DNA from: a virus
Virus record (IMG/VR): IMGVR_UViG_3300037246_001060
Coordinates: 1 to 43,521 of that record
Length of the DNA stretch: 43,521 bases
Reading direction: 5' to 3' (one strand)
Under the pieces are notes generated by a model, which worked only from the letters and a program-made list of their open reading frames with translations, was not told where the DNA came from and did not search any database. The translations under genes and the position numbers were made by a program. Of this stretch, positions 1 to 43,521 are shown piece by piece. The first letter of the stretch is position 1. Each line of letters starts with the position of its first letter.

Positions 1-1420
1 CTCGCAACTCAGCCGCACCACCTGCGTTGGTCAGGTTTATAGCTCCACCGACAACCGCTTCGTGACTTAGCGTGCAAAAACTATTGATGAGGTATGTAAT
101 GCCGCCGCCGTAAAGTCTGTTTTGAATGGTGGTTGTTTTAGTTACTCCTGAAGTATCTATCGTTGGAGCACCAGCCCCCGGCACGCCTGAAACACTATTA
201 AAGATAGATACCGCATCGTCCGACCCGCCCGCCGAACTTACAAGGGTTAAGGTGTCGGCAAGATCGCATACGTTCATAATAAAATAGGCACTCAAAGTGC
301 AAGTATCTATTTTACAACTGACGATAACAGCCGGGTTGCCATTTGCAATAACGCCTGTGCCTAAAAAGGAAACTGCACCAGAAAAGCGACTACCACTAAT
401 AGTCCGACCGTTTAAGTCGATGTTCCAAGCGAACCCGTTGAAGTTTTCATTGGTTCTATCACTGGTCAACGTGATAGTCGAGCCGTTAGGAATGCCGCCA
501 ACCGCTTGTGTGAATGTGCAAAAAATTCTATCCGTAGCAAAATTTACACCGTCAGTCGATAAGATTCTAAACCTAACTTTACCCGCGTCGGCATCAGAAC
601 CTACTTGGTCTTGAAGATACTCAAACGTACGAGGTGCCATATTATTCGTGCCATTAACAGCATCTATTGTACCTATCTGCTCGTAAGCGGCAAGACCGTA
701 ATTGTAGGCATAAACAGAAAACGAATCATTGATGTTCTGTGCATAGCCAATCCACGTTACGGATTGCGGAACACCAGCATCGCCTACATCGAACTCATAG
801 AACCCATCTGTATTCCCACCGGACGGCGGTACGATGTGGTGCGTACCATTCTCCTGCCGAGTGTCGGTATAGTCATTGGTTGGAGCACCACCTACCGTCA
901 AAGTAAAGCTCTCTGCGGCTACGGACAGACCACCAGTGCCCGCCACCAAGCCAGACACGTTATTGACCGTCCCTATCGTGACACCGCTCTGGTCTGCGTT
1001 AAGGTCAACAGTATTAATCGTATTTACATCGAGATTGTCGCCTCCGTCACAGAGAGCATCATTCAGGGCCGCCGCTCGGAGGCGGAACACAGGGCTACGC
1101 CATGCGAGGACGCCCGTACAGATTCCAGAGAACCATCCGTATCCCTCGGCGTCGTTATTGATAGAGGCTCCGCCTGAAGCGGGAATCTCGATGCTATATA
1201 TAGCGTCGCCCTTATGGCTCCAATCATAATCTCCGGCGGTCGTGGGAACAACGGCGGTCTGAGTCTGAACTCCGTCAGAAGTGACAAAGTTCCAGACTAA
1301 ATCCATACCCGCTTGATTATAAGCTATGGCGACTTCGCGGGCCTTGAAGTCCGTATCGTCTATAAGCGGCATAAGGTTAACCGGAACGGTTACAGCTACA
1401 TCAACGTCTAAGTTCATCAT
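1..1420 (-). CDS. Putative tail fibre / receptor-binding protein (3' end outside window)
   Basis: A single frame stays open on the minus strand from ATG 1420 to the left edge, so at least 473 residues are present and the C-terminus is missing. The start is preceded by AGGTGA; a second ATG at 1417 is equally possible. The first 110 residues (MMNLDVDVAVTVPVNLMPLI, later YNQAGMDLVWNF and GDYDWSHKGDAIYSIEIP) resemble the N-terminal module of phage baseplate or fibre proteins. The rest is rich in Gly, Thr, Asn and Ser with many short beta-strand-like segments, as in fibre shafts. It lies 11 bp downstream of a lectin-fold protein gene in the late operon, which fits a distal tail component. No enzymatic motif is visible. 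That it is a real gene is sure; the fibre role is inferred from composition and position. Confidence 0.75.
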   Translation of the reverse strand, partial: MMNLDVDVAVTVPVNLMPLIDDTDFKAREVAIAYNQAGMDLVWNFVTSDGVQTQTAVVPTTAGDYDWSHKGDAIYSIEIPASGGASINNDAEGYGWFSGICTGVLAWRSPVFRLRAAALNDALCDGGDNLDVNTINTVDLNADQSGVTIGTVNNVSGLVAGTGGLSVAAESFTLTVGGAPTNDYTDTRQENGTHHIVPPSGGNTDGFYEFDVGDAGVPQSVTWIGYAQNINDSFSVYAYNYGLAAYEQIGTIDAVNGTNNMAPRTFEYLQDQVGSDADAGKVRFRILSTDGVNFATDRIFCTFTQAVGGIPNGSTITLTSDRTNENFNGFAWNIDLNGRTISGSRFSGAVSFLGTGVIANGNPAVIVSCKIDTCTLSAYFIMNVCDLADTLTLVSSAGGSDDAVSIFNSVSGVPGAGAPTIDTSGVTKTTTIQNRLYGGGITYLINSFCTLSHEAVVGGAINLTNAGGAAELR

Positions 1421-1431
1421 TGAATCACCTC

Positions 1432-2199
1432 TTATAATTGAGCATAGTAATAGTTCGGATTGCCTATCGCTACCTCTCCGGTTACCCCTAAAAGAATGTC
1501 TGCCAACTCAAACGGAGCGAGTGTATCTGCATAGAGCCTTGCGACTTCATTTCCATTAATAACTCTATTGTAATAATAACAGCTGTTAAATTCCGCGTCG
1601 CCACCATTGAAAAATCTTCCACCTAGCGCAAAACCCCCAGTGCCTTGTGTTACTGTTGTTGAAGAGGCGACAGTAGCCACCAAGACGCCGTTGAAATAAA
1701 ACTTAACCTCATTATTATTTTTATGAGAGATAACAAGATGCAAGGGGCCGGTCAAGGGGGCTGCAACAGAAGAAGAAATGGCCCCACCGTTGACTAAGAG
1801 CTGTATAGTCGAAGAAGGGCCATTATCTGAATTAATAGTATACCCTTGGACAGCTGTATCTAAAGAATCTGTAAAAAGATAGTCGGTACTAAAAGAAGTA
1901 AAGATCTTTTTCAAGTCTATTACAATAGTTACGTCACCAGTAGCGGCGTTAAACGGATTGCCAGCATCGAAATTCCAAAACATACTGTCGCCAGTATCAG
2001 AACTACGAAAACTTAACGGGTTTACTGTTGGTGCATTCCTTGGGACGAGCGTATCTTTATAAGGACCTAAATCATGTATCTCGCTACCCATACCGAGTGC
2101 TGGTATCCACGCATGAACAAGACCTTTCCAAAGCCCCGGAGATTCACTCTCCCCTGCACCTCTGGCGAAATCCTGCTTATATGAAGGTCTAAAACTCAA
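1432..2199 (-). CDS. LamG/concanavalin-like tail protein
   Basis: 255 residues. The N-terminus (MSFRPSYKQDFARGAGES, then GLWKGLVHAWIPALG) leads into a beta-sandwich-like segment with GPLHLVISHKNNNEVKFYFNGVLV at about residues 150-175. That is the pattern of laminin-G/concanavalin-like domains (hydrophobic strand, polar turn, 'YFNGVLV' strand). Such domains bind glycans or mediate trimer contacts in phage fibres. The gene lies between two structural-type genes in the late operon, so a tail or receptor-binding accessory role is likely. No signal peptide or catalytic motif is seen. Family assignment is by fold pattern only. Confidence 0.6.
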   Translation of the reverse strand: MSFRPSYKQDFARGAGESESPGLWKGLVHAWIPALGMGSEIHDLGPYKDTLVPRNAPTVNPLSFRSSDTGDSMFWNFDAGNPFNAATGDVTIVIDLKKIFTSFSTDYLFTDSLDTAVQGYTINSDNGPSSTIQLLVNGGAISSSVAAPLTGPLHLVISHKNNNEVKFYFNGVLVATVASSTTVTQGTGGFALGGRFFNGGDAEFNSCYYYNRVINGNEVARLYADTLAPFELADILLGVTGEVAIGNPNYYYAQL

Positions 2200-2706
2200 C
2201 TACTGAACCTCCGGCGGTATCTTTGTCAGCTTGATAGAGTGAGCATCCGCCGTACTAAGCAGGGCGTCCGCTGTGTTGTTATGCACTACAGGCGAAACAT
2301 AACGAGACGGTATCCTGACTCTAAAGGTAGCTTTCAACTCATCCCCTGACGTTGTTGAGTAGACGACAACCGAGCCAACGAAGAGGCAGTTCTTAAGCTG
2401 CGCTACAGTCATCGTGCCTTCTGCTGTTGGCGTCGGATCGGTTGTCGGATTACCATCAAAGTTTGTTGTTGCGTTGCTGAAAGACAGATAAAGGTCTACT
2501 GTCTCATCCACTACGGGAGCAGTATCAAAACCATCTATAAGAAACTCTATCTCGCACTGTTCCGCATGAGAAGCGGCCCCCATATCGTGATAAGCTCCCA
2601 TTTGCACAACATCAGCGGCAAGTCCACCAAGATCGCAGTCTAGGTCGCCACCAGTGTTTAGCCAAGTTATGGTAGTCTCTGGTGCTATATATATTTTATT
2701 CGCCAT
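2200..2706 (-). CDS. Hypothetical late structural protein
   Basis: 168 residues starting MANKIYIAPETTITW. Beta-rich, acidic and cysteine-poor, with a repeated Thr/Asp character. The start overlaps the stop of the gene at 2706-3065, indicating translational coupling, and the stop abuts the lectin-like gene. The segment GDELKATFRVRIPSRYVSP looks like a strand-rich core of a virion decoration or tail protein. No family is recognised. Its role is inferred from its place between lysis genes and fibre genes. Confidence 0.6.
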   Translation of the reverse strand: MANKIYIAPETTITWLNTGGDLDCDLGGLAADVVQMGAYHDMGAASHAEQCEIEFLIDGFDTAPVVDETVDLYLSFSNATTNFDGNPTTDPTPTAEGTMTVAQLKNCLFVGSVVVYSTTSGDELKATFRVRIPSRYVSPVVHNNTADALLSTADAHSIKLTKIPPEVQ

Positions 2707-3065
2707 TACGTCACATCCTTATCTAAGCCCCAAAAAACCAAGGTGGCCTGTACTTTACTCACTATAAAGGTTGTCAAGACTGTATATCTTGCGTTTATCC
2801 TCGTTTGTTTTTCTGTATTCGTGTCTGCCGCTAGAAAAGTTACTGCCTCGACATGCTCATAAAGTTCACCATTTTGTATCTGTATCAACTCGGCTCCCTG
2901 TATCCAAGGAACCTGAGATACGAAATTGGAACTATTAATACTTTGGGAAAGTGCAGTACGCAAAGCAACACCAACACCATTATTCTCGGCTAATATAGGT
3001 ATATGAAAAACTACATTCGCCTTTCTGCCATCATCACTAATATTCTTTACATGGTAATTACTCAC
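2706..3065 (-). CDS. Hypothetical late protein
   Basis: 119 residues starting MSNYHVKNISDDGRKANVVF. The pattern is a compact alpha/beta domain with no transmembrane segment. The sequence HVEAVTFLAADTNTEKQTRI and the C-terminal TTFIVSKVQATLVFWGLD suggest a small structural subunit. It is coupled to the next gene by a one-base overlap at 2706. Not recognised; probably part of the tail or fibre cluster. Confidence 0.55.
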   Translation of the reverse strand: MSNYHVKNISDDGRKANVVFHIPILAENNGVGVALRTALSQSINSSNFVSQVPWIQGAELIQIQNGELYEHVEAVTFLAADTNTEKQTRINARYTVLTTFIVSKVQATLVFWGLDKDVT

Positions 3066-3075
3066 TATCTCCCCC

Positions 3076-3486
3076 CTATCTAATCCTGCCCTTTTTCTCT
3101 ATCGTTCTAAGCGTACCGATGCCGAGCAGAGCGAAGAGAATGGTTGTTAACGTGCTGTCGTTTGTAACAGGCATCGCTACCCCGAACACTCCTTGAATCA
3201 ACGGAGAAGCAAGAGCGTTATAAGCGAGACCGAAGACACAGAGCCAACCGACTGCGGGACGCCAGCCTGCCCTAAAGAAAGAGGCCGACTGCCCTTCGAG
3301 CTTATTGAGTTCCACCTGTGCAAGAGAGATGTCCTTATCTATCTCCGCAAGCTGCGCCTTTACTTTCGGTGGAAGGTCTCCGGTGATAGCCGTCCTGATA
3401 CTGATAGCCGCCCTGCCTATTCCGTCAGCGGCTTCACTCACTCCGGCACCTGTCGCGGTGCCTATAAATCTTCTAAGCCAAGTCAT
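3076..3486 (-). CDS. Holin of the three-transmembrane type
   Basis: 136 residues from ATG 3486, which overlaps the stop of the upstream gene as ATGA and follows GGACTTAGG. The longer frame reading to 3573 is an out-of-frame extension through the neighbour. The N-terminus MTWLRRFIGTATGAGVSEAA is followed by a charged helical linker (PPKVKAQLAEIDKDISLAQ). Hydrophobic segments follow: FFRAGWRPAVGWLCVFGLAY, LIQGVFGVAMPV, and LTTILFALLGIGTLRTIEK. This layout, including the RAGWRPAVGW motif, is characteristic of the 3TM phage holin family, which permeabilises the inner membrane for lysis. It sits in a cassette with an M15 peptidase. Confidence 0.75.
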   Translation of the reverse strand: MTWLRRFIGTATGAGVSEAADGIGRAAISIRTAITGDLPPKVKAQLAEIDKDISLAQVELNKLEGQSASFFRAGWRPAVGWLCVFGLAYNALASPLIQGVFGVAMPVTNDSTLTTILFALLGIGTLRTIEKKGRIR

Positions 3487-3668
3487 AAGCCTAAGTCCTC
3501 CCATTTGGTCATAAAGCGGCCTAACGCCACCGCTATATCTTCGTCCAACACAACTGCCGCGCTTACGTTGCAAATTCCGTTTCTCACGATATGGCTGAGA
3601 TGCAACTTAACGTCCTTCGGTAACGCCTCTATCTTCTTCACGACTTCTTCTTCGTCGTAGAGTGCCAT
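3483..3668 (-). CDS. Small lysis-cassette protein, unknown
   Basis: 61 residues, MALYDEEEVVKKIEALPKDV at the N-terminus, soluble and acidic, with no membrane segment. Its ATG shares a base with the stop of the upstream peptidase (TGATG) and its own stop overlaps the holin start, so the three genes are translated as a coupled unit. It might be an antiholin or a lysis regulator, but nothing in the sequence proves that. Confidence 0.55.
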   Translation of the reverse strand: MALYDEEEVVKKIEALPKDVKLHLSHIVRNGICNVSAAVVLDEDIAVALGRFMTKWEDLGL

Positions 3669-4087
3669 CAGGCTTTCTCCAATGCTTTCTCAAGAGAAAC
3701 GTATTTTCCGTCGATGTGCCCCCAGCGTTTCGGCTCACCTCTTACGTCGAGGTGGAAACCTTTGTTGTTCCACTGCGGATAGATACCGAAGCCTACCCTG
3801 TCAGAAACCTGCAAGCTCGCAAGGAAAGTTCTCATTACCGTTACCTGCCCCTTGTAGGACATGGTGGTAATAATATGAAAGTCTGCGGCGTTGCCCTTGT
3901 AGTGCTGCGAGTTCGGCGTATGCCCCGAAGTATCGTAAGCGTTGTGAATTACGAAAGAGGCAGACGGGTCGAACATCCTAAACTCCTTACGCAGAGCAGT
4001 AAGCAGAAGTAAGAGCAGACCATTTACCGAGTGCGGCTTGCCCCACTTTTCTTTCTGGCTAAATCCTTCTGTGTGCTCCCAAATCAT
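3668..4087 (-). CDS. Endolysin, peptidase M15 family
   Basis: 139 residues from ATG 4087, which forms an ATGA overlap with the upstream membrane protein and follows AGGGG; the longer frame to 4141 is less likely. The protein has the LAS/M15-type metal-site pattern: SQHYKGNAADFHI (His and Asp ligands) and the later NNKGFHLDVRG (His ligand). The N-terminal FSQKEKWGKPHSVNG also fits peptidase_M15_3. These enzymes cleave peptide cross-links in peptidoglycan. With the neighbouring holin it forms the lysis cassette. There is no signal peptide, so export depends on the holin. Confidence 0.8.
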   Translation of the reverse strand: MIWEHTEGFSQKEKWGKPHSVNGLLLLLLTALRKEFRMFDPSASFVIHNAYDTSGHTPNSQHYKGNAADFHIITTMSYKGQVTVMRTFLASLQVSDRVGFGIYPQWNNKGFHLDVRGEPKRWGHIDGKYVSLEKALEKA

Positions 4088-4308
4088 CCGATAACCCCTA
4101 TATGTTTCGTTATGAAGAGATATACGTCTTTGAGCATCCAAAGTGTAAGAGCACCGATGATTAAAAGAAAACCCTTAACGACACTCTTCTTCGTCTGCAA
4201 CAAGTCCCTGATAGCCGCCTGCTCTTCCTCGGTCATGTTGCAGGTCTGCCTTGCTGCAAGTTTTGCAGTTATTATCTCTGCAAGTTCTTCTATGTCCTTG
4301 TTACTCAT
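4084..4308 (-). CDS. Small single-span membrane protein of the lysis cassette
   Basis: 74 residues. The N-terminal half is charged and helical (MSNKDIEELAEIITAKLAA); one hydrophobic span follows near residues 46-64 (GFLLIIGALTLWMLKDVYLF). The stop overlaps the endolysin start. This topology (soluble coil, then one membrane segment near the C-terminus) suggests a second holin, antiholin or lysis accessory. The assignment rests on position and topology. Confidence 0.6.
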   Translation of the reverse strand: MSNKDIEELAEIITAKLAARQTCNMTEEEQAAIRDLLQTKKSVVKGFLLIIGALTLWMLKDVYLFITKHIGVIG

Positions 4309-7279
4309 TAGCAGCCTTTCTACGAGGCAACCTATCTTTGATTTTCCTTAAAAGCAGTCCCCTTGCCCGCTTCCTTCCTGCCATAATAATGTCTCTGATT
4401 ACTTCCTTTTTGCCCTCGTCGCGTCTTCTATCCCATGAAGGCGAATTGACTCTTGCATCGAGTCTTTTCTTGGCCCACTGTCCCGCTTCCACGGTGAGCC
4501 ACTCCTGCTCTTCCGGGGTAAGCTCAATGCCTCTTATATCCGAGCGCGGCATTGCTATTCCCATTTCGAGCCGCACCATCTCATCGTCCAGCTTTGACTC
4601 AACTATTGGCGAACGTCTCACAGGAGAGATTGCCCTTTCAACAGCAGTACCGGGTATCGCTATAGGTTCACCCCAAAGGTTGTGCTTATTAGGAACGTCT
4701 CTTGACAGGAACGGAATGTTCGCCTTCAAAACCTCCGAGTAGGTTCCGGGTTCTTTGAAGTTAGGGTCTACTACCTTTGCCGCAGTAGCCGAAACTCTCG
4801 GCACGACCGAACCGACAAGCCTCTTCGTCCATCTGTCGCCATAACGTGCAGGATCGCTCGTAGCGTTAAGCGCATCCGAAAGTCCGCTCATAAAGGTCTT
4901 GTTGGTGACATTCTGAGCTATTGCCAGAGCTATCTTTGCAGCCACATCGTCCGTTTCTCCATCGCTCATGGTATCCATCAACTCGACGAAATCTGCTGTT
5001 AGGCCCATGACCATACCTAAAGGCTCAAGCCTTCCATAAGGAACATAGTTGTCACCTATTTTTATGCTGTACGGTTGCCAGCCTGTCCGATACAGTTCTT
5101 CTCTCTGCGTCCTGTTCTTCGGTCCGCCCCCTGTGATATTCCCTTCCGCTGCATGAATAGCAACAGCAGAAGCTATGAAAGAACCTAAAGTGGCTTTCGC
5201 AAGTTCATCTGAGACCGCGCCACCTTTTAGCTCCCCTTTGAGCATCTTCCTTATTACAACGGGGTAGTATAGAGGTGTCCTTTCAAGACCGAACTTGACG
5301 ATATTGACAGGCGTTCTGAGAAACGGAATGATATACTTAAGTCCGGGCGTATTCATCCTCAAGGACTGAAGAGCCTTACCTGATTTTCCGAGTTCTTTCT
5401 GGAAGACCCTGTAGAGCATTTCACCTTCTGCTATTTTGACAAGGTTCGCAGGAGGATTAGCAAGCGTCTCGGCTATGTCTTGCGCCCGTGCTTTTCCCTT
5501 CAAGCCTTTCTTGACCGCCCGTCTGTAGGCAAGAGACTGTAGCTCTGCCTGATAGTTGATAGACTTGAAAAACTCATCCTCTGCCGTCAACAACCTGCCG
5601 GGTATTCTGACCTGTTTACCGCCTACTGAAATCTCTCCTGTCAAGGGGACAGGCACACCGAAGATGCGCTTCTTCTTGGCACCCTCTCTAAACACCTTGC
5701 TAGGTATGGCCTGATACTTCGAGACCTCCAACTTACTGACACCCTGAGAAGGTATCTCTGTGCTATAGGACGAAAGCCCTTTTCTAACGCCTTCCTTTAT
5801 TCCCTGCCATAAGCCGAAAATATGGTGAGGGGTTTCACCAAGGAATCTCTCTCTCGGTGTCCTCGTTACCATCGAGCGCATGAAGTCGATACTCGCAGCC
5901 GTAGCCTCTTCCGGTATCTTAGAAAGGAACGTAAGGGCGTTAGAGGTCGTGTTGACCATGTGCGTAGTCGGACTCGACAGGAGTCCATTAATCCACGCCT
6001 CAAAAATCATCTCCGAAGTAGAAGCCTTGGTCGCAGCCCGGATAAACTTGTTGACTGCAAGTTGGTTAGTAGGGTCTATTCTCCCTAACTTATCCAGCAT
6101 ATCTTCGGTGAGGTCTCTGCCACCAAGAGCGTCGAGCATACTCTTATAGTTCTTGGCTTCCGAAGAGATAATCCTATGTGCAGACAAAGCTCTTCCTGCC
6201 TCTGCACTCGCACCACTGACCTCTGCCTGTATAGCAGCGTGGCGATTCATGGAGAGCCTTGCAAGTACCAGAGCCTCGTCGGTGTTTTTCGTGGCTGCTT
6301 CTACCTGTAGCCTTCTCGTTTCCTTTGCCGATGAGTTCAGAAGGTCCCTTGCAGCCGTGACCTCTTCGGCGTTCAACGCCTGCCCTTTGCGCCTCTTTAA
6401 AAGTTTCTCCGGTGTCATTCCAAGGTCGTCTGCGAGCTTCTGTGTCTCTTTAAGAGTAATCGTTCCGCGCCGCGCTTCGTCTATCGCGCCCTTGTAGCGG
6501 TCAGAAGTGTCGAGCATCAACTTCTTTGCTGAGTAGTCCGCACCAACTCTGTCGAGGTTGATATTCCCGGCCTCCTTTGGCAGCTTCTCGCCGTAACGCA
6601 GACTACCAGCAGCAATGTCGCCGGGGACTATCTGAGGTCCCGGTGTTAGTGGCTCTTTTACCTTGCCCCTCTGCTCCGCAACTTCGTCGAAGACGTTTGT
6701 CGGTGCCTTTGCGGGGACCTCAACCTTTTCTATTTTCTGCGAAAGAGTAGTAAGTTCCTCGTGGACTTCCTTAGCAACAGGACGGGTAAGGTCGTCGGCC
6801 TCAAGTTCCGCCTTCACCTTTGCCACCATTCTGTCTACAGCTTTAGTGGCGGGTTTCACGCCCTTTTTTGTCAATGCCTTTATAACTCTCTTCTCTATAG
6901 CCCGCTCAACAGTGGCTCCGGCGACGACACCTGTAATAACTGCAAAAGGCAGAGCAGCGCGAGGGTACTTTTCGCCTACTTCCTCGGCAAGCTGTCCTAA
7001 AGGAGCCTCAGTAAGCAGAGCGGTTGCCCCGCCTAACAAGGCCCTGCCAACAGCGGGGAGTCCTCTCACGCCAGCGGCTATGGCTGCTTTACCAGCACCG
7101 ACAACACCACCAGTGACCGCACTTATCGGGTCGATGTACGGGGTCACAAGCGCAGGGTCCGCACCCTCTATGCGTATGGCCTCTGCTGTCAGACGCGCAG
7201 CTTTTTCATCGGGCGTCTCCAAGGTATCGAAGATATTGCCCTTCGCTTCGGCCTCTATCGTGTCGAAGATGTTACCCAT
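4301..7279 (-). CDS. Large virion ejection / internal protein
   Basis: 992 residues, the largest gene in the window. The N-terminus has a tandem motif, GNIFDTIEAEA then GNIFDTLETPDE. A Gly/Ala-rich hydrophobic stretch follows near 55-130, then long coiled-coil-like helical segments (about 150-400). The C-terminal half contains NGLLSSPTTHMVNTTSNAL and TPGLKYIIPFLRTPVNI, a region widely shared by very large ejected proteins of podoviruses, possibly of the large-polyvalent-protein type. Such proteins travel with the DNA and help form the entry conduit. No transglycosylase motif is apparent. It overlaps the lysis gene at 4301-4308 and follows two other probable internal proteins. Confidence 0.65.
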   Translation of the reverse strand: MGNIFDTIEAEAKGNIFDTLETPDEKAARLTAEAIRIEGADPALVTPYIDPISAVTGGVVGAGKAAIAAGVRGLPAVGRALLGGATALLTEAPLGQLAEEVGEKYPRAALPFAVITGVVAGATVERAIEKRVIKALTKKGVKPATKAVDRMVAKVKAELEADDLTRPVAKEVHEELTTLSQKIEKVEVPAKAPTNVFDEVAEQRGKVKEPLTPGPQIVPGDIAAGSLRYGEKLPKEAGNINLDRVGADYSAKKLMLDTSDRYKGAIDEARRGTITLKETQKLADDLGMTPEKLLKRRKGQALNAEEVTAARDLLNSSAKETRRLQVEAATKNTDEALVLARLSMNRHAAIQAEVSGASAEAGRALSAHRIISSEAKNYKSMLDALGGRDLTEDMLDKLGRIDPTNQLAVNKFIRAATKASTSEMIFEAWINGLLSSPTTHMVNTTSNALTFLSKIPEEATAASIDFMRSMVTRTPRERFLGETPHHIFGLWQGIKEGVRKGLSSYSTEIPSQGVSKLEVSKYQAIPSKVFREGAKKKRIFGVPVPLTGEISVGGKQVRIPGRLLTAEDEFFKSINYQAELQSLAYRRAVKKGLKGKARAQDIAETLANPPANLVKIAEGEMLYRVFQKELGKSGKALQSLRMNTPGLKYIIPFLRTPVNIVKFGLERTPLYYPVVIRKMLKGELKGGAVSDELAKATLGSFIASAVAIHAAEGNITGGGPKNRTQREELYRTGWQPYSIKIGDNYVPYGRLEPLGMVMGLTADFVELMDTMSDGETDDVAAKIALAIAQNVTNKTFMSGLSDALNATSDPARYGDRWTKRLVGSVVPRVSATAAKVVDPNFKEPGTYSEVLKANIPFLSRDVPNKHNLWGEPIAIPGTAVERAISPVRRSPIVESKLDDEMVRLEMGIAMPRSDIRGIELTPEEQEWLTVEAGQWAKKRLDARVNSPSWDRRRDEGKKEVIRDIIMAGRKRARGLLLRKIKDRLPRRKAANE

Positions 7280-8130
7280 TAGAACTGATATCCCTCCGCT
7301 TTAGCTGCTGCCTCTGCCTTCTCTCTGTTGCCATTGTTATCGTCAAGAAACTTCTGTGCAGTTTCTCTATCAAGAGGCTTATCGCCTTCCTCTTCAATAG
7401 GCTCTAAGGTCCCGTAAGGGTCGTTAATCATCTTGGCCCTTAACTCTTCTTTAGAAGGTGGACGCGTAAACCTCTTCTCAAATGCCGCTTCCCACTCTGA
7501 AAGTCTTTCCTCGACGGACTTACCCTTTACCGCCCTTACGTCACTCCATATAGGTTCGTTGGTCGTAGGGTCCGAACCCTGAAAAGTCCCCTCCATCTTC
7601 TTGCCGTCTTTGCTCGTGAACGTCTCCCTCTTCCCTATCTTGTAAGGCAGTCCCCCTCCTGCTTCCTTGGCTGTCTTGAAAATCTGCTGCACGGCAGGAG
7701 AGTCAACGTCCTTGCCCGCTGCCTGTGCTTCCAGAAGAATGCCCGTAACGGCCTTCTGCTTCCACGCAAGGGGATTGTCGCTATTGTGAACTTCTAATAT
7801 CCTCTTGGCGAACTGAGCACCTTCCACGGGACGCTCAGTCAATTCCGGCACCTGTGAGCCGGGACTGAGTTTGTTCCATGCCGGACGAAAAGTCGTATTG
7901 AAGGTCTCAAGCCAAAGGTCGTTGGTTATCCCCTTCATAGCCAGCCGCTTCATGGAGACATCCATAACCTTTAAGTTCTGGTCAAACTCTGTCTTTTTGG
8001 TGGCGGCGACTTCCTTCTGCTTTCTGTCTACCTCGGCCTGTCTGTTCGCACGAATCTGATTGCCTACCTGAAAGCCTTGCAGAAGACCTTGGGATAACCC
8101 GCTATAAGGGTCTGGATATGCTGTCGGCAT
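7279..8130 (-). CDS. Internal virion protein, helical
   Basis: 283 residues beginning MPTAYPDPYSGLSQGLLQGF. A short Gly/Gln-rich head precedes charged helices rich in Lys, Glu and Ala (NRQAEVDRKQKEVAATKKTE), and the C-terminus is AEAAAKAEGYQF. The stop overlaps the start of the 992-residue ejection protein by one base. This fits the middle member of the three internal proteins typical of short-tailed phages. Assignment is by composition and order. Confidence 0.55.
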   Translation of the reverse strand: MPTAYPDPYSGLSQGLLQGFQVGNQIRANRQAEVDRKQKEVAATKKTEFDQNLKVMDVSMKRLAMKGITNDLWLETFNTTFRPAWNKLSPGSQVPELTERPVEGAQFAKRILEVHNSDNPLAWKQKAVTGILLEAQAAGKDVDSPAVQQIFKTAKEAGGGLPYKIGKRETFTSKDGKKMEGTFQGSDPTTNEPIWSDVRAVKGKSVEERLSEWEAAFEKRFTRPPSKEELRAKMINDPYGTLEPIEEEGDKPLDRETAQKFLDDNNGNREKAEAAAKAEGYQF

Positions 8131-8141
8131 CGGTTACCTCC

Positions 8142-8855
8142 TTACGCTAATCCGGCATAAAGGCCGATACCAGTACCAACCGCACCCGTTATTCCGCTTA
8201 TGACACCCGCTCTATTAGCTGCTGTCTGCTGACGTGCTCCGAACTCCTGCTGCCTATTAAACTGGAACGGCTGGAACGCCTGCGTGTAGCCCTGCGTGAG
8301 CGCACCAAACTGAGGCAGACCAAAGCTCGACTGCTGCCCATACTGTTGCGCCTGTGCGCCCTGCAACTGCCCCTGTCGTGCCTGCAAAAGCCCCTCGCCT
8401 GTACTTAACTGCCCTCTTCGTGCCTCTTCCCTAAGAAGCTCTGCCCGTTTCTCGAACTCACTCATCGCCTGTATACCGGGAGTAGACGCCTGCCAATCAG
8501 GACCTAGCCGCCCTGAGAGTCCTGCGACAAGCTCTTCCTTCTGTTTTGCAAGTTCTGCTTCCATAGCGGGAGAGACGGGTAGCTCTCCTGCGAGAGCCTG
8601 CTGCTGCCGTTCTAAGTAAGAACTCGCAAGCTCGTGTCCTGCTCTTTCCTGCGGGTCCATAGCGGCAAGCCGCTCTTCCCACGGTATCTGTTCGAGTGCA
8701 CCGCCCTCGCCCTCTCTGAAACCCATTGACTGCATCAAGAAGGGTTTAAAAGCCTCTGTCTCGGCTCTCTGCTCCCTCAAGAGACTTAACTGCTCTGTCT
8801 GTAGTGCTTTTTCCTCTGCTGTAGGTTGCGGTGCCTCTACGCTTGTATCGCCCAT
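8142..8855 (-). CDS. Internal virion protein, Gln/Glu-rich with hydrophobic tail
   Basis: 237 residues, dominated by Glu, Gln and Ala. An amphipathic helical core is followed by a Gln/Gly-rich segment near 155-195 (QLQGAQAQQYGQQSSFG) and a glycine-rich hydrophobic C-terminus (GVISGITGAVGTGIGLYAGL). Such tails occur in ejected proteins that insert in membranes. It is the first of three consecutive probable ejection genes. No enzymatic motif is seen. Confidence 0.55.
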   Translation of the reverse strand: MGDTSVEAPQPTAEEKALQTEQLSLLREQRAETEAFKPFLMQSMGFREGEGGALEQIPWEERLAAMDPQERAGHELASSYLERQQQALAGELPVSPAMEAELAKQKEELVAGLSGRLGPDWQASTPGIQAMSEFEKRAELLREEARRGQLSTGEGLLQARQGQLQGAQAQQYGQQSSFGLPQFGALTQGYTQAFQPFQFNRQQEFGARQQTAANRAGVISGITGAVGTGIGLYAGLA

Positions 8856-8857
8856 GA

Positions 8858-9250
8858 TTAAACCTCCACTTTGTAAAACAGGTGTCCTTCCTTATGGGCA
8901 TAAGGCTCAACTTTGAAGAACCACTCAACTATTTTTATTAAGTCCACTTTCTCTTCAGGCACGTTTAGAATTGCAGAACCGTAGGGCTTAAACCTCACAA
9001 CGAAGTCGCGTATCATCGCCCTTGCTATCTTCGTGTCGCGCCACTCCCGACCTACACAAAAATGAATCAGATACGGTAGGCCGTGCTCTATGCGTATAGT
9101 GTAAAAACCTTTTACTTCTTCGTCTTCATAGATGTAGGTCGTATGCTTAACGAAGCCCATCTTTTCGGGAGCCAGCCCCTCTGCCAGCAGCATCTCTCCG
9201 AGCACCCGCCCGTCGTCTACCTGATAGGGCCTCAATAGCATCTCGCTCAA
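8858..9250 (-). CDS. GNAT-fold protein, possible internal virion protein A
   Basis: 130 residues from TTG 9250 (stop-start TGATTG with the upstream gene, AAAGG before it); ATG 9241 is an alternative start. The sequence follows a GNAT acyltransferase layout: LRPYQVDDGRVLGEML, then VKGFYTIRIEHGLPYLIHFCV and a helix DTKIARAMIRDFVVRF. The acetyl-CoA loop Q/RxxGxG/A is not preserved, so catalysis is doubtful. Inactive GNAT-like proteins occur directly before the ejection proteins in podoviruses (T7 gp13 type), which matches this position. Confidence 0.6.
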   Translation of the reverse strand: MSEMLLRPYQVDDGRVLGEMLLAEGLAPEKMGFVKHTTYIYEDEEVKGFYTIRIEHGLPYLIHFCVGREWRDTKIARAMIRDFVVRFKPYGSAILNVPEEKVDLIKIVEWFFKVEPYAHKEGHLFYKVEV

Positions 9251-9538
9251 TCAGCCTTTCAATTCTTTTGCGGCACCTAATAACGAGTTGAAGATAGCCT
9301 GCGACTTCACCATCTCGTTCCTAAAGCTCTCAAGTGCCTGCGTCTGCCCCCTGTTCGTCTGTGCCACTTCAATTTGCAGTAGCGGCATAAACTGCATAGC
9401 ACAACCACTCTCTTCGACATCCTTGCCTGTTTGCGGGTGCTTTCCGAGTATAGTGACAAACCACCGACACTTACGAATAAGCCCCTCTTTCGGCTCTTCG
9501 CATACCGACCCCAAGGGGCACGTCAGCTCAGTTTTCAT
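9251..9538 (-). CDS. Conserved small phage protein (C-rich head, helical tail)
   Basis: 95 residues. Cysteines in LTCPLGSVCEE, IRKCRW and SGCAMQFMPLL alternate with a strand WFVTILGKHPQTGKDVEE. The C-terminal half is helical (GQTQALESFRNEMVKSQAIF). I recognise the overall pattern (CPLG, LGKHPQTG, GCAMQFMPLL) as a conserved hypothetical family in short-tailed phages, located next to structural genes. Function unknown. The four cysteines could bind a metal. Confidence 0.6.
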   Translation of the reverse strand: MKTELTCPLGSVCEEPKEGLIRKCRWFVTILGKHPQTGKDVEESGCAMQFMPLLQIEVAQTNRGQTQALESFRNEMVKSQAIFNSLLGAAKELKG

Positions 9539-9541
9539 TTA

Positions 9542-10219
9542 TCAGTCCTTTGTGGCTACGATTACGTTGACGTACTTAAGGTCGAGACCATGAACATGAC
9601 CTCCCCCACCACCAGTAGAATCAGAGCTACCAGTTGCTTTGAGCGTAGGGTCTGCTGACGATTCCGTACCGTCGTTTGTTATGGTATCTATAACGACCCC
9701 TGCATGTGTATGTGCTGGCATCTCTGAGATTATCAAGGTGTGAGAAGCTACAGTGGCGTTCGCAAAGCTCAATGTACCGCCAGTGGAGCCTCCATCGTTG
9801 CTCGTGTCTGTCACAACCCTTAAGCCAGCATCGGTGTTGACGTCACTACCTGTCCAGCCAGTAGGCGCACTGGCCTGAAAAAAGACCATAGCCGTACCTG
9901 ACGGTATTAGTGATGTAATGGCTGTGTTGAGCGCGGCTATAGTTGCGTCGGGGTCGATATACCACTGCGCCTCACCCGTTATCTGTTTTATGAGATACCG
10001 CAGCCGCTCGAACTCTCCTGCGCTAGAGGTTGCCAGAGACTCTACAGACCCCGCATACGGGTCTACCGTGGACTGCATCTGCGCGTTGTTAAGAGAGAAG
10101 TCGTCCAACTTCGCAGGAATGAGGTTGTCTATAATATTGTCTATCTCGGCGTCGTCGTCCGCACCGACTATAGTGGCCCCTACCGACCTTGTTTTAAGTC
10201 TTGAAAAGTCCCCGCCCAT
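9542..10219 (-). CDS. Tail collar-domain fibre protein
   Basis: 225 residues. The C-terminal half contains the hallmark of the phage tail collar / microcystin-dependent protein family: PSGTAMVFFQASAPTGWTG near residue 113 and later SEMPAHTHAGVV near residue 168, with a Gly/His-rich end (STGGGGGHVHGLDLKYV). The His-containing motifs are typical of metal-stabilised fibre tips. The N-terminal part carries helices suited to virion attachment. It follows the nozzle-like gene by 9 bp, consistent with a tail spike or short fibre. Confidence 0.75.
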   Translation of the reverse strand: MGGDFSRLKTRSVGATIVGADDDAEIDNIIDNLIPAKLDDFSLNNAQMQSTVDPYAGSVESLATSSAGEFERLRYLIKQITGEAQWYIDPDATIAALNTAITSLIPSGTAMVFFQASAPTGWTGSDVNTDAGLRVVTDTSNDGGSTGGTLSFANATVASHTLIISEMPAHTHAGVVIDTITNDGTESSADPTLKATGSSDSTGGGGGHVHGLDLKYVNVIVATKD

Positions 10220-10228
10220 TTTTTCCTC

Positions 10229-11782
10229 CTATGAAGGTCTGTTACCCAAGGGCATAAAGTCCTGCAACATCTGCGAGATAAAGAAAGTCTCATTGAGGCC
10301 AGAGTTGTAGACCTCGACCTGTATGCGCCTGCCTATGACACCCACGTCGTACTCTGCGTCTATCAATTCGTCGCCGCCGTAGACTGCCGTGCCGTAGACC
10401 CCTGTCCCGTAAGTGTCACCCACTCCCGCAAGAGAGACGGTCTTCACTGCCTCTTCCACACCGTCAATCGTGACACGAATACTCAGGTTGTAATCACCCT
10501 GCGCCCGTGCAATTATCCAGCCCGTGTCGTATCTCTTTGTTGCTCGCGGGTCGTCGTATGTGCTTCGTGCGGTCTTGTACCCGCCGTAGTACGGCTTACC
10601 GTCGTCGTTCGCGTCGCTCTCTTCGAGTTCCCATACAAAGCCTGAATCGTCTCCGGTATAAATGTAGAAGCTATGATGTGAAGCTGGTATCCTGTGGTGT
10701 ACCCATGAGCAAGAGGCTCCATATCCAGAGGCATAAATCTGGTTATCGTGTATTGTCCAACCCTCTTCCGAGCCACGGTCTATGAAGTAGATAAGACAGG
10801 TGTCCGGCTGTGTCTCTCCCGCCCTCACCACAAAAAACAGAACGCGGCGTAGTTCTTTGTCGTACTGAGCATGAAACTGATTTATCCGTCCGAGGTCGCA
10901 GTTATCTCTTATCCACTTATCTATCCACGAGGGCTTCGTAATAGACGCCGACTTGTAATCTCCATAGGACTGCACGGCGGTAAGTGAGTAGATATTCCCG
11001 TCGTCCATCATGCAAATTACGTCGTTCGGAGTCCTTACTATGAGCCTGTTATGAGAGACCCCGCCTTCCCATATCGCCGTCTCATATCCCCAATTAGCGA
11101 CAGTCGTAGAAGCATCGTCGATTATGTAAGCCTTGTATTTAGAGAAGCAAATAATACGGTCACCGAACTCTACGGCCCCGGTAAGTCCGCTTCCATCGTT
11201 CGTGGAAATAGGAATACTGACAACATCGGTCACGAACTCTTTACCGTCACCATCGTCAGAAGCAAAGACACCGGACGGCAGAATCGCCCACATTCTTTCT
11301 GAGTTTCCACGCCCATGCTTGACCATCTGGAACGGGTTATTTGCACCTGTCCAAGAGGCAGCGGGATTCGTGATATCGGACGTAGTGCCTGCGGCCCCGT
11401 CCCACGTCTGCGGAGTATCCGAGCCATTGCAGATATAAAGCTCGTCGTTCATAACCTCGAAGTTGAAGTAATTGCCCACATTGAGGCCCGTCTTTAAGGT
11501 ATTGGTCGGTGAATCCCATATCTTGCCGTTGGTCGTACCTATGACAAGTGTCTGAGACCCGTCGAGTTGAATAAAGTCGAAGCCGCCCAATAGTTCCGAA
11601 GAGTCGTATCCGGCAACAGCGTTGACCTTTGCAGAACCGCCGCGCTTACCCCGTCCGTTCTCGTCGATGTTCATATTACGGACAAGGGTCATCATGTAAG
11701 GGGGGATAATGTCGATATTAGGGTTAGCGGTCAGCCCCCCTCTTGCACAGTCGATAGCGAATGTCTTTCCGCGATAGGTCAC
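10229..11782 (-). CDS. Tail nozzle / stabilisation protein (beta-propeller-like)
   Basis: 517 residues built of repeating beta strands with short loops (for example TLVIGTTNGKIWDSPTNTL and NDELYICNGSDTPQTWDGA), the pattern of a beta-propeller. Position directly after the adaptor gene, and size, match the tail nozzle class represented by P22 gp10 and T7 gp12, which extends the portal-adaptor assembly. Start MTYRGKTFAIDCARGGLTAN; its ATG overlaps the stop of the adaptor gene. Specific family not proven by eye. Confidence 0.65.
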   Translation of the reverse strand: MTYRGKTFAIDCARGGLTANPNIDIIPPYMMTLVRNMNIDENGRGKRGGSAKVNAVAGYDSSELLGGFDFIQLDGSQTLVIGTTNGKIWDSPTNTLKTGLNVGNYFNFEVMNDELYICNGSDTPQTWDGAAGTTSDITNPAASWTGANNPFQMVKHGRGNSERMWAILPSGVFASDDGDGKEFVTDVVSIPISTNDGSGLTGAVEFGDRIICFSKYKAYIIDDASTTVANWGYETAIWEGGVSHNRLIVRTPNDVICMMDDGNIYSLTAVQSYGDYKSASITKPSWIDKWIRDNCDLGRINQFHAQYDKELRRVLFFVVRAGETQPDTCLIYFIDRGSEEGWTIHDNQIYASGYGASCSWVHHRIPASHHSFYIYTGDDSGFVWELEESDANDDGKPYYGGYKTARSTYDDPRATKRYDTGWIIARAQGDYNLSIRVTIDGVEEAVKTVSLAGVGDTYGTGVYGTAVYGGDELIDAEYDVGVIGRRIQVEVYNSGLNETFFISQMLQDFMPLGNRPS

Positions 11783-12666
11783 TAAAACGCTCCTTTAATA
11801 AAGTAGTCGTCGTACTCGTTGTCCCTATCCACTTCGTCCATGACCGAAAGGTCGAGAAGGTTGAAGTAAAGCTGCATTTCTGTCTGCGCCCTAATATCGT
11901 CGTTGCTCTGCAACTGCCTTGCGTAGACGCCCTGTACCCATACGTCGTAGAAGTTCCGATAAAGAGTGCCTATCAAGGTCCCTGCCAAGTCGAGAGTCAT
12001 AAGATTGAGGTAATAGCGAAGCTGTATACCGTAGGCTATATCCGGTACAGGCCAGAGGGCGAACTCACCCGTGGTAGAATTGCCTGTGAAGGCGAACATT
12101 ACTGGGGTGTCCTTCGAGGTTGTGGCGTTCATCGCGTCTATCTTAGATATGTAGACAGGAGGACCGAGAGGAAAGGTGTCGTCCGTTATCATGTACCCGG
12201 TCCCGTTCGCCACTGCTGTAGTGAAGTCCGGTGTTACCCCAGCGACCTTCGTGGTTTCGCTATACGAGGTACACTGCGAGTAGCTCAACGCCCCGGTGCC
12301 AGAGGTGGCAAAGATGAACCGACCTATAAGTTCGTCGTCGGTTATACTTTCATCCGCTGCGAGCGTTATGGAACTTACTGACCCGTCCTGTGCCGTTCCA
12401 GTCCGCGTTCCATCGAGTATCGTTATCGCAAGATCGCTAAAATAATCGGTAGGCAGAGAATAGCGGCTCTTGCCGATAGTGCAGACAGCATAAGCAGTGA
12501 CGTAGAGCGACTTGAGGCGTCTTTCCCGCCTTGAGATATCGCGCTTGACCTCTTCCATCCACGTCGCCGCTCTTGTAAGCTGGTCAGAGGTAGGCGACTT
12601 CATCCCGGCCTTTCTCAAGGCTTCGGTAGTTATGGCGGTGAGTGTCGGTGCAGTAGGAGACGCCAT
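11782..12666 (-). CDS. Head-tail adaptor / tail tube protein A-like
   Basis: 294 residues. The N-terminal helical part (ITTEALRKAGMKSPTSDQLT, then a helix ATWMEEVKRDISRRE) and the segment YSLPTDYFSDLAITILDG are typical of podoviral gatekeeper/adaptor proteins (P22 gp4 and T7 gp11 type), which bind beneath the portal ring. The C-terminal helical end (RNFYDVWVQGVYARQLQSND) also fits. It precedes the nozzle-like gene with one-base overlap. Assignment from motif pattern and gene order. Confidence 0.65.
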   Translation of the reverse strand: MASPTAPTLTAITTEALRKAGMKSPTSDQLTRAATWMEEVKRDISRRERRLKSLYVTAYAVCTIGKSRYSLPTDYFSDLAITILDGTRTGTAQDGSVSSITLAADESITDDELIGRFIFATSGTGALSYSQCTSYSETTKVAGVTPDFTTAVANGTGYMITDDTFPLGPPVYISKIDAMNATTSKDTPVMFAFTGNSTTGEFALWPVPDIAYGIQLRYYLNLMTLDLAGTLIGTLYRNFYDVWVQGVYARQLQSNDDIRAQTEMQLYFNLLDLSVMDEVDRDNEYDDYFIKGAF

Positions 12667-12667
12667 T

Positions 12668-13132
12668 TTATAACGAGCCTCCTACGCCTGCTGTTATATG
12701 TCCACCATCGCTGAGTCCTTCCCACCAAAGCTCGAAGACGACTGTCCCGCCTGTAAGAGCGGCAACTTTAACCTCGTAGCCAAGGTCTACGCCGTTGACT
12801 ACTCTTTCGAGAATCACGTTGGCAGGAGTATTGACTGCGGCGGGAGTGTCGTCGTACCACAACTCATCCGCATCGATATTTAAGGCGGTTGTGGCGGCTA
12901 TCATATTGTCGGTAGCCCCTTCAATGCCAAGCTGTATAGTCGGTGCGCCAGCACTGGTCAGAGCGTCGGTGCAGTAGGCTAACAGCTTAAAACGCGCAAC
13001 TCCGGTGACTGTGTAAAGCTCATGCGACGCAACGGTGTTCCATGTGGAACTACTAAAATCAATGCTCTTCCTTATGTACCCGTATCTTTTTGTTAGCCAC
13101 TGCGTCGGACTTCCTTCGAGTGTTCTTGCCAT
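12668..13132 (-). CDS. Hypothetical beta-rich virion protein
   Basis: 154 residues, starting MARTLEGSPTQWLTKRYGYI after AGGAGA. Its middle (VARFKLLAYCTDALTSAGA, IQLGIEGATDNMIAATTALN) looks like a jelly-roll or beta-sandwich. The 5' end overlaps the hexapeptide-repeat gene by 74 bp, an unusually long overlap. It sits between enzyme genes and the adaptor gene, so a head-decoration or tail role is plausible. Not recognised. Confidence 0.55.
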   Translation of the reverse strand: MARTLEGSPTQWLTKRYGYIRKSIDFSSSTWNTVASHELYTVTGVARFKLLAYCTDALTSAGAPTIQLGIEGATDNMIAATTALNIDADELWYDDTPAAVNTPANVILERVVNGVDLGYEVKVAALTGGTVVFELWWEGLSDGGHITAGVGGSL

Positions 13133-13583
13133 TGCGTGTGTCTCCTATAATCTTTGCAGGCACTCCGGCTACGACTTCATTGCTACCGACATCGCGTGTA
13201 ACTACGGCTCCCATACCAACCATTGCTCCGCTTCTTATGGTTATGCCGGGGCGTACTTTAACGCCTGCCCCTACAGAAGCCTTGTCTTGAACGATGGTCT
13301 TTTTCCATAGCGACTTAGGAGACGGCGGGTACATATCATTCGAGAAGATCGCATAAGGTCCTATGAAACACCCCTCACCGATAACGACACCTTCTGGTAA
13401 AAAAGCCCCCGCTCCTATCTTGCTATTTGCGCCTATCTCGACCTTGTTACCAATCTCCGCGTTACGTCCTATCGAGACACAGTTACCCACCTTTGCCGTC
13501 GTATAAACATACGCACCGGGCCAAACTTTTACTCCCCTGCGCTTGAAATCGAACCACTGTAAAATTGCTTTTATAAAGGTCAC
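13059..13583 (-). CDS. Left-handed beta-helix (hexapeptide repeat) acyltransferase
   Basis: 174 residues from GTG 13583, preceded by AAGGGGAT and overlapping the glycosyltransferase stop as GTGA. The longer frame to 13727 runs through that neighbour and is unlikely. Consecutive hexapeptide turns are visible: VSIGRNAEIGNKVEIGANSK, GAFLPEGVVIGEGCFIGPYA, GVKVRPGITIRSGAMVGMGA, ending in EVVAGVPAKIIGD. This is the fold of trimeric O-/N-acetyltransferases, whose C-terminal VPAK motif is present. It probably acylates a sugar made or transferred by the coupled glycosyltransferase. A basic tail of about 25 residues after VPAKIIGD overlaps the next gene. Confidence 0.8.
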   Translation of the reverse strand: MTFIKAILQWFDFKRRGVKVWPGAYVYTTAKVGNCVSIGRNAEIGNKVEIGANSKIGAGAFLPEGVVIGEGCFIGPYAIFSNDMYPPSPKSLWKKTIVQDKASVGAGVKVRPGITIRSGAMVGMGAVVTRDVGSNEVVAGVPAKIIGDTRNGKNTRRKSDAVANKKIRVHKEEH

Positions 13584-14545
13584 AAAATCCCCTTGTAGAT
13601 TTCCAACATTGCCTCTGCGGTCTCGTTGATAGACGGCACCGCCTGCGTTTCCCTTGGCTCGACTTCGCCCTTGAGTATCCCCGTCAACTGCTGCGCTATG
13701 GTCCGCTGATCTCCTTCGGTAACCCAAAAATCTGCATAAGGATTCCCGATATAGGAGATGAGTTTTGAACCGCTCGCTTTTGCCTCAAGACATATCCGGT
13801 TGAAGTCGCCATACCTTACGAGTCCTATGTAGTAGTCTGTCGAAACGAAACAGTTTCTTAGAGCTTCATGGTCGTACATGTTGGCACTGCTAAAGGACGA
13901 ATACGCTGTCCCGTTACGGAACATAAGAGGAAACCACCACCTATGCTGGTCGCGTGGAAGGTAATTTATATGAAGCCTCGCATCGAGGACTTCTTTAAAT
14001 ACCCAAGGCCACGCCGTAATAAGGTCTAAGGGCCACTTGATATAGTGGCAATTCTCAGCCGTAAAAATAGACGGCGAGCCTGCGAACTTTCCGTTACTCG
14101 GTATTGCCTTCCAAAAGTCCCGGTCTACACCTAAAGGAATGCAGTTGACAGACCGTCCCTTATCCAGCATCGAGTCATAAATAGCTTTATGGCGGGGCCA
14201 GAACGTGACAAGAGCATCTGCGTTCTGTAACCAGTGCAGGCCCAGCATGAAAGAATCACCCGCACCGTATCCTTGGTTAAGACCTAACTCCATTGACTGT
14301 TGAAAACAGTGCTCCGGGGTTCCGTGTCCTATCCATACAACTTTGCCGCCTTGTGCTGCCACGGGGTCGGGGAGATGAGAGTGGACAACGTGAATATCCG
14401 CTCCCATTCCTCCTTCCCAATCGCTTTGGTCGTCGCTTTTTTGGACTACTGAGTCATGGCCTTTGGCTCTTTCAGCGAAAGAGATATCTTCCGCCACTCG
14501 GTGCAATCCAGACCCATTCTTCAAAGCCCAATGAGCTATTTTCAA
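13580..14545 (-). CDS. Glycosyltransferase, GT4-like (GT-B fold)
   Basis: 321 residues. MKIAHWALKNGSGLHRVAED carries the N-terminal glycine-containing loop. Mid-protein PLGVDRDFWKAIPS near residue 140 is the 'IPxGVD' motif of GT4 enzymes. RICLEAKASGSKLISY near 250 is the E-x(n)-G nucleotide-sugar binding helix. No signal peptide. It is coupled to a hexapeptide acyltransferase and lies within the virion module between a repetitive low-complexity gene and the adaptor group. It may glycosylate a virion protein or modify host surface glycans. Substrate unknown. Confidence 0.75.
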   Translation of the reverse strand: MKIAHWALKNGSGLHRVAEDISFAERAKGHDSVVQKSDDQSDWEGGMGADIHVVHSHLPDPVAAQGGKVVWIGHGTPEHCFQQSMELGLNQGYGAGDSFMLGLHWLQNADALVTFWPRHKAIYDSMLDKGRSVNCIPLGVDRDFWKAIPSNGKFAGSPSIFTAENCHYIKWPLDLITAWPWVFKEVLDARLHINYLPRDQHRWWFPLMFRNGTAYSSFSSANMYDHEALRNCFVSTDYYIGLVRYGDFNRICLEAKASGSKLISYIGNPYADFWVTEGDQRTIAQQLTGILKGEVEPRETQAVPSINETAEAMLEIYKGIL

Positions 14546-14558
14546 TATTACTCTCCGC

Positions 14559-15011
14559 TTACAGTGAGGCCGATGTCAGCCTTGACTCGTGACCACTGAT
14601 AAGTGTCGAGTTGCTTATTGCTTTCGAGTCCGCAACCGACGCCCTTGTGCTACCTGACACGCCCTTACTGTCTGCTGTCGCCGTGCTCGTGTCCTGCGCT
14701 GTATCTACGCTCTCAGCTTTTGAGTCTGCTACAGAGATATTCGTAGAGTTCGAGGTTGCCGCTGAACTGGCATAGCTTGTCCCGCCCGAAGCTCCTGCGC
14801 TCGCAGATTCACTGACCACTGCGCTCGTGCCTGCTGAACCGCCTGCACTTACACCAGCGGACGTAGCCGTTGAGGTAGACGCACTGAATGTGCCTATAAC
14901 TATCGTGCTTCCACCAACCGTTCCTCCGGTGGCGGTAGCCGTATCCTTCAACAGCGTGACGATATCTTTCTGGTCTACGCCATTAGTTCTTATCTTCACT
15001 GTAGTAGCCAC
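14559..15011 (-). CDS. Ser/Ala/Thr-rich low-complexity virion-type protein
   Basis: 150 residues. After an N-terminal module (MATTVKIRTNGVDQKDIVTL) almost the whole protein is Ser, Ala, Thr and Gly in short imperfect repeats (ASTSTATSAGVSAGGSAGTS; ADSKAESVD and ASVADSKAISN). That composition suggests an extended or trimeric coil such as a fibre. The Ser/Thr content makes it an attractive acceptor for the adjacent glycosyltransferase, but this is inference. The stop lies 14 bp before the glycosyltransferase start. Confidence 0.55.
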   Translation of the reverse strand: MATTVKIRTNGVDQKDIVTLLKDTATATGGTVGGSTIVIGTFSASTSTATSAGVSAGGSAGTSAVVSESASAGASGGTSYASSAATSNSTNISVADSKAESVDTAQDTSTATADSKGVSGSTRASVADSKAISNSTLISGHESRLTSASL

Positions 15012-15062
15012 TTACCTTCACCTCCCTAAAAGAGTAAGAGGGGGCCGAAGCCCCCGCCCCTC

Positions 15063-15470
15063 TTAGTCTGTGGTCTTAACCGTCGTGAACTTGGCTATCA
15101 CCCAAAACGCTGCAACCGTAAGGGCATGGTCGGGCTTTACGCTGATATACCCTACTGCTGGCTTAAACAGACCCGTCGTGTACTTCGTTATGGCGTTGTC
15201 TGTATTAAGGTCCGCACTGGATATCAACGTAGTGGTTCCCGTTTCATCGTCGGTTATGTCCGTTGTCTCTGCTGCACCCTCAACCGTCTCGGTGATTACG
15301 ACTACCTCGTTAAGAAAGGTATTCGCAGGGTAGTAGAACAGCCTGTAATAATCACCAGAGACAAGGGCCGTGTCCGAACAGTCGATATATGCCTTGACCG
15401 TTATCTCTTGGTCGAGAATCTGCCTTGACACGTTTCTGTTGCTCGTTAAGAGCGTGGTATGTACTGCCAT
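15063..15470 (-). CDS. Probable head decoration / capsid-associated protein
   Basis: 135 residues, beta-rich (QEITVKAYIDCSDTALVSGD; NTFLNEVVVITETVEGAAET). It starts 18 bp downstream of the major capsid gene, where decoration or capsid-stabilising proteins are normally encoded. No membrane segment or catalytic motif. Role from position only. Confidence 0.55.
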   Translation of the reverse strand: MAVHTTLLTSNRNVSRQILDQEITVKAYIDCSDTALVSGDYYRLFYYPANTFLNEVVVITETVEGAAETTDITDDETGTTTLISSADLNTDNAITKYTTGLFKPAVGYISVKPDHALTVAAFWVIAKFTTVKTTD

Positions 15471-15488
15471 TGGTTCGCCTCCTTTTCC

Positions 15489-16610
15489 TTATGTGCCAGA
15501 AATATTGGTTCTGGATATCAGGGTAGATATCGAGCCATATTTCTTGCTGTTAAATTCCGGGGCGCGAACCTTCATGGTCATTCTCCACGCATAGAACAGG
15601 TCCTCTTCGTAGTCCTCGGTGTCCTCTACTACAGACGGTCTTTCTCCGAATCCTACAACGAGGGACTGTGCGCCGAGCAGGTGACCGTAACACCACGGCA
15701 CTGAAGCACCACCACCGTCGGTTCCGGTAGTAACAAACTCGTGTGTGTGGATTATTACGCCGTTCCATACATAAGACGCTCCCGCGAATATCGGGTTCTC
15801 TTTGCCTCTTACTTCCGCTTCCCTGTACGCCTGCATCGCAGTTGAATCATTGCGCCAGTCGAACTCAGCGTCCGGGTGAGTGAGGAAGACGTAGTACGGC
15901 TTGCCGTCTACCATCAACGGTCTAAGCGGCACCTTACCGCCGGACCTCGCACCACCTGTCTTCGCCCAAGTCTTGAGGAAGTCGAGGTACTCAGGGGTTA
16001 TCCTAGAATCTGCTGCGGACATTGCGGTCTTTGCAGTAGCCAGAGTTGCGGTCTTCGATACCGTCGGCCCCGTATCGGAGGTTTTGTAAAAAATCTCCGT
16101 GGGTGCGGCCTCAAGCTCCCGAAAGCAGAGCAGGTCCATCTTCTCTGTGCCCCACGTCTGAAGTGCATTCCTTGACTCCACTGGCATGTTGAAGGACGCT
16201 CTGTTCCAGTCCATTGTGTTACCACCTGATACCGCCTGCCTGTAACGCTCAAGCGTTACGGAGTCGTTGTACCAGCTAAGAGCGATTTCCTTACCCTTGA
16301 GGGTCTGCCCGGAAGTAACACCTTGGTTGGTGTTAGGGTCGAGCCTCGGTATGAGACCGAAGTTGACCTTATCGCCGTTCCGCGTCTTGGTACGCCCCTT
16401 TGCGCCGAGGTCTGCTTTCACATGAATAAGACCGTTAGGAGCACCGGAATAGATATCACCAGTCCAGCCGCCCCCCTTTACAAAGTTACCCGTGTCGGTA
16501 GAAGCGAACTTTGACATGAAATACGAATTGACCATCGTATCTCTCCAAAGGTCCTCTTCCCACGCCACTTTCCGTAGCGCATCCGAAGTGGCCATAGTTG
16601 TTCTTGCCAT
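15489..16610 (-). CDS. Major capsid protein, N4-gp56 family
   Basis: 373 residues starting MARTTMATSDALRKVAWEED. The pattern NSYFMSKFASTDTGNFVK, GAKGRTKTRNGDKVNFGLIP, GVTSGQTLKGKEIALSWYND and VTLERYRQAVSGGN matches the N4-gp56/DUF4043 capsid family (HK97 fold). It builds the icosahedral shell, and lies directly after the scaffold gene. Length is usual for the family. Confidence 0.8.
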   Translation of the reverse strand: MARTTMATSDALRKVAWEEDLWRDTMVNSYFMSKFASTDTGNFVKGGGWTGDIYSGAPNGLIHVKADLGAKGRTKTRNGDKVNFGLIPRLDPNTNQGVTSGQTLKGKEIALSWYNDSVTLERYRQAVSGGNTMDWNRASFNMPVESRNALQTWGTEKMDLLCFRELEAAPTEIFYKTSDTGPTVSKTATLATAKTAMSAADSRITPEYLDFLKTWAKTGGARSGGKVPLRPLMVDGKPYYVFLTHPDAEFDWRNDSTAMQAYREAEVRGKENPIFAGASYVWNGVIIHTHEFVTTGTDGGGASVPWCYGHLLGAQSLVVGFGERPSVVEDTEDYEEDLFYAWRMTMKVRAPEFNSKKYGSISTLISRTNISGT

Positions 16611-16613
16611 CGT

Positions 16614-17528
16614 CTAACCTCCTAATGCCGTTTTGAGTTCAGCCTTCGTCATCTGGTGAATCGGTTTAGAAAAAGTGTCATCCTTGGAGGCGGTAGTTCC
16701 GCCCGTCTTAGATGTCACTGTCTTCTTGTTGGCTGCATCCTCTATATTTTTTAGAAACTCGCCGTCTTTCTTTTTCTTTGCCTCGGCCTGCTGCGTCAGT
16801 TCCTCGTAACGCTTTTTCTCTGCGCTGTAGGTTCTGGCTTCCTGCGCCCGTCGTGCATAAGTCAGCAGCATTTCAGGAGGCTCGCCGTAGGGGTTCCTTT
16901 TAAACACCTCTACGTTCTGAGAAGGTATGCCGTCCTTGAGTGCGATTGCGGCTATGTCGTCAATAAGGTCCTCGAAATCGGGGATGCCCCTGCTGATAAC
17001 CTCTTTGGTCGCTAAAGACTGCTCCATCCTCTTAATGGCCTCTATCTGTATCTGCTTATTATCAAGAGCCTTCATGTCTTCCATCGTCTTCAAGGGGTCT
17101 TCGAGCATGGTGTCCGTGTTAATGGTCTCCTTGATACCCTTTGCCTCGGTCTCAAGGGTCTCTCTGCGCCCCCTCAAGTCTCCGATTTCTGCTGCCTGAC
17201 GTTGGATGAAGCTCTCTTTTTCCACGACCTGCTTTGTGAGCTTTTCGTACTCAGCTTTAGTGACGGTAACCTTCTCTTCCGAAGCGTCCTCTTGCTTTTC
17301 CTTGCCGTCCCCGGCCTCTTCTTCTGCTGCCGCAGCCGCCTTCTCTGCTGCTTCTGCCTTTGCTTCTGCGTCTGCTGCTTCCTTCTCTTCTCCGGCAGCA
17401 TCCTCCGACACGTCCTCTTTGGTACTGGTTGAGGTCTCGCCTGTCTCAAGCAGGCTTCTCAATTCGTCTGCACCAAGTTCGTGGGGCTGGATGGTCTTCT
17501 GCTCGACGTCCTCTATCTCTTCTGTCAT
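16614..17528 (-). CDS. Capsid scaffolding protein
   Basis: 304 residues, highly acidic N-terminal half with Glu/Ala/Lys runs (AADAEAKAEAAEKAAAAAEE), long coiled-coil potential (VTKAEYEKLTKQVVEKESFI) and a Lys/Glu-rich C-terminus ending in HQMTKAELKTALGG. Such composition immediately before a capsid gene is typical of scaffolding proteins, which guide prohead assembly and are then removed. No protease is fused. Confidence 0.7.
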   Translation of the reverse strand: MTEEIEDVEQKTIQPHELGADELRSLLETGETSTSTKEDVSEDAAGEEKEAADAEAKAEAAEKAAAAAEEEAGDGKEKQEDASEEKVTVTKAEYEKLTKQVVEKESFIQRQAAEIGDLRGRRETLETEAKGIKETINTDTMLEDPLKTMEDMKALDNKQIQIEAIKRMEQSLATKEVISRGIPDFEDLIDDIAAIALKDGIPSQNVEVFKRNPYGEPPEMLLTYARRAQEARTYSAEKKRYEELTQQAEAKKKKDGEFLKNIEDAANKKTVTSKTGGTTASKDDTFSKPIHQMTKAELKTALGG

Positions 17529-17579
17529 CTCTATCTCTTTCTCCGGGCAGTCAAAACCTGCGTATTCCGGTTGAAATAT

Positions 17580-17621
17580 AAAAAGGCGACAGGGGTAGTG
17601 CTTTACCCTTGTCGCCTTTGT
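17580..17621 (-). terminator. Intrinsic terminator between portal group and scaffold gene
   Basis: A near-perfect 16-bp stem is formed by 17582-17597 (AAAGGCGACAGGGGTA) and 17604-17619 (TACCCTTGTCGCCTTT) with a 6-nt loop. Read leftward it is followed by a T-rich run, as expected for minus-strand termination. It lies inside the late gene cluster, between a small membrane protein gene and the scaffold gene, so it may attenuate transcription or separate transcripts. The next gene starts only 52 bp away. Confidence 0.75.
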
Positions 17622-17653
17622 CCTCGCGTATTCTGAGGGGTAGACCGTTTTTT

Positions 17654-17749
17654 TTACAACTCGTCTAAAAGTTCTTTCAGCTTGCGCTTAATGCCGTCAA
17701 CCTGCTTTAAAAGCTCTATCAGGACTTTGCGCCTTTCTTCTTTTTGCAT
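17654..17749 (-). CDS. Tiny coiled-coil protein (31 residues)
   Basis: A 31-codon frame starts at ATG 17749, preceded by GGAGAGGT at ideal distance, and ends with TAA at 17654. It encodes MQKEERRKVLIELLKQVDGI followed by KRKLKELLDEL, a continuous amphipathic Leu-heptad helix with strong charge. It overlaps the end of the upstream membrane-protein gene and precedes the terminator. Good ribosome site and regular heptads make translation likely; function unknown. Confidence 0.5.
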   Translation of the reverse strand: MQKEERRKVLIELLKQVDGIKRKLKELLDEL

Positions 17750-17999
17750 TTACCTCTCCGTCTATGCCGAGCAAAGTGCGAATCTCGGCGCAGTCAAAAT
17801 GGTCTTCCAGTGCGTTGTTTATCGCCGCAAGGGTCGCTATCTCTGATCTCAAGAGCGCATTCGCTTTTTTTGCCTCTATCATCTCCTGCGTATACGCACT
17901 GGACCTGCTCAGATAGACGCTCAAAATCATAATCGCGCAAAACGTAACCACCGCGCAGGCTATCTGAATAAAGTTCTTATTGAGGTCGCTTATCTTCAT
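17697..17999 (-). CDS. Small single-span membrane protein with coiled coil
   Basis: 100 residues. A hydrophobic span lies near residues 11-30 (FIQIACAVVTFCAIMILSVY), followed by a helical charged domain (EMIEAKKANALLRSEIATLA). The ATG overlaps the portal stop as ATGA. The N-in/C-out layout with a coiled coil resembles an inner-membrane spanin, but the gene is far from the lysis cassette, so this is only a possibility. The sequence RKAQSPDRAFKAG ends the protein. Confidence 0.55.
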   Translation of the reverse strand: MKISDLNKNFIQIACAVVTFCAIMILSVYLSRSSAYTQEMIEAKKANALLRSEIATLAAINNALEDHFDCAEIRTLLGIDGEVNAKRRKAQSPDRAFKAG

Positions 18000-20059
18000 A
18001 TTGGGCCTGCTCCGCCGGGTCCGGGTGCTCCGCCGCCACCAGCATCGCCCTTGGCTATCATGGTCTTGGCTATCTCTGTTTGGTACTTCTTGTCTTCGGA
18101 CTCCTGCTGCTGCTTCTGCTGCTGTTCGAGCATCTGCATTACCTTTTCTTTGTTCGGTATCGGAGCATATTCAAGTATCGCCTGCGGCGGTATCTGTACG
18201 CCCTTGCCTGCAAGCTCCATCATAAGAAGGAAGTTGGAGAGCATGGTGGACGGTGAAGCCGAACTCTCGGAAACTATCACGTCGTACTGCGTAAGGTCTG
18301 CGGTCTCCAAAAGTGCCCTAATATCTTCGGGCTGATACGAGTCTAAAGGCTGTCCTCCTATCTCAACGGGCTTCTGCTTATTCTCGTTTGAGAGGATACG
18401 CATAAGTCTATCGGGAGAGTAGAGCTTCTGAATCTTCTTTACTATCATCTGTCCTATCTTCTTCTTTGCAAAAGACAGATTGTCAAAGAGAAAGTCGTTA
18501 CCGAGAAGCTGCTGCGTGATTTTCTGCTTTATGGCAATACCACTCTCGGAAGCTCCGCCCTGACCGAGCATCTCAAGGTTGATATTCATGATCTCGCGCA
18601 TGTCTCCACTGAACATAGCAATGGCACCGGAGAGTTCTGTCGGGAACTTTACCCCCTCGACCTTCTGCGGCGGTCTACTTATGTCCGAAATCTTCTGCGT
18701 GAAGCCCGGAGACGAAGCATTCGCCCTGAAACGGGCCTCTTCGTTCTTGTCGGGAAAGGTCTGTTCTTCAAAGAACCAACCATAGTTCGCCGTCTTGCCG
18801 ATTATGTCGATAAACTGCGAATACGCCTTGTTTATGAGCTTCTGAAGGTCTTTAACGCTCTCAATCTTGCCCCAAAACTCGTTATTGCGGTACTTTGCAT
18901 AGAGAGGAACGATAGGAAAATCCTCTTCATCATCGACATGGTACTTATCGAGAAGTTTACCAGCCGAGACCACTGCTACCTGCATACGATAGGTCACTCT
19001 CGGTATCTTCACGAAGCCGGGTATGGTCTTTACCGAGTTAACATCTGCCTCGGTCCAGCCGTCGGCGTTATAAACGAAGTTCTCCTGTGCATTAGCAAGT
19101 ATATAGGTACGCCTGAATATCTTTCTCCACTGCTCAAGCAGGCGATACTTGTTGGTGTTATAAAGGTCGGCCTCTCCGAGCCGCTTATCCCAATCTTCGC
19201 TCCTGAGATTGCTGCCGCTGTCTCTCATTTTGTTCTCAGGCAAAAAGTCGTCGGCATGTTCCGGGTAGAGTTCTTTCAGCTTTGCTATGCTATACCACTT
19301 GGTCTTCTCTATCCTGTCACAGTCCGAGAGGTCTTCCTTCTCGTGGGGACCAAAGTTGCATTCGTCCCACTTGTATTTTTCTATAATAATCTGTCCGAAA
19401 ATATCCTTGTCAAAATCCTCGTATATATTGAAGAGTCCCCTGCCTGCTATCGCGGCGTCGTCAAATACCTTAGTCTCTTCTCTTGGAAAGTAGCACTGCT
19501 CTGTAATGTTCTTCACGACGATATTGAGAATATCTGCGACTCTTGAGTCCCCGTTCTCCGTAGGGAGATACTTTATGTCGGTCCTGTTCTGCCGCTGGTA
19601 GCCAGAGAGGTTGTCTATCTTCTCTTCCAGACGGTTGATCGTGAGCGCGGCGCGGTCCTTACCCTGAAGTTCTGCTACCTTGCCGTCTTCCCACTGCTTA
19701 TGAGCGTACATATCTTCGGACTCTACACCAGAGGCTCTCGAATCCTTCTCGCGCTCTTTATCCTCGACCCAATCGTTTGTAACTTCTGTCACAAGCTCGC
19801 TATCGGTCTGCGTGATAGCAGAAAGGTCTTTGACAGGGTACTCACCAACCTCGTGAGAATGCCCGTCGTCGGCAGGCTGCACTTCCCAATAGTTCATACC
19901 CCCCTGCGAGATAGCATTGGGGCTAACAACTCGCATAATAATAGCGTGGTTGTGGCCTTTGTTCATAGAGGTCTCGCCGTCCTGCTCGCGTACATACGCG
20001 ACGTGTGAGTGGGCCTTCTTTCCGGCTCCATCTTCCGTTGTTTTAAGTAACTCCGGCAC
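17996..20059 (-). CDS. Portal protein (P22-like)
   Basis: 687 residues. It forms the dodecameric DNA gate at one capsid vertex and the docking site for terminase. The central part (ADILNIVVKNITEQCYFPRE, IYEDFDKDIFGQIIIEKYKW, RVTYRMQVAVVSAGKLLDKY) and the 'AMFSGDMREIMNINLEMLGQ' segment near 500 fit large P22-type portals. The C-terminus is Gln/Lys-rich then Gly/Pro-rich (DAGGGGAPGPGGAGPI). Unusual: the first about 75 residues contain three His clusters (KKAHSHVAYV, NKGHNHAIIM, DDGHSHEVGE), perhaps a metal-binding extension. The gene starts 3 bp after the terminase stop. Confidence 0.8.
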   Translation of the reverse strand: MPELLKTTEDGAGKKAHSHVAYVREQDGETSMNKGHNHAIIMRVVSPNAISQGGMNYWEVQPADDGHSHEVGEYPVKDLSAITQTDSELVTEVTNDWVEDKEREKDSRASGVESEDMYAHKQWEDGKVAELQGKDRAALTINRLEEKIDNLSGYQRQNRTDIKYLPTENGDSRVADILNIVVKNITEQCYFPREETKVFDDAAIAGRGLFNIYEDFDKDIFGQIIIEKYKWDECNFGPHEKEDLSDCDRIEKTKWYSIAKLKELYPEHADDFLPENKMRDSGSNLRSEDWDKRLGEADLYNTNKYRLLEQWRKIFRRTYILANAQENFVYNADGWTEADVNSVKTIPGFVKIPRVTYRMQVAVVSAGKLLDKYHVDDEEDFPIVPLYAKYRNNEFWGKIESVKDLQKLINKAYSQFIDIIGKTANYGWFFEEQTFPDKNEEARFRANASSPGFTQKISDISRPPQKVEGVKFPTELSGAIAMFSGDMREIMNINLEMLGQGGASESGIAIKQKITQQLLGNDFLFDNLSFAKKKIGQMIVKKIQKLYSPDRLMRILSNENKQKPVEIGGQPLDSYQPEDIRALLETADLTQYDVIVSESSASPSTMLSNFLLMMELAGKGVQIPPQAILEYAPIPNKEKVMQMLEQQQKQQQESEDKKYQTEIAKTMIAKGDAGGGGAPGPGGAGPI

Positions 20060-20062
20060 TCT

Positions 20063-21592
20063 TTAAACTCCCATCCACGAATCTTTGATTAACGCCTTGA
20101 TATTCCAACGACGGTTCCGCTTTTCCTCTTCGTCCTCTTCCTTCTTCGCTCTAAAAATCCTGTCATTCATCGCGTAAGTAAGGCAGACTGCATCTGCTTC
20201 ATCTGGTGAGTTGAGTCCGCGCCGTCTCATCTCCGGCTTGCCCTCTACTTTCACCCTGCCCCGCGAGTCGGGTGCCCACTTGATACACCCAAGCTGGTCT
20301 ATCAGGTCCCGGTCGTTCGGTATGCTGATTATCCCCTGCTCAAACTGCTCTCTTAACGTCCACCAGAGTTCGTCACGGGTCTTTAAGAAGCGTTCCGGCT
20401 CCTTTGGTGTTCGTCTTACATCGACCGAGAAGACTCTTTGCCCACTCTCGCGTAATCTGTCATAAACGCCCTTGCCTATCCCTATAACGTCTACATAGGT
20501 GGCCTGCGCTTCGTCTGCGTCTATCTCATTTACTACCCAACCGACAAGCTCCATCGTGTCTTTCGTATTTATACGTTTGAGCTTTGTAATCTTCCCGCCG
20601 TGCCGGGTAGCAATGACCGACTTGTCCCCTCCGGCTCCTACATCCACACCCTTTACAACAGGGTCGTCATCGAGAGGTGTTATCTCGCGGTCAACTGCAT
20701 CCATAATCCAGTCCCAAGGGATGAGCGTATCTGTATCAGCGAGTGGAGGTAGGCCGAGGACCCTGATACGGAAGGGGTTAGAGTCCCTGCCGTACTTCTT
20801 CTCCATATTTTCTATATGCTCGCGGCTTACTATCTCCGAGTCTTCGGAGTTCCACCGGAGCGTTACCCACTGTCCGCTATCCCCGTACTGACTTTCTGTC
20901 GCAACCCCCTTGCTTCTCGTGGGGTTAAATATCATAAGAACGATATTGAGCTTACCTGTCAGCGTACCCTCAATCGGCTTAAACACCGGGTCTGGAATAC
21001 CACTGGCCTCGTCAATAATGAAGAGCATGTGGTCTTCGTGGAAACCTGCCAGAGTTTCGACCTGTTCGTCTGGTGACGCCTTTGCGTTCACCGTTCTGGC
21101 AACTGCGAACCACTCTCTGCCCTTCTTCTCCTTCAGGAACACTCTCTCGGTCTGTATCTCGAAGAGGTGCTGTAATATCGTCGGCCCGGACGGGTCTTTC
21201 GGGTCGAGCGGCCTGCTCTTTCTACCCCACTTATTTATCTCCGACCAGAGCACGTTTTTTAACTGGTGACTCGTGGGAGCGGTACAGGGTATTTTGCAGT
21301 TTGCAAAATTATATAAGAAGTACCAGCAAACCAGAGAGGCAAAAGCATCCTTGCCCGTGCCCTGTCCCGACATTATCGAGATACCAATTTTCCGGGCGTA
21401 CTTCTTTTCCTCTTCTGTAAGTTTCTCTCCGGCAGCGGCCTTGAGCTTCGACGTAATCAGCTTGCCAAGCTCCTTAAACCCGTCCTCCTGCTGCGCCGTC
21501 AGTACCAAGTCTGGAAAGGTTGACCTAATCCAGCTTAACGGGTTCCTCTGCCACTGCTTGACTGCATCTATATCTTGCTGATTAAGACTCAT
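20063..21592 (-). CDS. Terminase large subunit
   Basis: 509 residues. The packaging ATPase and headful nuclease. Walker A is seen at IMSGQGTGKDAFASL near residue 74; Walker B is HMLFIIDEASGIPD near 190. The C-terminal RNase-H-like nuclease is marked by VKGVDVGAGGDKSVIATRHG near 313 (first Asp) and SPDEADAVCLTYAM near 470 (last Asp). The N-terminal 'WQRNPLSWIRSTFPDLVLTA' region is family-typical. Start overlaps the stop of the upstream small gene. Length normal. Confidence 0.9.
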   Translation of the reverse strand: MSLNQQDIDAVKQWQRNPLSWIRSTFPDLVLTAQQEDGFKELGKLITSKLKAAAGEKLTEEEKKYARKIGISIMSGQGTGKDAFASLVCWYFLYNFANCKIPCTAPTSHQLKNVLWSEINKWGRKSRPLDPKDPSGPTILQHLFEIQTERVFLKEKKGREWFAVARTVNAKASPDEQVETLAGFHEDHMLFIIDEASGIPDPVFKPIEGTLTGKLNIVLMIFNPTRSKGVATESQYGDSGQWVTLRWNSEDSEIVSREHIENMEKKYGRDSNPFRIRVLGLPPLADTDTLIPWDWIMDAVDREITPLDDDPVVKGVDVGAGGDKSVIATRHGGKITKLKRINTKDTMELVGWVVNEIDADEAQATYVDVIGIGKGVYDRLRESGQRVFSVDVRRTPKEPERFLKTRDELWWTLREQFEQGIISIPNDRDLIDQLGCIKWAPDSRGRVKVEGKPEMRRRGLNSPDEADAVCLTYAMNDRIFRAKKEEDEEEKRNRRWNIKALIKDSWMGV

Positions 21593-21807
21593 AATCCATG
21601 CTTCAAGATAGCGACAGCCCGCCAGTCGTAAGGAGGTATCGGTATAAACACTTCCTCGTCATCGGTCCAGCGTTTAGCAAGGGTCCAGTCGAAGCGACCT
21701 ATGCTCTGAAGAAAAGCGAGATTGCCGTCAAGCCGCCTGCTCTCCTTGCCTACGAACTCAAAGATAGCGTCGTTAGGTCTCTCCATACGATTCTCTCTAC
21801 CACTCAC
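21589..21807 (-). CDS. Small protein upstream of terminase
   Basis: 72 residues from GTG 21807 (GGAGG nine bases upstream); ATG 21786 would give 65 residues. The sequence NDAIFEFVGKESRRLDGNLA and IPIPPYDWRAVAILKHGL gives no known family. The stop overlaps the terminase start as ATGA. Probably co-translated with it; function unknown. Confidence 0.5.
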   Translation of the reverse strand: MSGRENRMERPNDAIFEFVGKESRRLDGNLAFLQSIGRFDWTLAKRWTDDEEVFIPIPPYDWRAVAILKHGL

Positions 21808-21943
21808 GCCAGTACGCCTCCAAGTCTCTCTCCTGCCGAGCCTCTATAGCGTCGCGCAGCCACCTCTTCCGTAGCGCAAGCTGACGCCAGCCATGCTTCT
21901 TATAAATCTCTTCAAGGTCTATGTCGTCGTTACTGCGGTCCAT
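21797..21943 (-). CDS. Small basic protein, unknown
   Basis: 48 residues from ATG 21943 (preceded by GGAG at 8 nt); the longer frame to 22021 has no clear ribosome site and overlaps the neighbour further. Sequence MDRSNDDIDLEEIYKKHGWR then a Lys/Arg-rich helix RKRWLRDAIEARQE. It overlaps neighbours on both sides, part of the coupled packaging operon. Might be a DNA-binding or structural peptide; not recognised. Confidence 0.5.
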   Translation of the reverse strand: MDRSNDDIDLEEIYKKHGWRQLALRKRWLRDAIEARQERDLEAYWREW

Positions 21944-22151
21944 AAAAGTTCGCTCCGTCTGCATCCGTAAGAACAACACCGTTATCAAACTGAAACTCAG
22001 GCCACCGCCTGTCTGCATCAACCGCTATGTCGTAATTAATCTTGGTGCAGATCGCTACAAATGACCCCTTGACGTTGTACTCGGCAATCTCGACCAGATA
22101 CCTCTTCCCTACCTCAACGTCGTCTATATGAATCACGTCTTGATTGCTCAT
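21930..22151 (-). CDS. Small hypothetical protein
   Basis: 73 residues from ATG 22151; TTG 22172 is an alternative and has a slightly better AAGG before it. It has an SH3-like beta layout: IHIDDVEVGKRYLVEIAEYN then GSFVAICTKINYDIAVDADR and a C-terminal ADGANFYGPQ. Overlaps genes on both sides, as usual for this operon. Function unknown. Confidence 0.5.
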   Translation of the reverse strand: MSNQDVIHIDDVEVGKRYLVEIAEYNVKGSFVAICTKINYDIAVDADRRWPEFQFDNGVVLTDADGANFYGPQ

Positions 22152-22224
22152 AAAAGGCTTCACGCTCAACAACCCTTATCTGTTCCATTGCAGTAGTAAG
22201 ACTCCGCTGACCTACACCAGCCAT
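22114..22224 (-). CDS. Very small hypothetical protein (doubtful start)
   Basis: From ATG 22224 it encodes 36 residues, MAGVGQRSLTTAMEQIRVVE at the N-terminus and a Ser/Arg-rich end. The open frame extends back to 22356 inside the next gene, but that part is probably the shadow of the neighbour. No good Shine-Dalgarno sits right before ATG 22224; AGGGAG lies about 23 bases upstream. It may be real since it fills the gap between two packed genes. Confidence 0.3.
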   Translation of the reverse strand: MAGVGQRSLTTAMEQIRVVEREAFYEQSRRDSYRRR

Positions 22225-22252
22225 AAAAAGTATCGCGGTAATCTGACGCTCC

Positions 22253-22492
22253 CTAGTATCTTCCTGCTCCAAGAAAAAGCCCCGCACAAGTCTCACGAAT
22301 CTCCCTAGTAGGGATATCAGCATCAACCTCGCGTCGTATCTGCTCCCATGACTCATTGTCGTCCTCTATCGCTGCCCTGCGCTTCTGTATCTTCCAATAG
22401 TAAGGAGACCCCTTGACTCTCTCATCCTTGTGAGGCTTGCAGAGTAAACACCCTGCCCTCTGATGCTTCGCTCTCCTGCGCTTATGGTTCAA
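22253..22492 (-). CDS. Small Arg/Lys-rich phage protein with CxxC
   Basis: 79 residues from TTG 22492, with AAAAGG 8 nt upstream. The motif RRAKHQRAGCLLCKPHKDER near residues 6-25 is a pattern I know from small conserved phage proteins near packaging genes. A CxxC pair and His could hold a metal. The C-terminal half is helical and acidic (IEDDNESWEQIRREVDADIP). Function unknown. Confidence 0.55.
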   Translation of the reverse strand: MNHKRRRAKHQRAGCLLCKPHKDERVKGSPYYWKIQKRRAAIEDDNESWEQIRREVDADIPTREIRETCAGLFLGAGRY

Positions 22493-22569
22493 TGTATAAG
22501 CCTTTTTGTTTTAGGTAAGAACCAGAAGGGTGTATAACGTATATACGACCGCTCAACTTTAATGCCCCC

Positions 22570-23100
22570 CTACTCCCCCCCCCCAGTCTGCCGTTCCTGT
22601 GGGTTTTGGGTCACTTCAGGGGTTACCTCTGTTGCTTCTACCTCTGTAACCTCTTGTAAACTCTCTTCTTTCTCCGTGTTATCTGTTAATACTTTATTAT
22701 CAGGTGTTGCACATGCTGCCTCTATTGTCCTACTGAATACTGATACATTCTGGGTACTTTCGCCTCTCAAGAGCCGTTCCTTGTCGAAGTATATAGCCTC
22801 TATTACTGCCAGCCCTTGGGCATTGGTTTTTTCTAGCTTGCTGTCTGTTATGTGCCCACGAACCCTCATCCTCATTCTTGTATGGTCATCTGCGTCGTTC
22901 GCTCTGAACTCCGCGACTCTTCGCACCTCATCTATATACTTGACAACTCTTTGATGTACTGTGCTTTTCGCTATTCCTGTTCGCTTCGCTATCGCGGAAT
23001 AACTCAAGCCTTTACGCCTCAACTCGGCAAGCTCCGTGTCGGTGTAATACCTGACGTTTCCGTCCGTTATGTTCTGCACCTCCACTGCCTTGTCCATCAA
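22570..23100 (-). CDS. Terminase small subunit-like HTH protein
   Basis: 176 residues. The N-terminal helix-turn-helix is clear at ELRRKGLSYSAIAKRTGIAK then STVHQRVVKYIDEVRRVAEF (about residues 26-65). Such an HTH followed by a helical oligomerisation region and an acidic tail, upstream of the large terminase, fits a small terminase that recognises packaging sites. The C-terminus is Thr/Glu/Val-rich (EVTEVEATEVTPEVTQNPQE). The final codons contain ten consecutive G bases (22575-22584), a likely slippage spot. A general DNA-binding regulator is the alternative. Confidence 0.6.
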   Translation of the reverse strand: MMDKAVEVQNITDGNVRYYTDTELAELRRKGLSYSAIAKRTGIAKSTVHQRVVKYIDEVRRVAEFRANDADDHTRMRMRVRGHITDSKLEKTNAQGLAVIEAIYFDKERLLRGESTQNVSVFSRTIEAACATPDNKVLTDNTEKEESLQEVTEVEATEVTPEVTQNPQERQTGGGE

Positions 23101-23130
23101 CTACGCGCTCCGCGCCTCTAAAAGAATTAA

Positions 23131-23141
23131 TAAGGTAACTA
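23131..23141. promoter_or_regulatory. Putative operator (shared 11-mer)
   Basis: TAAGGTAACTA here is the exact reverse complement of TAGTTACCTTA at 23717-23727 in the rightward early promoter. This copy lies 31 bp upstream of the small-terminase-like gene. A further TTACCTTAC sits in the repressor/Cro region at 40735-40743. The site may bind the phage repressor or Cro. Confidence 0.4.
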
Positions 23142-23227
23142 GCCTTTATATATATGTGACAGCGCGTGTCCCACCGAGTGGTCGTCGAACACTGCAAGGG
23201 TATAATATACTTACGGAATGTTTTTTT

Positions 23228-23587
23228 TCACTGTCTCAAGGCGAGACGGGCAACAACGGCGGCGGCAGTGGTGATTTTCCTGTTGCAAGTGTTCTTACTG
23301 TATAGGTCTTGGTGGTAGGTGGCAATATCCCGAAGAGACATATTTAAGAGCGTGGATTGTAATAGCATGGTCGCGTGTATTGGTTCGAGCTTTGCTATGA
23401 GCCTATAGATACTCTTTAACTCTTTGGGCGGCGTGGTAAGGTTTTCCAACAGTTCGGTGGGTAGCTTTATTATGTTCGGGTTCGGCTTACCCTTTGGCAG
23501 TACGTCCTTATACACGCCACAAGACAGACAAGCGCGTGTTCCCTTCCCTTTACGATATGAGCGGCAGCCTGAACAGGTCAGTTCCAT
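23228..23587 (-). CDS. Zinc-ribbon protein with sigma-like helical region, late regulator candidate
   Basis: 119 residues. The N-terminal CxxC pairs (ELTCSGCRSYRK; TRACLSCGVYKD) form a zinc ribbon. The C-terminal half (LIAKLEPIHATMLLQSTLLN then MSLRDIATYHQDLY) resembles the HTH of sigma region 4. It is the first gene of the leftward late operon and faces the divergent promoter, so a role as late transcription activator is plausible but unproved. ATG 23587 lies at the expected transcription start, raising the chance of a leaderless transcript. Confidence 0.5.
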   Translation of the reverse strand: MELTCSGCRSYRKGKGTRACLSCGVYKDVLPKGKPNPNIIKLPTELLENLTTPPKELKSIYRLIAKLEPIHATMLLQSTLLNMSLRDIATYHQDLYSKNTCNRKITTAAAVVARLALRQ

Positions 23588-23594
23588 AACCTGA

Positions 23595-23600
23595 ATTATA
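23595..23600 (-). promoter_or_regulatory. Leftward -10 element of the late operon (weak)
   Basis: Perfect TATAAT on the minus strand at 23600-23595, preceded by GG. The best -35 match (TTGTAT at 23617-23622, 16-bp spacer) is poor, so an activator may be needed, which is usual for late phage promoters. Predicted transcription would begin close to the ATG at 23587. Confidence 0.35.
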
Positions 23601-23708
23601 CCTACATACTCAATAAATACAACTCAAAAGTATTCCATGCTTTTCGGTAGTTTACCTGAGCGGATAGCGTTCCCTCTAAATTATCTTACTGCAAGGGAAA
23701 GAAAAGCC

Positions 23709-23737
23709 TTGACACTTAGTTACCTTACGAGTAAGAT
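23709..23737 (+). promoter_or_regulatory. Rightward early promoter with operator-like palindrome
   Basis: TTGACA (23709-23714), 17-bp spacer, TAAGAT (23732-23737): near-consensus sigma-70 promoter reading toward the small early genes at 23784 onward. The spacer holds TAGTTACCTTA and the inverted repeat CTTAC-GA-GTAAG (23724... to 23734), a good repressor target that overlaps the -10 box. A related TATCTTAC occurs upstream at 23682-23689. Confidence 0.75.
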
Positions 23738-23783
23738 AGTACCAACATAAAGAACCAACCACTTCAGAAGAGGAGAGACAAAA

Positions 23784-23972
23784 ATGTGTGATTCGTGTGC
23801 GGCAAGTGTAGTGACAACGGTTTTCGGCTCGGCTCTTGTGCATGAGCAGGGCTGCCCAGACGCTTGGAAAGATTATGCCGTTGAGTGCAAGTGGTGCGGC
23901 TCTGACTTTCTACCGGAAGAGCGCGGACAAGAGTTTTGCGACGAATCTTGCTCAACATCTTACAATAGATAA
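23784..23972 (+). CDS. Small zinc-ribbon protein
   Basis: 62 residues, first gene after the early promoter, with AGGAGAGACAAAA before its ATG. Eight cysteines include an N-terminal CDSC and the pairs CKWC and CDESC; the pattern ECKWCGSDFLPEERGQEFCD resembles a treble-clef zinc finger found in small phage proteins. Such proteins often modulate host enzymes; the target is unknown. Confidence 0.6.
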   Translation: MCDSCAASVVTTVFGSALVHEQGCPDAWKDYAVECKWCGSDFLPEERGQEFCDESCSTSYNR

Positions 23973-23990
23973 CAGGAAGGACTAACGACC

Positions 23991-24185
23991 ATGCAGAAAG
24001 GCGATATTGTCTCAGTATATCAAGACCCGATAACGCGACAGAAAGAAGAGGGGCGGGCGCGGCTTATCAAAAAAGATAACAAGCTATACACGAACCCAGG
24101 TACGGAGTTTTGGCAGGTTCAATTTGTAGACGATAGCGGCGAGCCGATACTGTACGATCCGCTTGTCTGGCGAATAGTATCATAA
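23991..24185 (+). CDS. Small SH3/KOW-like protein
   Basis: 64 residues, MQKGDIVSVYQDPITRQKEE then GRARLIKKDNKLYTNPGTEF. The N-terminal 'KGDIVSVYQDPxTxxKxEGxARLI' is a beta-barrel pattern seen in small phage proteins. AGGAAGGACTAACGACC precedes the ATG. It belongs to the early rightward transcript. Function unknown. Confidence 0.55.
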   Translation: MQKGDIVSVYQDPITRQKEEGRARLIKKDNKLYTNPGTEFWQVQFVDDSGEPILYDPLVWRIVS

Positions 24186-24214
24186 ACCGAACAGACTGAA
24201 AGGAGCACGACACA

Positions 24215-24352
24215 ATGGCAGAGTATAAATATAAAGAGAATTACCGAACGCGCACAAGAGGCAACCATTGGGACGAATATCAAATTTATGTTTCTTGTAT
24301 GGAAAGTACGGGCCTATATATCAAGACTTATGACGAATGGCTAAACGATTAA
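24215..24352 (+). CDS. Very small early protein (45 residues)
   Basis: ATG 24215 follows AGGAGCACGACACA, the same ribosome-site phrase used by several neighbours. It encodes MAEYKYKENYRTRTRGNHWD then EYQIYVSCMESTGLYIKTYD and ends EWLND. Basic N-terminal third, acidic end. Too short for family recognition, but leader and context support translation. Confidence 0.55.
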   Translation: MAEYKYKENYRTRTRGNHWDEYQIYVSCMESTGLYIKTYDEWLND

Positions 24353-24362
24353 CAGAGCCGAA

Positions 24363-24402
24363 ACGCGCCGACCAGCGCGTCTGACCGAGGCTTACCGCTC
24401 GG
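24363..24402. other. Two adjacent hairpins in the 110-bp gap
   Basis: ACGCGC (24363-24368) pairs with GCGCGT (24375-24380), then CCGAG (24385-24389) pairs with CTCGG (24398-24402). No T tract follows, so these are not simple terminators. The first hairpin stem recurs at 25055-25070 before another gene. They may stabilise or process the early mRNA. Confidence 0.45.
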
Positions 24403-24462
24403 CATTGATAAGGCAGGTTGAACAGATTAGGTGCAAACCGCAAACGAAAAGGAGCACGACCA

Positions 24463-24990
24463 ATGAAAAAGAATATCCAAATAAACAAGATTACTATTAG
24501 ACGCATACTTGACGTATGCCCTGATTTTTCTTGCACTGGTGAATATGTGGACGATTTAATTGACGGGGTTATCATTGTCGAAAAAGGCGAGTTTCTAGAG
24601 AAACTACCCGAAGAGTACGAACCACCGAGCAGGAGCAATACGCATATAGGCTTCCAACCTTACGCCGGAGGCGAAGAGGTAGGGACAGAAGAGTATTACA
24701 AGTACGGTATGCAGGACTATAAACGCATGGAAGCATACGACAGAGACGAATGGTTTTATATGGGTATCAAGGTAGAGGCCGAAATCAGTTATGAGATAAA
24801 CGAGCAAGGCCAACGCCGTTTAGAAACGCTTGCCTCTATGGGTCTATGGGGCGTGGAAAGTGATTCAGACGAAGAGTATTTAAAGAGCGTAGAAGAAGAA
24901 GAGCTTGCCGACCTGAAAGGACACCTTGAGGTCTTTGGCGTAGATACTCTCGACTTTAGCAACATACCAGTGCAGAGAAAGGATAGTTGA
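24463..24990 (+). CDS. Acidic hypothetical early protein
   Basis: 175 residues from ATG 24463, preceded by AAAAGGAGCACGACCA; the frame open to 24418 lacks that site. Strongly acidic C-terminal half (ESDSDEEYLKSVEEEELADL). N-terminal KKNIQINKITIRRILDVCPD. The acidic character could mimic DNA, as in anti-restriction proteins, but no such family is recognised. Confidence 0.55.
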   Translation: MKKNIQINKITIRRILDVCPDFSCTGEYVDDLIDGVIIVEKGEFLEKLPEEYEPPSRSNTHIGFQPYAGGEEVGTEEYYKYGMQDYKRMEAYDRDEWFYMGIKVEAEISYEINEQGQRRLETLASMGLWGVESDSDEEYLKSVEEEELADLKGHLEVFGVDTLDFSNIPVQRKDS

Positions 24991-25070
24991 CGCCGCTATT
25001 GTCAACCTAAGCGCGGCCTATTGTCAACTTAAGGGCCGTGTATTGTCAACCAAAACGCGCTCCGGCGCGT
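24986..25070. repeat. Three 22-bp-spaced direct repeats ATTGTCAAC plus hairpin
   Basis: ATTGTCAAC occurs at 24998-25006, 25020-25028 and 25042-25050, exactly 22 bp apart (two helical turns), each followed by AA two bases on. An inverted half-site GTTGAC lies at 24986-24991. Next comes a perfect hairpin ACGCGC-TCCG-GCGCGT at 25055-25070. The region lies between two early genes. It could be a protein-binding array or a structured leader. Confidence 0.6.
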
Positions 25071-25091
25071 CTACGCAAGGAGAAAACCAAA

Positions 25092-25514
25092 ATGAATGAA
25101 GCACTAGCAGAGAAGCAACGCAAGCTATCAGCGTTCATAGACCAGAACGTATACACTTGTCAATCAAGTCTTATTGACGCGCTACTGGCTAATCAAGAAG
25201 TACCGGAAGTAGAATGGGAAGGCATAGAGAACCTCTACCCACTATTTGAGAAGGACGGCAACGTCGGAACTTGTGGCGGGTGTGAAACAGAAGAAGTAGA
25301 GCGCAACGAAAACGATGACTGCGCAGACTGTGTTGGGGCGCAAGAGATTTTTGAGTGGTGGATCTGTTCAAGCTGGCTTGTTGAGAAGCTCCGCGCAATG
25401 GGGGAGCCGATACTTGATACCGATTACGGTACATGGTGGGGCCGCACGACTACAGGTCAGGCAATCTCTCTGGACTATGTAATCGAAAAGATATACGACG
25501 AGCTTAATAAATAG
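25092..25514 (+). CDS. Acidic Cys-containing hypothetical early protein
   Basis: 140 residues from ATG 25092, preceded by AAGGAGAAAACCAAA. The central part has GTCGGCETEEVERNENDDCA and a second CxxC (DCADCVGA), suggesting a metal site, and the C-terminus contains DTDYGTWWGRTTTGQAISLD. That C-terminal pattern ('YGTWWGRTTTGQAI') is one I recognise loosely from small phage proteins. Role unknown. Confidence 0.55.
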   Translation: MNEALAEKQRKLSAFIDQNVYTCQSSLIDALLANQEVPEVEWEGIENLYPLFEKDGNVGTCGGCETEEVERNENDDCADCVGAQEIFEWWICSSWLVEKLRAMGEPILDTDYGTWWGRTTTGQAISLDYVIEKIYDELNK

Positions 25515-25545
25515 CGCAGCACAAAACCAAAAAGGAGCACGACCA

Positions 25546-25767
25546 ATGGCAAGAAAGATAAGCAAAAAATACAAGGCGGGGCCACCACGAAAAACACATT
25601 CAATCACGGTTGAGCCGGACGTATTAATACTTTGTTCCGGCCCTTTCAGTGGGGCCAGTAAATATAAACTGTTTGACGGCGAGCGCGAATACTTCGAGCG
25701 CATAGCAGAGGAGCACCCCGAACTTTTCGGCGGCAGGTTAACAATAACAGACTCCGTTACCACCTAA
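25546..25767 (+). CDS. Small basic hypothetical protein
   Basis: 73 residues; AAAGGAGCACGACCA before the ATG is the repeated ribosome-site phrase of this operon. Basic N-terminus MARKISKKYKAGPPRKTHSI and a more acidic, glycine-containing C-terminus. No known family. Ends 19 bp before the next gene. Confidence 0.5.
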   Translation: MARKISKKYKAGPPRKTHSITVEPDVLILCSGPFSGASKYKLFDGEREYFERIAEEHPELFGGRLTITDSVTT

Positions 25768-25786
25768 TAAAAGAGAGGTAAACGTA

Positions 25787-25981
25787 ATGGCACGAAAGCG
25801 CACGACACAAGACGAGTTTAGGGTATACGTTGACTACGGCTGCGGCTTTGAAGAGGTCTGTTGCGAGGACACAATGGTCGAGGCGAAAGAGCGTCTCATG
25901 GAGTATCGACAGAATGACAAGGCAGGCTTCAGGTTTATGGTTAAAAAGGTGCGTGTACCTCTTGGAGAGGTAAGAGACTAA
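25787..25981 (+). CDS. Small hypothetical protein
   Basis: 64 residues, start MARKRTTQDEFRVYVDYGCG after AAGAGAGGTAAACGTA. Contains a strand-helix layout (VCCEDTMVEAKERLMEYRQN) reminiscent of small host-takeover proteins. The gene is in the same early transcript. Not recognised. Confidence 0.5.
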   Translation: MARKRTTQDEFRVYVDYGCGFEEVCCEDTMVEAKERLMEYRQNDKAGFRFMVKKVRVPLGEVRD

Positions 25982-26023
25982 TAGATAAGGTGCAAACGAA
26001 CAAATAGAAAGGAAAGTAAGACA

Positions 26024-26347
26024 ATGTGCAAAATAACACAAGGCGAATGGAAAGCCGGGGGAGTATCGATGCTACAAGAAACCTTTATCGGGCCTTACGT
26101 CGAAATACATTCTTCCGGCTGGCTCGCCCCCGGCTTGGTGGCTTTTGTAGCAGGACGCACGGCAGAAGAAGCAGTGGCGAACGCACGACTTGTAGCGAGT
26201 GCGCCAAAGCTGCTCGACGCCTGCAAAACCGCTAAAGAGTGGCTCGACAAATTTTCCGACGACGAACCTATTTGGGAAGAAGTACCAGCCGCAGACATAG
26301 CCACCATCTTACATGAACTTATCAGAGGCGCAGAGAAAGGAGAGTAA
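26024..26347 (+). CDS. Conserved small phage protein, 'EA-domain' type
   Basis: 107 residues. The middle HSSGWLAPGLVAFVAGRTAE followed by EAVANARLVASAPKLLDACK is a recurrent phage motif ('NARLIAAAPELLEAC') found in small proteins of many tailed phages, function unknown. AAAGGAAAGTAAGACA precedes the ATG. C-terminal helix ATILHELIRGAEKGE overlaps none. Confidence 0.65.
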   Translation: MCKITQGEWKAGGVSMLQETFIGPYVEIHSSGWLAPGLVAFVAGRTAEEAVANARLVASAPKLLDACKTAKEWLDKFSDDEPIWEEVPAADIATILHELIRGAEKGE

Positions 26348-26351
26348 GACA

Positions 26352-26510
26352 ATGACAGACCCGTTTGCCGTCTTACTTAAGGCATTAAAAGAGACCGTAA
26401 CCGCCCTGCAAAAAAAGGGCGACTTGAGCGAACCCGAACAGAGACTTATGGACGAGTTTCAGAAGGCAATAGACAGCTACGAGGAAGGAGAGAAAAAGCA
26501 TGGCGAGTGA
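26352..26510 (+). CDS. Small helical protein
   Basis: 52 residues from ATG 26352 (AAAGGAGAGTAAGACA upstream). Helical and charged: MTDPFAVLLKALKETVTALQ, ending EEGEKKHGE. It overlaps the next gene start at 26500. Possibly a coiled-coil partner protein. Not recognised. Confidence 0.5.
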   Translation: MTDPFAVLLKALKETVTALQKKGDLSEPEQRLMDEFQKAIDSYEEGEKKHGE

Positions 26511-26898
26511 CGATGCACCGAAAGTAATAAGCATCAAAGGCCGCAAGCCCAAGACCGACAAGCTCAAGATAGAAATAGTAAACAGGTACGCGAAGAAGTG
26601 CCAGCACCGTCGAGTCGTAATCAATGAAGATATGCGTAATGTTACCTGCAAGAAGTGCGGCGAGGCGGTTGACCCTGTATGGCTGTTACTTGAGTGGGTT
26701 AAGGAAGATCAACGCTTCAAGGCAGAAACCGGAGCAAGGCGGAGCTTCTTGAAAGAACTGCGCCAGCACGGAATGACTAAGGCGAGGAAGGAGTACACCT
26801 GTTGCTTGTGCGACTCTACCATCAAAAACGGGCACAGGTATTATAGAAAAAGCTGGAATAAAACATGTCGTATGTGTGTTGAGCACAGAGAGGTATAA
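26500..26898 (+). CDS. Zinc-finger protein with two Cys clusters
   Basis: 132 residues. One cluster is KKCQHRRVVINEDMRNVTCK then KCGEAVDP (C-x-H...CxxC); another is YTCCLCDSTIKNGHRYYRKS with later TCRMCVEH. This gives two putative zinc sites with a basic linker (FKAETGARRSFLKELRQHGM). Possibly nucleic-acid binding. The ATG lies inside the end of the preceding gene, so coupling is likely. Confidence 0.55.
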   Translation: MASDDAPKVISIKGRKPKTDKLKIEIVNRYAKKCQHRRVVINEDMRNVTCKKCGEAVDPVWLLLEWVKEDQRFKAETGARRSFLKELRQHGMTKARKEYTCCLCDSTIKNGHRYYRKSWNKTCRMCVEHREV

Positions 26899-26904
26899 AA
26901 AAAT

Positions 26905-27198
26905 ATGGCGAAAATAAAACTGGTCACCCTGACTTGTTGCAGGTGCGGCCACGAGTGGATACCTACGCAGCCCGTAGTCAATACTTGTGTTAATTGCAAG
27001 TCTATCTATTGGGAAAAGCCAAGGGAGAAGGGAGAGAAGGCACGACCTGCCAAAAGGGTCAAGGTGGTAACGCTGCGCTGCGTCAAGTGCCTTTACTCTT
27101 GGACACCGAGAACAGAAGAGGTGGACAAATGCCCGAACTGCAAAACGGAATACTGGCAAAAGCCGAAGGTGCGAAAAGTGAAGGCGGCGGAGAGGTAA
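26905..27198 (+). CDS. Double zinc-ribbon protein
   Basis: 97 residues made of two similar ribbon units: LTCCRCGHEWIPTQPVVNTC with VNCKSIYWEKPR, then LRCVKCLYSWTPRTEEVDKC with PNCKTEYWQKP. Each unit carries CxxC...CxxC and a Tyr-Trp pair. Internal duplication is plain. It ends 18 bp from the convergent methyltransferase gene. Likely a nucleic acid- or protein-binding adaptor. Confidence 0.65.
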   Translation: MAKIKLVTLTCCRCGHEWIPTQPVVNTCVNCKSIYWEKPREKGEKARPAKRVKVVTLRCVKCLYSWTPRTEEVDKCPNCKTEYWQKPKVRKVKAAER

Positions 27199-27215
27199 GG
27201 TGCAAACGGTAGAGT

Positions 27216-28085
27216 TCAGGCCGTCCTAAAGAGTTTTGGCAACGGTTTCCATGCCACACCAAAAAGGTTACGGTGAAAATACTCTCTCTTTGAAAAAAAC
27301 AACCTGCGAAAAAAGTTAGAGTTCAACTCGTAAAGATTTGCCGTCTTCATTGTAAGGACAACAAGACCCGAAGTATTGATCAGGTGGGCGAGGTGGTCTG
27401 TAGTCAGCAGATTGCAATGTGCATCATTGATAATGCGCTCGGCTTGCTTCCTTCCTACGAGGCGGTGATAACGGCTTACGGCTCTCTTGAACTTCCGTTC
27501 TCCGTGTATAGTAAAAGGCACAAGCGGCAAGAGACGTACAGTAGACTTCCATCCCCTACTGTGGAAGAGATAGTCATACTTAGTAGGGCAAGTGTGGAAC
27601 ATCATGTAGCCACCAGCCTTGAGCCACCTGTAGCAGTTATTGAGAGCCTTTATGAGTAATTCTTCATGCAAGTGCTCGAAAATATCCTCTGCCATTATCA
27701 CATCAAAAGAACCCTCTTCAAAAAGCGAGGCGTCTGACACGTCGCCCTGTAGAAACTTGGGTCGATTCTCTTTAAGGACACGAGCGGCTAAAACGCGAGC
27801 CGCCTCTATTGCGTGGTCGCTCAAATCTACACCTACGGTCTTCCAACCACGAGACGCCATTTCAATAGCATAAGTTCCTATGTTACATCCCAAATCAAGA
27901 AAAACACTACCAGTGTTTAAGTCGAGTTTCTCAATTATCTCATCGCAAAAAAGCTGCTGCTTTATTTTCCAGTTGCATATATTGTGGGTATCTATGTTGC
28001 GGAGCAGAAACTTTTTCGTTTGACCAAGTGAATATGCTTCCGAGTATATATTTGCAAAATCGTAATTTTGTGGCTTCTCTCTCAT
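27216..28085 (-). CDS. Class I SAM-dependent methyltransferase
   Basis: 289 residues from ATG 28085, with GGAGTAAATACT upstream; the longer frame to 28127 is less likely. Motif I is seen at VFLDLGCNIGTYAIEMASRG near residue 60, the acidic loop follows at KTVGVDLSDHAIEAARVL, and later FDVIMAEDIFEHLHEELLIK resembles UbiG-like methyltransferases. The C-terminal part is basic (FFRRLFFSKREYFHRNLFGV). Substrate unknown; glycan, lipid or small-molecule targets are possible. It lies at the end of the accessory operon and looks like a cargo gene. Confidence 0.75.
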   Translation of the reverse strand: MREKPQNYDFANIYSEAYSLGQTKKFLLRNIDTHNICNWKIKQQLFCDEIIEKLDLNTGSVFLDLGCNIGTYAIEMASRGWKTVGVDLSDHAIEAARVLAARVLKENRPKFLQGDVSDASLFEEGSFDVIMAEDIFEHLHEELLIKALNNCYRWLKAGGYMMFHTCPTKYDYLFHSRGWKSTVRLLPLVPFTIHGERKFKRAVSRYHRLVGRKQAERIINDAHCNLLTTDHLAHLINTSGLVVLTMKTANLYELNSNFFRRLFFSKREYFHRNLFGVAWKPLPKLFRTA

Positions 28086-28112
28086 AGTATTTACTCCACT
28101 ACTAATGGTTGT

Positions 28113-28184
28113 GGCGAGCAAGACCAAGGCCCGTAGCTTCCTGAGTTATGTCAGGCACGGTCGTCCTTTTCAATCTTGCTCGCC
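28113..28184. repeat. 11-bp inverted repeat enclosing a small stem-loop
   Basis: GGCGAGCAAGA (28113-28123) is exactly complementary to TCTTGCTCGCC (28174-28184). Inside is a second stem CCTGA/TCAGG (28140-28144 and 28151-28155). The 72-nt length and nested stems recall a tRNA, but there is no T-arm (TTC loop) and the D-arm does not form. It lies between the small gene at 28192 and the methyltransferase. Confidence 0.5.
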
Positions 28185-28191
28185 CCTGTCC

Positions 28192-28335
28192 TCAGTTTAA
28201 GGTCTCAAGCAAAATATCAATCTCATCCCGAAGCCACTGCAAGTCTTCTGCTGTCTTCTCCCTTGAGACCGACGTATCAGAGAAAACGTCGTTGATAGCC
28301 GCAAGAGCTATCCTTGCTTTAGTTTCTACACTCAC
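28192..28335 (-). CDS. Small helical protein (47 residues, GTG start)
   Basis: GTG 28335 follows GAGGGTAATATAAA. It encodes (M)SVETKARIALAAINDVFS then DTSVSREKTAEDLQWLRDEI and ends DILLETLN: two amphipathic helices. The gene follows the zinc protein at 28348 by 12 bp. Function unknown, but codon use and ribosome site look genuine. Confidence 0.55.
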   Translation of the reverse strand: MSVETKARIALAAINDVFSDTSVSREKTAEDLQWLRDEIDILLETLN

Positions 28336-28347
28336 TTTATATTACCC

Positions 28348-28533
28348 TCACTTTCGTTTGTCATCGCTTGTGCCCCACTCAGGATTATCGCACCGACACG
28401 ACTCATAATGTTTATCGCACTTAAGGCATTTTCTATAAATCAACACATTGCTATCTACCAAAGAAGCCAGTCGCTCTTCCATGTCCCCGCAAGTACAACT
28501 CCCGATGCTGTTATTACATTTCATGCAGTACAT
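28348..28533 (-). CDS. Small zinc-finger protein
   Basis: 61 residues with duplicated cysteine units: MYCMKCNNSIGSCTCGDMEE and later YRKCLKCDKHYESCRCDNPE, each CxxC...CxC. Overlaps the DUF4326-like gene upstream (28514). Probably binds two zincs; nothing else is known. Confidence 0.6.
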   Translation of the reverse strand: MYCMKCNNSIGSCTCGDMEERLASLVDSNVLIYRKCLKCDKHYESCRCDNPEWGTSDDKRK

Positions 28534-28786
28534 TCGCAGACCCCTCTATAATTTCTACAAGCACATCACCGTGGCAAGGTTTAGGCTTACACCAACAACC
28601 CAAAACCTTACCTCTTAATTCATGCAAGGCGTTCATAAGTTCCGGCTGGAACCCTAACCACGAACGGTACTTGTCTACTACCGCTTCCCGTGTGCCGTCC
28701 TTGCCTATCTTGAAAGGGTTACCCCACTTGGAGCCGCGCCCTATGTAGACATCGTAAGACTCTTTTTTGCAGTGGACAACTTTCAA
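28514..28786 (-). CDS. DUF4326-like protein
   Basis: 90 residues from TTG 28786, which overlaps the upstream stop as TTGA and follows GGGAGCAGGA. Motifs DVYIGRGSKWGNPFKIGKDG and GKVLGCWCKPKPCHGDVLVE are the signature of the DUF4326 family, found in phages and plasmids. Function is not established. Conserved Gly, Cys and His suggest a nucleotide or metal site. Confidence 0.75.
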   Translation of the reverse strand: MKVVHCKKESYDVYIGRGSKWGNPFKIGKDGTREAVVDKYRSWLGFQPELMNALHELRGKVLGCWCKPKPCHGDVLVEIIEGSANVLHEM

Positions 28787-29025
28787 TCCTGCTCCCCTGC
28801 CTGCACAACCCTTATATTGAGCCTCTTTATTTCTTTCTGGAATCTCTCATAGTCCTTAATAGTAAACCTCAAAGAATCCTGAAAACCACTGTGCATCACA
28901 ATCTTGACAATCATAACGCCACAAGTATCTGCGGCAAGATGCTCCCAGCTTGCGCGATAAAAAGCAAGTTGGTGTAGGTCTATCCCTTCCGAATAATTGT
29001 CCGGCCCGTGTTCCAGTATAAACAT
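28783..29025 (-). CDS. Hypothetical protein
   Basis: 80 residues starting MFILEHGPDNYSEGIDLHQL, with AAGGAACGAAAA before ATG 29025. The C-terminal segment FTIKDYERFQKEIKRLNIRV is helical. The gene starts 17 bp after the end of the first repeat array, so it is read downstream of it. Not recognised. Confidence 0.5.
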   Translation of the reverse strand: MFILEHGPDNYSEGIDLHQLAFYRASWEHLAADTCGVMIVKIVMHSGFQDSLRFTIKDYERFQKEIKRLNIRVVQAGEQD

Positions 29026-29040
29026 TTTTCGTTCCTTTTT

Positions 29041-29169
29041 TTTTGCGCTCTGGCAATATGATGTGGTCGTTCTAATTGGCTCGCTTCTTTAGCTTGAAGT
29101 CGTCTGTCAACTTGGCTCGCTCGTCCTGAATGAAGCTGTCGTGATTCATGGCTAGTGCTTGGCTCGCGC
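29041..29169 (-). repeat. TIGR-like guide array 1a (3 units)
   Basis: Plus-strand edge blocks GGCTCGCT at 29078-29085 and 29114-29121, a half-preserved edge GGCTAGTG at 29150-29157 and a left-end edge TTTGCGCT at 29042-29049, all exactly 36 bp apart. An extra edge-like GGCTCGCG at 29161-29168 lies in the end of the upstream coding sequence. Loop blocks TGATGTGGTC, TGAAGTCGTC and TGAAGCTGTC lie midway. Variable 8-mers differ in every unit. Expected to be transcribed leftward with the operon; the strand is inferred. Confidence 0.75.
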
Positions 29170-29547
29170 ATCTATATCGAGACTTAACTTTATTATGCTC
29201 TTGTAGCTAGGATTGCTGGTACGGAGAATCGTCAACAACCTATCGACATAAATACTTTCGTCTCCGCGCAAGGGGCACACACTATCACCTACAACAATCG
29301 CCTTACCGACAACTTCAAAGCGCAACCCCTTTTCTGTCGGCTGCACCCCTTCGTCACTAATAAGCGAATCTAAAGTGACAGGGTAAAGTTTGACAAACTC
29401 TAAGAGTAAGTTCGACGGCATATTCCCTTTACGCTTATAATTGGAAAGAGCCTGCGGCGTAATGCCGAGCGCGTAAGCCAAGCGGGACGAATTTTTAAGC
29501 CCACTTGCCTCTAGCATTCTCTTTAACGTCTTCTCGTATTCCAGCAT
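29152..29547 (-). CDS. CI-like helix-turn-helix regulator
   Basis: 131 residues; AGGAGGGTAGG precedes ATG 29547, a very strong ribosome site. N-terminal HTH: LKRMLEASGLKNSSRLAYAL then GITPQALSNYKRKGNMPSNL (about residues 8-47), the phage CI-repressor N-terminal pattern. The C-terminus lacks a clear Ser/Lys protease site and ends DIDARAKH. It lies between two repeat arrays, and its last codons and TAG stop overlap edge blocks of array 1a. It may regulate the Tas operon or be a second repressor. Confidence 0.7.
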   Translation of the reverse strand: MLEYEKTLKRMLEASGLKNSSRLAYALGITPQALSNYKRKGNMPSNLLLEFVKLYPVTLDSLISDEGVQPTEKGLRFEVVGKAIVVGDSVCPLRGDESIYVDRLLTILRTSNPSYKSIIKLSLDIDARAKH

Positions 29548-29570
29548 CCTACCCTCCTATGCTTCTTTTC

Positions 29571-29904
29571 CATTTCGCTCTTGCGTTTTGATGTAGTCTC
29601 TCTATGTGGCTCGCTTCCCAGCAGTGTAGTAGTCACTCCGTTTGGCTCGCTCATGCTTCCTGAAGTATTCATGCTAATTGGCTCGCTTTAGACCTATGTA
29701 GTAATCTCGCCCGGTGGCTCGCTCAGGGTTTTTGAAGTTGTCGCCCCTACATGGCTCGCTCTTGTTAGGTGATATTGTCTATCCTTTTGGCTCGCTTATG
29801 ATGTCTGAAGTTATCTTGATGTATGGCTCGCTCTAAAGGGATGAAGTATTCCTGTTAATTGGCTCGCTATATTCTCATGATGTTGTCTCGGTAATGGCTC
29901 GCTC
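29571..29904 (-). repeat. TIGR-like guide array 1b (9 units)
   Basis: Ten edge blocks start at 29572 (decayed, ATTTCGCT), 29608, 29644, 29680, 29716, 29753, 29789, 29825, 29861 and 29896; spacings are 36 bp except one 37 and one 35. Between edges lie TGAWGTWRTC-type loop blocks flanked by two variable segments of 8 nt, for example TTGTTAGG / ATCCTTTT pairs. The array begins at the base next to the tas stop codon and ends 25 bp before the HTH gene start. It matches the TIGR layout: edge, spacer, loop, spacer, 36 nt per unit. Confidence 0.85.
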
Positions 29905-30786
29905 TCATGGATTGATGTCTTTATTCTTCTTGGCTTTAACTTTTTTCTTGGCTTTAGCTTTAGGGGCCTTTGCTTTTGGTGCTTCCGGCGGCTCTATCTT
30001 GTGCGCGTGTCCGAGGTGCGAGAAGCAGTAAGGCTCCGGCGGCTTCTTTCCATATTCGAGTTCGTACATCTTCTCATGAAGGTGACTCAGGAAGAGCTTG
30101 ACGGCATACCTCTTCGCCCGTGCGTGGATATGCGCCGGGGGCAACTTACCCTGAATGTATGCTTTGTAAGCGTCCGTCGTCTTGCCTATTTTCTTCTCTA
30201 ATGCTTTGTCGGCCTGTTCCTTTAACTCCCCTGCTTCATTCCGTGAAATCTCCCAATCCTTACGCGCAATATAAACCTTGCCGTAAAAATCAGCCTCAAG
30301 CCCGGACACCTTTACGAACGACTCCCCTATCTTCCAGCACAGAACCTTCAGGTTCGCATTCCAAGGTCTCTTCGTTTTCTTCTCCCAAATTGCGGAAGGA
30401 TCAAGCCCTGCATATCTCCACACAGAGCCTACAGTCGGAGCCTTGGTTATATCTATGTGCGCCAGAAGTCCAGCAGCAATGACAGGACCAATACCAGAGA
30501 TACTCTTCGCCCATATACCAATAGGGTGATGATCGGTGTAGACATCGAGCACCCTCTTTATGTTATTCTCAAGAGACCTATGCTGTCCTGCAAACCACTC
30601 CAACAACCTGTTCGGCTCTTCTGTACTGCCTATCTGATTCGTAGAAGCCTTACGGTTTTCCTGTATGGTATAATAAAGGTCTACCAGATACCGTGCCTCG
30701 TTAGGATCAAGAGTCTTTGCTGCTTCTCTAAGGTCTTTGTTGAGTCTTGCTATTAGCTCAAGACTACTGTCTTCCTTCTTTGACAT
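29905..30786 (-). CDS. tas: Tas protein, Nop-domain RNA-guided DNA-binding protein (TasA-like)
   Basis: 293 residues. The core has GIGPVIAAGLLAHI at 98-111 and RYAGLDPS at 124-131, the HhH-type pattern shared by the C-terminal domain of IS110 transposases and Nop-like domains, then HARAKRYAVKLFLSHLHEKM at 221-240. The N-terminal 90 residues are helical (NEARYLVDLYYTIQENRKAS). A Lys/Ala-rich tail (270-288) would aid RNA or DNA binding. There is no RuvC/DEDD domain and no HNH, so it is not an active IS110 transposase; it fits Nop-only members of the TIGR-associated (Tas) family. The adjacent 36-bp arrays are the expected guide source. Expected action: tigRNA-guided DNA binding without cleavage. 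Confidence 0.8.
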   Translation of the reverse strand: MSKKEDSSLELIARLNKDLREAAKTLDPNEARYLVDLYYTIQENRKASTNQIGSTEEPNRLLEWFAGQHRSLENNIKRVLDVYTDHHPIGIWAKSISGIGPVIAAGLLAHIDITKAPTVGSVWRYAGLDPSAIWEKKTKRPWNANLKVLCWKIGESFVKVSGLEADFYGKVYIARKDWEISRNEAGELKEQADKALEKKIGKTTDAYKAYIQGKLPPAHIHARAKRYAVKLFLSHLHEKMYELEYGKKPPEPYCFSHLGHAHKIEPPEAPKAKAPKAKAKKKVKAKKNKDINP

Positions 30787-30806
30787 CTTGTGCGCCCCCC
30801 TTGATA

Positions 30807-31025
30807 TTAATGAACCCTTCCCTGTTCTATCCCCTTCAAAGAGACCCTTATCTTCGTCCCCTCGTCCTCTGCATCGCCAGTAGCACGAACCACCACGCTC
30901 AAGCTATCCAGCAATTCTGACATCGCAACCTGTAGAACCTCCTGTTTATTCTCAGCCTCAATCTCAACGCATAACTCCTGCTCCGGGGCTATCCCGAAAC
31001 AAAACCTAACCTCATATTTTTTCAT
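30807..31025 (-). CDS. Small hypothetical protein upstream of tas
   Basis: 72 residues, MKKYEVRFCFGIAPEQELCV then EIEAENKQEVLQVAMSELLD. A small alpha/beta fold. The start overlaps the upstream stop as ATGA, and tas follows 20 bp later, so the three genes form one operon. It is unclear whether it takes part in guide function. Confidence 0.5.
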   Translation of the reverse strand: MKKYEVRFCFGIAPEQELCVEIEAENKQEVLQVAMSELLDSLSVVVRATGDAEDEGTKIRVSLKGIEQGRVH

Positions 31026-31396
31026 AAAGTCTCTCCCGAAAACCTTCTCTTCCTTTTCGGAACGTAGTTAACAAGACACGGCAAGCAAATTTTGACATCG
31101 CCAGCTTCACGCAGAGATAAAAACTTTTTTTCGCAGATCACACAAACCTCGGTCGTACCATTCGCTAAATCCTCAGTCGCCGCTATTATCTTCTTTGAAA
31201 TGTGACCCAGCATGGTTTTGGAAAAACCTTCGGGGTCGTCCCTTGCGGTCGTGTGCATCATTATATGAGCTATCGCCGTTGTAACAATACTCATAATTGC
31301 GTCTGGTTCTAGGTCAAGAAGTCGCACGAGAATGTAATATTCATCCGGGCTTTTCCTTAACTTCTCACTCAAACTCTCGTTGCTTTCAGTGCACAT
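31022..31396 (-). CDS. Hypothetical protein with CxxC pairs, first gene of the tas operon
   Basis: 124 residues from ATG 31396, preceded by AGAGGGGGACT. The N-terminal two thirds are helical (LVRLLDLEPDAIMSIVTTAI). The C-terminal EVCVICEKKFLSLREAGDVK with CLPC forms a zinc ribbon. It is the first gene after a putative leftward promoter. No known family. Confidence 0.5.
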   Translation of the reverse strand: MCTESNESLSEKLRKSPDEYYILVRLLDLEPDAIMSIVTTAIAHIMMHTTARDDPEGFSKTMLGHISKKIIAATEDLANGTTEVCVICEKKFLSLREAGDVKICLPCLVNYVPKRKRRFSGETL

Positions 31397-31425
31397 AGTC
31401 CCCCTCTGTCCTTTTTACTAAGATT

Positions 31426-31454
31426 AATATACTACGTATTCGTTACATATGCAA
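31426..31454 (-). promoter_or_regulatory. Putative leftward promoter of the tas operon
   Basis: On the minus strand TTGCAT (31454-31449), 17-bp spacer, TATATT (31431-31426). The -10 matches five of six consensus bases, the -35 is moderate. It is back-to-back with the rightward promoter at 31463. Transcription would read 31396, 30807, tas, both arrays and onward. Confidence 0.45.
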
Positions 31455-31462
31455 AATAACTG

Positions 31463-31491
31463 TTGACACAACTGATTTAGTATAATATAGT
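31463..31491 (+). promoter_or_regulatory. Strong rightward promoter
   Basis: TTGACA (31463-31468), 17-bp spacer, TATAGT (31486-31491), reading to the single small gene at 31564. An alternative TATAAT at 31481-31486 would leave only 12 bp. Followed by a 72-bp leader and a GGAGG ribosome site. Confidence 0.7.
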
Positions 31492-31563
31492 ACAGACAAA
31501 TGGGAATACTTGCAGTCTGTCTGTAATGCAACACAAATGGGAATGGGATGGAGGACAACAATA

Positions 31564-31758
31564 ATGTCAAAGAAAAAAGAACCAACACCACCAGCGACCT
31601 ACGGGACCTATAGAGACTGCCCTATCATTAGCCTACCAGTAGAGGGCACTGACAGGCGACTGGCCTTCGGTTTCCGAAAAGCTCAAGCTGTCATTCAACA
31701 CATCAAGGAAATTAAAACATTTGTACGAAAGCACGAAAAAGAACATTCAACCAAATGA
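31564..31758 (+). CDS. Small monocistronic protein, unknown
   Basis: 64 residues, MSKKKEPTPPATYGTYRDCP at the start, and later DRRLAFGFRKAQAVIQHIKE. It has its own promoter and an intrinsic terminator at its 3' end, an island in a minus-strand region. This is the organisation of a cargo gene expressed in the lysogen. The N-terminus is basic and Pro-rich, the rest forms a helix. Function unknown. Confidence 0.6.
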   Translation: MSKKKEPTPPATYGTYRDCPIISLPVEGTDRRLAFGFRKAQAVIQHIKEIKTFVRKHEKEHSTK

Positions 31759-31761
31759 TTT

Positions 31762-31793
31762 AAAAAAGGGGGGGCTTCGGCTCCCCTCTTTTG
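31762..31793. terminator. Intrinsic terminator
   Basis: A G-rich arm and CTCCCC arm around a TTCG tetraloop (GGGGC-TTCG-GCTCCCC), flanked by A6 on the left and TCTTTT on the right. It ends the plus-strand gene at 31758 and can also work leftward for 31799-32158. Confidence 0.8.
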
Positions 31794-31798
31794 TGCTC

Positions 31799-32158
31799 TT
31801 AAACGTCGCCCACCAATTCCTTCAGGCTATCCAGCACGTCCTTGTCCACTATTACATGGCGGCTGTTGATACCATGCTCCCTCTCTGCCGTAGGGTGTGT
31901 CTGCAAGTTACGGACATTCGTCCTGAACCTGTCGAGCACGTTGTAAGGGGCGGTGCTTGTCTTCTTTAGAAGCTCTGCATGGCTGGCCTTCATGTACCCC
32001 TCTATCTCACCAGCATCGAGAGCCGCCTCTATATCTTTCCACACACCTTCTGCGAAAGCGCACATCGGACAGTCAGGAGCCTTCATACCCCTTGACGTGT
32101 ACGCTTTGTGGCAAGTACAGGGTATGTACGTTCTCATTATGCTCTCAATACTCTTCAT
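31799..32158 (-). CDS. Hypothetical protein with Cys/His cluster
   Basis: 119 residues; ATG 32158 follows GTGGTGATTAT, with ATG 32137 as alternative. Early CTCHKAYTSRGMKAPDCPMC suggests a zinc site. The central segment is acidic and helical (VWKDIEAALDAGEIEGYMKA). No family recognised. Last gene of the leftward early operon. Confidence 0.5.
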   Translation of the reverse strand: MKSIESIMRTYIPCTCHKAYTSRGMKAPDCPMCAFAEGVWKDIEAALDAGEIEGYMKASHAELLKKTSTAPYNVLDRFRTNVRNLQTHPTAEREHGINSRHVIVDKDVLDSLKELVGDV

Positions 32159-32196
32159 ATAATCACCACTGTTACTATCACACTGTCCAGTATTAT

Positions 32197-32230
32197 GCAG
32201 GATGAGCCGTTAGTGAAGCACTCATCCTGC
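32197..32230. other. 10-bp hairpin after the outer-membrane protein gene
   Basis: GCAGGATGAG (32197-32206) is complementary to CTCATCCTGC (32221-32230), loop 14 nt. It lies 18 bp after the OMP gene stop on the minus strand. No clean U tract follows, so it may be a weak terminator or an mRNA-stabilising 3' structure. Confidence 0.5.
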
Positions 32231-32247
32231 TCTGCTACTTCTTCTTA

Positions 32248-32832
32248 TTAAAAATGGAACCCTACAGTCCCGTAACCTTGGAGTCCACCAGAGTCAAGAT
32301 CGCCAGCGTGCAAATATTTTACTTCTAAACCCCACGCTAACTGGTCACTGTAGTTAAGATACCCTGCGCCGAAACCTACTGCACCAGAGGAAATGTCGGC
32401 TGAGGCACCAGACGTGGTTTCCGTAAGTTCGTACGTTACCCTTCCAACCGACAACAACAGATAGCCTAAGCCATTCCCGGCACCAGCGTCATTAGCAAGC
32501 ATAAAGTCTACGGTTGCACCGCGAATATTACCTTCCCAATTACCAATATACACTCCGCCGTCCTTATGGGTTTGGCTAAATATAGTTCCGCCTATACCGA
32601 GCTTACTACCGTTAGCATCAAAAAAATGTTTTATCGTGACTCCGCCAAGCAGCGCGGAGTTACTCACAACACCTTCACCATCAATATTACCAAAGCCAAC
32701 ATTCGCTCCGAGGTATGTAAGAGTGTCACCTGCGGCTACGTTTCCTTCTACGTCTGTACCTTCTGCCGAGGCATAAACTGGCAATCCTACCATAGCTACA
32801 ACAAGTGCAAATATTACGGTGAATCTCTTCAT
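32248..32832 (-). CDS. Phage-encoded outer-membrane beta-barrel protein
   Basis: 194 residues. A classical signal peptide (MKRFTVIFALVVAMVGLPVY then ASA, cleavage about residue 23) is followed by alternating beta strands (TYLGANVGFGNIDGEGVVSN, GLGYLLLSVGRVTYELTETT, LAWGLEVKYLHAGDLDSGGL), and the last residues are GTVGFHF with a terminal Phe, the signal for outer-membrane assembly. Size fits an 8-stranded barrel (OmpA/Lom-like). Phage proteins of this sort are expressed in lysogens and can block receptors or change adhesion. It sits alone in function among small early genes, so it is a likely lysogenic-conversion gene. Confidence 0.75.
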   Translation of the reverse strand: MKRFTVIFALVVAMVGLPVYASAEGTDVEGNVAAGDTLTYLGANVGFGNIDGEGVVSNSALLGGVTIKHFFDANGSKLGIGGTIFSQTHKDGGVYIGNWEGNIRGATVDFMLANDAGAGNGLGYLLLSVGRVTYELTETTSGASADISSGAVGFGAGYLNYSDQLAWGLEVKYLHAGDLDSGGLQGYGTVGFHF

Positions 32833-32846
32833 AGCGTTTCTCCTTT

Positions 32847-33218
32847 TTAGTTGTGTGACTGTTCATTTGGGTCTTCTCCTATGTCGCAAAGAAAGTTGTG
32901 TATCGCGTCTCGCGCCTCTTCGTCGTTCGGCCCCTCTTCCCAGCCCTCTCTACTGAGAGCACGGTAGGCCCTCGTAAGCACTCTTATCGCCCTAAATTCG
33001 TCAAAATTAGAAAACCGTTTATTCCACAAAGTGACAGCCTCTTCGCTCGTCCCCGCAAGCGGACCTTCTGCATAACAGACATGACAGTGGACGTAGTAAA
33101 GTGGGTGCTCAGAAGGCATCCCTTTTGAAGTAGGGCCGTAGACCTCCAATAACGGGACAGGGCGACCCTCTTTTCTTAAATGACTCACATCGCTTTTACA
33201 GTAAGGGCAGTCTTTCAT
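32847..33218 (-). CDS. Lar-like restriction alleviation protein
   Basis: 123 residues. N-terminal MKDCPYCKSDVSHL (CxxC), then YYVHCHVCYAEGPLAGTSEE and AVTLWNKRF: the Lar pattern (CPFCG ... V-C--CGA-GP---EA---WN-R). Such proteins protect phage DNA from type I restriction, or are general small zinc proteins in phages. The C-terminal part is an acidic helix ending PNEQSHN. It is coupled to the gene at 33215. Confidence 0.7.
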   Translation of the reverse strand: MKDCPYCKSDVSHLRKEGRPVPLLEVYGPTSKGMPSEHPLYYVHCHVCYAEGPLAGTSEEAVTLWNKRFSNFDEFRAIRVLTRAYRALSREGWEEGPNDEEARDAIHNFLCDIGEDPNEQSHN

Positions 33219-33652
33219 TTATTTACCTTCTTATATTCCGTTATCCGTTTATTAGCGATGTCGAGTAGAGTCTCTGTTCCAGCTAAACAACCTTGAGTGG
33301 TTGCTAAATCATCAAGAAGTTTTTGCATCTCTCCACTTGCCTTGTCGAGTTGGCATTGGAGGTTTTTATATTTAGCTTCAAATTTCCTAACATCTCTACC
33401 TTTTCTATCTAAATCGCCAGTTCCCCAACAAAAATCACAAACATCCGTTGTAATAGCTTGCCCACCTATACCACCACGCCAACCCGTAGTATTTCCATAG
33501 GCTCTTCGTCCAAGCCCCCAACATTTCTTACATGGGTTTAACATACCTTCAAGATGCGGTGGGTTGTCTCTATGCAGGTCTAGTTCTTTCTTTAACCTCT
33601 CCACCTCTTCCTTGAGTTTGGCATTCTCGGCTTCCAACTCTTGCGACTTCAT
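33215..33652 (-). CDS. Coiled-coil protein with DnaJ-type zinc repeats
   Basis: 145 residues. The N-terminal helix KSQELEAENAKLKEEVERLK is a coiled coil. The centre has two CxxCxGxG-type knuckles: NPCKKCWGLGRRAYGN and DVCDFCWGTGDLDRKG. The C-terminal helix is QLDKASGEMQKLLDDL. Such zinc motifs act as protein- or nucleic-acid-binding modules in small phage proteins. Start overlaps the upstream stop. Confidence 0.6.
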   Translation of the reverse strand: MKSQELEAENAKLKEEVERLKKELDLHRDNPPHLEGMLNPCKKCWGLGRRAYGNTTGWRGGIGGQAITTDVCDFCWGTGDLDRKGRDVRKFEAKYKNLQCQLDKASGEMQKLLDDLATTQGCLAGTETLLDIANKRITEYKKVNK

Positions 33653-33948
33653 TTCTTTTTCGCCCTCACCGTCGCCTTAGTCCTTGCCTTAATCTTCCCT
33701 TCTACAAGATAAAGTTTTTCTATTAAGTCTGGCGGGTTCAGATTCCCTATATGCTGCCACATAATCTCTAACTGCACCCGCTCCAAGAGACCTAGTAACT
33801 CGTCGCCACCATATCCGTCGGTCTTCCTTTTCTCTGTAATAGTGCCGTCGTCGTAGTGAAGCTGCGTTATCGAATAGCTCTTAGTCAATATCAGCTTCTT
33901 CTTTTTCTTCTTCGGTGTTTTCTTTTTTGCAACTTTCTTCGTAGCCAT
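33649..33948 (-). CDS. Lys-rich basic protein
   Basis: 99 residues. N-terminal MATKKVAKKKTPKKKKKKLI and C-terminal KARTKATVRAKKK are strongly basic; the centre HYDDGTITEKRKTDGYGGDE then LLGLLERVQLEIMWQHIGNL is mixed. Nucleic-acid binding is plausible. It overlaps the gene at 33881 by 68 bp in another frame, which is a long overlap and slightly lowers confidence. Confidence 0.5.
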   Translation of the reverse strand: MATKKVAKKKTPKKKKKKLILTKSYSITQLHYDDGTITEKRKTDGYGGDELLGLLERVQLEIMWQHIGNLNPPDLIEKLYLVEGKIKARTKATVRAKKK

Positions 33949-34324
33949 TCCCTGCCCCCATCTCCTGCGCTTTATGAGCGCGATCTAATTCTTCTGTCGC
34001 CTGAATCTCTGCCTCGTCAACCACCTCTGCATTGCAAAGTCTGCAACGATGCCCTCTTCCGGGCCTATACCCATGCAGAGGTAACTCGCATTTGCATCCG
34101 GCCTCTCTCAAAAGTTTGGTCTCCGGCATATCGTCAGAGACCTTTTTCTTAACGGCCCTTGCAGCCAATTCAAGGCACGTCGGTAGCCCGTGACTCCTGC
34201 GATGCCTAAAAGAAGTGACAAACTCCAAGTGGCCCGTCTCGCCGTTGGTCACAGAGACATCGTAGACACGCTCATCGTCGGCGGTCGCGTCTCCGGGCTT
34301 GCCCCGGTTAAGTATCCTTATCAT
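33881..34324 (-). CDS. Hypothetical zinc-ribbon protein with acidic tail
   Basis: 147 residues. The middle shows GCKCELPLHGYRPGRGHRCR then LCNAEV, with CxC...CxxC ligands. The tail is Glu/Lys-rich (KKENTEEEKEEADID). ATG overlaps the upstream stop as ATGA. Function not recognised. Confidence 0.5.
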   Translation of the reverse strand: MIRILNRGKPGDATADDERVYDVSVTNGETGHLEFVTSFRHRRSHGLPTCLELAARAVKKKVSDDMPETKLLREAGCKCELPLHGYRPGRGHRCRLCNAEVVDEAEIQATEELDRAHKAQEMGAGNGYEESCKKENTEEEKEEADID

Positions 34325-34500
34325 GCCCCTGCCTCCTTCAACGTAGCTCTTTGCAGTGCGAGCTTATCCAACTCTGCGTCTGTCTGGTCTTCTCCGCAAC
34401 TATCACAGACCACGGGCCAGCCGTGCTCATCCTCAAAACACACACCGCACCACTGGCACTGGAATCCACAGATCAAGTCGTCTGCATACTGCCCTACCAT
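34321..34500 (-). CDS. Small zinc-ribbon protein (59 residues)
   Basis: ATG 34500 follows GGGGGAGTGGTTAA. MVGQYADDLICGFQCQWCGV then CFEDEHGWPVVCDSCGEDQT: C-QxC...CxxC ligands of a rubredoxin-like zinc ribbon. The last part is a helix KLALQRATLKEAGA. Coupled at both ends by short overlaps. Similar small ribbons are common in phage early regions. Confidence 0.6.
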   Translation of the reverse strand: MVGQYADDLICGFQCQWCGVCFEDEHGWPVVCDSCGEDQTDAELDKLALQRATLKEAGA

Positions 34501-34650
34501 TTAACCACTCCCCCACACACACTGGATAAACCACATCGCAATACAGACATCGAGGAAGGCCGCCACGGCCCACGCAGAAGTGACGCCTTCCCATATCACG
34601 CCCCGCCTACTCATAACGTAAAACAACAGGGCTGTCATTCCTATAATCAA
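34501..34650 (-). CDS. Small membrane protein (49 residues, TTG start)
   Basis: TTG 34650 overlaps the upstream stop as TTGA and is preceded by GGGGATGACAG. The product begins (M)IIGMTALLFYVMSRRGV and continues with a second hydrophobic segment TSAWAVAAFLDVCIAMWFI, so two membrane spans. Role unknown; may pair with the membrane coil protein at 34647-34898. Confidence 0.45.
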   Translation of the reverse strand: MIIGMTALLFYVMSRRGVIWEGVTSAWAVAAFLDVCIAMWFIQCVWGSG

Positions 34651-34898
34651 CTGTCATCCCCGCGCTTCTCCGCCAGCATTCTCTCTAATGTCTCTGCCCT
34701 AAGCTCTGCACTCTTCGCCTTACGTTCTACGTCCAACGCCTTGGTCTCCAAGTGCATGAGGCGACTGAACAACGGCCCCATTATCTCCCTAGAATCTTTT
34801 AGACCATCAAGCCTGCCCTTCCAGTAACAAGAAAAGCCAACGGCAGCAAGGCACACGAGCATAAGGCCGAACGCAACCCATCTCTGGTCGTCCATCAT
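34647..34898 (-). CDS. Membrane-anchored coiled-coil protein
   Basis: 83 residues. Span near residues 7-26 (WVAFGLMLVCLAAVGFSCYW), then a charged coiled coil (HLETKALDVERKAKSAELRA). The topology resembles an inner-membrane spanin, yet the gene is in the early region, far from the lysis genes. It overlaps neighbours on both sides. Confidence 0.5.
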   Translation of the reverse strand: MMDDQRWVAFGLMLVCLAAVGFSCYWKGRLDGLKDSREIMGPLFSRLMHLETKALDVERKAKSAELRAETLERMLAEKRGDDS

Positions 34899-36178
34899 CT
34901 TCTGTCCCTAGCGAAAAGCACAATCCTTCCCGGCTTCGTGCATTCGAGATGAAAGGGCACTATCTTTTCGTCTTCTTCTCTTATCTTTACAAGGATAACT
35001 TCGGGGCTGTTTATATTTGTTCCGCAGCCATAGCAAAAACAATCTCTGTTTCTTCTTGTGCGGCGCATAGAATGGACCACGACTTCATCGACCCCCGGAG
35101 TGCTTGCAGTGCTTGCAACATTTCCGTTCGGCTCATCTTCCACGGTCTCAGGCTCAGTCTCTACAGCACCAACACTGACCTCCGCACCGTTAAACTTTAT
35201 TGTTATCTCTACACCCCTTGCCTTGATAACTACTTCGCTTGCTGTACCAGCGTTAACCTCTGTTGAGCCTGTCGCCTCTACCTCTTTTACGCTAATGGCA
35301 GGCTGGTCACCACGAAGGCCTAAGATGTTTGTCGCAGGACCCGTGGGCATCTCTGTCCTTCCGACAGGAAAGATGTCTTCCTTCGGGGGCATACCGATAC
35401 CGAACCCTTCACCGTAAGGAGCCTGATAAGGAAGTGTACTAACGTCTCCCGCAAGCTCTGCCCCAAAGCCTAATGTCTCCGGTTTCTCCTTTGGCTCCCT
35501 TTTCTTCGGCATCAAGTGGTCGGGCATCTTTACCCTATGTCTCATAATAAGGGTGTTGACGTTCGACTGATTATAGTCTATGGCGTCGGCTATCATCTTG
35601 TCGGCAGCCGTCTTCTTCTGCACCTTCTCAAGCTCTTCTCTGTGCGTAGCAACGTAATGAAAGATTCTGTATATCGCACTACCCATAGGACTCTTGTCTT
35701 CGCCTTTGCATTTTCCAAGGCTTCTTATCAGCATACTCGCCACCTTCAACTTAGAAGGTGGGTCCACCATGTTGTGACGTATGAGAGTTATTTCGGATTT
35801 GTATTTTCTCGCAAAGACCTCTTGATCTTTTATGAGTTCCGTTGTGGCTGGCGCGACAGGTGTTTGCTCTTCAGGTCTAACAAGTCTTACGGTTGGTTTC
35901 GGTTTATCGGGCGGGGTAGTCTTGACAGGTGGTACGCTTCTTTTCGAGCATCCTTCTTTTACTAACAGGATTACGTTTTCAATTCTTTCTTTTGCTTCAT
36001 GGTCTTTTTCTGCGATAGCCGGATTTGAGATATAGAATTTTAACTTCATTTTCGCGGCCTTCAGAAGTCTCATTTTCCGACCGGGTTCTTTCCGTAAAAG
36101 TGGCATCATTTTGTCAATGTCTGCTGACCCGTTCATAATATTTTGTATCATCGGGTCTGTCAAATGCTTCTGTCCCAT
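34895..36178 (-). CDS. Large hypothetical early protein with C-terminal zinc domain
   Basis: 427 residues from ATG 36178, with AGGAGGCACAA before it. The N-terminal third is basic and helical (MMPLLRKEPGRKMRLLKAAK). The middle includes an extended Pro/Thr-rich linker (VKTTPPDKPKPTVRLVRPEE). The C-terminal part has RDCFCYGCGTNINSPEVILV and FHLECTKP, a possible CxC-xxC...C zinc site. It is the first gene after a palindrome-controlled promoter, so it is tightly regulated. Not recognised. Confidence 0.5.
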   Translation of the reverse strand: MGQKHLTDPMIQNIMNGSADIDKMMPLLRKEPGRKMRLLKAAKMKLKFYISNPAIAEKDHEAKERIENVILLVKEGCSKRSVPPVKTTPPDKPKPTVRLVRPEEQTPVAPATTELIKDQEVFARKYKSEITLIRHNMVDPPSKLKVASMLIRSLGKCKGEDKSPMGSAIYRIFHYVATHREELEKVQKKTAADKMIADAIDYNQSNVNTLIMRHRVKMPDHLMPKKREPKEKPETLGFGAELAGDVSTLPYQAPYGEGFGIGMPPKEDIFPVGRTEMPTGPATNILGLRGDQPAISVKEVEATGSTEVNAGTASEVVIKARGVEITIKFNGAEVSVGAVETEPETVEDEPNGNVASTASTPGVDEVVVHSMRRTRRNRDCFCYGCGTNINSPEVILVKIREEDEKIVPFHLECTKPGRIVLFARDRR

Positions 36179-36321
36179 TTGTGCCTCCTTTGAAATCCGT
36201 CGGTGTATTTTTCGAGCGATTACAGTATCCTATATCTCGCATAAAACCTACTGCAACTTGTTCACATCTTCTGCACGGACTGATCGGCCCTTATATATAA
36301 TATATATTATTATATGGGGCT

Positions 36322-36349
36322 ATTATATACAAATTATTTGTAATAGCAA
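36322..36349 (-). promoter_or_regulatory. Leftward promoter with 15-bp palindromic operator in its spacer
   Basis: On the minus strand TTGCTA (36349-36344), a 16-bp spacer, and perfect TATAAT (36327-36322). The spacer holds TACAAAT-A-ATTTGTA (36342-36328), a perfect inverted repeat of 7 bp arms. A repressor bound there would block RNA polymerase. A further half-site ATTTGTA lies at 36357-36363. The remaining part of the 278-bp gap (36179-36456) is AT-rich with TATATA runs. Confidence 0.65.
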
Positions 36350-36456
36350 GCAGTTTATTTGTATTCCTTCACACAAACTTCCGTTAATCCAACTTCCGTG
36401 TGTTACGCGCCACTACAAGGAACTCTCTTCTCACAAAAAGTAAGTCCACTTTAAAC

Positions 36457-36843
36457 TCAACAGCCACAATCGCAGACCTCTTCTCCAAGCCTCTTCAGAG
36501 TTACCGCAACCCTGCTCCTTCCGTCCTGCCACGTCCTTGCTTTATCCGAACCTTTTATCCAACGGTCGTCCTCTACAATCCCTGCGTACTGAAGCGCGTC
36601 CTGTAACGCCTTGCGGATATTGTCATCGTCTACCCTGCGCTTGTGTGGCAGGTGTACCGAGTACGAGAGTATGCAAGGCTCGCTTATCGGCTCTTTCTTT
36701 TTGTAGTGCTGTTTGAACATCGTAGCGAGGTCTTGCTGCGACTTAAGATACCTCTGCGCTCTCGGCGTCCATGTGCTCTTCCTTGTCATCCTGACATACG
36801 GAATAACTACGATGTCCTCTATCAAGGCAGAGAAAAGTATCAA
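36457..36843 (-). CDS. rusA: RusA-family Holliday junction resolvase
   Basis: 128 residues from TTG 36843 (TTGA overlap with the upstream stop, GGAGGTTCGTCA before it). The signature HLPHKRRVDDDNIRKALQDA then LQYAGIVEDDRWI carries the acidic residues of RusA (DDDN and later DD). The enzyme resolves four-way junctions during phage recombination and replication. It ends with CDCGC. It follows replication genes, as in lambdoid phages. Confidence 0.85.
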   Translation of the reverse strand: MILFSALIEDIVVIPYVRMTRKSTWTPRAQRYLKSQQDLATMFKQHYKKKEPISEPCILSYSVHLPHKRRVDDDNIRKALQDALQYAGIVEDDRWIKGSDKARTWQDGRSRVAVTLKRLGEEVCDCGC

Positions 36844-37085
36844 TGACGAACCTCCGTAATAGCTAGCAACCCTACCAGTTCCGTTATATCCGCTTCCGCT
36901 GCCTCACTTAGCACCATCTCGCACATTTCTTTTAGCGCGTCCTCTCTGTACTCCGGGCCTACATCGTCGTGCATAAATTTGACTAAGAGAGCGAGGGCGA
37001 GCGTCACCTGTGCACACTCATCCAACCTGTCCTCCACCTCACCCAACACCGCATTCTCTTCTTCTGTCCATCCTTGTATTTTCAT
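36840..37085 (-). CDS. Small acidic protein
   Basis: 81 residues from ATG 37085, which overlaps the stop of the upstream gene as ATGA; the longer frame to 37169 is a shadow. Sequence MKIQGWTEEENAVLGEVEDR then a mostly helical, Glu/Leu/Ala-rich body. No known family; it belongs to the replication operon. Confidence 0.5.
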   Translation of the reverse strand: MKIQGWTEEENAVLGEVEDRLDECAQVTLALALLVKFMHDDVGPEYREDALKEMCEMVLSEAAEADITELVGLLAITEVRH

Positions 37086-37498
37086 TGCTCCCCTATCTTC
37101 TTCATCATCCGTTCCCAAGTAGCTTTGTCTACCTGCCCCCGGAGCAGCTTCGTGGTTTCTTCTATCCACGCCTTTGCCTTCGGACTTGTCTTTACACCGT
37201 TAGCAAGTATCTCTTCCTGACTTAAGTTGCGATACCTGCCCTCTTCTCTCTTCTGCTTGTACTGCTCTTTCTCGACCCGGATACTACACGCCTTCTGACT
37301 CGCTTCTATCAGCTCGTTGAGCGTCGGAAAACGCTTCGAGTTTCGCACAACCGACATGCAGCCCTTCTCAAAATCCTCACTGGAAAACGGCTCGTCGATA
37401 AGCACGGACCACCAAATTTTCAACGCGCCTTTCGGCAGCTTCCAGCTAAAGCTCTCTTCGAGGATTTCTATGCTGCTCTTAAATATCTCGTGTTTCAC
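37082..37498 (-). CDS. Helicase-loader / replication accessory candidate
   Basis: 138 residues, all-helical. Sequence LPKGALKIWWSVLIDEPFSS then EDFEKGCMSVVRNSKRFPTL NELIE has the layout of the N-terminal domain seen in phage helicase loader/inhibitor proteins (G39P type: WW/Y-x(n)-FPT-E). The C-terminus is Lys-rich. It is adjacent to the replisome organiser. Identification is by pattern and position. Confidence 0.55.
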   Translation of the reverse strand: MKHEIFKSSIEILEESFSWKLPKGALKIWWSVLIDEPFSSEDFEKGCMSVVRNSKRFPTLNELIEASQKACSIRVEKEQYKQKREEGRYRNLSQEEILANGVKTSPKAKAWIEETTKLLRGQVDKATWERMMKKIGEQ

Positions 37499-38199
37499 GA
37501 TCCATCGTCCTTCGTGAGAAAGTCAAAGCGGTCACCTGTCGTGCCCTCTGCGAACTCGTCTTCCCAACCCTTGCCGTTTAGCCACGTCGCCGGGTAGGGT
37601 ATGAACTGCCCGTTGTCCTTCGTCCACTCTGTCGAGGTCTTGGCCTGCTCTATTTTGGCGACCATTGCCGCTAAGAGTTGCTCACTCGGTTTTAACTTTT
37701 TCCAGATTGCTTCAGCACCGCCCTTTGACTTTTTCTTCGGGTATGCTGTCCAGAATTTATCGAACCTTTTTGACAACACGCCCTGTCCCCCCTTGGGGGA
37801 TATAGGGGGTTCTTTCTCTTTCTCTTCTTCTTCTTCTTTCTCTTTATGCTTGGAAAGTTTCTTGCAAGCTCCTTGCAAGTCTTTTGTGTAGTTATCCTTT
37901 ATTTTCGCTATCTTTGTGAACACGAAGTCCCACTCTTTCCCAGAATAGTCCACCGTTAGTCTGCCGTTTGTCTGACAGTAGTCGAACACCTGTCGGAGTC
38001 TTGCCGGAGTAGTGCGTAACTTCCGTCCGAGATGTGACGGTCTTACGCTCAGTTTTCCGGTGACGTCGGTTCCGTTTTCCTTCGAGATAATTTCTATCAA
38101 CCCGAAAAAAGCAACGTAGCCAAGGTGCGAAAACTCATCCATCAACGCCTGTATGAAAGGGTCGTCGAGGCTATCCGAATAGTGCTTAAACCATTTCAC
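37495..38199 (-). CDS. Replisome organiser / DnaD-like replication initiator
   Basis: 234 residues. The N-terminus MKWFKHYSDSLDDPFIQALM then FSHLGYVAFFGLIEIISKEN and LRQVFDYCQTNGRLTVDYSG is the winged-helix domain of phage replication proteins of the organiser family. A charged linker (HKEKEEEEEKEKEPPISPKG) leads to a C-terminal module with FWTAYPKKKSKGGAEAIWKK and IPYPATWLNGKGWEDE, frequent in such proteins. It would load the host helicase at the phage origin. Its stop overlaps the next gene start. Confidence 0.75.
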   Translation of the reverse strand: MKWFKHYSDSLDDPFIQALMDEFSHLGYVAFFGLIEIISKENGTDVTGKLSVRPSHLGRKLRTTPARLRQVFDYCQTNGRLTVDYSGKEWDFVFTKIAKIKDNYTKDLQGACKKLSKHKEKEEEEEKEKEPPISPKGGQGVLSKRFDKFWTAYPKKKSKGGAEAIWKKLKPSEQLLAAMVAKIEQAKTSTEWTKDNGQFIPYPATWLNGKGWEDEFAEGTTGDRFDFLTKDDGS

Positions 38200-38377
38200 G
38201 GTCGGCTTTCGTACTCCCCACTTTCATGCACTCAGGGTGAAGGACCGCAGCTGACTTAGGATTTACGACTATCAAATTGTCCGTTCCATAATCAATGGTC
38301 ACTACGCTTGCCATGCCTGTAATAAAGACCTCGCCATCTTCAACTTTCCTATTGCAAACATCGCAGAATATTTCCAT
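38186..38377 (-). CDS. Small zinc protein
   Basis: 63 residues, MEIFCDVCNRKVEDGEVFIT with CxxC and a later HPECMKV: a possible single zinc site. Overlaps the replication gene by 14 bp. Not recognised further. Confidence 0.5.
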   Translation of the reverse strand: MEIFCDVCNRKVEDGEVFITGMASVVTIDYGTDNLIVVNPKSAAVLHPECMKVGSTKADREMV

Positions 38378-38387
38378 TTCTTTGCTC

Positions 38388-38891
38388 CTATTTTATGCGT
38401 AAGTGGGTGCGATCTCCTGCCAGCACTGCTCCCTTGACCTCTATTCCTTTCTTGAGGTCTGCGAGCACGACTGCTTTATTTACTTTTGTTCTCTCAGGTA
38501 TTATGGTCAGATACTTGGCGGGTACTGCGTCCTCTTCTACTATCTCTGCCTTTGGAGGACTCTTGCTTATCGTGAAGCTGAACAGGCCGTGATTGTACTT
38601 CTTTAGACCTGCCCTCTCCATAGCCTCTTTGATTGCTTCCTTGGCCCATTCTTTCTGCTTAATGGCGGCATCCTTGCGAGCGGTCAGACGCTTAATCTCC
38701 ATGCTCAACACTTCGGTCTTGTTGTCGATATCGAGCATGACCTTTCCCATCTCTTCGGTCTTCTCTTCGAAGGTAAGTTTGCAGGCATCGAGCCGCTCTT
38801 CAATGTCTTCAGTTATCTCACCACCTGCGTCGATGATATCCTGATATATGACTTCTATTTCGTGAGAGACTCTATAGAGTTTGTCGTCCAT
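38388..38891 (-). CDS. Gp157-family protein
   Basis: 167 residues. Coiled-coil N-terminal half (ERLDACKLTFEEKTEEMGKV, IKRLTARKDAAIKQKEWAKE) and C-terminal SFTISKSPPKAEIVEEDAVP then AKYLTIIPERTKVNKAVVLA. The F-T/S-x-S-P-P---E---VP--Y pattern is diagnostic of the siphovirus Gp157 family, linked to phage resistance in Streptococcus and normally near recombination genes. Here it lies next to ERF. Confidence 0.8.
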   Translation of the reverse strand: MDDKLYRVSHEIEVIYQDIIDAGGEITEDIEERLDACKLTFEEKTEEMGKVMLDIDNKTEVLSMEIKRLTARKDAAIKQKEWAKEAIKEAMERAGLKKYNHGLFSFTISKSPPKAEIVEEDAVPAKYLTIIPERTKVNKAVVLADLKKGIEVKGAVLAGDRTHLRIK

Positions 38892-38900
38892 GCTATCCCC

Positions 38901-39632
38901 CTAAAAAGGTATGTCGTCGATGTCTGCTGGCTCATCTGCCGGACTGTGATACTGGTTCATATCCTCTGCGAGTTTTCTCAGGTTGCCGAGGCTCTTGGCG
39001 CACCATTTCTCGCTCGACTTATTGATGTCCCGTATCCACCTCTCATCGCCGGGGCTGCCAAAGATAGAGATATTCTTAAGAACCTCGTCCATGACAGCCT
39101 CGTCGCCGTTGCAATATTCGTGAAGCTCTTTTTTGAGTTTATCTTTTGCGGTTGTGTGTGTCGGTGGTGCATCTGAGGCAGGCGCAGAGCGCGACGGCTC
39201 GGCCTTCTTTGGGTAGGACTTCTTCTTCTCGGTCTTGGTCTCTCTACCCATTGCCCCCTCACCGTCGTCGTCTTCGGGAGAGATACCAACCATAGCAGCA
39301 AGAGCATACCGTCTGCCGTAGGTGATAGCAGAACCTATCCCTTGCGGGTCTTGCTTAGTAGGCTTTAATAGGAGCCGCCCTGCTATCCACTCACCGCTCT
39401 TGTGAAGGAGTACGGTTTCGATAATTACGCCAGAGTCAGTTACGTCAGTCGGTTGTGTAACAGCAAGGCCGTTCTTAGTCAACGACTCCCGGCAAGCGTC
39501 CCATACGCTTGTGAGGTCCGCGTACTGAGAGTGGAAAAAAGGGTTCTCGCTATCCTTGACCGCGCCCTTTAACACTGCCTGCACTGCACATAATGCCTCT
39601 GCTAACTTTGCTATGTTCTCGCTCTTTTTCAT
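38901..39632 (-). CDS. erf: ERF-family single-strand annealing recombinase
   Basis: 243 residues. N-terminal AKLAEALCAVQAVLKGAVKD then NPFFHSQYADLTSVWDACRE, LTKNGLAVTQPTDVTDSG and DPQGIGSAITYGRRYALAAM are the ERF signature. It anneals complementary ssDNA in phage recombination. The tail ends DIDDIPF, like an SSB acidic tip, suggesting interaction with host SSB partners. The start codon (39632-39630) abuts the leftmost edge block of array 2, whose GAGAGCG may serve as ribosome site. Confidence 0.85.
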   Translation of the reverse strand: MKKSENIAKLAEALCAVQAVLKGAVKDSENPFFHSQYADLTSVWDACRESLTKNGLAVTQPTDVTDSGVIIETVLLHKSGEWIAGRLLLKPTKQDPQGIGSAITYGRRYALAAMVGISPEDDDGEGAMGRETKTEKKKSYPKKAEPSRSAPASDAPPTHTTAKDKLKKELHEYCNGDEAVMDEVLKNISIFGSPGDERWIRDINKSSEKWCAKSLGNLRKLAEDMNQYHSPADEPADIDDIPF

Positions 39633-40072
39633 TTACGCTCTCATTCTTTGAAGTTGTCTCGTTATGTGGCTCGCTCACATTGCCTGAAGTATTCTGTTCT
39701 TATGGCTCGCTCTGGTTCGGTGAGGTAGTCTGATTTAATGGCTCGCTCAACATCTATGATGTTCTCTGCTCATTTGGCACACTCAAGGCTTTTGAAGTTG
39801 TCTACCATTTTGGTTCGCTCCAATAACATGATGTGGTCGCATGACTTGGCTCACTCTTTTCGCTTGAAGTTGTCTACCGTCTTGGTTCGCTCTCGCCAAT
39901 TGATGTTTTCTATTGAGGTGGCTCGCTCAGTGCGTTTGAAGTGGTCTCTTCTATTGGCTCGCTCATACCCTTTGAAGTTGTCTATTTTTTTGGCTCGCTC
40001 ACTGTTTGTGTCGTCGTTAGGGTCTTTGGCTCGCTCTGTGGCATTGATGTGGTCCCTCCATTTGGCTCGCTC
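39631..40072 (-). repeat. TIGR-like guide array 2 (12 units)
   Basis: Thirteen edge blocks occur at exact 36-bp steps from 39632 to 40064 (starts 39632, 39668, 39704, 39740, 39776, 39812, 39848, 39884, 39920, 39956, 39992, 40028, 40064). Consensus TGGCTCGCTC on the plus strand, with single changes such as GGTTCGCT and GGCACACT, and the leftmost decayed to TTTACGCT. Loop blocks are TGAAGTTGTC or variants such as TGATGTGGTC and one TGTCGTCGTT. Variable 8-mers differ in all units, 24 in total. It fills the entire gap between the genes at 40073 and 39632 and carries no tas gene of its own. A plus-strand reading frame through the array is an artefact of the 36-bp period. Confidence 0.85.
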
Positions 40073-40273
40073 TTACGCCGTATACTCGGTAGTCGTTACA
40101 ACAGGCGTCGGCATTACCGTGTCTGTTTTCGCTTCGTACCTTACGCAAAGTCCTTCCGGCCCTATCACCAATGGAGACTCAAGAGTAAAGACATTACACA
40201 TCGGTCTATCGTTATGGGTGCAGTCTGTAGACCTGCAAATAACCTCTATCCCCGGCTGTATTTTACTGCTCAT
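40073..40273 (-). CDS. Small Cys-containing protein
   Basis: 66 residues, MSSKIQPGIEVICRSTDCTH then NDRPMCNVFTLESPLVIGPE; three Cys and a His may bind a metal. AGGAGGCGAAT precedes the ATG. Its stop is followed at once by array 2. Role unknown. Confidence 0.5.
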   Translation of the reverse strand: MSSKIQPGIEVICRSTDCTHNDRPMCNVFTLESPLVIGPEGLCVRYEAKTDTVMPTPVVTTTEYTA

Positions 40274-40445
40274 ATTCGCCTCCTAAAAAATGCCTCTGAA
40301 GTTCCTTGACTGATATGTACCAAAGCCGCCCGACCTTCCTTGCCTTTATCTTCCCGACAAGACACCAGTACCGGAGTCTCTTAGGTGGAACGTCGTATAT
40401 CTTTGCGGCTGTATTTACGCAATACGTCTCTGGCTCTTTCTGCAT
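40263..40445 (-). CDS. Excisionase-like HTH protein
   Basis: 60 residues. YCVNTAAKIYDVPPKRLRYW then CLVGKIKARKVGRLWYISVK ELQ is the helix-turn-helix of MerR/excisionase-type proteins (HTH_17). Such small proteins direct excision or act as early regulators. It overlaps genes on both sides, directly after the Cro-like gene and upstream of recombination genes. Confidence 0.7.
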   Translation of the reverse strand: MQKEPETYCVNTAAKIYDVPPKRLRYWCLVGKIKARKVGRLWYISVKELQRHFLGGEYEQ

Positions 40446-40681
40446 TTTCCTGTGACCCCCCCTCTCATAAAAGAATCCGCTCCGAACATATCTACAAGTT
40501 TAAGGGCCACCGCAAAAGAAGGTGTGCAAAAACCAGTCTCGTAGTTTGCTATCTGCGACGTCGTTATCCTGCACCTTCTGGCAAGCTGCAACCGAGTGAG
40601 ACCTGCCCCCTCTCGTGCTAACCTGATACGCCTTCCAATGCTGCGCTTGCGCCTTCCTGACAAAACTATAGGACCGTCCAT
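40415..40681 (-). CDS. Cro/CI-type helix-turn-helix regulator
   Basis: 88 residues. HTH: GRRIRLAREGAGLTRLQLAR then RCRITTSQIANYETGFCTPS and FAVALKLVDMFGADSF (about residues 16-70), the HTH_3 fold. It starts the leftward early operon and is divergent from the repressor at 40908, so it is the Cro-equivalent of the lysis-lysogeny switch. The C-terminus is basic (GKCRKSQRRIA). Confidence 0.75.
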   Translation of the reverse strand: MDGPIVLSGRRKRSIGRRIRLAREGAGLTRLQLARRCRITTSQIANYETGFCTPSFAVALKLVDMFGADSFMRGGVTGKCRKSQRRIA

Positions 40682-40734
40682 GTTGCTTCCCCTTATATAT
40701 AATTTTTATATGTATTACCTACCGTATGTCTGTT

Positions 40735-40743
40735 TTACCTTAC
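40735..40743. promoter_or_regulatory. Putative operator in the switch region
   Basis: TTACCTTAC here matches the core of the 23717-23727 element; TTACCTAC at 40715-40722 is a second close copy. Both lie between the divergent Cro-like and repressor genes, where operators are expected. The 225-bp gap also contains TATATA-rich sequence next to the leftward gene. Confidence 0.4.
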
Positions 40744-40774
40744 AAATGTATTGGCTGTCAACCCAAAATACTTG

Positions 40775-40803
40775 TTGACATAGGTGGTTTCATAGGCTAA
40801 AAT
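40775..40803 (+). promoter_or_regulatory. Rightward promoter of repressor-integrase operon
   Basis: TTGACA (40775-40780), 17-bp spacer, TAAAAT (40798-40803), 105 bp upstream of the repressor start. A strong sigma-70 promoter expected to be active in the lysogen. Confidence 0.75.
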
Positions 40804-40907
40804 ACAGTCAAATTGTAGTCCTGCCTGTTTTGTGTATGAGATACGGCAGTTTTGGCGAGTCCTACAGTGTAAGTAAAAATATCAAAAAACTTTGTTGGAG
40901 GAATAAA

Positions 40908-41312
40908 ATGCAGAAAAAACTAAAGACCGAAAATATCTTACTGCGAAAACTTAGACAAAATTGGCGTACAATGAAGAACTTTTTAGAAAATTCGGGTGTA
41001 CCTGTTAGCTCGGAGACGGCAAGGCGAGCTATCTTCCACAACGAACCTATCACCATTCCGCCTCTAGTCCTTTTGTGCAAGTACCTTGGCTTCGATGGAC
41101 AAGAAATTAAAAAGATTTTGAAGAAGGCAGGAGACGAAGACTTTTCCAGTCTGATAGGTGGTTACCTTAGTCCTGAACAAGAAGCATTGGTTGCTATCTT
41201 TGATAAAATAGAAGCTAAGTCCAAGGTTTTAGATTTCGCTGAGATAATTGCACAGAATGAAGGCAAGAGCGTAAAGAAAGAACTTAAGTTGCTGAAAGCG
41301 AGAAAAGGATGA
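40908..41312 (+). CDS. Putative phage repressor (helical, HTH-like)
   Basis: 134 residues from ATG 40908 after TGGAGGAATAAA; the longer frame to 40830 has no ribosome site. N-terminal RKLRQNWRTMKNFLENSGVP then VSSETARRAIFHNEPITIPP and LVLLCKYLGFDGQEIKKILK is an HTH-like arrangement. The C-terminal helix is LDFAEIIAQNEGKSVKKELK. It is divergent from the Cro-like gene and precedes the integrase, the classical place of the lysogeny repressor. No peptidase domain, so SOS cleavage is not expected. Confidence 0.6.
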   Translation: MQKKLKTENILLRKLRQNWRTMKNFLENSGVPVSSETARRAIFHNEPITIPPLVLLCKYLGFDGQEIKKILKKAGDEDFSSLIGGYLSPEQEALVAIFDKIEAKSKVLDFAEIIAQNEGKSVKKELKLLKARKG

Positions 41313-41515
41313 GAAAGAGACATAAAAAGAGATTAATAGTGATGTCAAAACGAAGGAATCGAAACTAATAATAGTGGGGAGTTGCTGGGGATGTGAAGAA
41401 GGTGGGGTAGGGCGAAAACATGTAAGTAACCAAGCCCTCTTCAACACTGAGTGCAAACCGGACGTCCATGTACCAGTAGGTGCGGTCTCGCCGCCAAATT
41501 TAAAAGGAGAACAAG

Positions 41516-41604
41516 ATGGCAAAAGCAAAGAAGTCAAAGAGCAAGGCAAAGGTCGAATGAGTCCAAAGGTTCGCAATATGGTTCGATTAGTGGGATGGAA
41601 TTAA
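41516..41604 (+). other. Region between repressor and integrase with two tiny coupled frames
   Basis: The 332-bp gap 41313-41644 has no standard gene. At 41516-41560 a 14-codon frame MAKAKKSKSKAKVE follows AAAAGGAGAACAAG; its stop overlaps ATG 41557 of a 15-codon frame MSPKVRNMVRLVGWN ending at 41604. A good ribosome site and ATGA coupling hint at leader peptides, but they are very short. The rest is purine-rich and structureless by eye. Confidence 0.3.
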
Positions 41605-41644
41605 ATAGTCACTGCCATAGGGCTGGCATAAGGAAGGATTAATT

Positions 41645-42763
41645 ATGGGAATATACAAGAAAGAAATCTGCAAGGCTTGCGGCTGGAATGGAGTAGCATC
41701 AAAACCGAAGAAGAACGGTGGAGCTTGTAAGAAGTGTGGCGCATCGACCAATTATTCCGACAACTGGTACTACTCCCTTAAGCACAAAGGTAGGAAGATA
41801 GTAAAGTCTGTCGCTCCGCAAAAACGCGAGGCGGAGATTGCTCTTGCCAAGGTGAAAGTTGAGATAAGAGAGAATAAACATTTTGACAAGGCACCCTCTA
41901 CTCTGTGGAAAGATGCAATAGAGAGATACCAGACATACATGCAGCTTAACTTAAGTGCCAACACTGTTAGGTCGTATGGTGTTTTTATTAGGCAGCTCAC
42001 CCTTCACTTTAAAAATTACAGTCTTGACCAGATAACCCCCTGTATGGTGGAGCAGTACAAAAACACAAGGCTGACAGAAGTAGGCAAAGCATCTGTTATT
42101 GGAGAGCTTGGAGTCCTTGGTGCCCTGTATAGCTATTGCAAGAGATTGAAACTTGTAGAGATCAACCCTGTGCGCGAAGTAAACCCGGTTAAGCCCAATA
42201 AAGGAAGGACGCGATTCTTAAACGAGGAAGAAATAGATAGTCTACTTAAAGAGAGCAAGAAGTATCTGATAGGCAAGCTCTACATAGCAATCCAGATAGT
42301 TCTCCACACAGGACTTAGGAAGGATGGTGTATTGACGCTCAAGTGGCAGGAGATTGACTTTCAGCGCAATATGATAAAGAAGGTAGTCAAGGGGGGCAAA
42401 GAGGTCTCTATACCCCTGTCAGTCCCTCTCAGGGACGTTCTGCTGACATACAAGAGGTCGCAGAAGATTCTTGTCCTCTCTCCGTATGTGCTACCCGGTA
42501 GACTGCCGGGAAAACCCCTGACCTGCGTAGTAAGAGGTTTTAGGAAAGCACTTAAGGGTATAGGTATAACGGGTTTCCATTTTCACGACCTGCGCCACAC
42601 TTTCGCCTCTCACTTCATTATGCAGACAAAGGACCTCAAGGCATTACAAGAGATATTAGGACACACGGACATAAAGACCACCATGCGCTATGCGCATCTT
42701 ATGGAAGAGCACTTGTCTGATGCAATGAAGGTATTTAGTGAGGGATTTATGGCAGGGAAGTGA
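41645..42763 (+). CDS. int: Tyrosine-family site-specific integrase
   Basis: 372 residues. Catalytic motifs: Arg in HTGLRKDG near 224, HDLRHTF near 314-320, the His of LGHTD near 339 and nucleophile Tyr in MRYAHL near 348. The core-binding SAM-like domain lies near 85-175 (WKDAIERYQTYMQLNLSANT). An N-terminal zinc ribbon is unusual: EICKACGWNG and GACKKCGAS. AAGGATTAATT precedes the ATG. It catalyses integration and excision at att sites just downstream, where repeats resembling arm-type sites lie. Confidence 0.9.
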   Translation: MGIYKKEICKACGWNGVASKPKKNGGACKKCGASTNYSDNWYYSLKHKGRKIVKSVAPQKREAEIALAKVKVEIRENKHFDKAPSTLWKDAIERYQTYMQLNLSANTVRSYGVFIRQLTLHFKNYSLDQITPCMVEQYKNTRLTEVGKASVIGELGVLGALYSYCKRLKLVEINPVREVNPVKPNKGRTRFLNEEEIDSLLKESKKYLIGKLYIAIQIVLHTGLRKDGVLTLKWQEIDFQRNMIKKVVKGGKEVSIPLSVPLRDVLLTYKRSQKILVLSPYVLPGRLPGKPLTCVVRGFRKALKGIGITGFHFHDLRHTFASHFIMQTKDLKALQEILGHTDIKTTMRYAHLMEEHLSDAMKVFSEGFMAGK

Positions 42764-43128
42764 CCCCTAAATATAACAGGCCAAGGGGGAGGTTTAGGTG
42801 ACCCTTAAGTGACCCCTTAGTAACCCTTTTAAACTGACATACAGTGGCGTTAACGGGCGTTAATGGCAAGTAACCCCTCTAAAGCATTAAGTTTATCGGA
42901 TTTTCTTTCCAAAGTATCGCTCCCCTTCTAACCTCTTGTTGCTCTTGCCCTTTTTCACTCTTATTTATAAAAAAAACCCTCATAAATTGAGGGCTTGGCG
43001 GTTCTTAAGGACTCTGTTCCTGTTAACTTATCCATATTTTATCCTTAAACATATTACGGCCTAACTACCTATTCTGACTATAGAAAAAAATACGACAGTT
43101 TTTTCAGGTGACCCTTTTGGTGACCCTT
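42760..43128. repeat. Attachment-region repeats (probable integrase arm sites)
   Basis: GTGACCCYT or GTAACCCYT motifs at 42760-42768, 42798-42806, 42809-42817, 42820-42828 (11-bp steps), 42870-42878, 43108-43116 and 43120-43128. All have the same orientation, in two groups separated by about 230 bp. That is the layout of arm-type sites flanking an attP core. The 399-bp gap 42764-43162 has no gene; the core sequence cannot be fixed without the other att site. Confidence 0.65.
42970..42993 (-). terminator. Intrinsic terminator of the metallophosphoesterase gene
   Basis: CCCTCA (42977-42982) pairs with TGAGGG (42988-42993), 5-nt loop; on the minus strand the hairpin is followed by a run of at least eight T. 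It lies 170 bp after the stop at 43163. Its place between the two groups of arm-like repeats suggests the crossover lies near it or the gene is phage-borne. Confidence 0.7.
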
Positions 43129-43162
43129 TGTCTATACTCATATTAACATACCACTACAGCCT

Positions 43163-43521
43163 CTATACGTTCAAGAACCTTCTTAAGTTAATAGCCTCGT
43201 ACCCCTGCAACTCAAGAGCTACTAGCTTGTGCTTGAAGCTGTCTTTCGCCCAAGAGCTATATCCGTCTCTATGTCCATCGTGAAGGTGCCCATGTATATT
43301 CAAGTGTCCTTCCGGCACCTCTCCCATAGGCCTGTGAGAGAAGATAAGGTCACACCCGAAGTATCTTGCCGAGAAGGTGCTCACCACAAAGTCCCAGCCG
43401 TGATTCAGATACCAGTTGTCGCTCCGGTGGTCGTGGTTCCCTCTTACGAGAATCTTCTTGAAGCGATATGGTTTTATATATAGCTCGTGCATCTCTTCAT
43501 CTCGGCCCATACAGATATCGC
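43163..43521 (-). CDS. Calcineurin-like metallophosphoesterase (5' end outside window)
   Basis: The minus frame is open to the right edge, so at least 119 C-terminal codons are present. Motifs KKILVRGNHDHRSDNWYLNH (the GNHD block), CDLIFSHRPMGEVP and LNIHGHLHDGHRDG (GHxH block) are the metal-binding motifs III-V of calcineurin-like phosphoesterases. Members cleave phosphoester bonds in nucleic acids or small molecules. The N-terminal D-x-H and GD motifs would lie outside; DIC is seen at the edge. It may be phage or host; the reverse-oriented terminator separates it from the integrase. Confidence 0.8.
   Translation of the reverse strand, partial: DICMGRDEEMHELYIKPYRFKKILVRGNHDHRSDNWYLNHGWDFVVSTFSARYFGCDLIFSHRPMGEVPEGHLNIHGHLHDGHRDGYSSWAKDSFKHKLVALELQGYEAINLRRFLNV

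What the first reader, a model, noticed from the sequence alone, without database searches (positions are those of the whole stretch)
29571..30786. A TIGR-Tas system: Nop-domain protein followed directly by a 36-bp guide array
Seen: a 293-residue protein with an IS110-C-terminal/Nop-like core and no nuclease, whose stop codon touches a 9-unit array of 36-bp units. Each unit has two conserved 10-nt blocks and two variable 8-nt segments. Known: TIGR-Tas systems (described 2025) pair Nop-domain Tas proteins with tandem interspaced guide RNA arrays cut to 36-nt tigRNAs that bind DNA with two short spacers; nuclease-free Tas proteins occur. Inference: this is a nuclease-less (TasA-type) system used to bind, and perhaps silence, DNA of competitors or the host. 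A phage-borne Nop-only system with several arrays is hardly characterised.
Basis: partly seen in the sequence, partly recalled or inferred. Interest (0 to 1): 0.97.

Follow-up and report, generated by a model that had tools for sequence, protein, structure and literature searches.

The report
Phage TIGR-TasA system with three arrays
A temperate phage carries a nuclease-free TIGR-Tas RNA-guided DNA-binding system, one protein plus three short arrays holding 25 two-part guides; it is a clear new member of a family described in 2025, and one relative in a sequenced bacterium carries a guide that exactly matches another mobile element in the same genome, which suggests these phages silence rival elements.

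Summary
The 293-aa protein (29905-30786, minus strand) is a nuclease-less Tas protein: its nearest solved relatives by sequence and by predicted fold are TasR (9mty) and TasH (9w04, 21kl), then IS110 transposases. The window holds three dual-repeat arrays, not one: 10, 3 and 12 guides, 25 in all. The guides lie on the tas-sense (minus) strand: repeats GAGCGAGCCA (edge) and GAC-N-AC-N-TCA (loop) with 8-nt spacers. The experimentally characterised Salicola phage TasH array uses nearly the same edge in the same orientation, with a terminator. In 90 relatives every confident near-tas array lies on the tas strand, and edge pairs covary. No small-RNA or binding data exist here. About 1,100 guides show no excess of self-targets. 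One relative, a prophage of Acidobacteriaceae KBS 96, has a guide matching 16/16 bp in the early-gene region of another integrated phage-like element in the same chromosome (about 0.04 such hits expected genome-wide for its six guides). Likely function: RNA-guided, cleavage-free silencing of rival mobile elements; identity is near certain, function about 0.55.

The parts
29905..30786 (-). tasA gene, 293 aa, solo Nop/IS110-C-terminal protein, no nuclease domain, with a Lys/Ala-rich C-terminal tail that relatives lack
29575..29935 (-). TIGR array 2, 10 guides, between tasA and a CI-like repressor gene; its first unit overlaps the 3' end of the tasA ORF by 31 bp; ends in a 3'-truncated edge GAGCGA
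29045..29154 (-). TIGR array 1, 3 guides; begins at the stop codon of the CI-like repressor (TAGCCA) and ends in truncated edge GAGCGC just before the next gene's Shine-Dalgarno sequence
39635..40072 (-). TIGR array 3, 12 guides, ending 2 nt before the start codon of the ERF recombinase gene
29152..29547 (-). CI-type phage repressor gene lying between arrays 2 and 1, probably in the same transcript
   Evidence: PF07022, E=6.9e-7
38901..39632 (-). ERF-family single-strand annealing protein gene directly downstream of array 3
   Evidence: PF04404, E=6.4e-25

Best explanation
This is a phage-borne TIGR-TasA system of the dual-repeat type. Leftward (minus-strand) operon transcripts carry the arrays as intergenic stretches. 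They are cut within each edge repeat, most likely GAGCGA^GCCA, giving 36-nt tigRNAs (GCCA, 8-nt spacer A, 10-nt loop repeat, 8-nt spacer B, GAGCGA). A TasA dimer binds one tigRNA; spacers A and B pair with opposite strands of an adjacent target 5'-A-(0-2 nt)-rc(B)-3'. Without a nuclease the complex bends and occupies the DNA, and the most likely use is to block early genes of competing mobile elements (other phages, prophages or satellites) in the same host. Shown here: protein family, absence of nuclease, arrays, orientation, repeat covariation, absence of self-targets. Inferred: processing, dimer and pairing (from TasR/TasH), silencing of rivals (from one candidate natural target in a relative).
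For: Sequence and fold: TasR E=5.2e-16, profile 1.2e-29 and TasH 2.1e-16, Foldseek top 11 PDB hits all TasH/TasR with probability 1.00, all-helical model without RuvC/HNH. Arrays. Orientation: every confident near-tas array found in 90 relatives is on the tas strand; Salicola phage CGphi29 (the published SpTIGR) has AAGCGAGCCA-8-AAGACAACCA-8 on the tasH strand, followed by a rho-independent terminator on that strand. Processing site: arrays start with truncated (A)GCCA fused to the upstream stop codon (23 of 41 loci, counted from the list) and end with GAGCGA, which sums to 36 nt. Edge pairs 3-8 and 4-7 covary (G-C/A-T/T-A and C-G/T-A among locus consensuses). A and B of a unit are inherited together: 107 of 127 interior breakpoints between shared spacer runs fall in edge repeats, 20 in loop repeats. 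No self-targeting: own-locus matches equal permuted pairings. Candidate natural target: KBS 96 guide 2 matches 16/16, gap 0, in codons 9-14 of an excisionase-like gene (phrog_66) of an integrated element with integrase, repressor, replication, capsid and head-protease genes; guide 5 matches 14/16 in the same element.
Against: No RNA, binding or phage-competition data. No target was found for any of the window's 25 guides. The KBS 96 case is one lysogen, its location criterion is post hoc, and the Halomonas lysogen gave only a GC-rich, chance-like hit in a transporter gene. The published TasR did not block phage or conjugation in E. coli (PMC12045711). No rho-independent terminator follows the window arrays, unlike the published typical array.
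Confidence: 0.66

Rival explanations
1. TIGR-TasA acts on the phage's own genome: it regulates phage genes (for instance the CI-like switch) or bends the attachment site to help the integrase.
For: Array 2 and array 1 flank a CI-like repressor gene and array 3 leads the recombination operon; the TIGR-Tas authors proposed an integrase aid (PMC12045711).
Against: None of the 25 guides matches the 43.5-kb window with 0 or 1 mismatch, and across about 1,100 guides own-locus matches equal permuted pairs. Weak pairing (many mismatches) and sites outside the 20-kb loci of relatives cannot be excluded.
Confidence: 0.08
2. TIGR-TasA targets host chromosomal genes to reprogramme the host during infection or lysogeny (RNA-guided repression of defence or metabolic genes).
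For: The system is suited to it; the Halomonas guide has an exact match in an MFS transporter gene of its own host.
Against: That guide is GC-rich in a 67% GC genome and has many near-matches, as expected by chance; five of the six KBS 96 guides and all but that one of the Halomonas guides searched genome-wide have no exact host match.
Confidence: 0.2
3. The protein is a decayed IS110-type transposase and the array is an unrelated tandem repeat.
For: Pfam calls it Transposase_20, PHROGs 'transposase'.
Against: TasR/TasH match far better than IS110; there is no DEDD domain; arrays lie beside tas in nearly all relatives, on the same strand; repeats covary and match the Salicola TIGR array.
Confidence: 0.02

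Closest known systems
TIGR-TasH of Salicola phage CGphi29 (SpTIGR; PMC12045711)
   Same: Edge repeat nearly identical (AAGCGAGCCA against GAGCGAGCCA), 10+8+10+8 unit, array on the tas strand, phage-borne
   Different: Has an HNH nuclease; a single array directly downstream with a rho-independent terminator; here there is no nuclease and three operon-internal arrays without terminators
TIGR-TasA of Flavonifractor plautii (FpTIGR; PMC12045711)
   Same: Solo Nop-domain protein plus dual-repeat array, by description
   Different: 9-nt spacers (18 nt in all) against 8 nt here; its sequence was not compared here
TIGR-TasR (9mty)
   Same: Same Nop/coiled-coil core, 23-24% identity in the structural alignment; repeats ending in CCA (box C)
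   Different: N-terminal RuvC nuclease absent here; box D is UG there, while repeats begin with GA here
TasA-like protein and array of cultured Microcystis phage Mvi-JY20
   Same: Nuclease-free Tas protein with downstream array (ATGCGAGCC / ACGAAACCC repeats, period 36) in an isolated phage
   Different: 27.9% identity, other repeats, terminator present

Membership tests
TIGR-Tas, dual-repeat type | Nop-domain (IS110-C-like) Tas protein | tested here: met
   Profile to TasR 1.2e-29, TasH 2.1e-16; Foldseek top hits TasH/TasR
TIGR-Tas, dual-repeat type | Array of two alternating 8-12 nt repeats separated by short spacers, about 36-nt period | tested here: met
   10+8+10+8, 25 guides in three arrays
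TIGR-Tas, dual-repeat type | Array next to the tas gene | tested here: met
   Array 2 overlaps the tas 3' end; same in relatives
TIGR-Tas, dual-repeat type | Truncated edge repeats at both array ends | tested here: met
   AGCCA or TAGCCA start and GAGCGA/GAGCGC/GAGCGT end in the window; array 3 starts with a full edge
TIGR-Tas, dual-repeat type | Box C/D-like ends shared by edge and loop; covarying edge pairs | tested here: met
   Both repeats begin GA and end CA; edge pairs 3-8 and 4-7 covary over 69 loci
TIGR-Tas, dual-repeat type | Rho-independent terminator after the array | tested here: not met
   None found at the array ends; described as typical, not as obligatory, and the arrays here lie inside operons
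TIGR-Tas, dual-repeat type | Array processed into 36-nt tigRNAs bound by Tas | not testable with these tools
   Needs small-RNA sequencing and pull-down
TIGR-Tas, dual-repeat type | Tandem-spacer DNA targeting | not testable with these tools
   Needs binding assays; geometry used here was derived from PMC12045711
TasA subtype | No RuvC or HNH domain | tested here: met
   Aligns to TasR only from TasR residue 111 on; all-helical model; no nuclease family
TasA-TasParB operon | parB-like gene in the tas operon | tested here: not met
   No ParB family among the neighbouring ORFs scanned; a ParB-like ORF is seen beside tas in about five relatives
IS110 transposase | N-terminal DEDD/RuvC-like catalytic domain | tested here: not met
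   Absent

The most novel reading that the evidence does not exclude
Phage TIGR-TasA arrays are a cleavage-free, RNA-guided silencing system against co-resident mobile elements: in Acidobacteriaceae KBS 96 a TIGR prophage carries one guide that matches exactly, and a second that matches 14/16, an integrated satellite-like element at its early excisionase and replication genes. If so, this is a first natural target for TIGR-Tas and points to phage-satellite or phage-phage conflict as its role.
Probability: 0.4. Interest if true: 0.82.

Novelty: new member of a known kind. Interest (0 to 1): 0.52.

Why it matters
The natural targets and function of TIGR systems, above all of nuclease-free TasA, were open when they were described (PMC12045711). 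This locus is another clean case, and the comparison around it gives testable statements: guides avoid their own phage, guide halves are inherited as pairs, the mature RNA ends can be read from the truncated repeats, and one lysogen offers a concrete guide-target pair inside a rival element.

Tried and rejected
Self-targeting: no excess. Targets in relatives' loci: true pairings gave 5 exact hits, permuted pairings 0-9. Window guides against 450 kb of phages related by terminase or capsid, and against the tas loci: no exact hit. IMG/VR exact scans for a conserved guide of a relative, for the reverse geometry and for the KBS 96 guide: noise level, dominated by conserved coding motifs. Palindromic targets (A resembling B): the signal seen with global shuffling mostly disappears with within-array shuffling. 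Halomonas exact hit: judged chance. Conserved neighbour genes: none shared between the window and relatives. Rfam: no match. Mycobacteriophage 'transposase' relatives: the one checked (Rufus) has no array. One Pfam scan of the KBS 96 element failed on a coordinate error and was not repeated, since PHROGs had answered.

Full report
What is there. The minus-strand ORF 29905-30786 encodes 293 aa. Three arrays of 36-bp units lie in the window, all with the same repeats: 29575-29935 (10 guides), 29045-29154 (3) and 39635-40072 (12). Read on the minus strand, a unit is edge GAGCGAGCCA, 8-nt spacer A, loop GAC-N-AC-(T/A)-TCA, 8-nt spacer B. One unit has a 9-nt and one a 7-nt spacer. Shuffled sequences gave one chain over the threshold among 91, far below the scores of these arrays. 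The window is a virus record of 43,521 bases of a temperate tailed phage: integrase, ERF, terminase, portal, major head protein and an internal virion protein family are present.

The protein. Pfam gives only the IS110 C-terminal domain and PHROGs a 'transposase' family. Against the PDB, the single sequence finds TasR (9mty, E=5e-16) and TasH (21kl, 1e-7). A profile of 35 relatives gives TasR 1.2e-29, TasH 2.1e-16 and IS621 1.6e-5. The AlphaFold2 model is confident (pLDDT 89.6, pTM 0.84) and all-helical. Its eleven best solved matches are TasH and TasR complexes, followed by IS110 recombinases. The protein aligns to TasR only from TasR residue 111, so the nuclease half is missing: TasA by definition. 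Its Lys/Ala-rich tail is not shared by the aligned relatives.

Relatives and orientation. Scans found 92 IMG/VR and 10 GTDB loci encoding relatives; 80 and 10 were kept. A two-state repeat model finds arrays beside tas in nearly all of them, and every confident near-tas array is on the tas-sense strand (searches give positions and spacers). On that strand both repeats end in (C/T)CA, like box C of TasR arrays. Salicola phage CGphi29, whose TasH array was shown to yield 36-nt RNAs (PMC12045711), has AAGCGAGCCA-8-AAGACAACCA-8 on the tasH strand, ending in a rho-independent terminator. Together these fix the transcribed strand as the minus strand of the window.

Mature RNA ends. Relatives' arrays begin at the tas stop codon with a truncated edge, such as TAAGCCA or TAGCCA (23 of 41 loci with an array within 60 nt of the stop, counted from the list), and end with GAGCGA before the next gene. 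In the window, array 1 starts in the same way at the stop of the CI-like repressor, and arrays 2, 1 and 3 end in GAGCGA, GAGCGC and GAGCGT. GCCA+8+10+8+GAGCGA is 36 nt, the published tigRNA length, so the cut is predicted at GAGCGA^GCCA. Edge pairs 3-8 and 4-7, which would close the two ends of the mature RNA, covary across loci.

How it probably works. TasR binds as a dimer, with spacers A and B pairing to opposite strands of adjacent DNA and a sharp bend (PMC12045711). TasA has the same core without the nuclease, so guided occupancy is the expected outcome. From the published 8-nt 3' overhang I derived the target as 5'-A-(0-2)-rc(B)-3'; one sentence of the paper on the cut site does not agree with this, so the reverse geometry was tested too. 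Neither geometry gives any excess of matches within the own locus over permuted pairs, for about 1,100 guides, so the guides most likely act on other DNA.

A candidate natural target. For two lysogens with a sequenced host, guides were searched genome-wide: all six of Acidobacteriaceae KBS 96 and four of Halomonas NO4, the rest of the Halomonas guides only against 1.9 Mb of that genome. KBS 96 guide 2 (TAAAAGCA/TTCGATTC) matches 16/16 with no gap at 6,329,962, more than 0.4 Mb (6.2 Mb by coordinate on the scaffold) from its own prophage. The site is in codons 9-14 of an excisionase-like gene (phrog_66), between a repressor-integrase pair and a replication gene, in a 7.8-kb integrated element that also has major-head and head-protease genes. 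The expected number of exact matches for the six guides in that genome is 0.04 (empirical estimate about 0.06). Guide 5 matches the same element at 14/16, with both mismatches at the outer end of spacer A, while 30 permuted pairs gave one match of that quality there. The location argument is post hoc and this is one lysogen. The Halomonas exact match is GC-rich, in a transporter gene, and looks like chance. I therefore call the KBS 96 site a candidate.

Array evolution. Closely related arrays share runs of guides; 107 of 127 interior run boundaries lie in edge repeats and 20 in loop repeats. The half-guides are thus mostly inherited as a pair, as expected if A and B must act together. In one group, 15 half-guides occur with clearly different partners against about 0.3 collisions expected, so exchange at loop repeats also occurs. 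The boundaries are not independent events.

Verdict. Identity as TIGR-TasA is near certain. Within the family it is ordinary in protein and repeats, and modestly unusual in having three operon-internal arrays without terminators, around a CI-like repressor and directly before the ERF gene. Multi-array loci are common among relatives. Function against rival mobile elements is my best reading, at about 0.55.

Noticed in passing
L163:1501-1516; L165-L167 (KBS 96, 6.324-6.332 Mb): Short integrated phage-like element (integrase, repressor, excisionase-like, replication, major head protein, head protease; no terminase or portal seen), possibly a capsid-encoding satellite, matched exactly by a guide of a TIGR prophage in the same genome.
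   Followed up: yes
L006, L007, L012, L014: Related arrays share blocks of guides in shuffled order; some half-guides recur with different partners, and guide GGAGTATC/AGCACGCG is kept in all four arrays (twice in L014).
   Followed up: partly
L160 (Microcystis phage Mvi-JY20, PP438412.1): A cultured cyanophage carries an unannotated nuclease-free Tas-like gene with a downstream 36-bp-period array and terminator: a possible laboratory model.
   Followed up: partly
L161 (Mycobacterium phage Rufus): Seventy-two mycobacteriophage records hold a distant Tas/IS110-like 'transposase'; the one checked has no array nearby.
   Followed up: partly
L005:10807-12537 and similar ORFs in about four other relatives: A ParB-like ORF on the tas strand near tas, consistent with the published TasParB association (recognised by eye, not by a family search).
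   Followed up: no
29905-29993: The Lys/Ala-rich tail of this TasA runs into the first array unit (AAAGCCA where relatives have TAAGCCA), as if a stop codon was lost and array sequence became coding.
   Followed up: partly
32847-33218 (-): Protein with a restriction-alleviation (Lar) family match in the same leftward region.
   Followed up: no
L129 (IMGVR_UViG_3300043173_000630): A 9.5-kb contig with terminase and major head protein 100% identical to the window: the same or a nearly identical phage in another record.
   Followed up: no
L079:7602-9869: Very long TIGR array region, over 60 units in three blocks upstream of tas.
   Followed up: no
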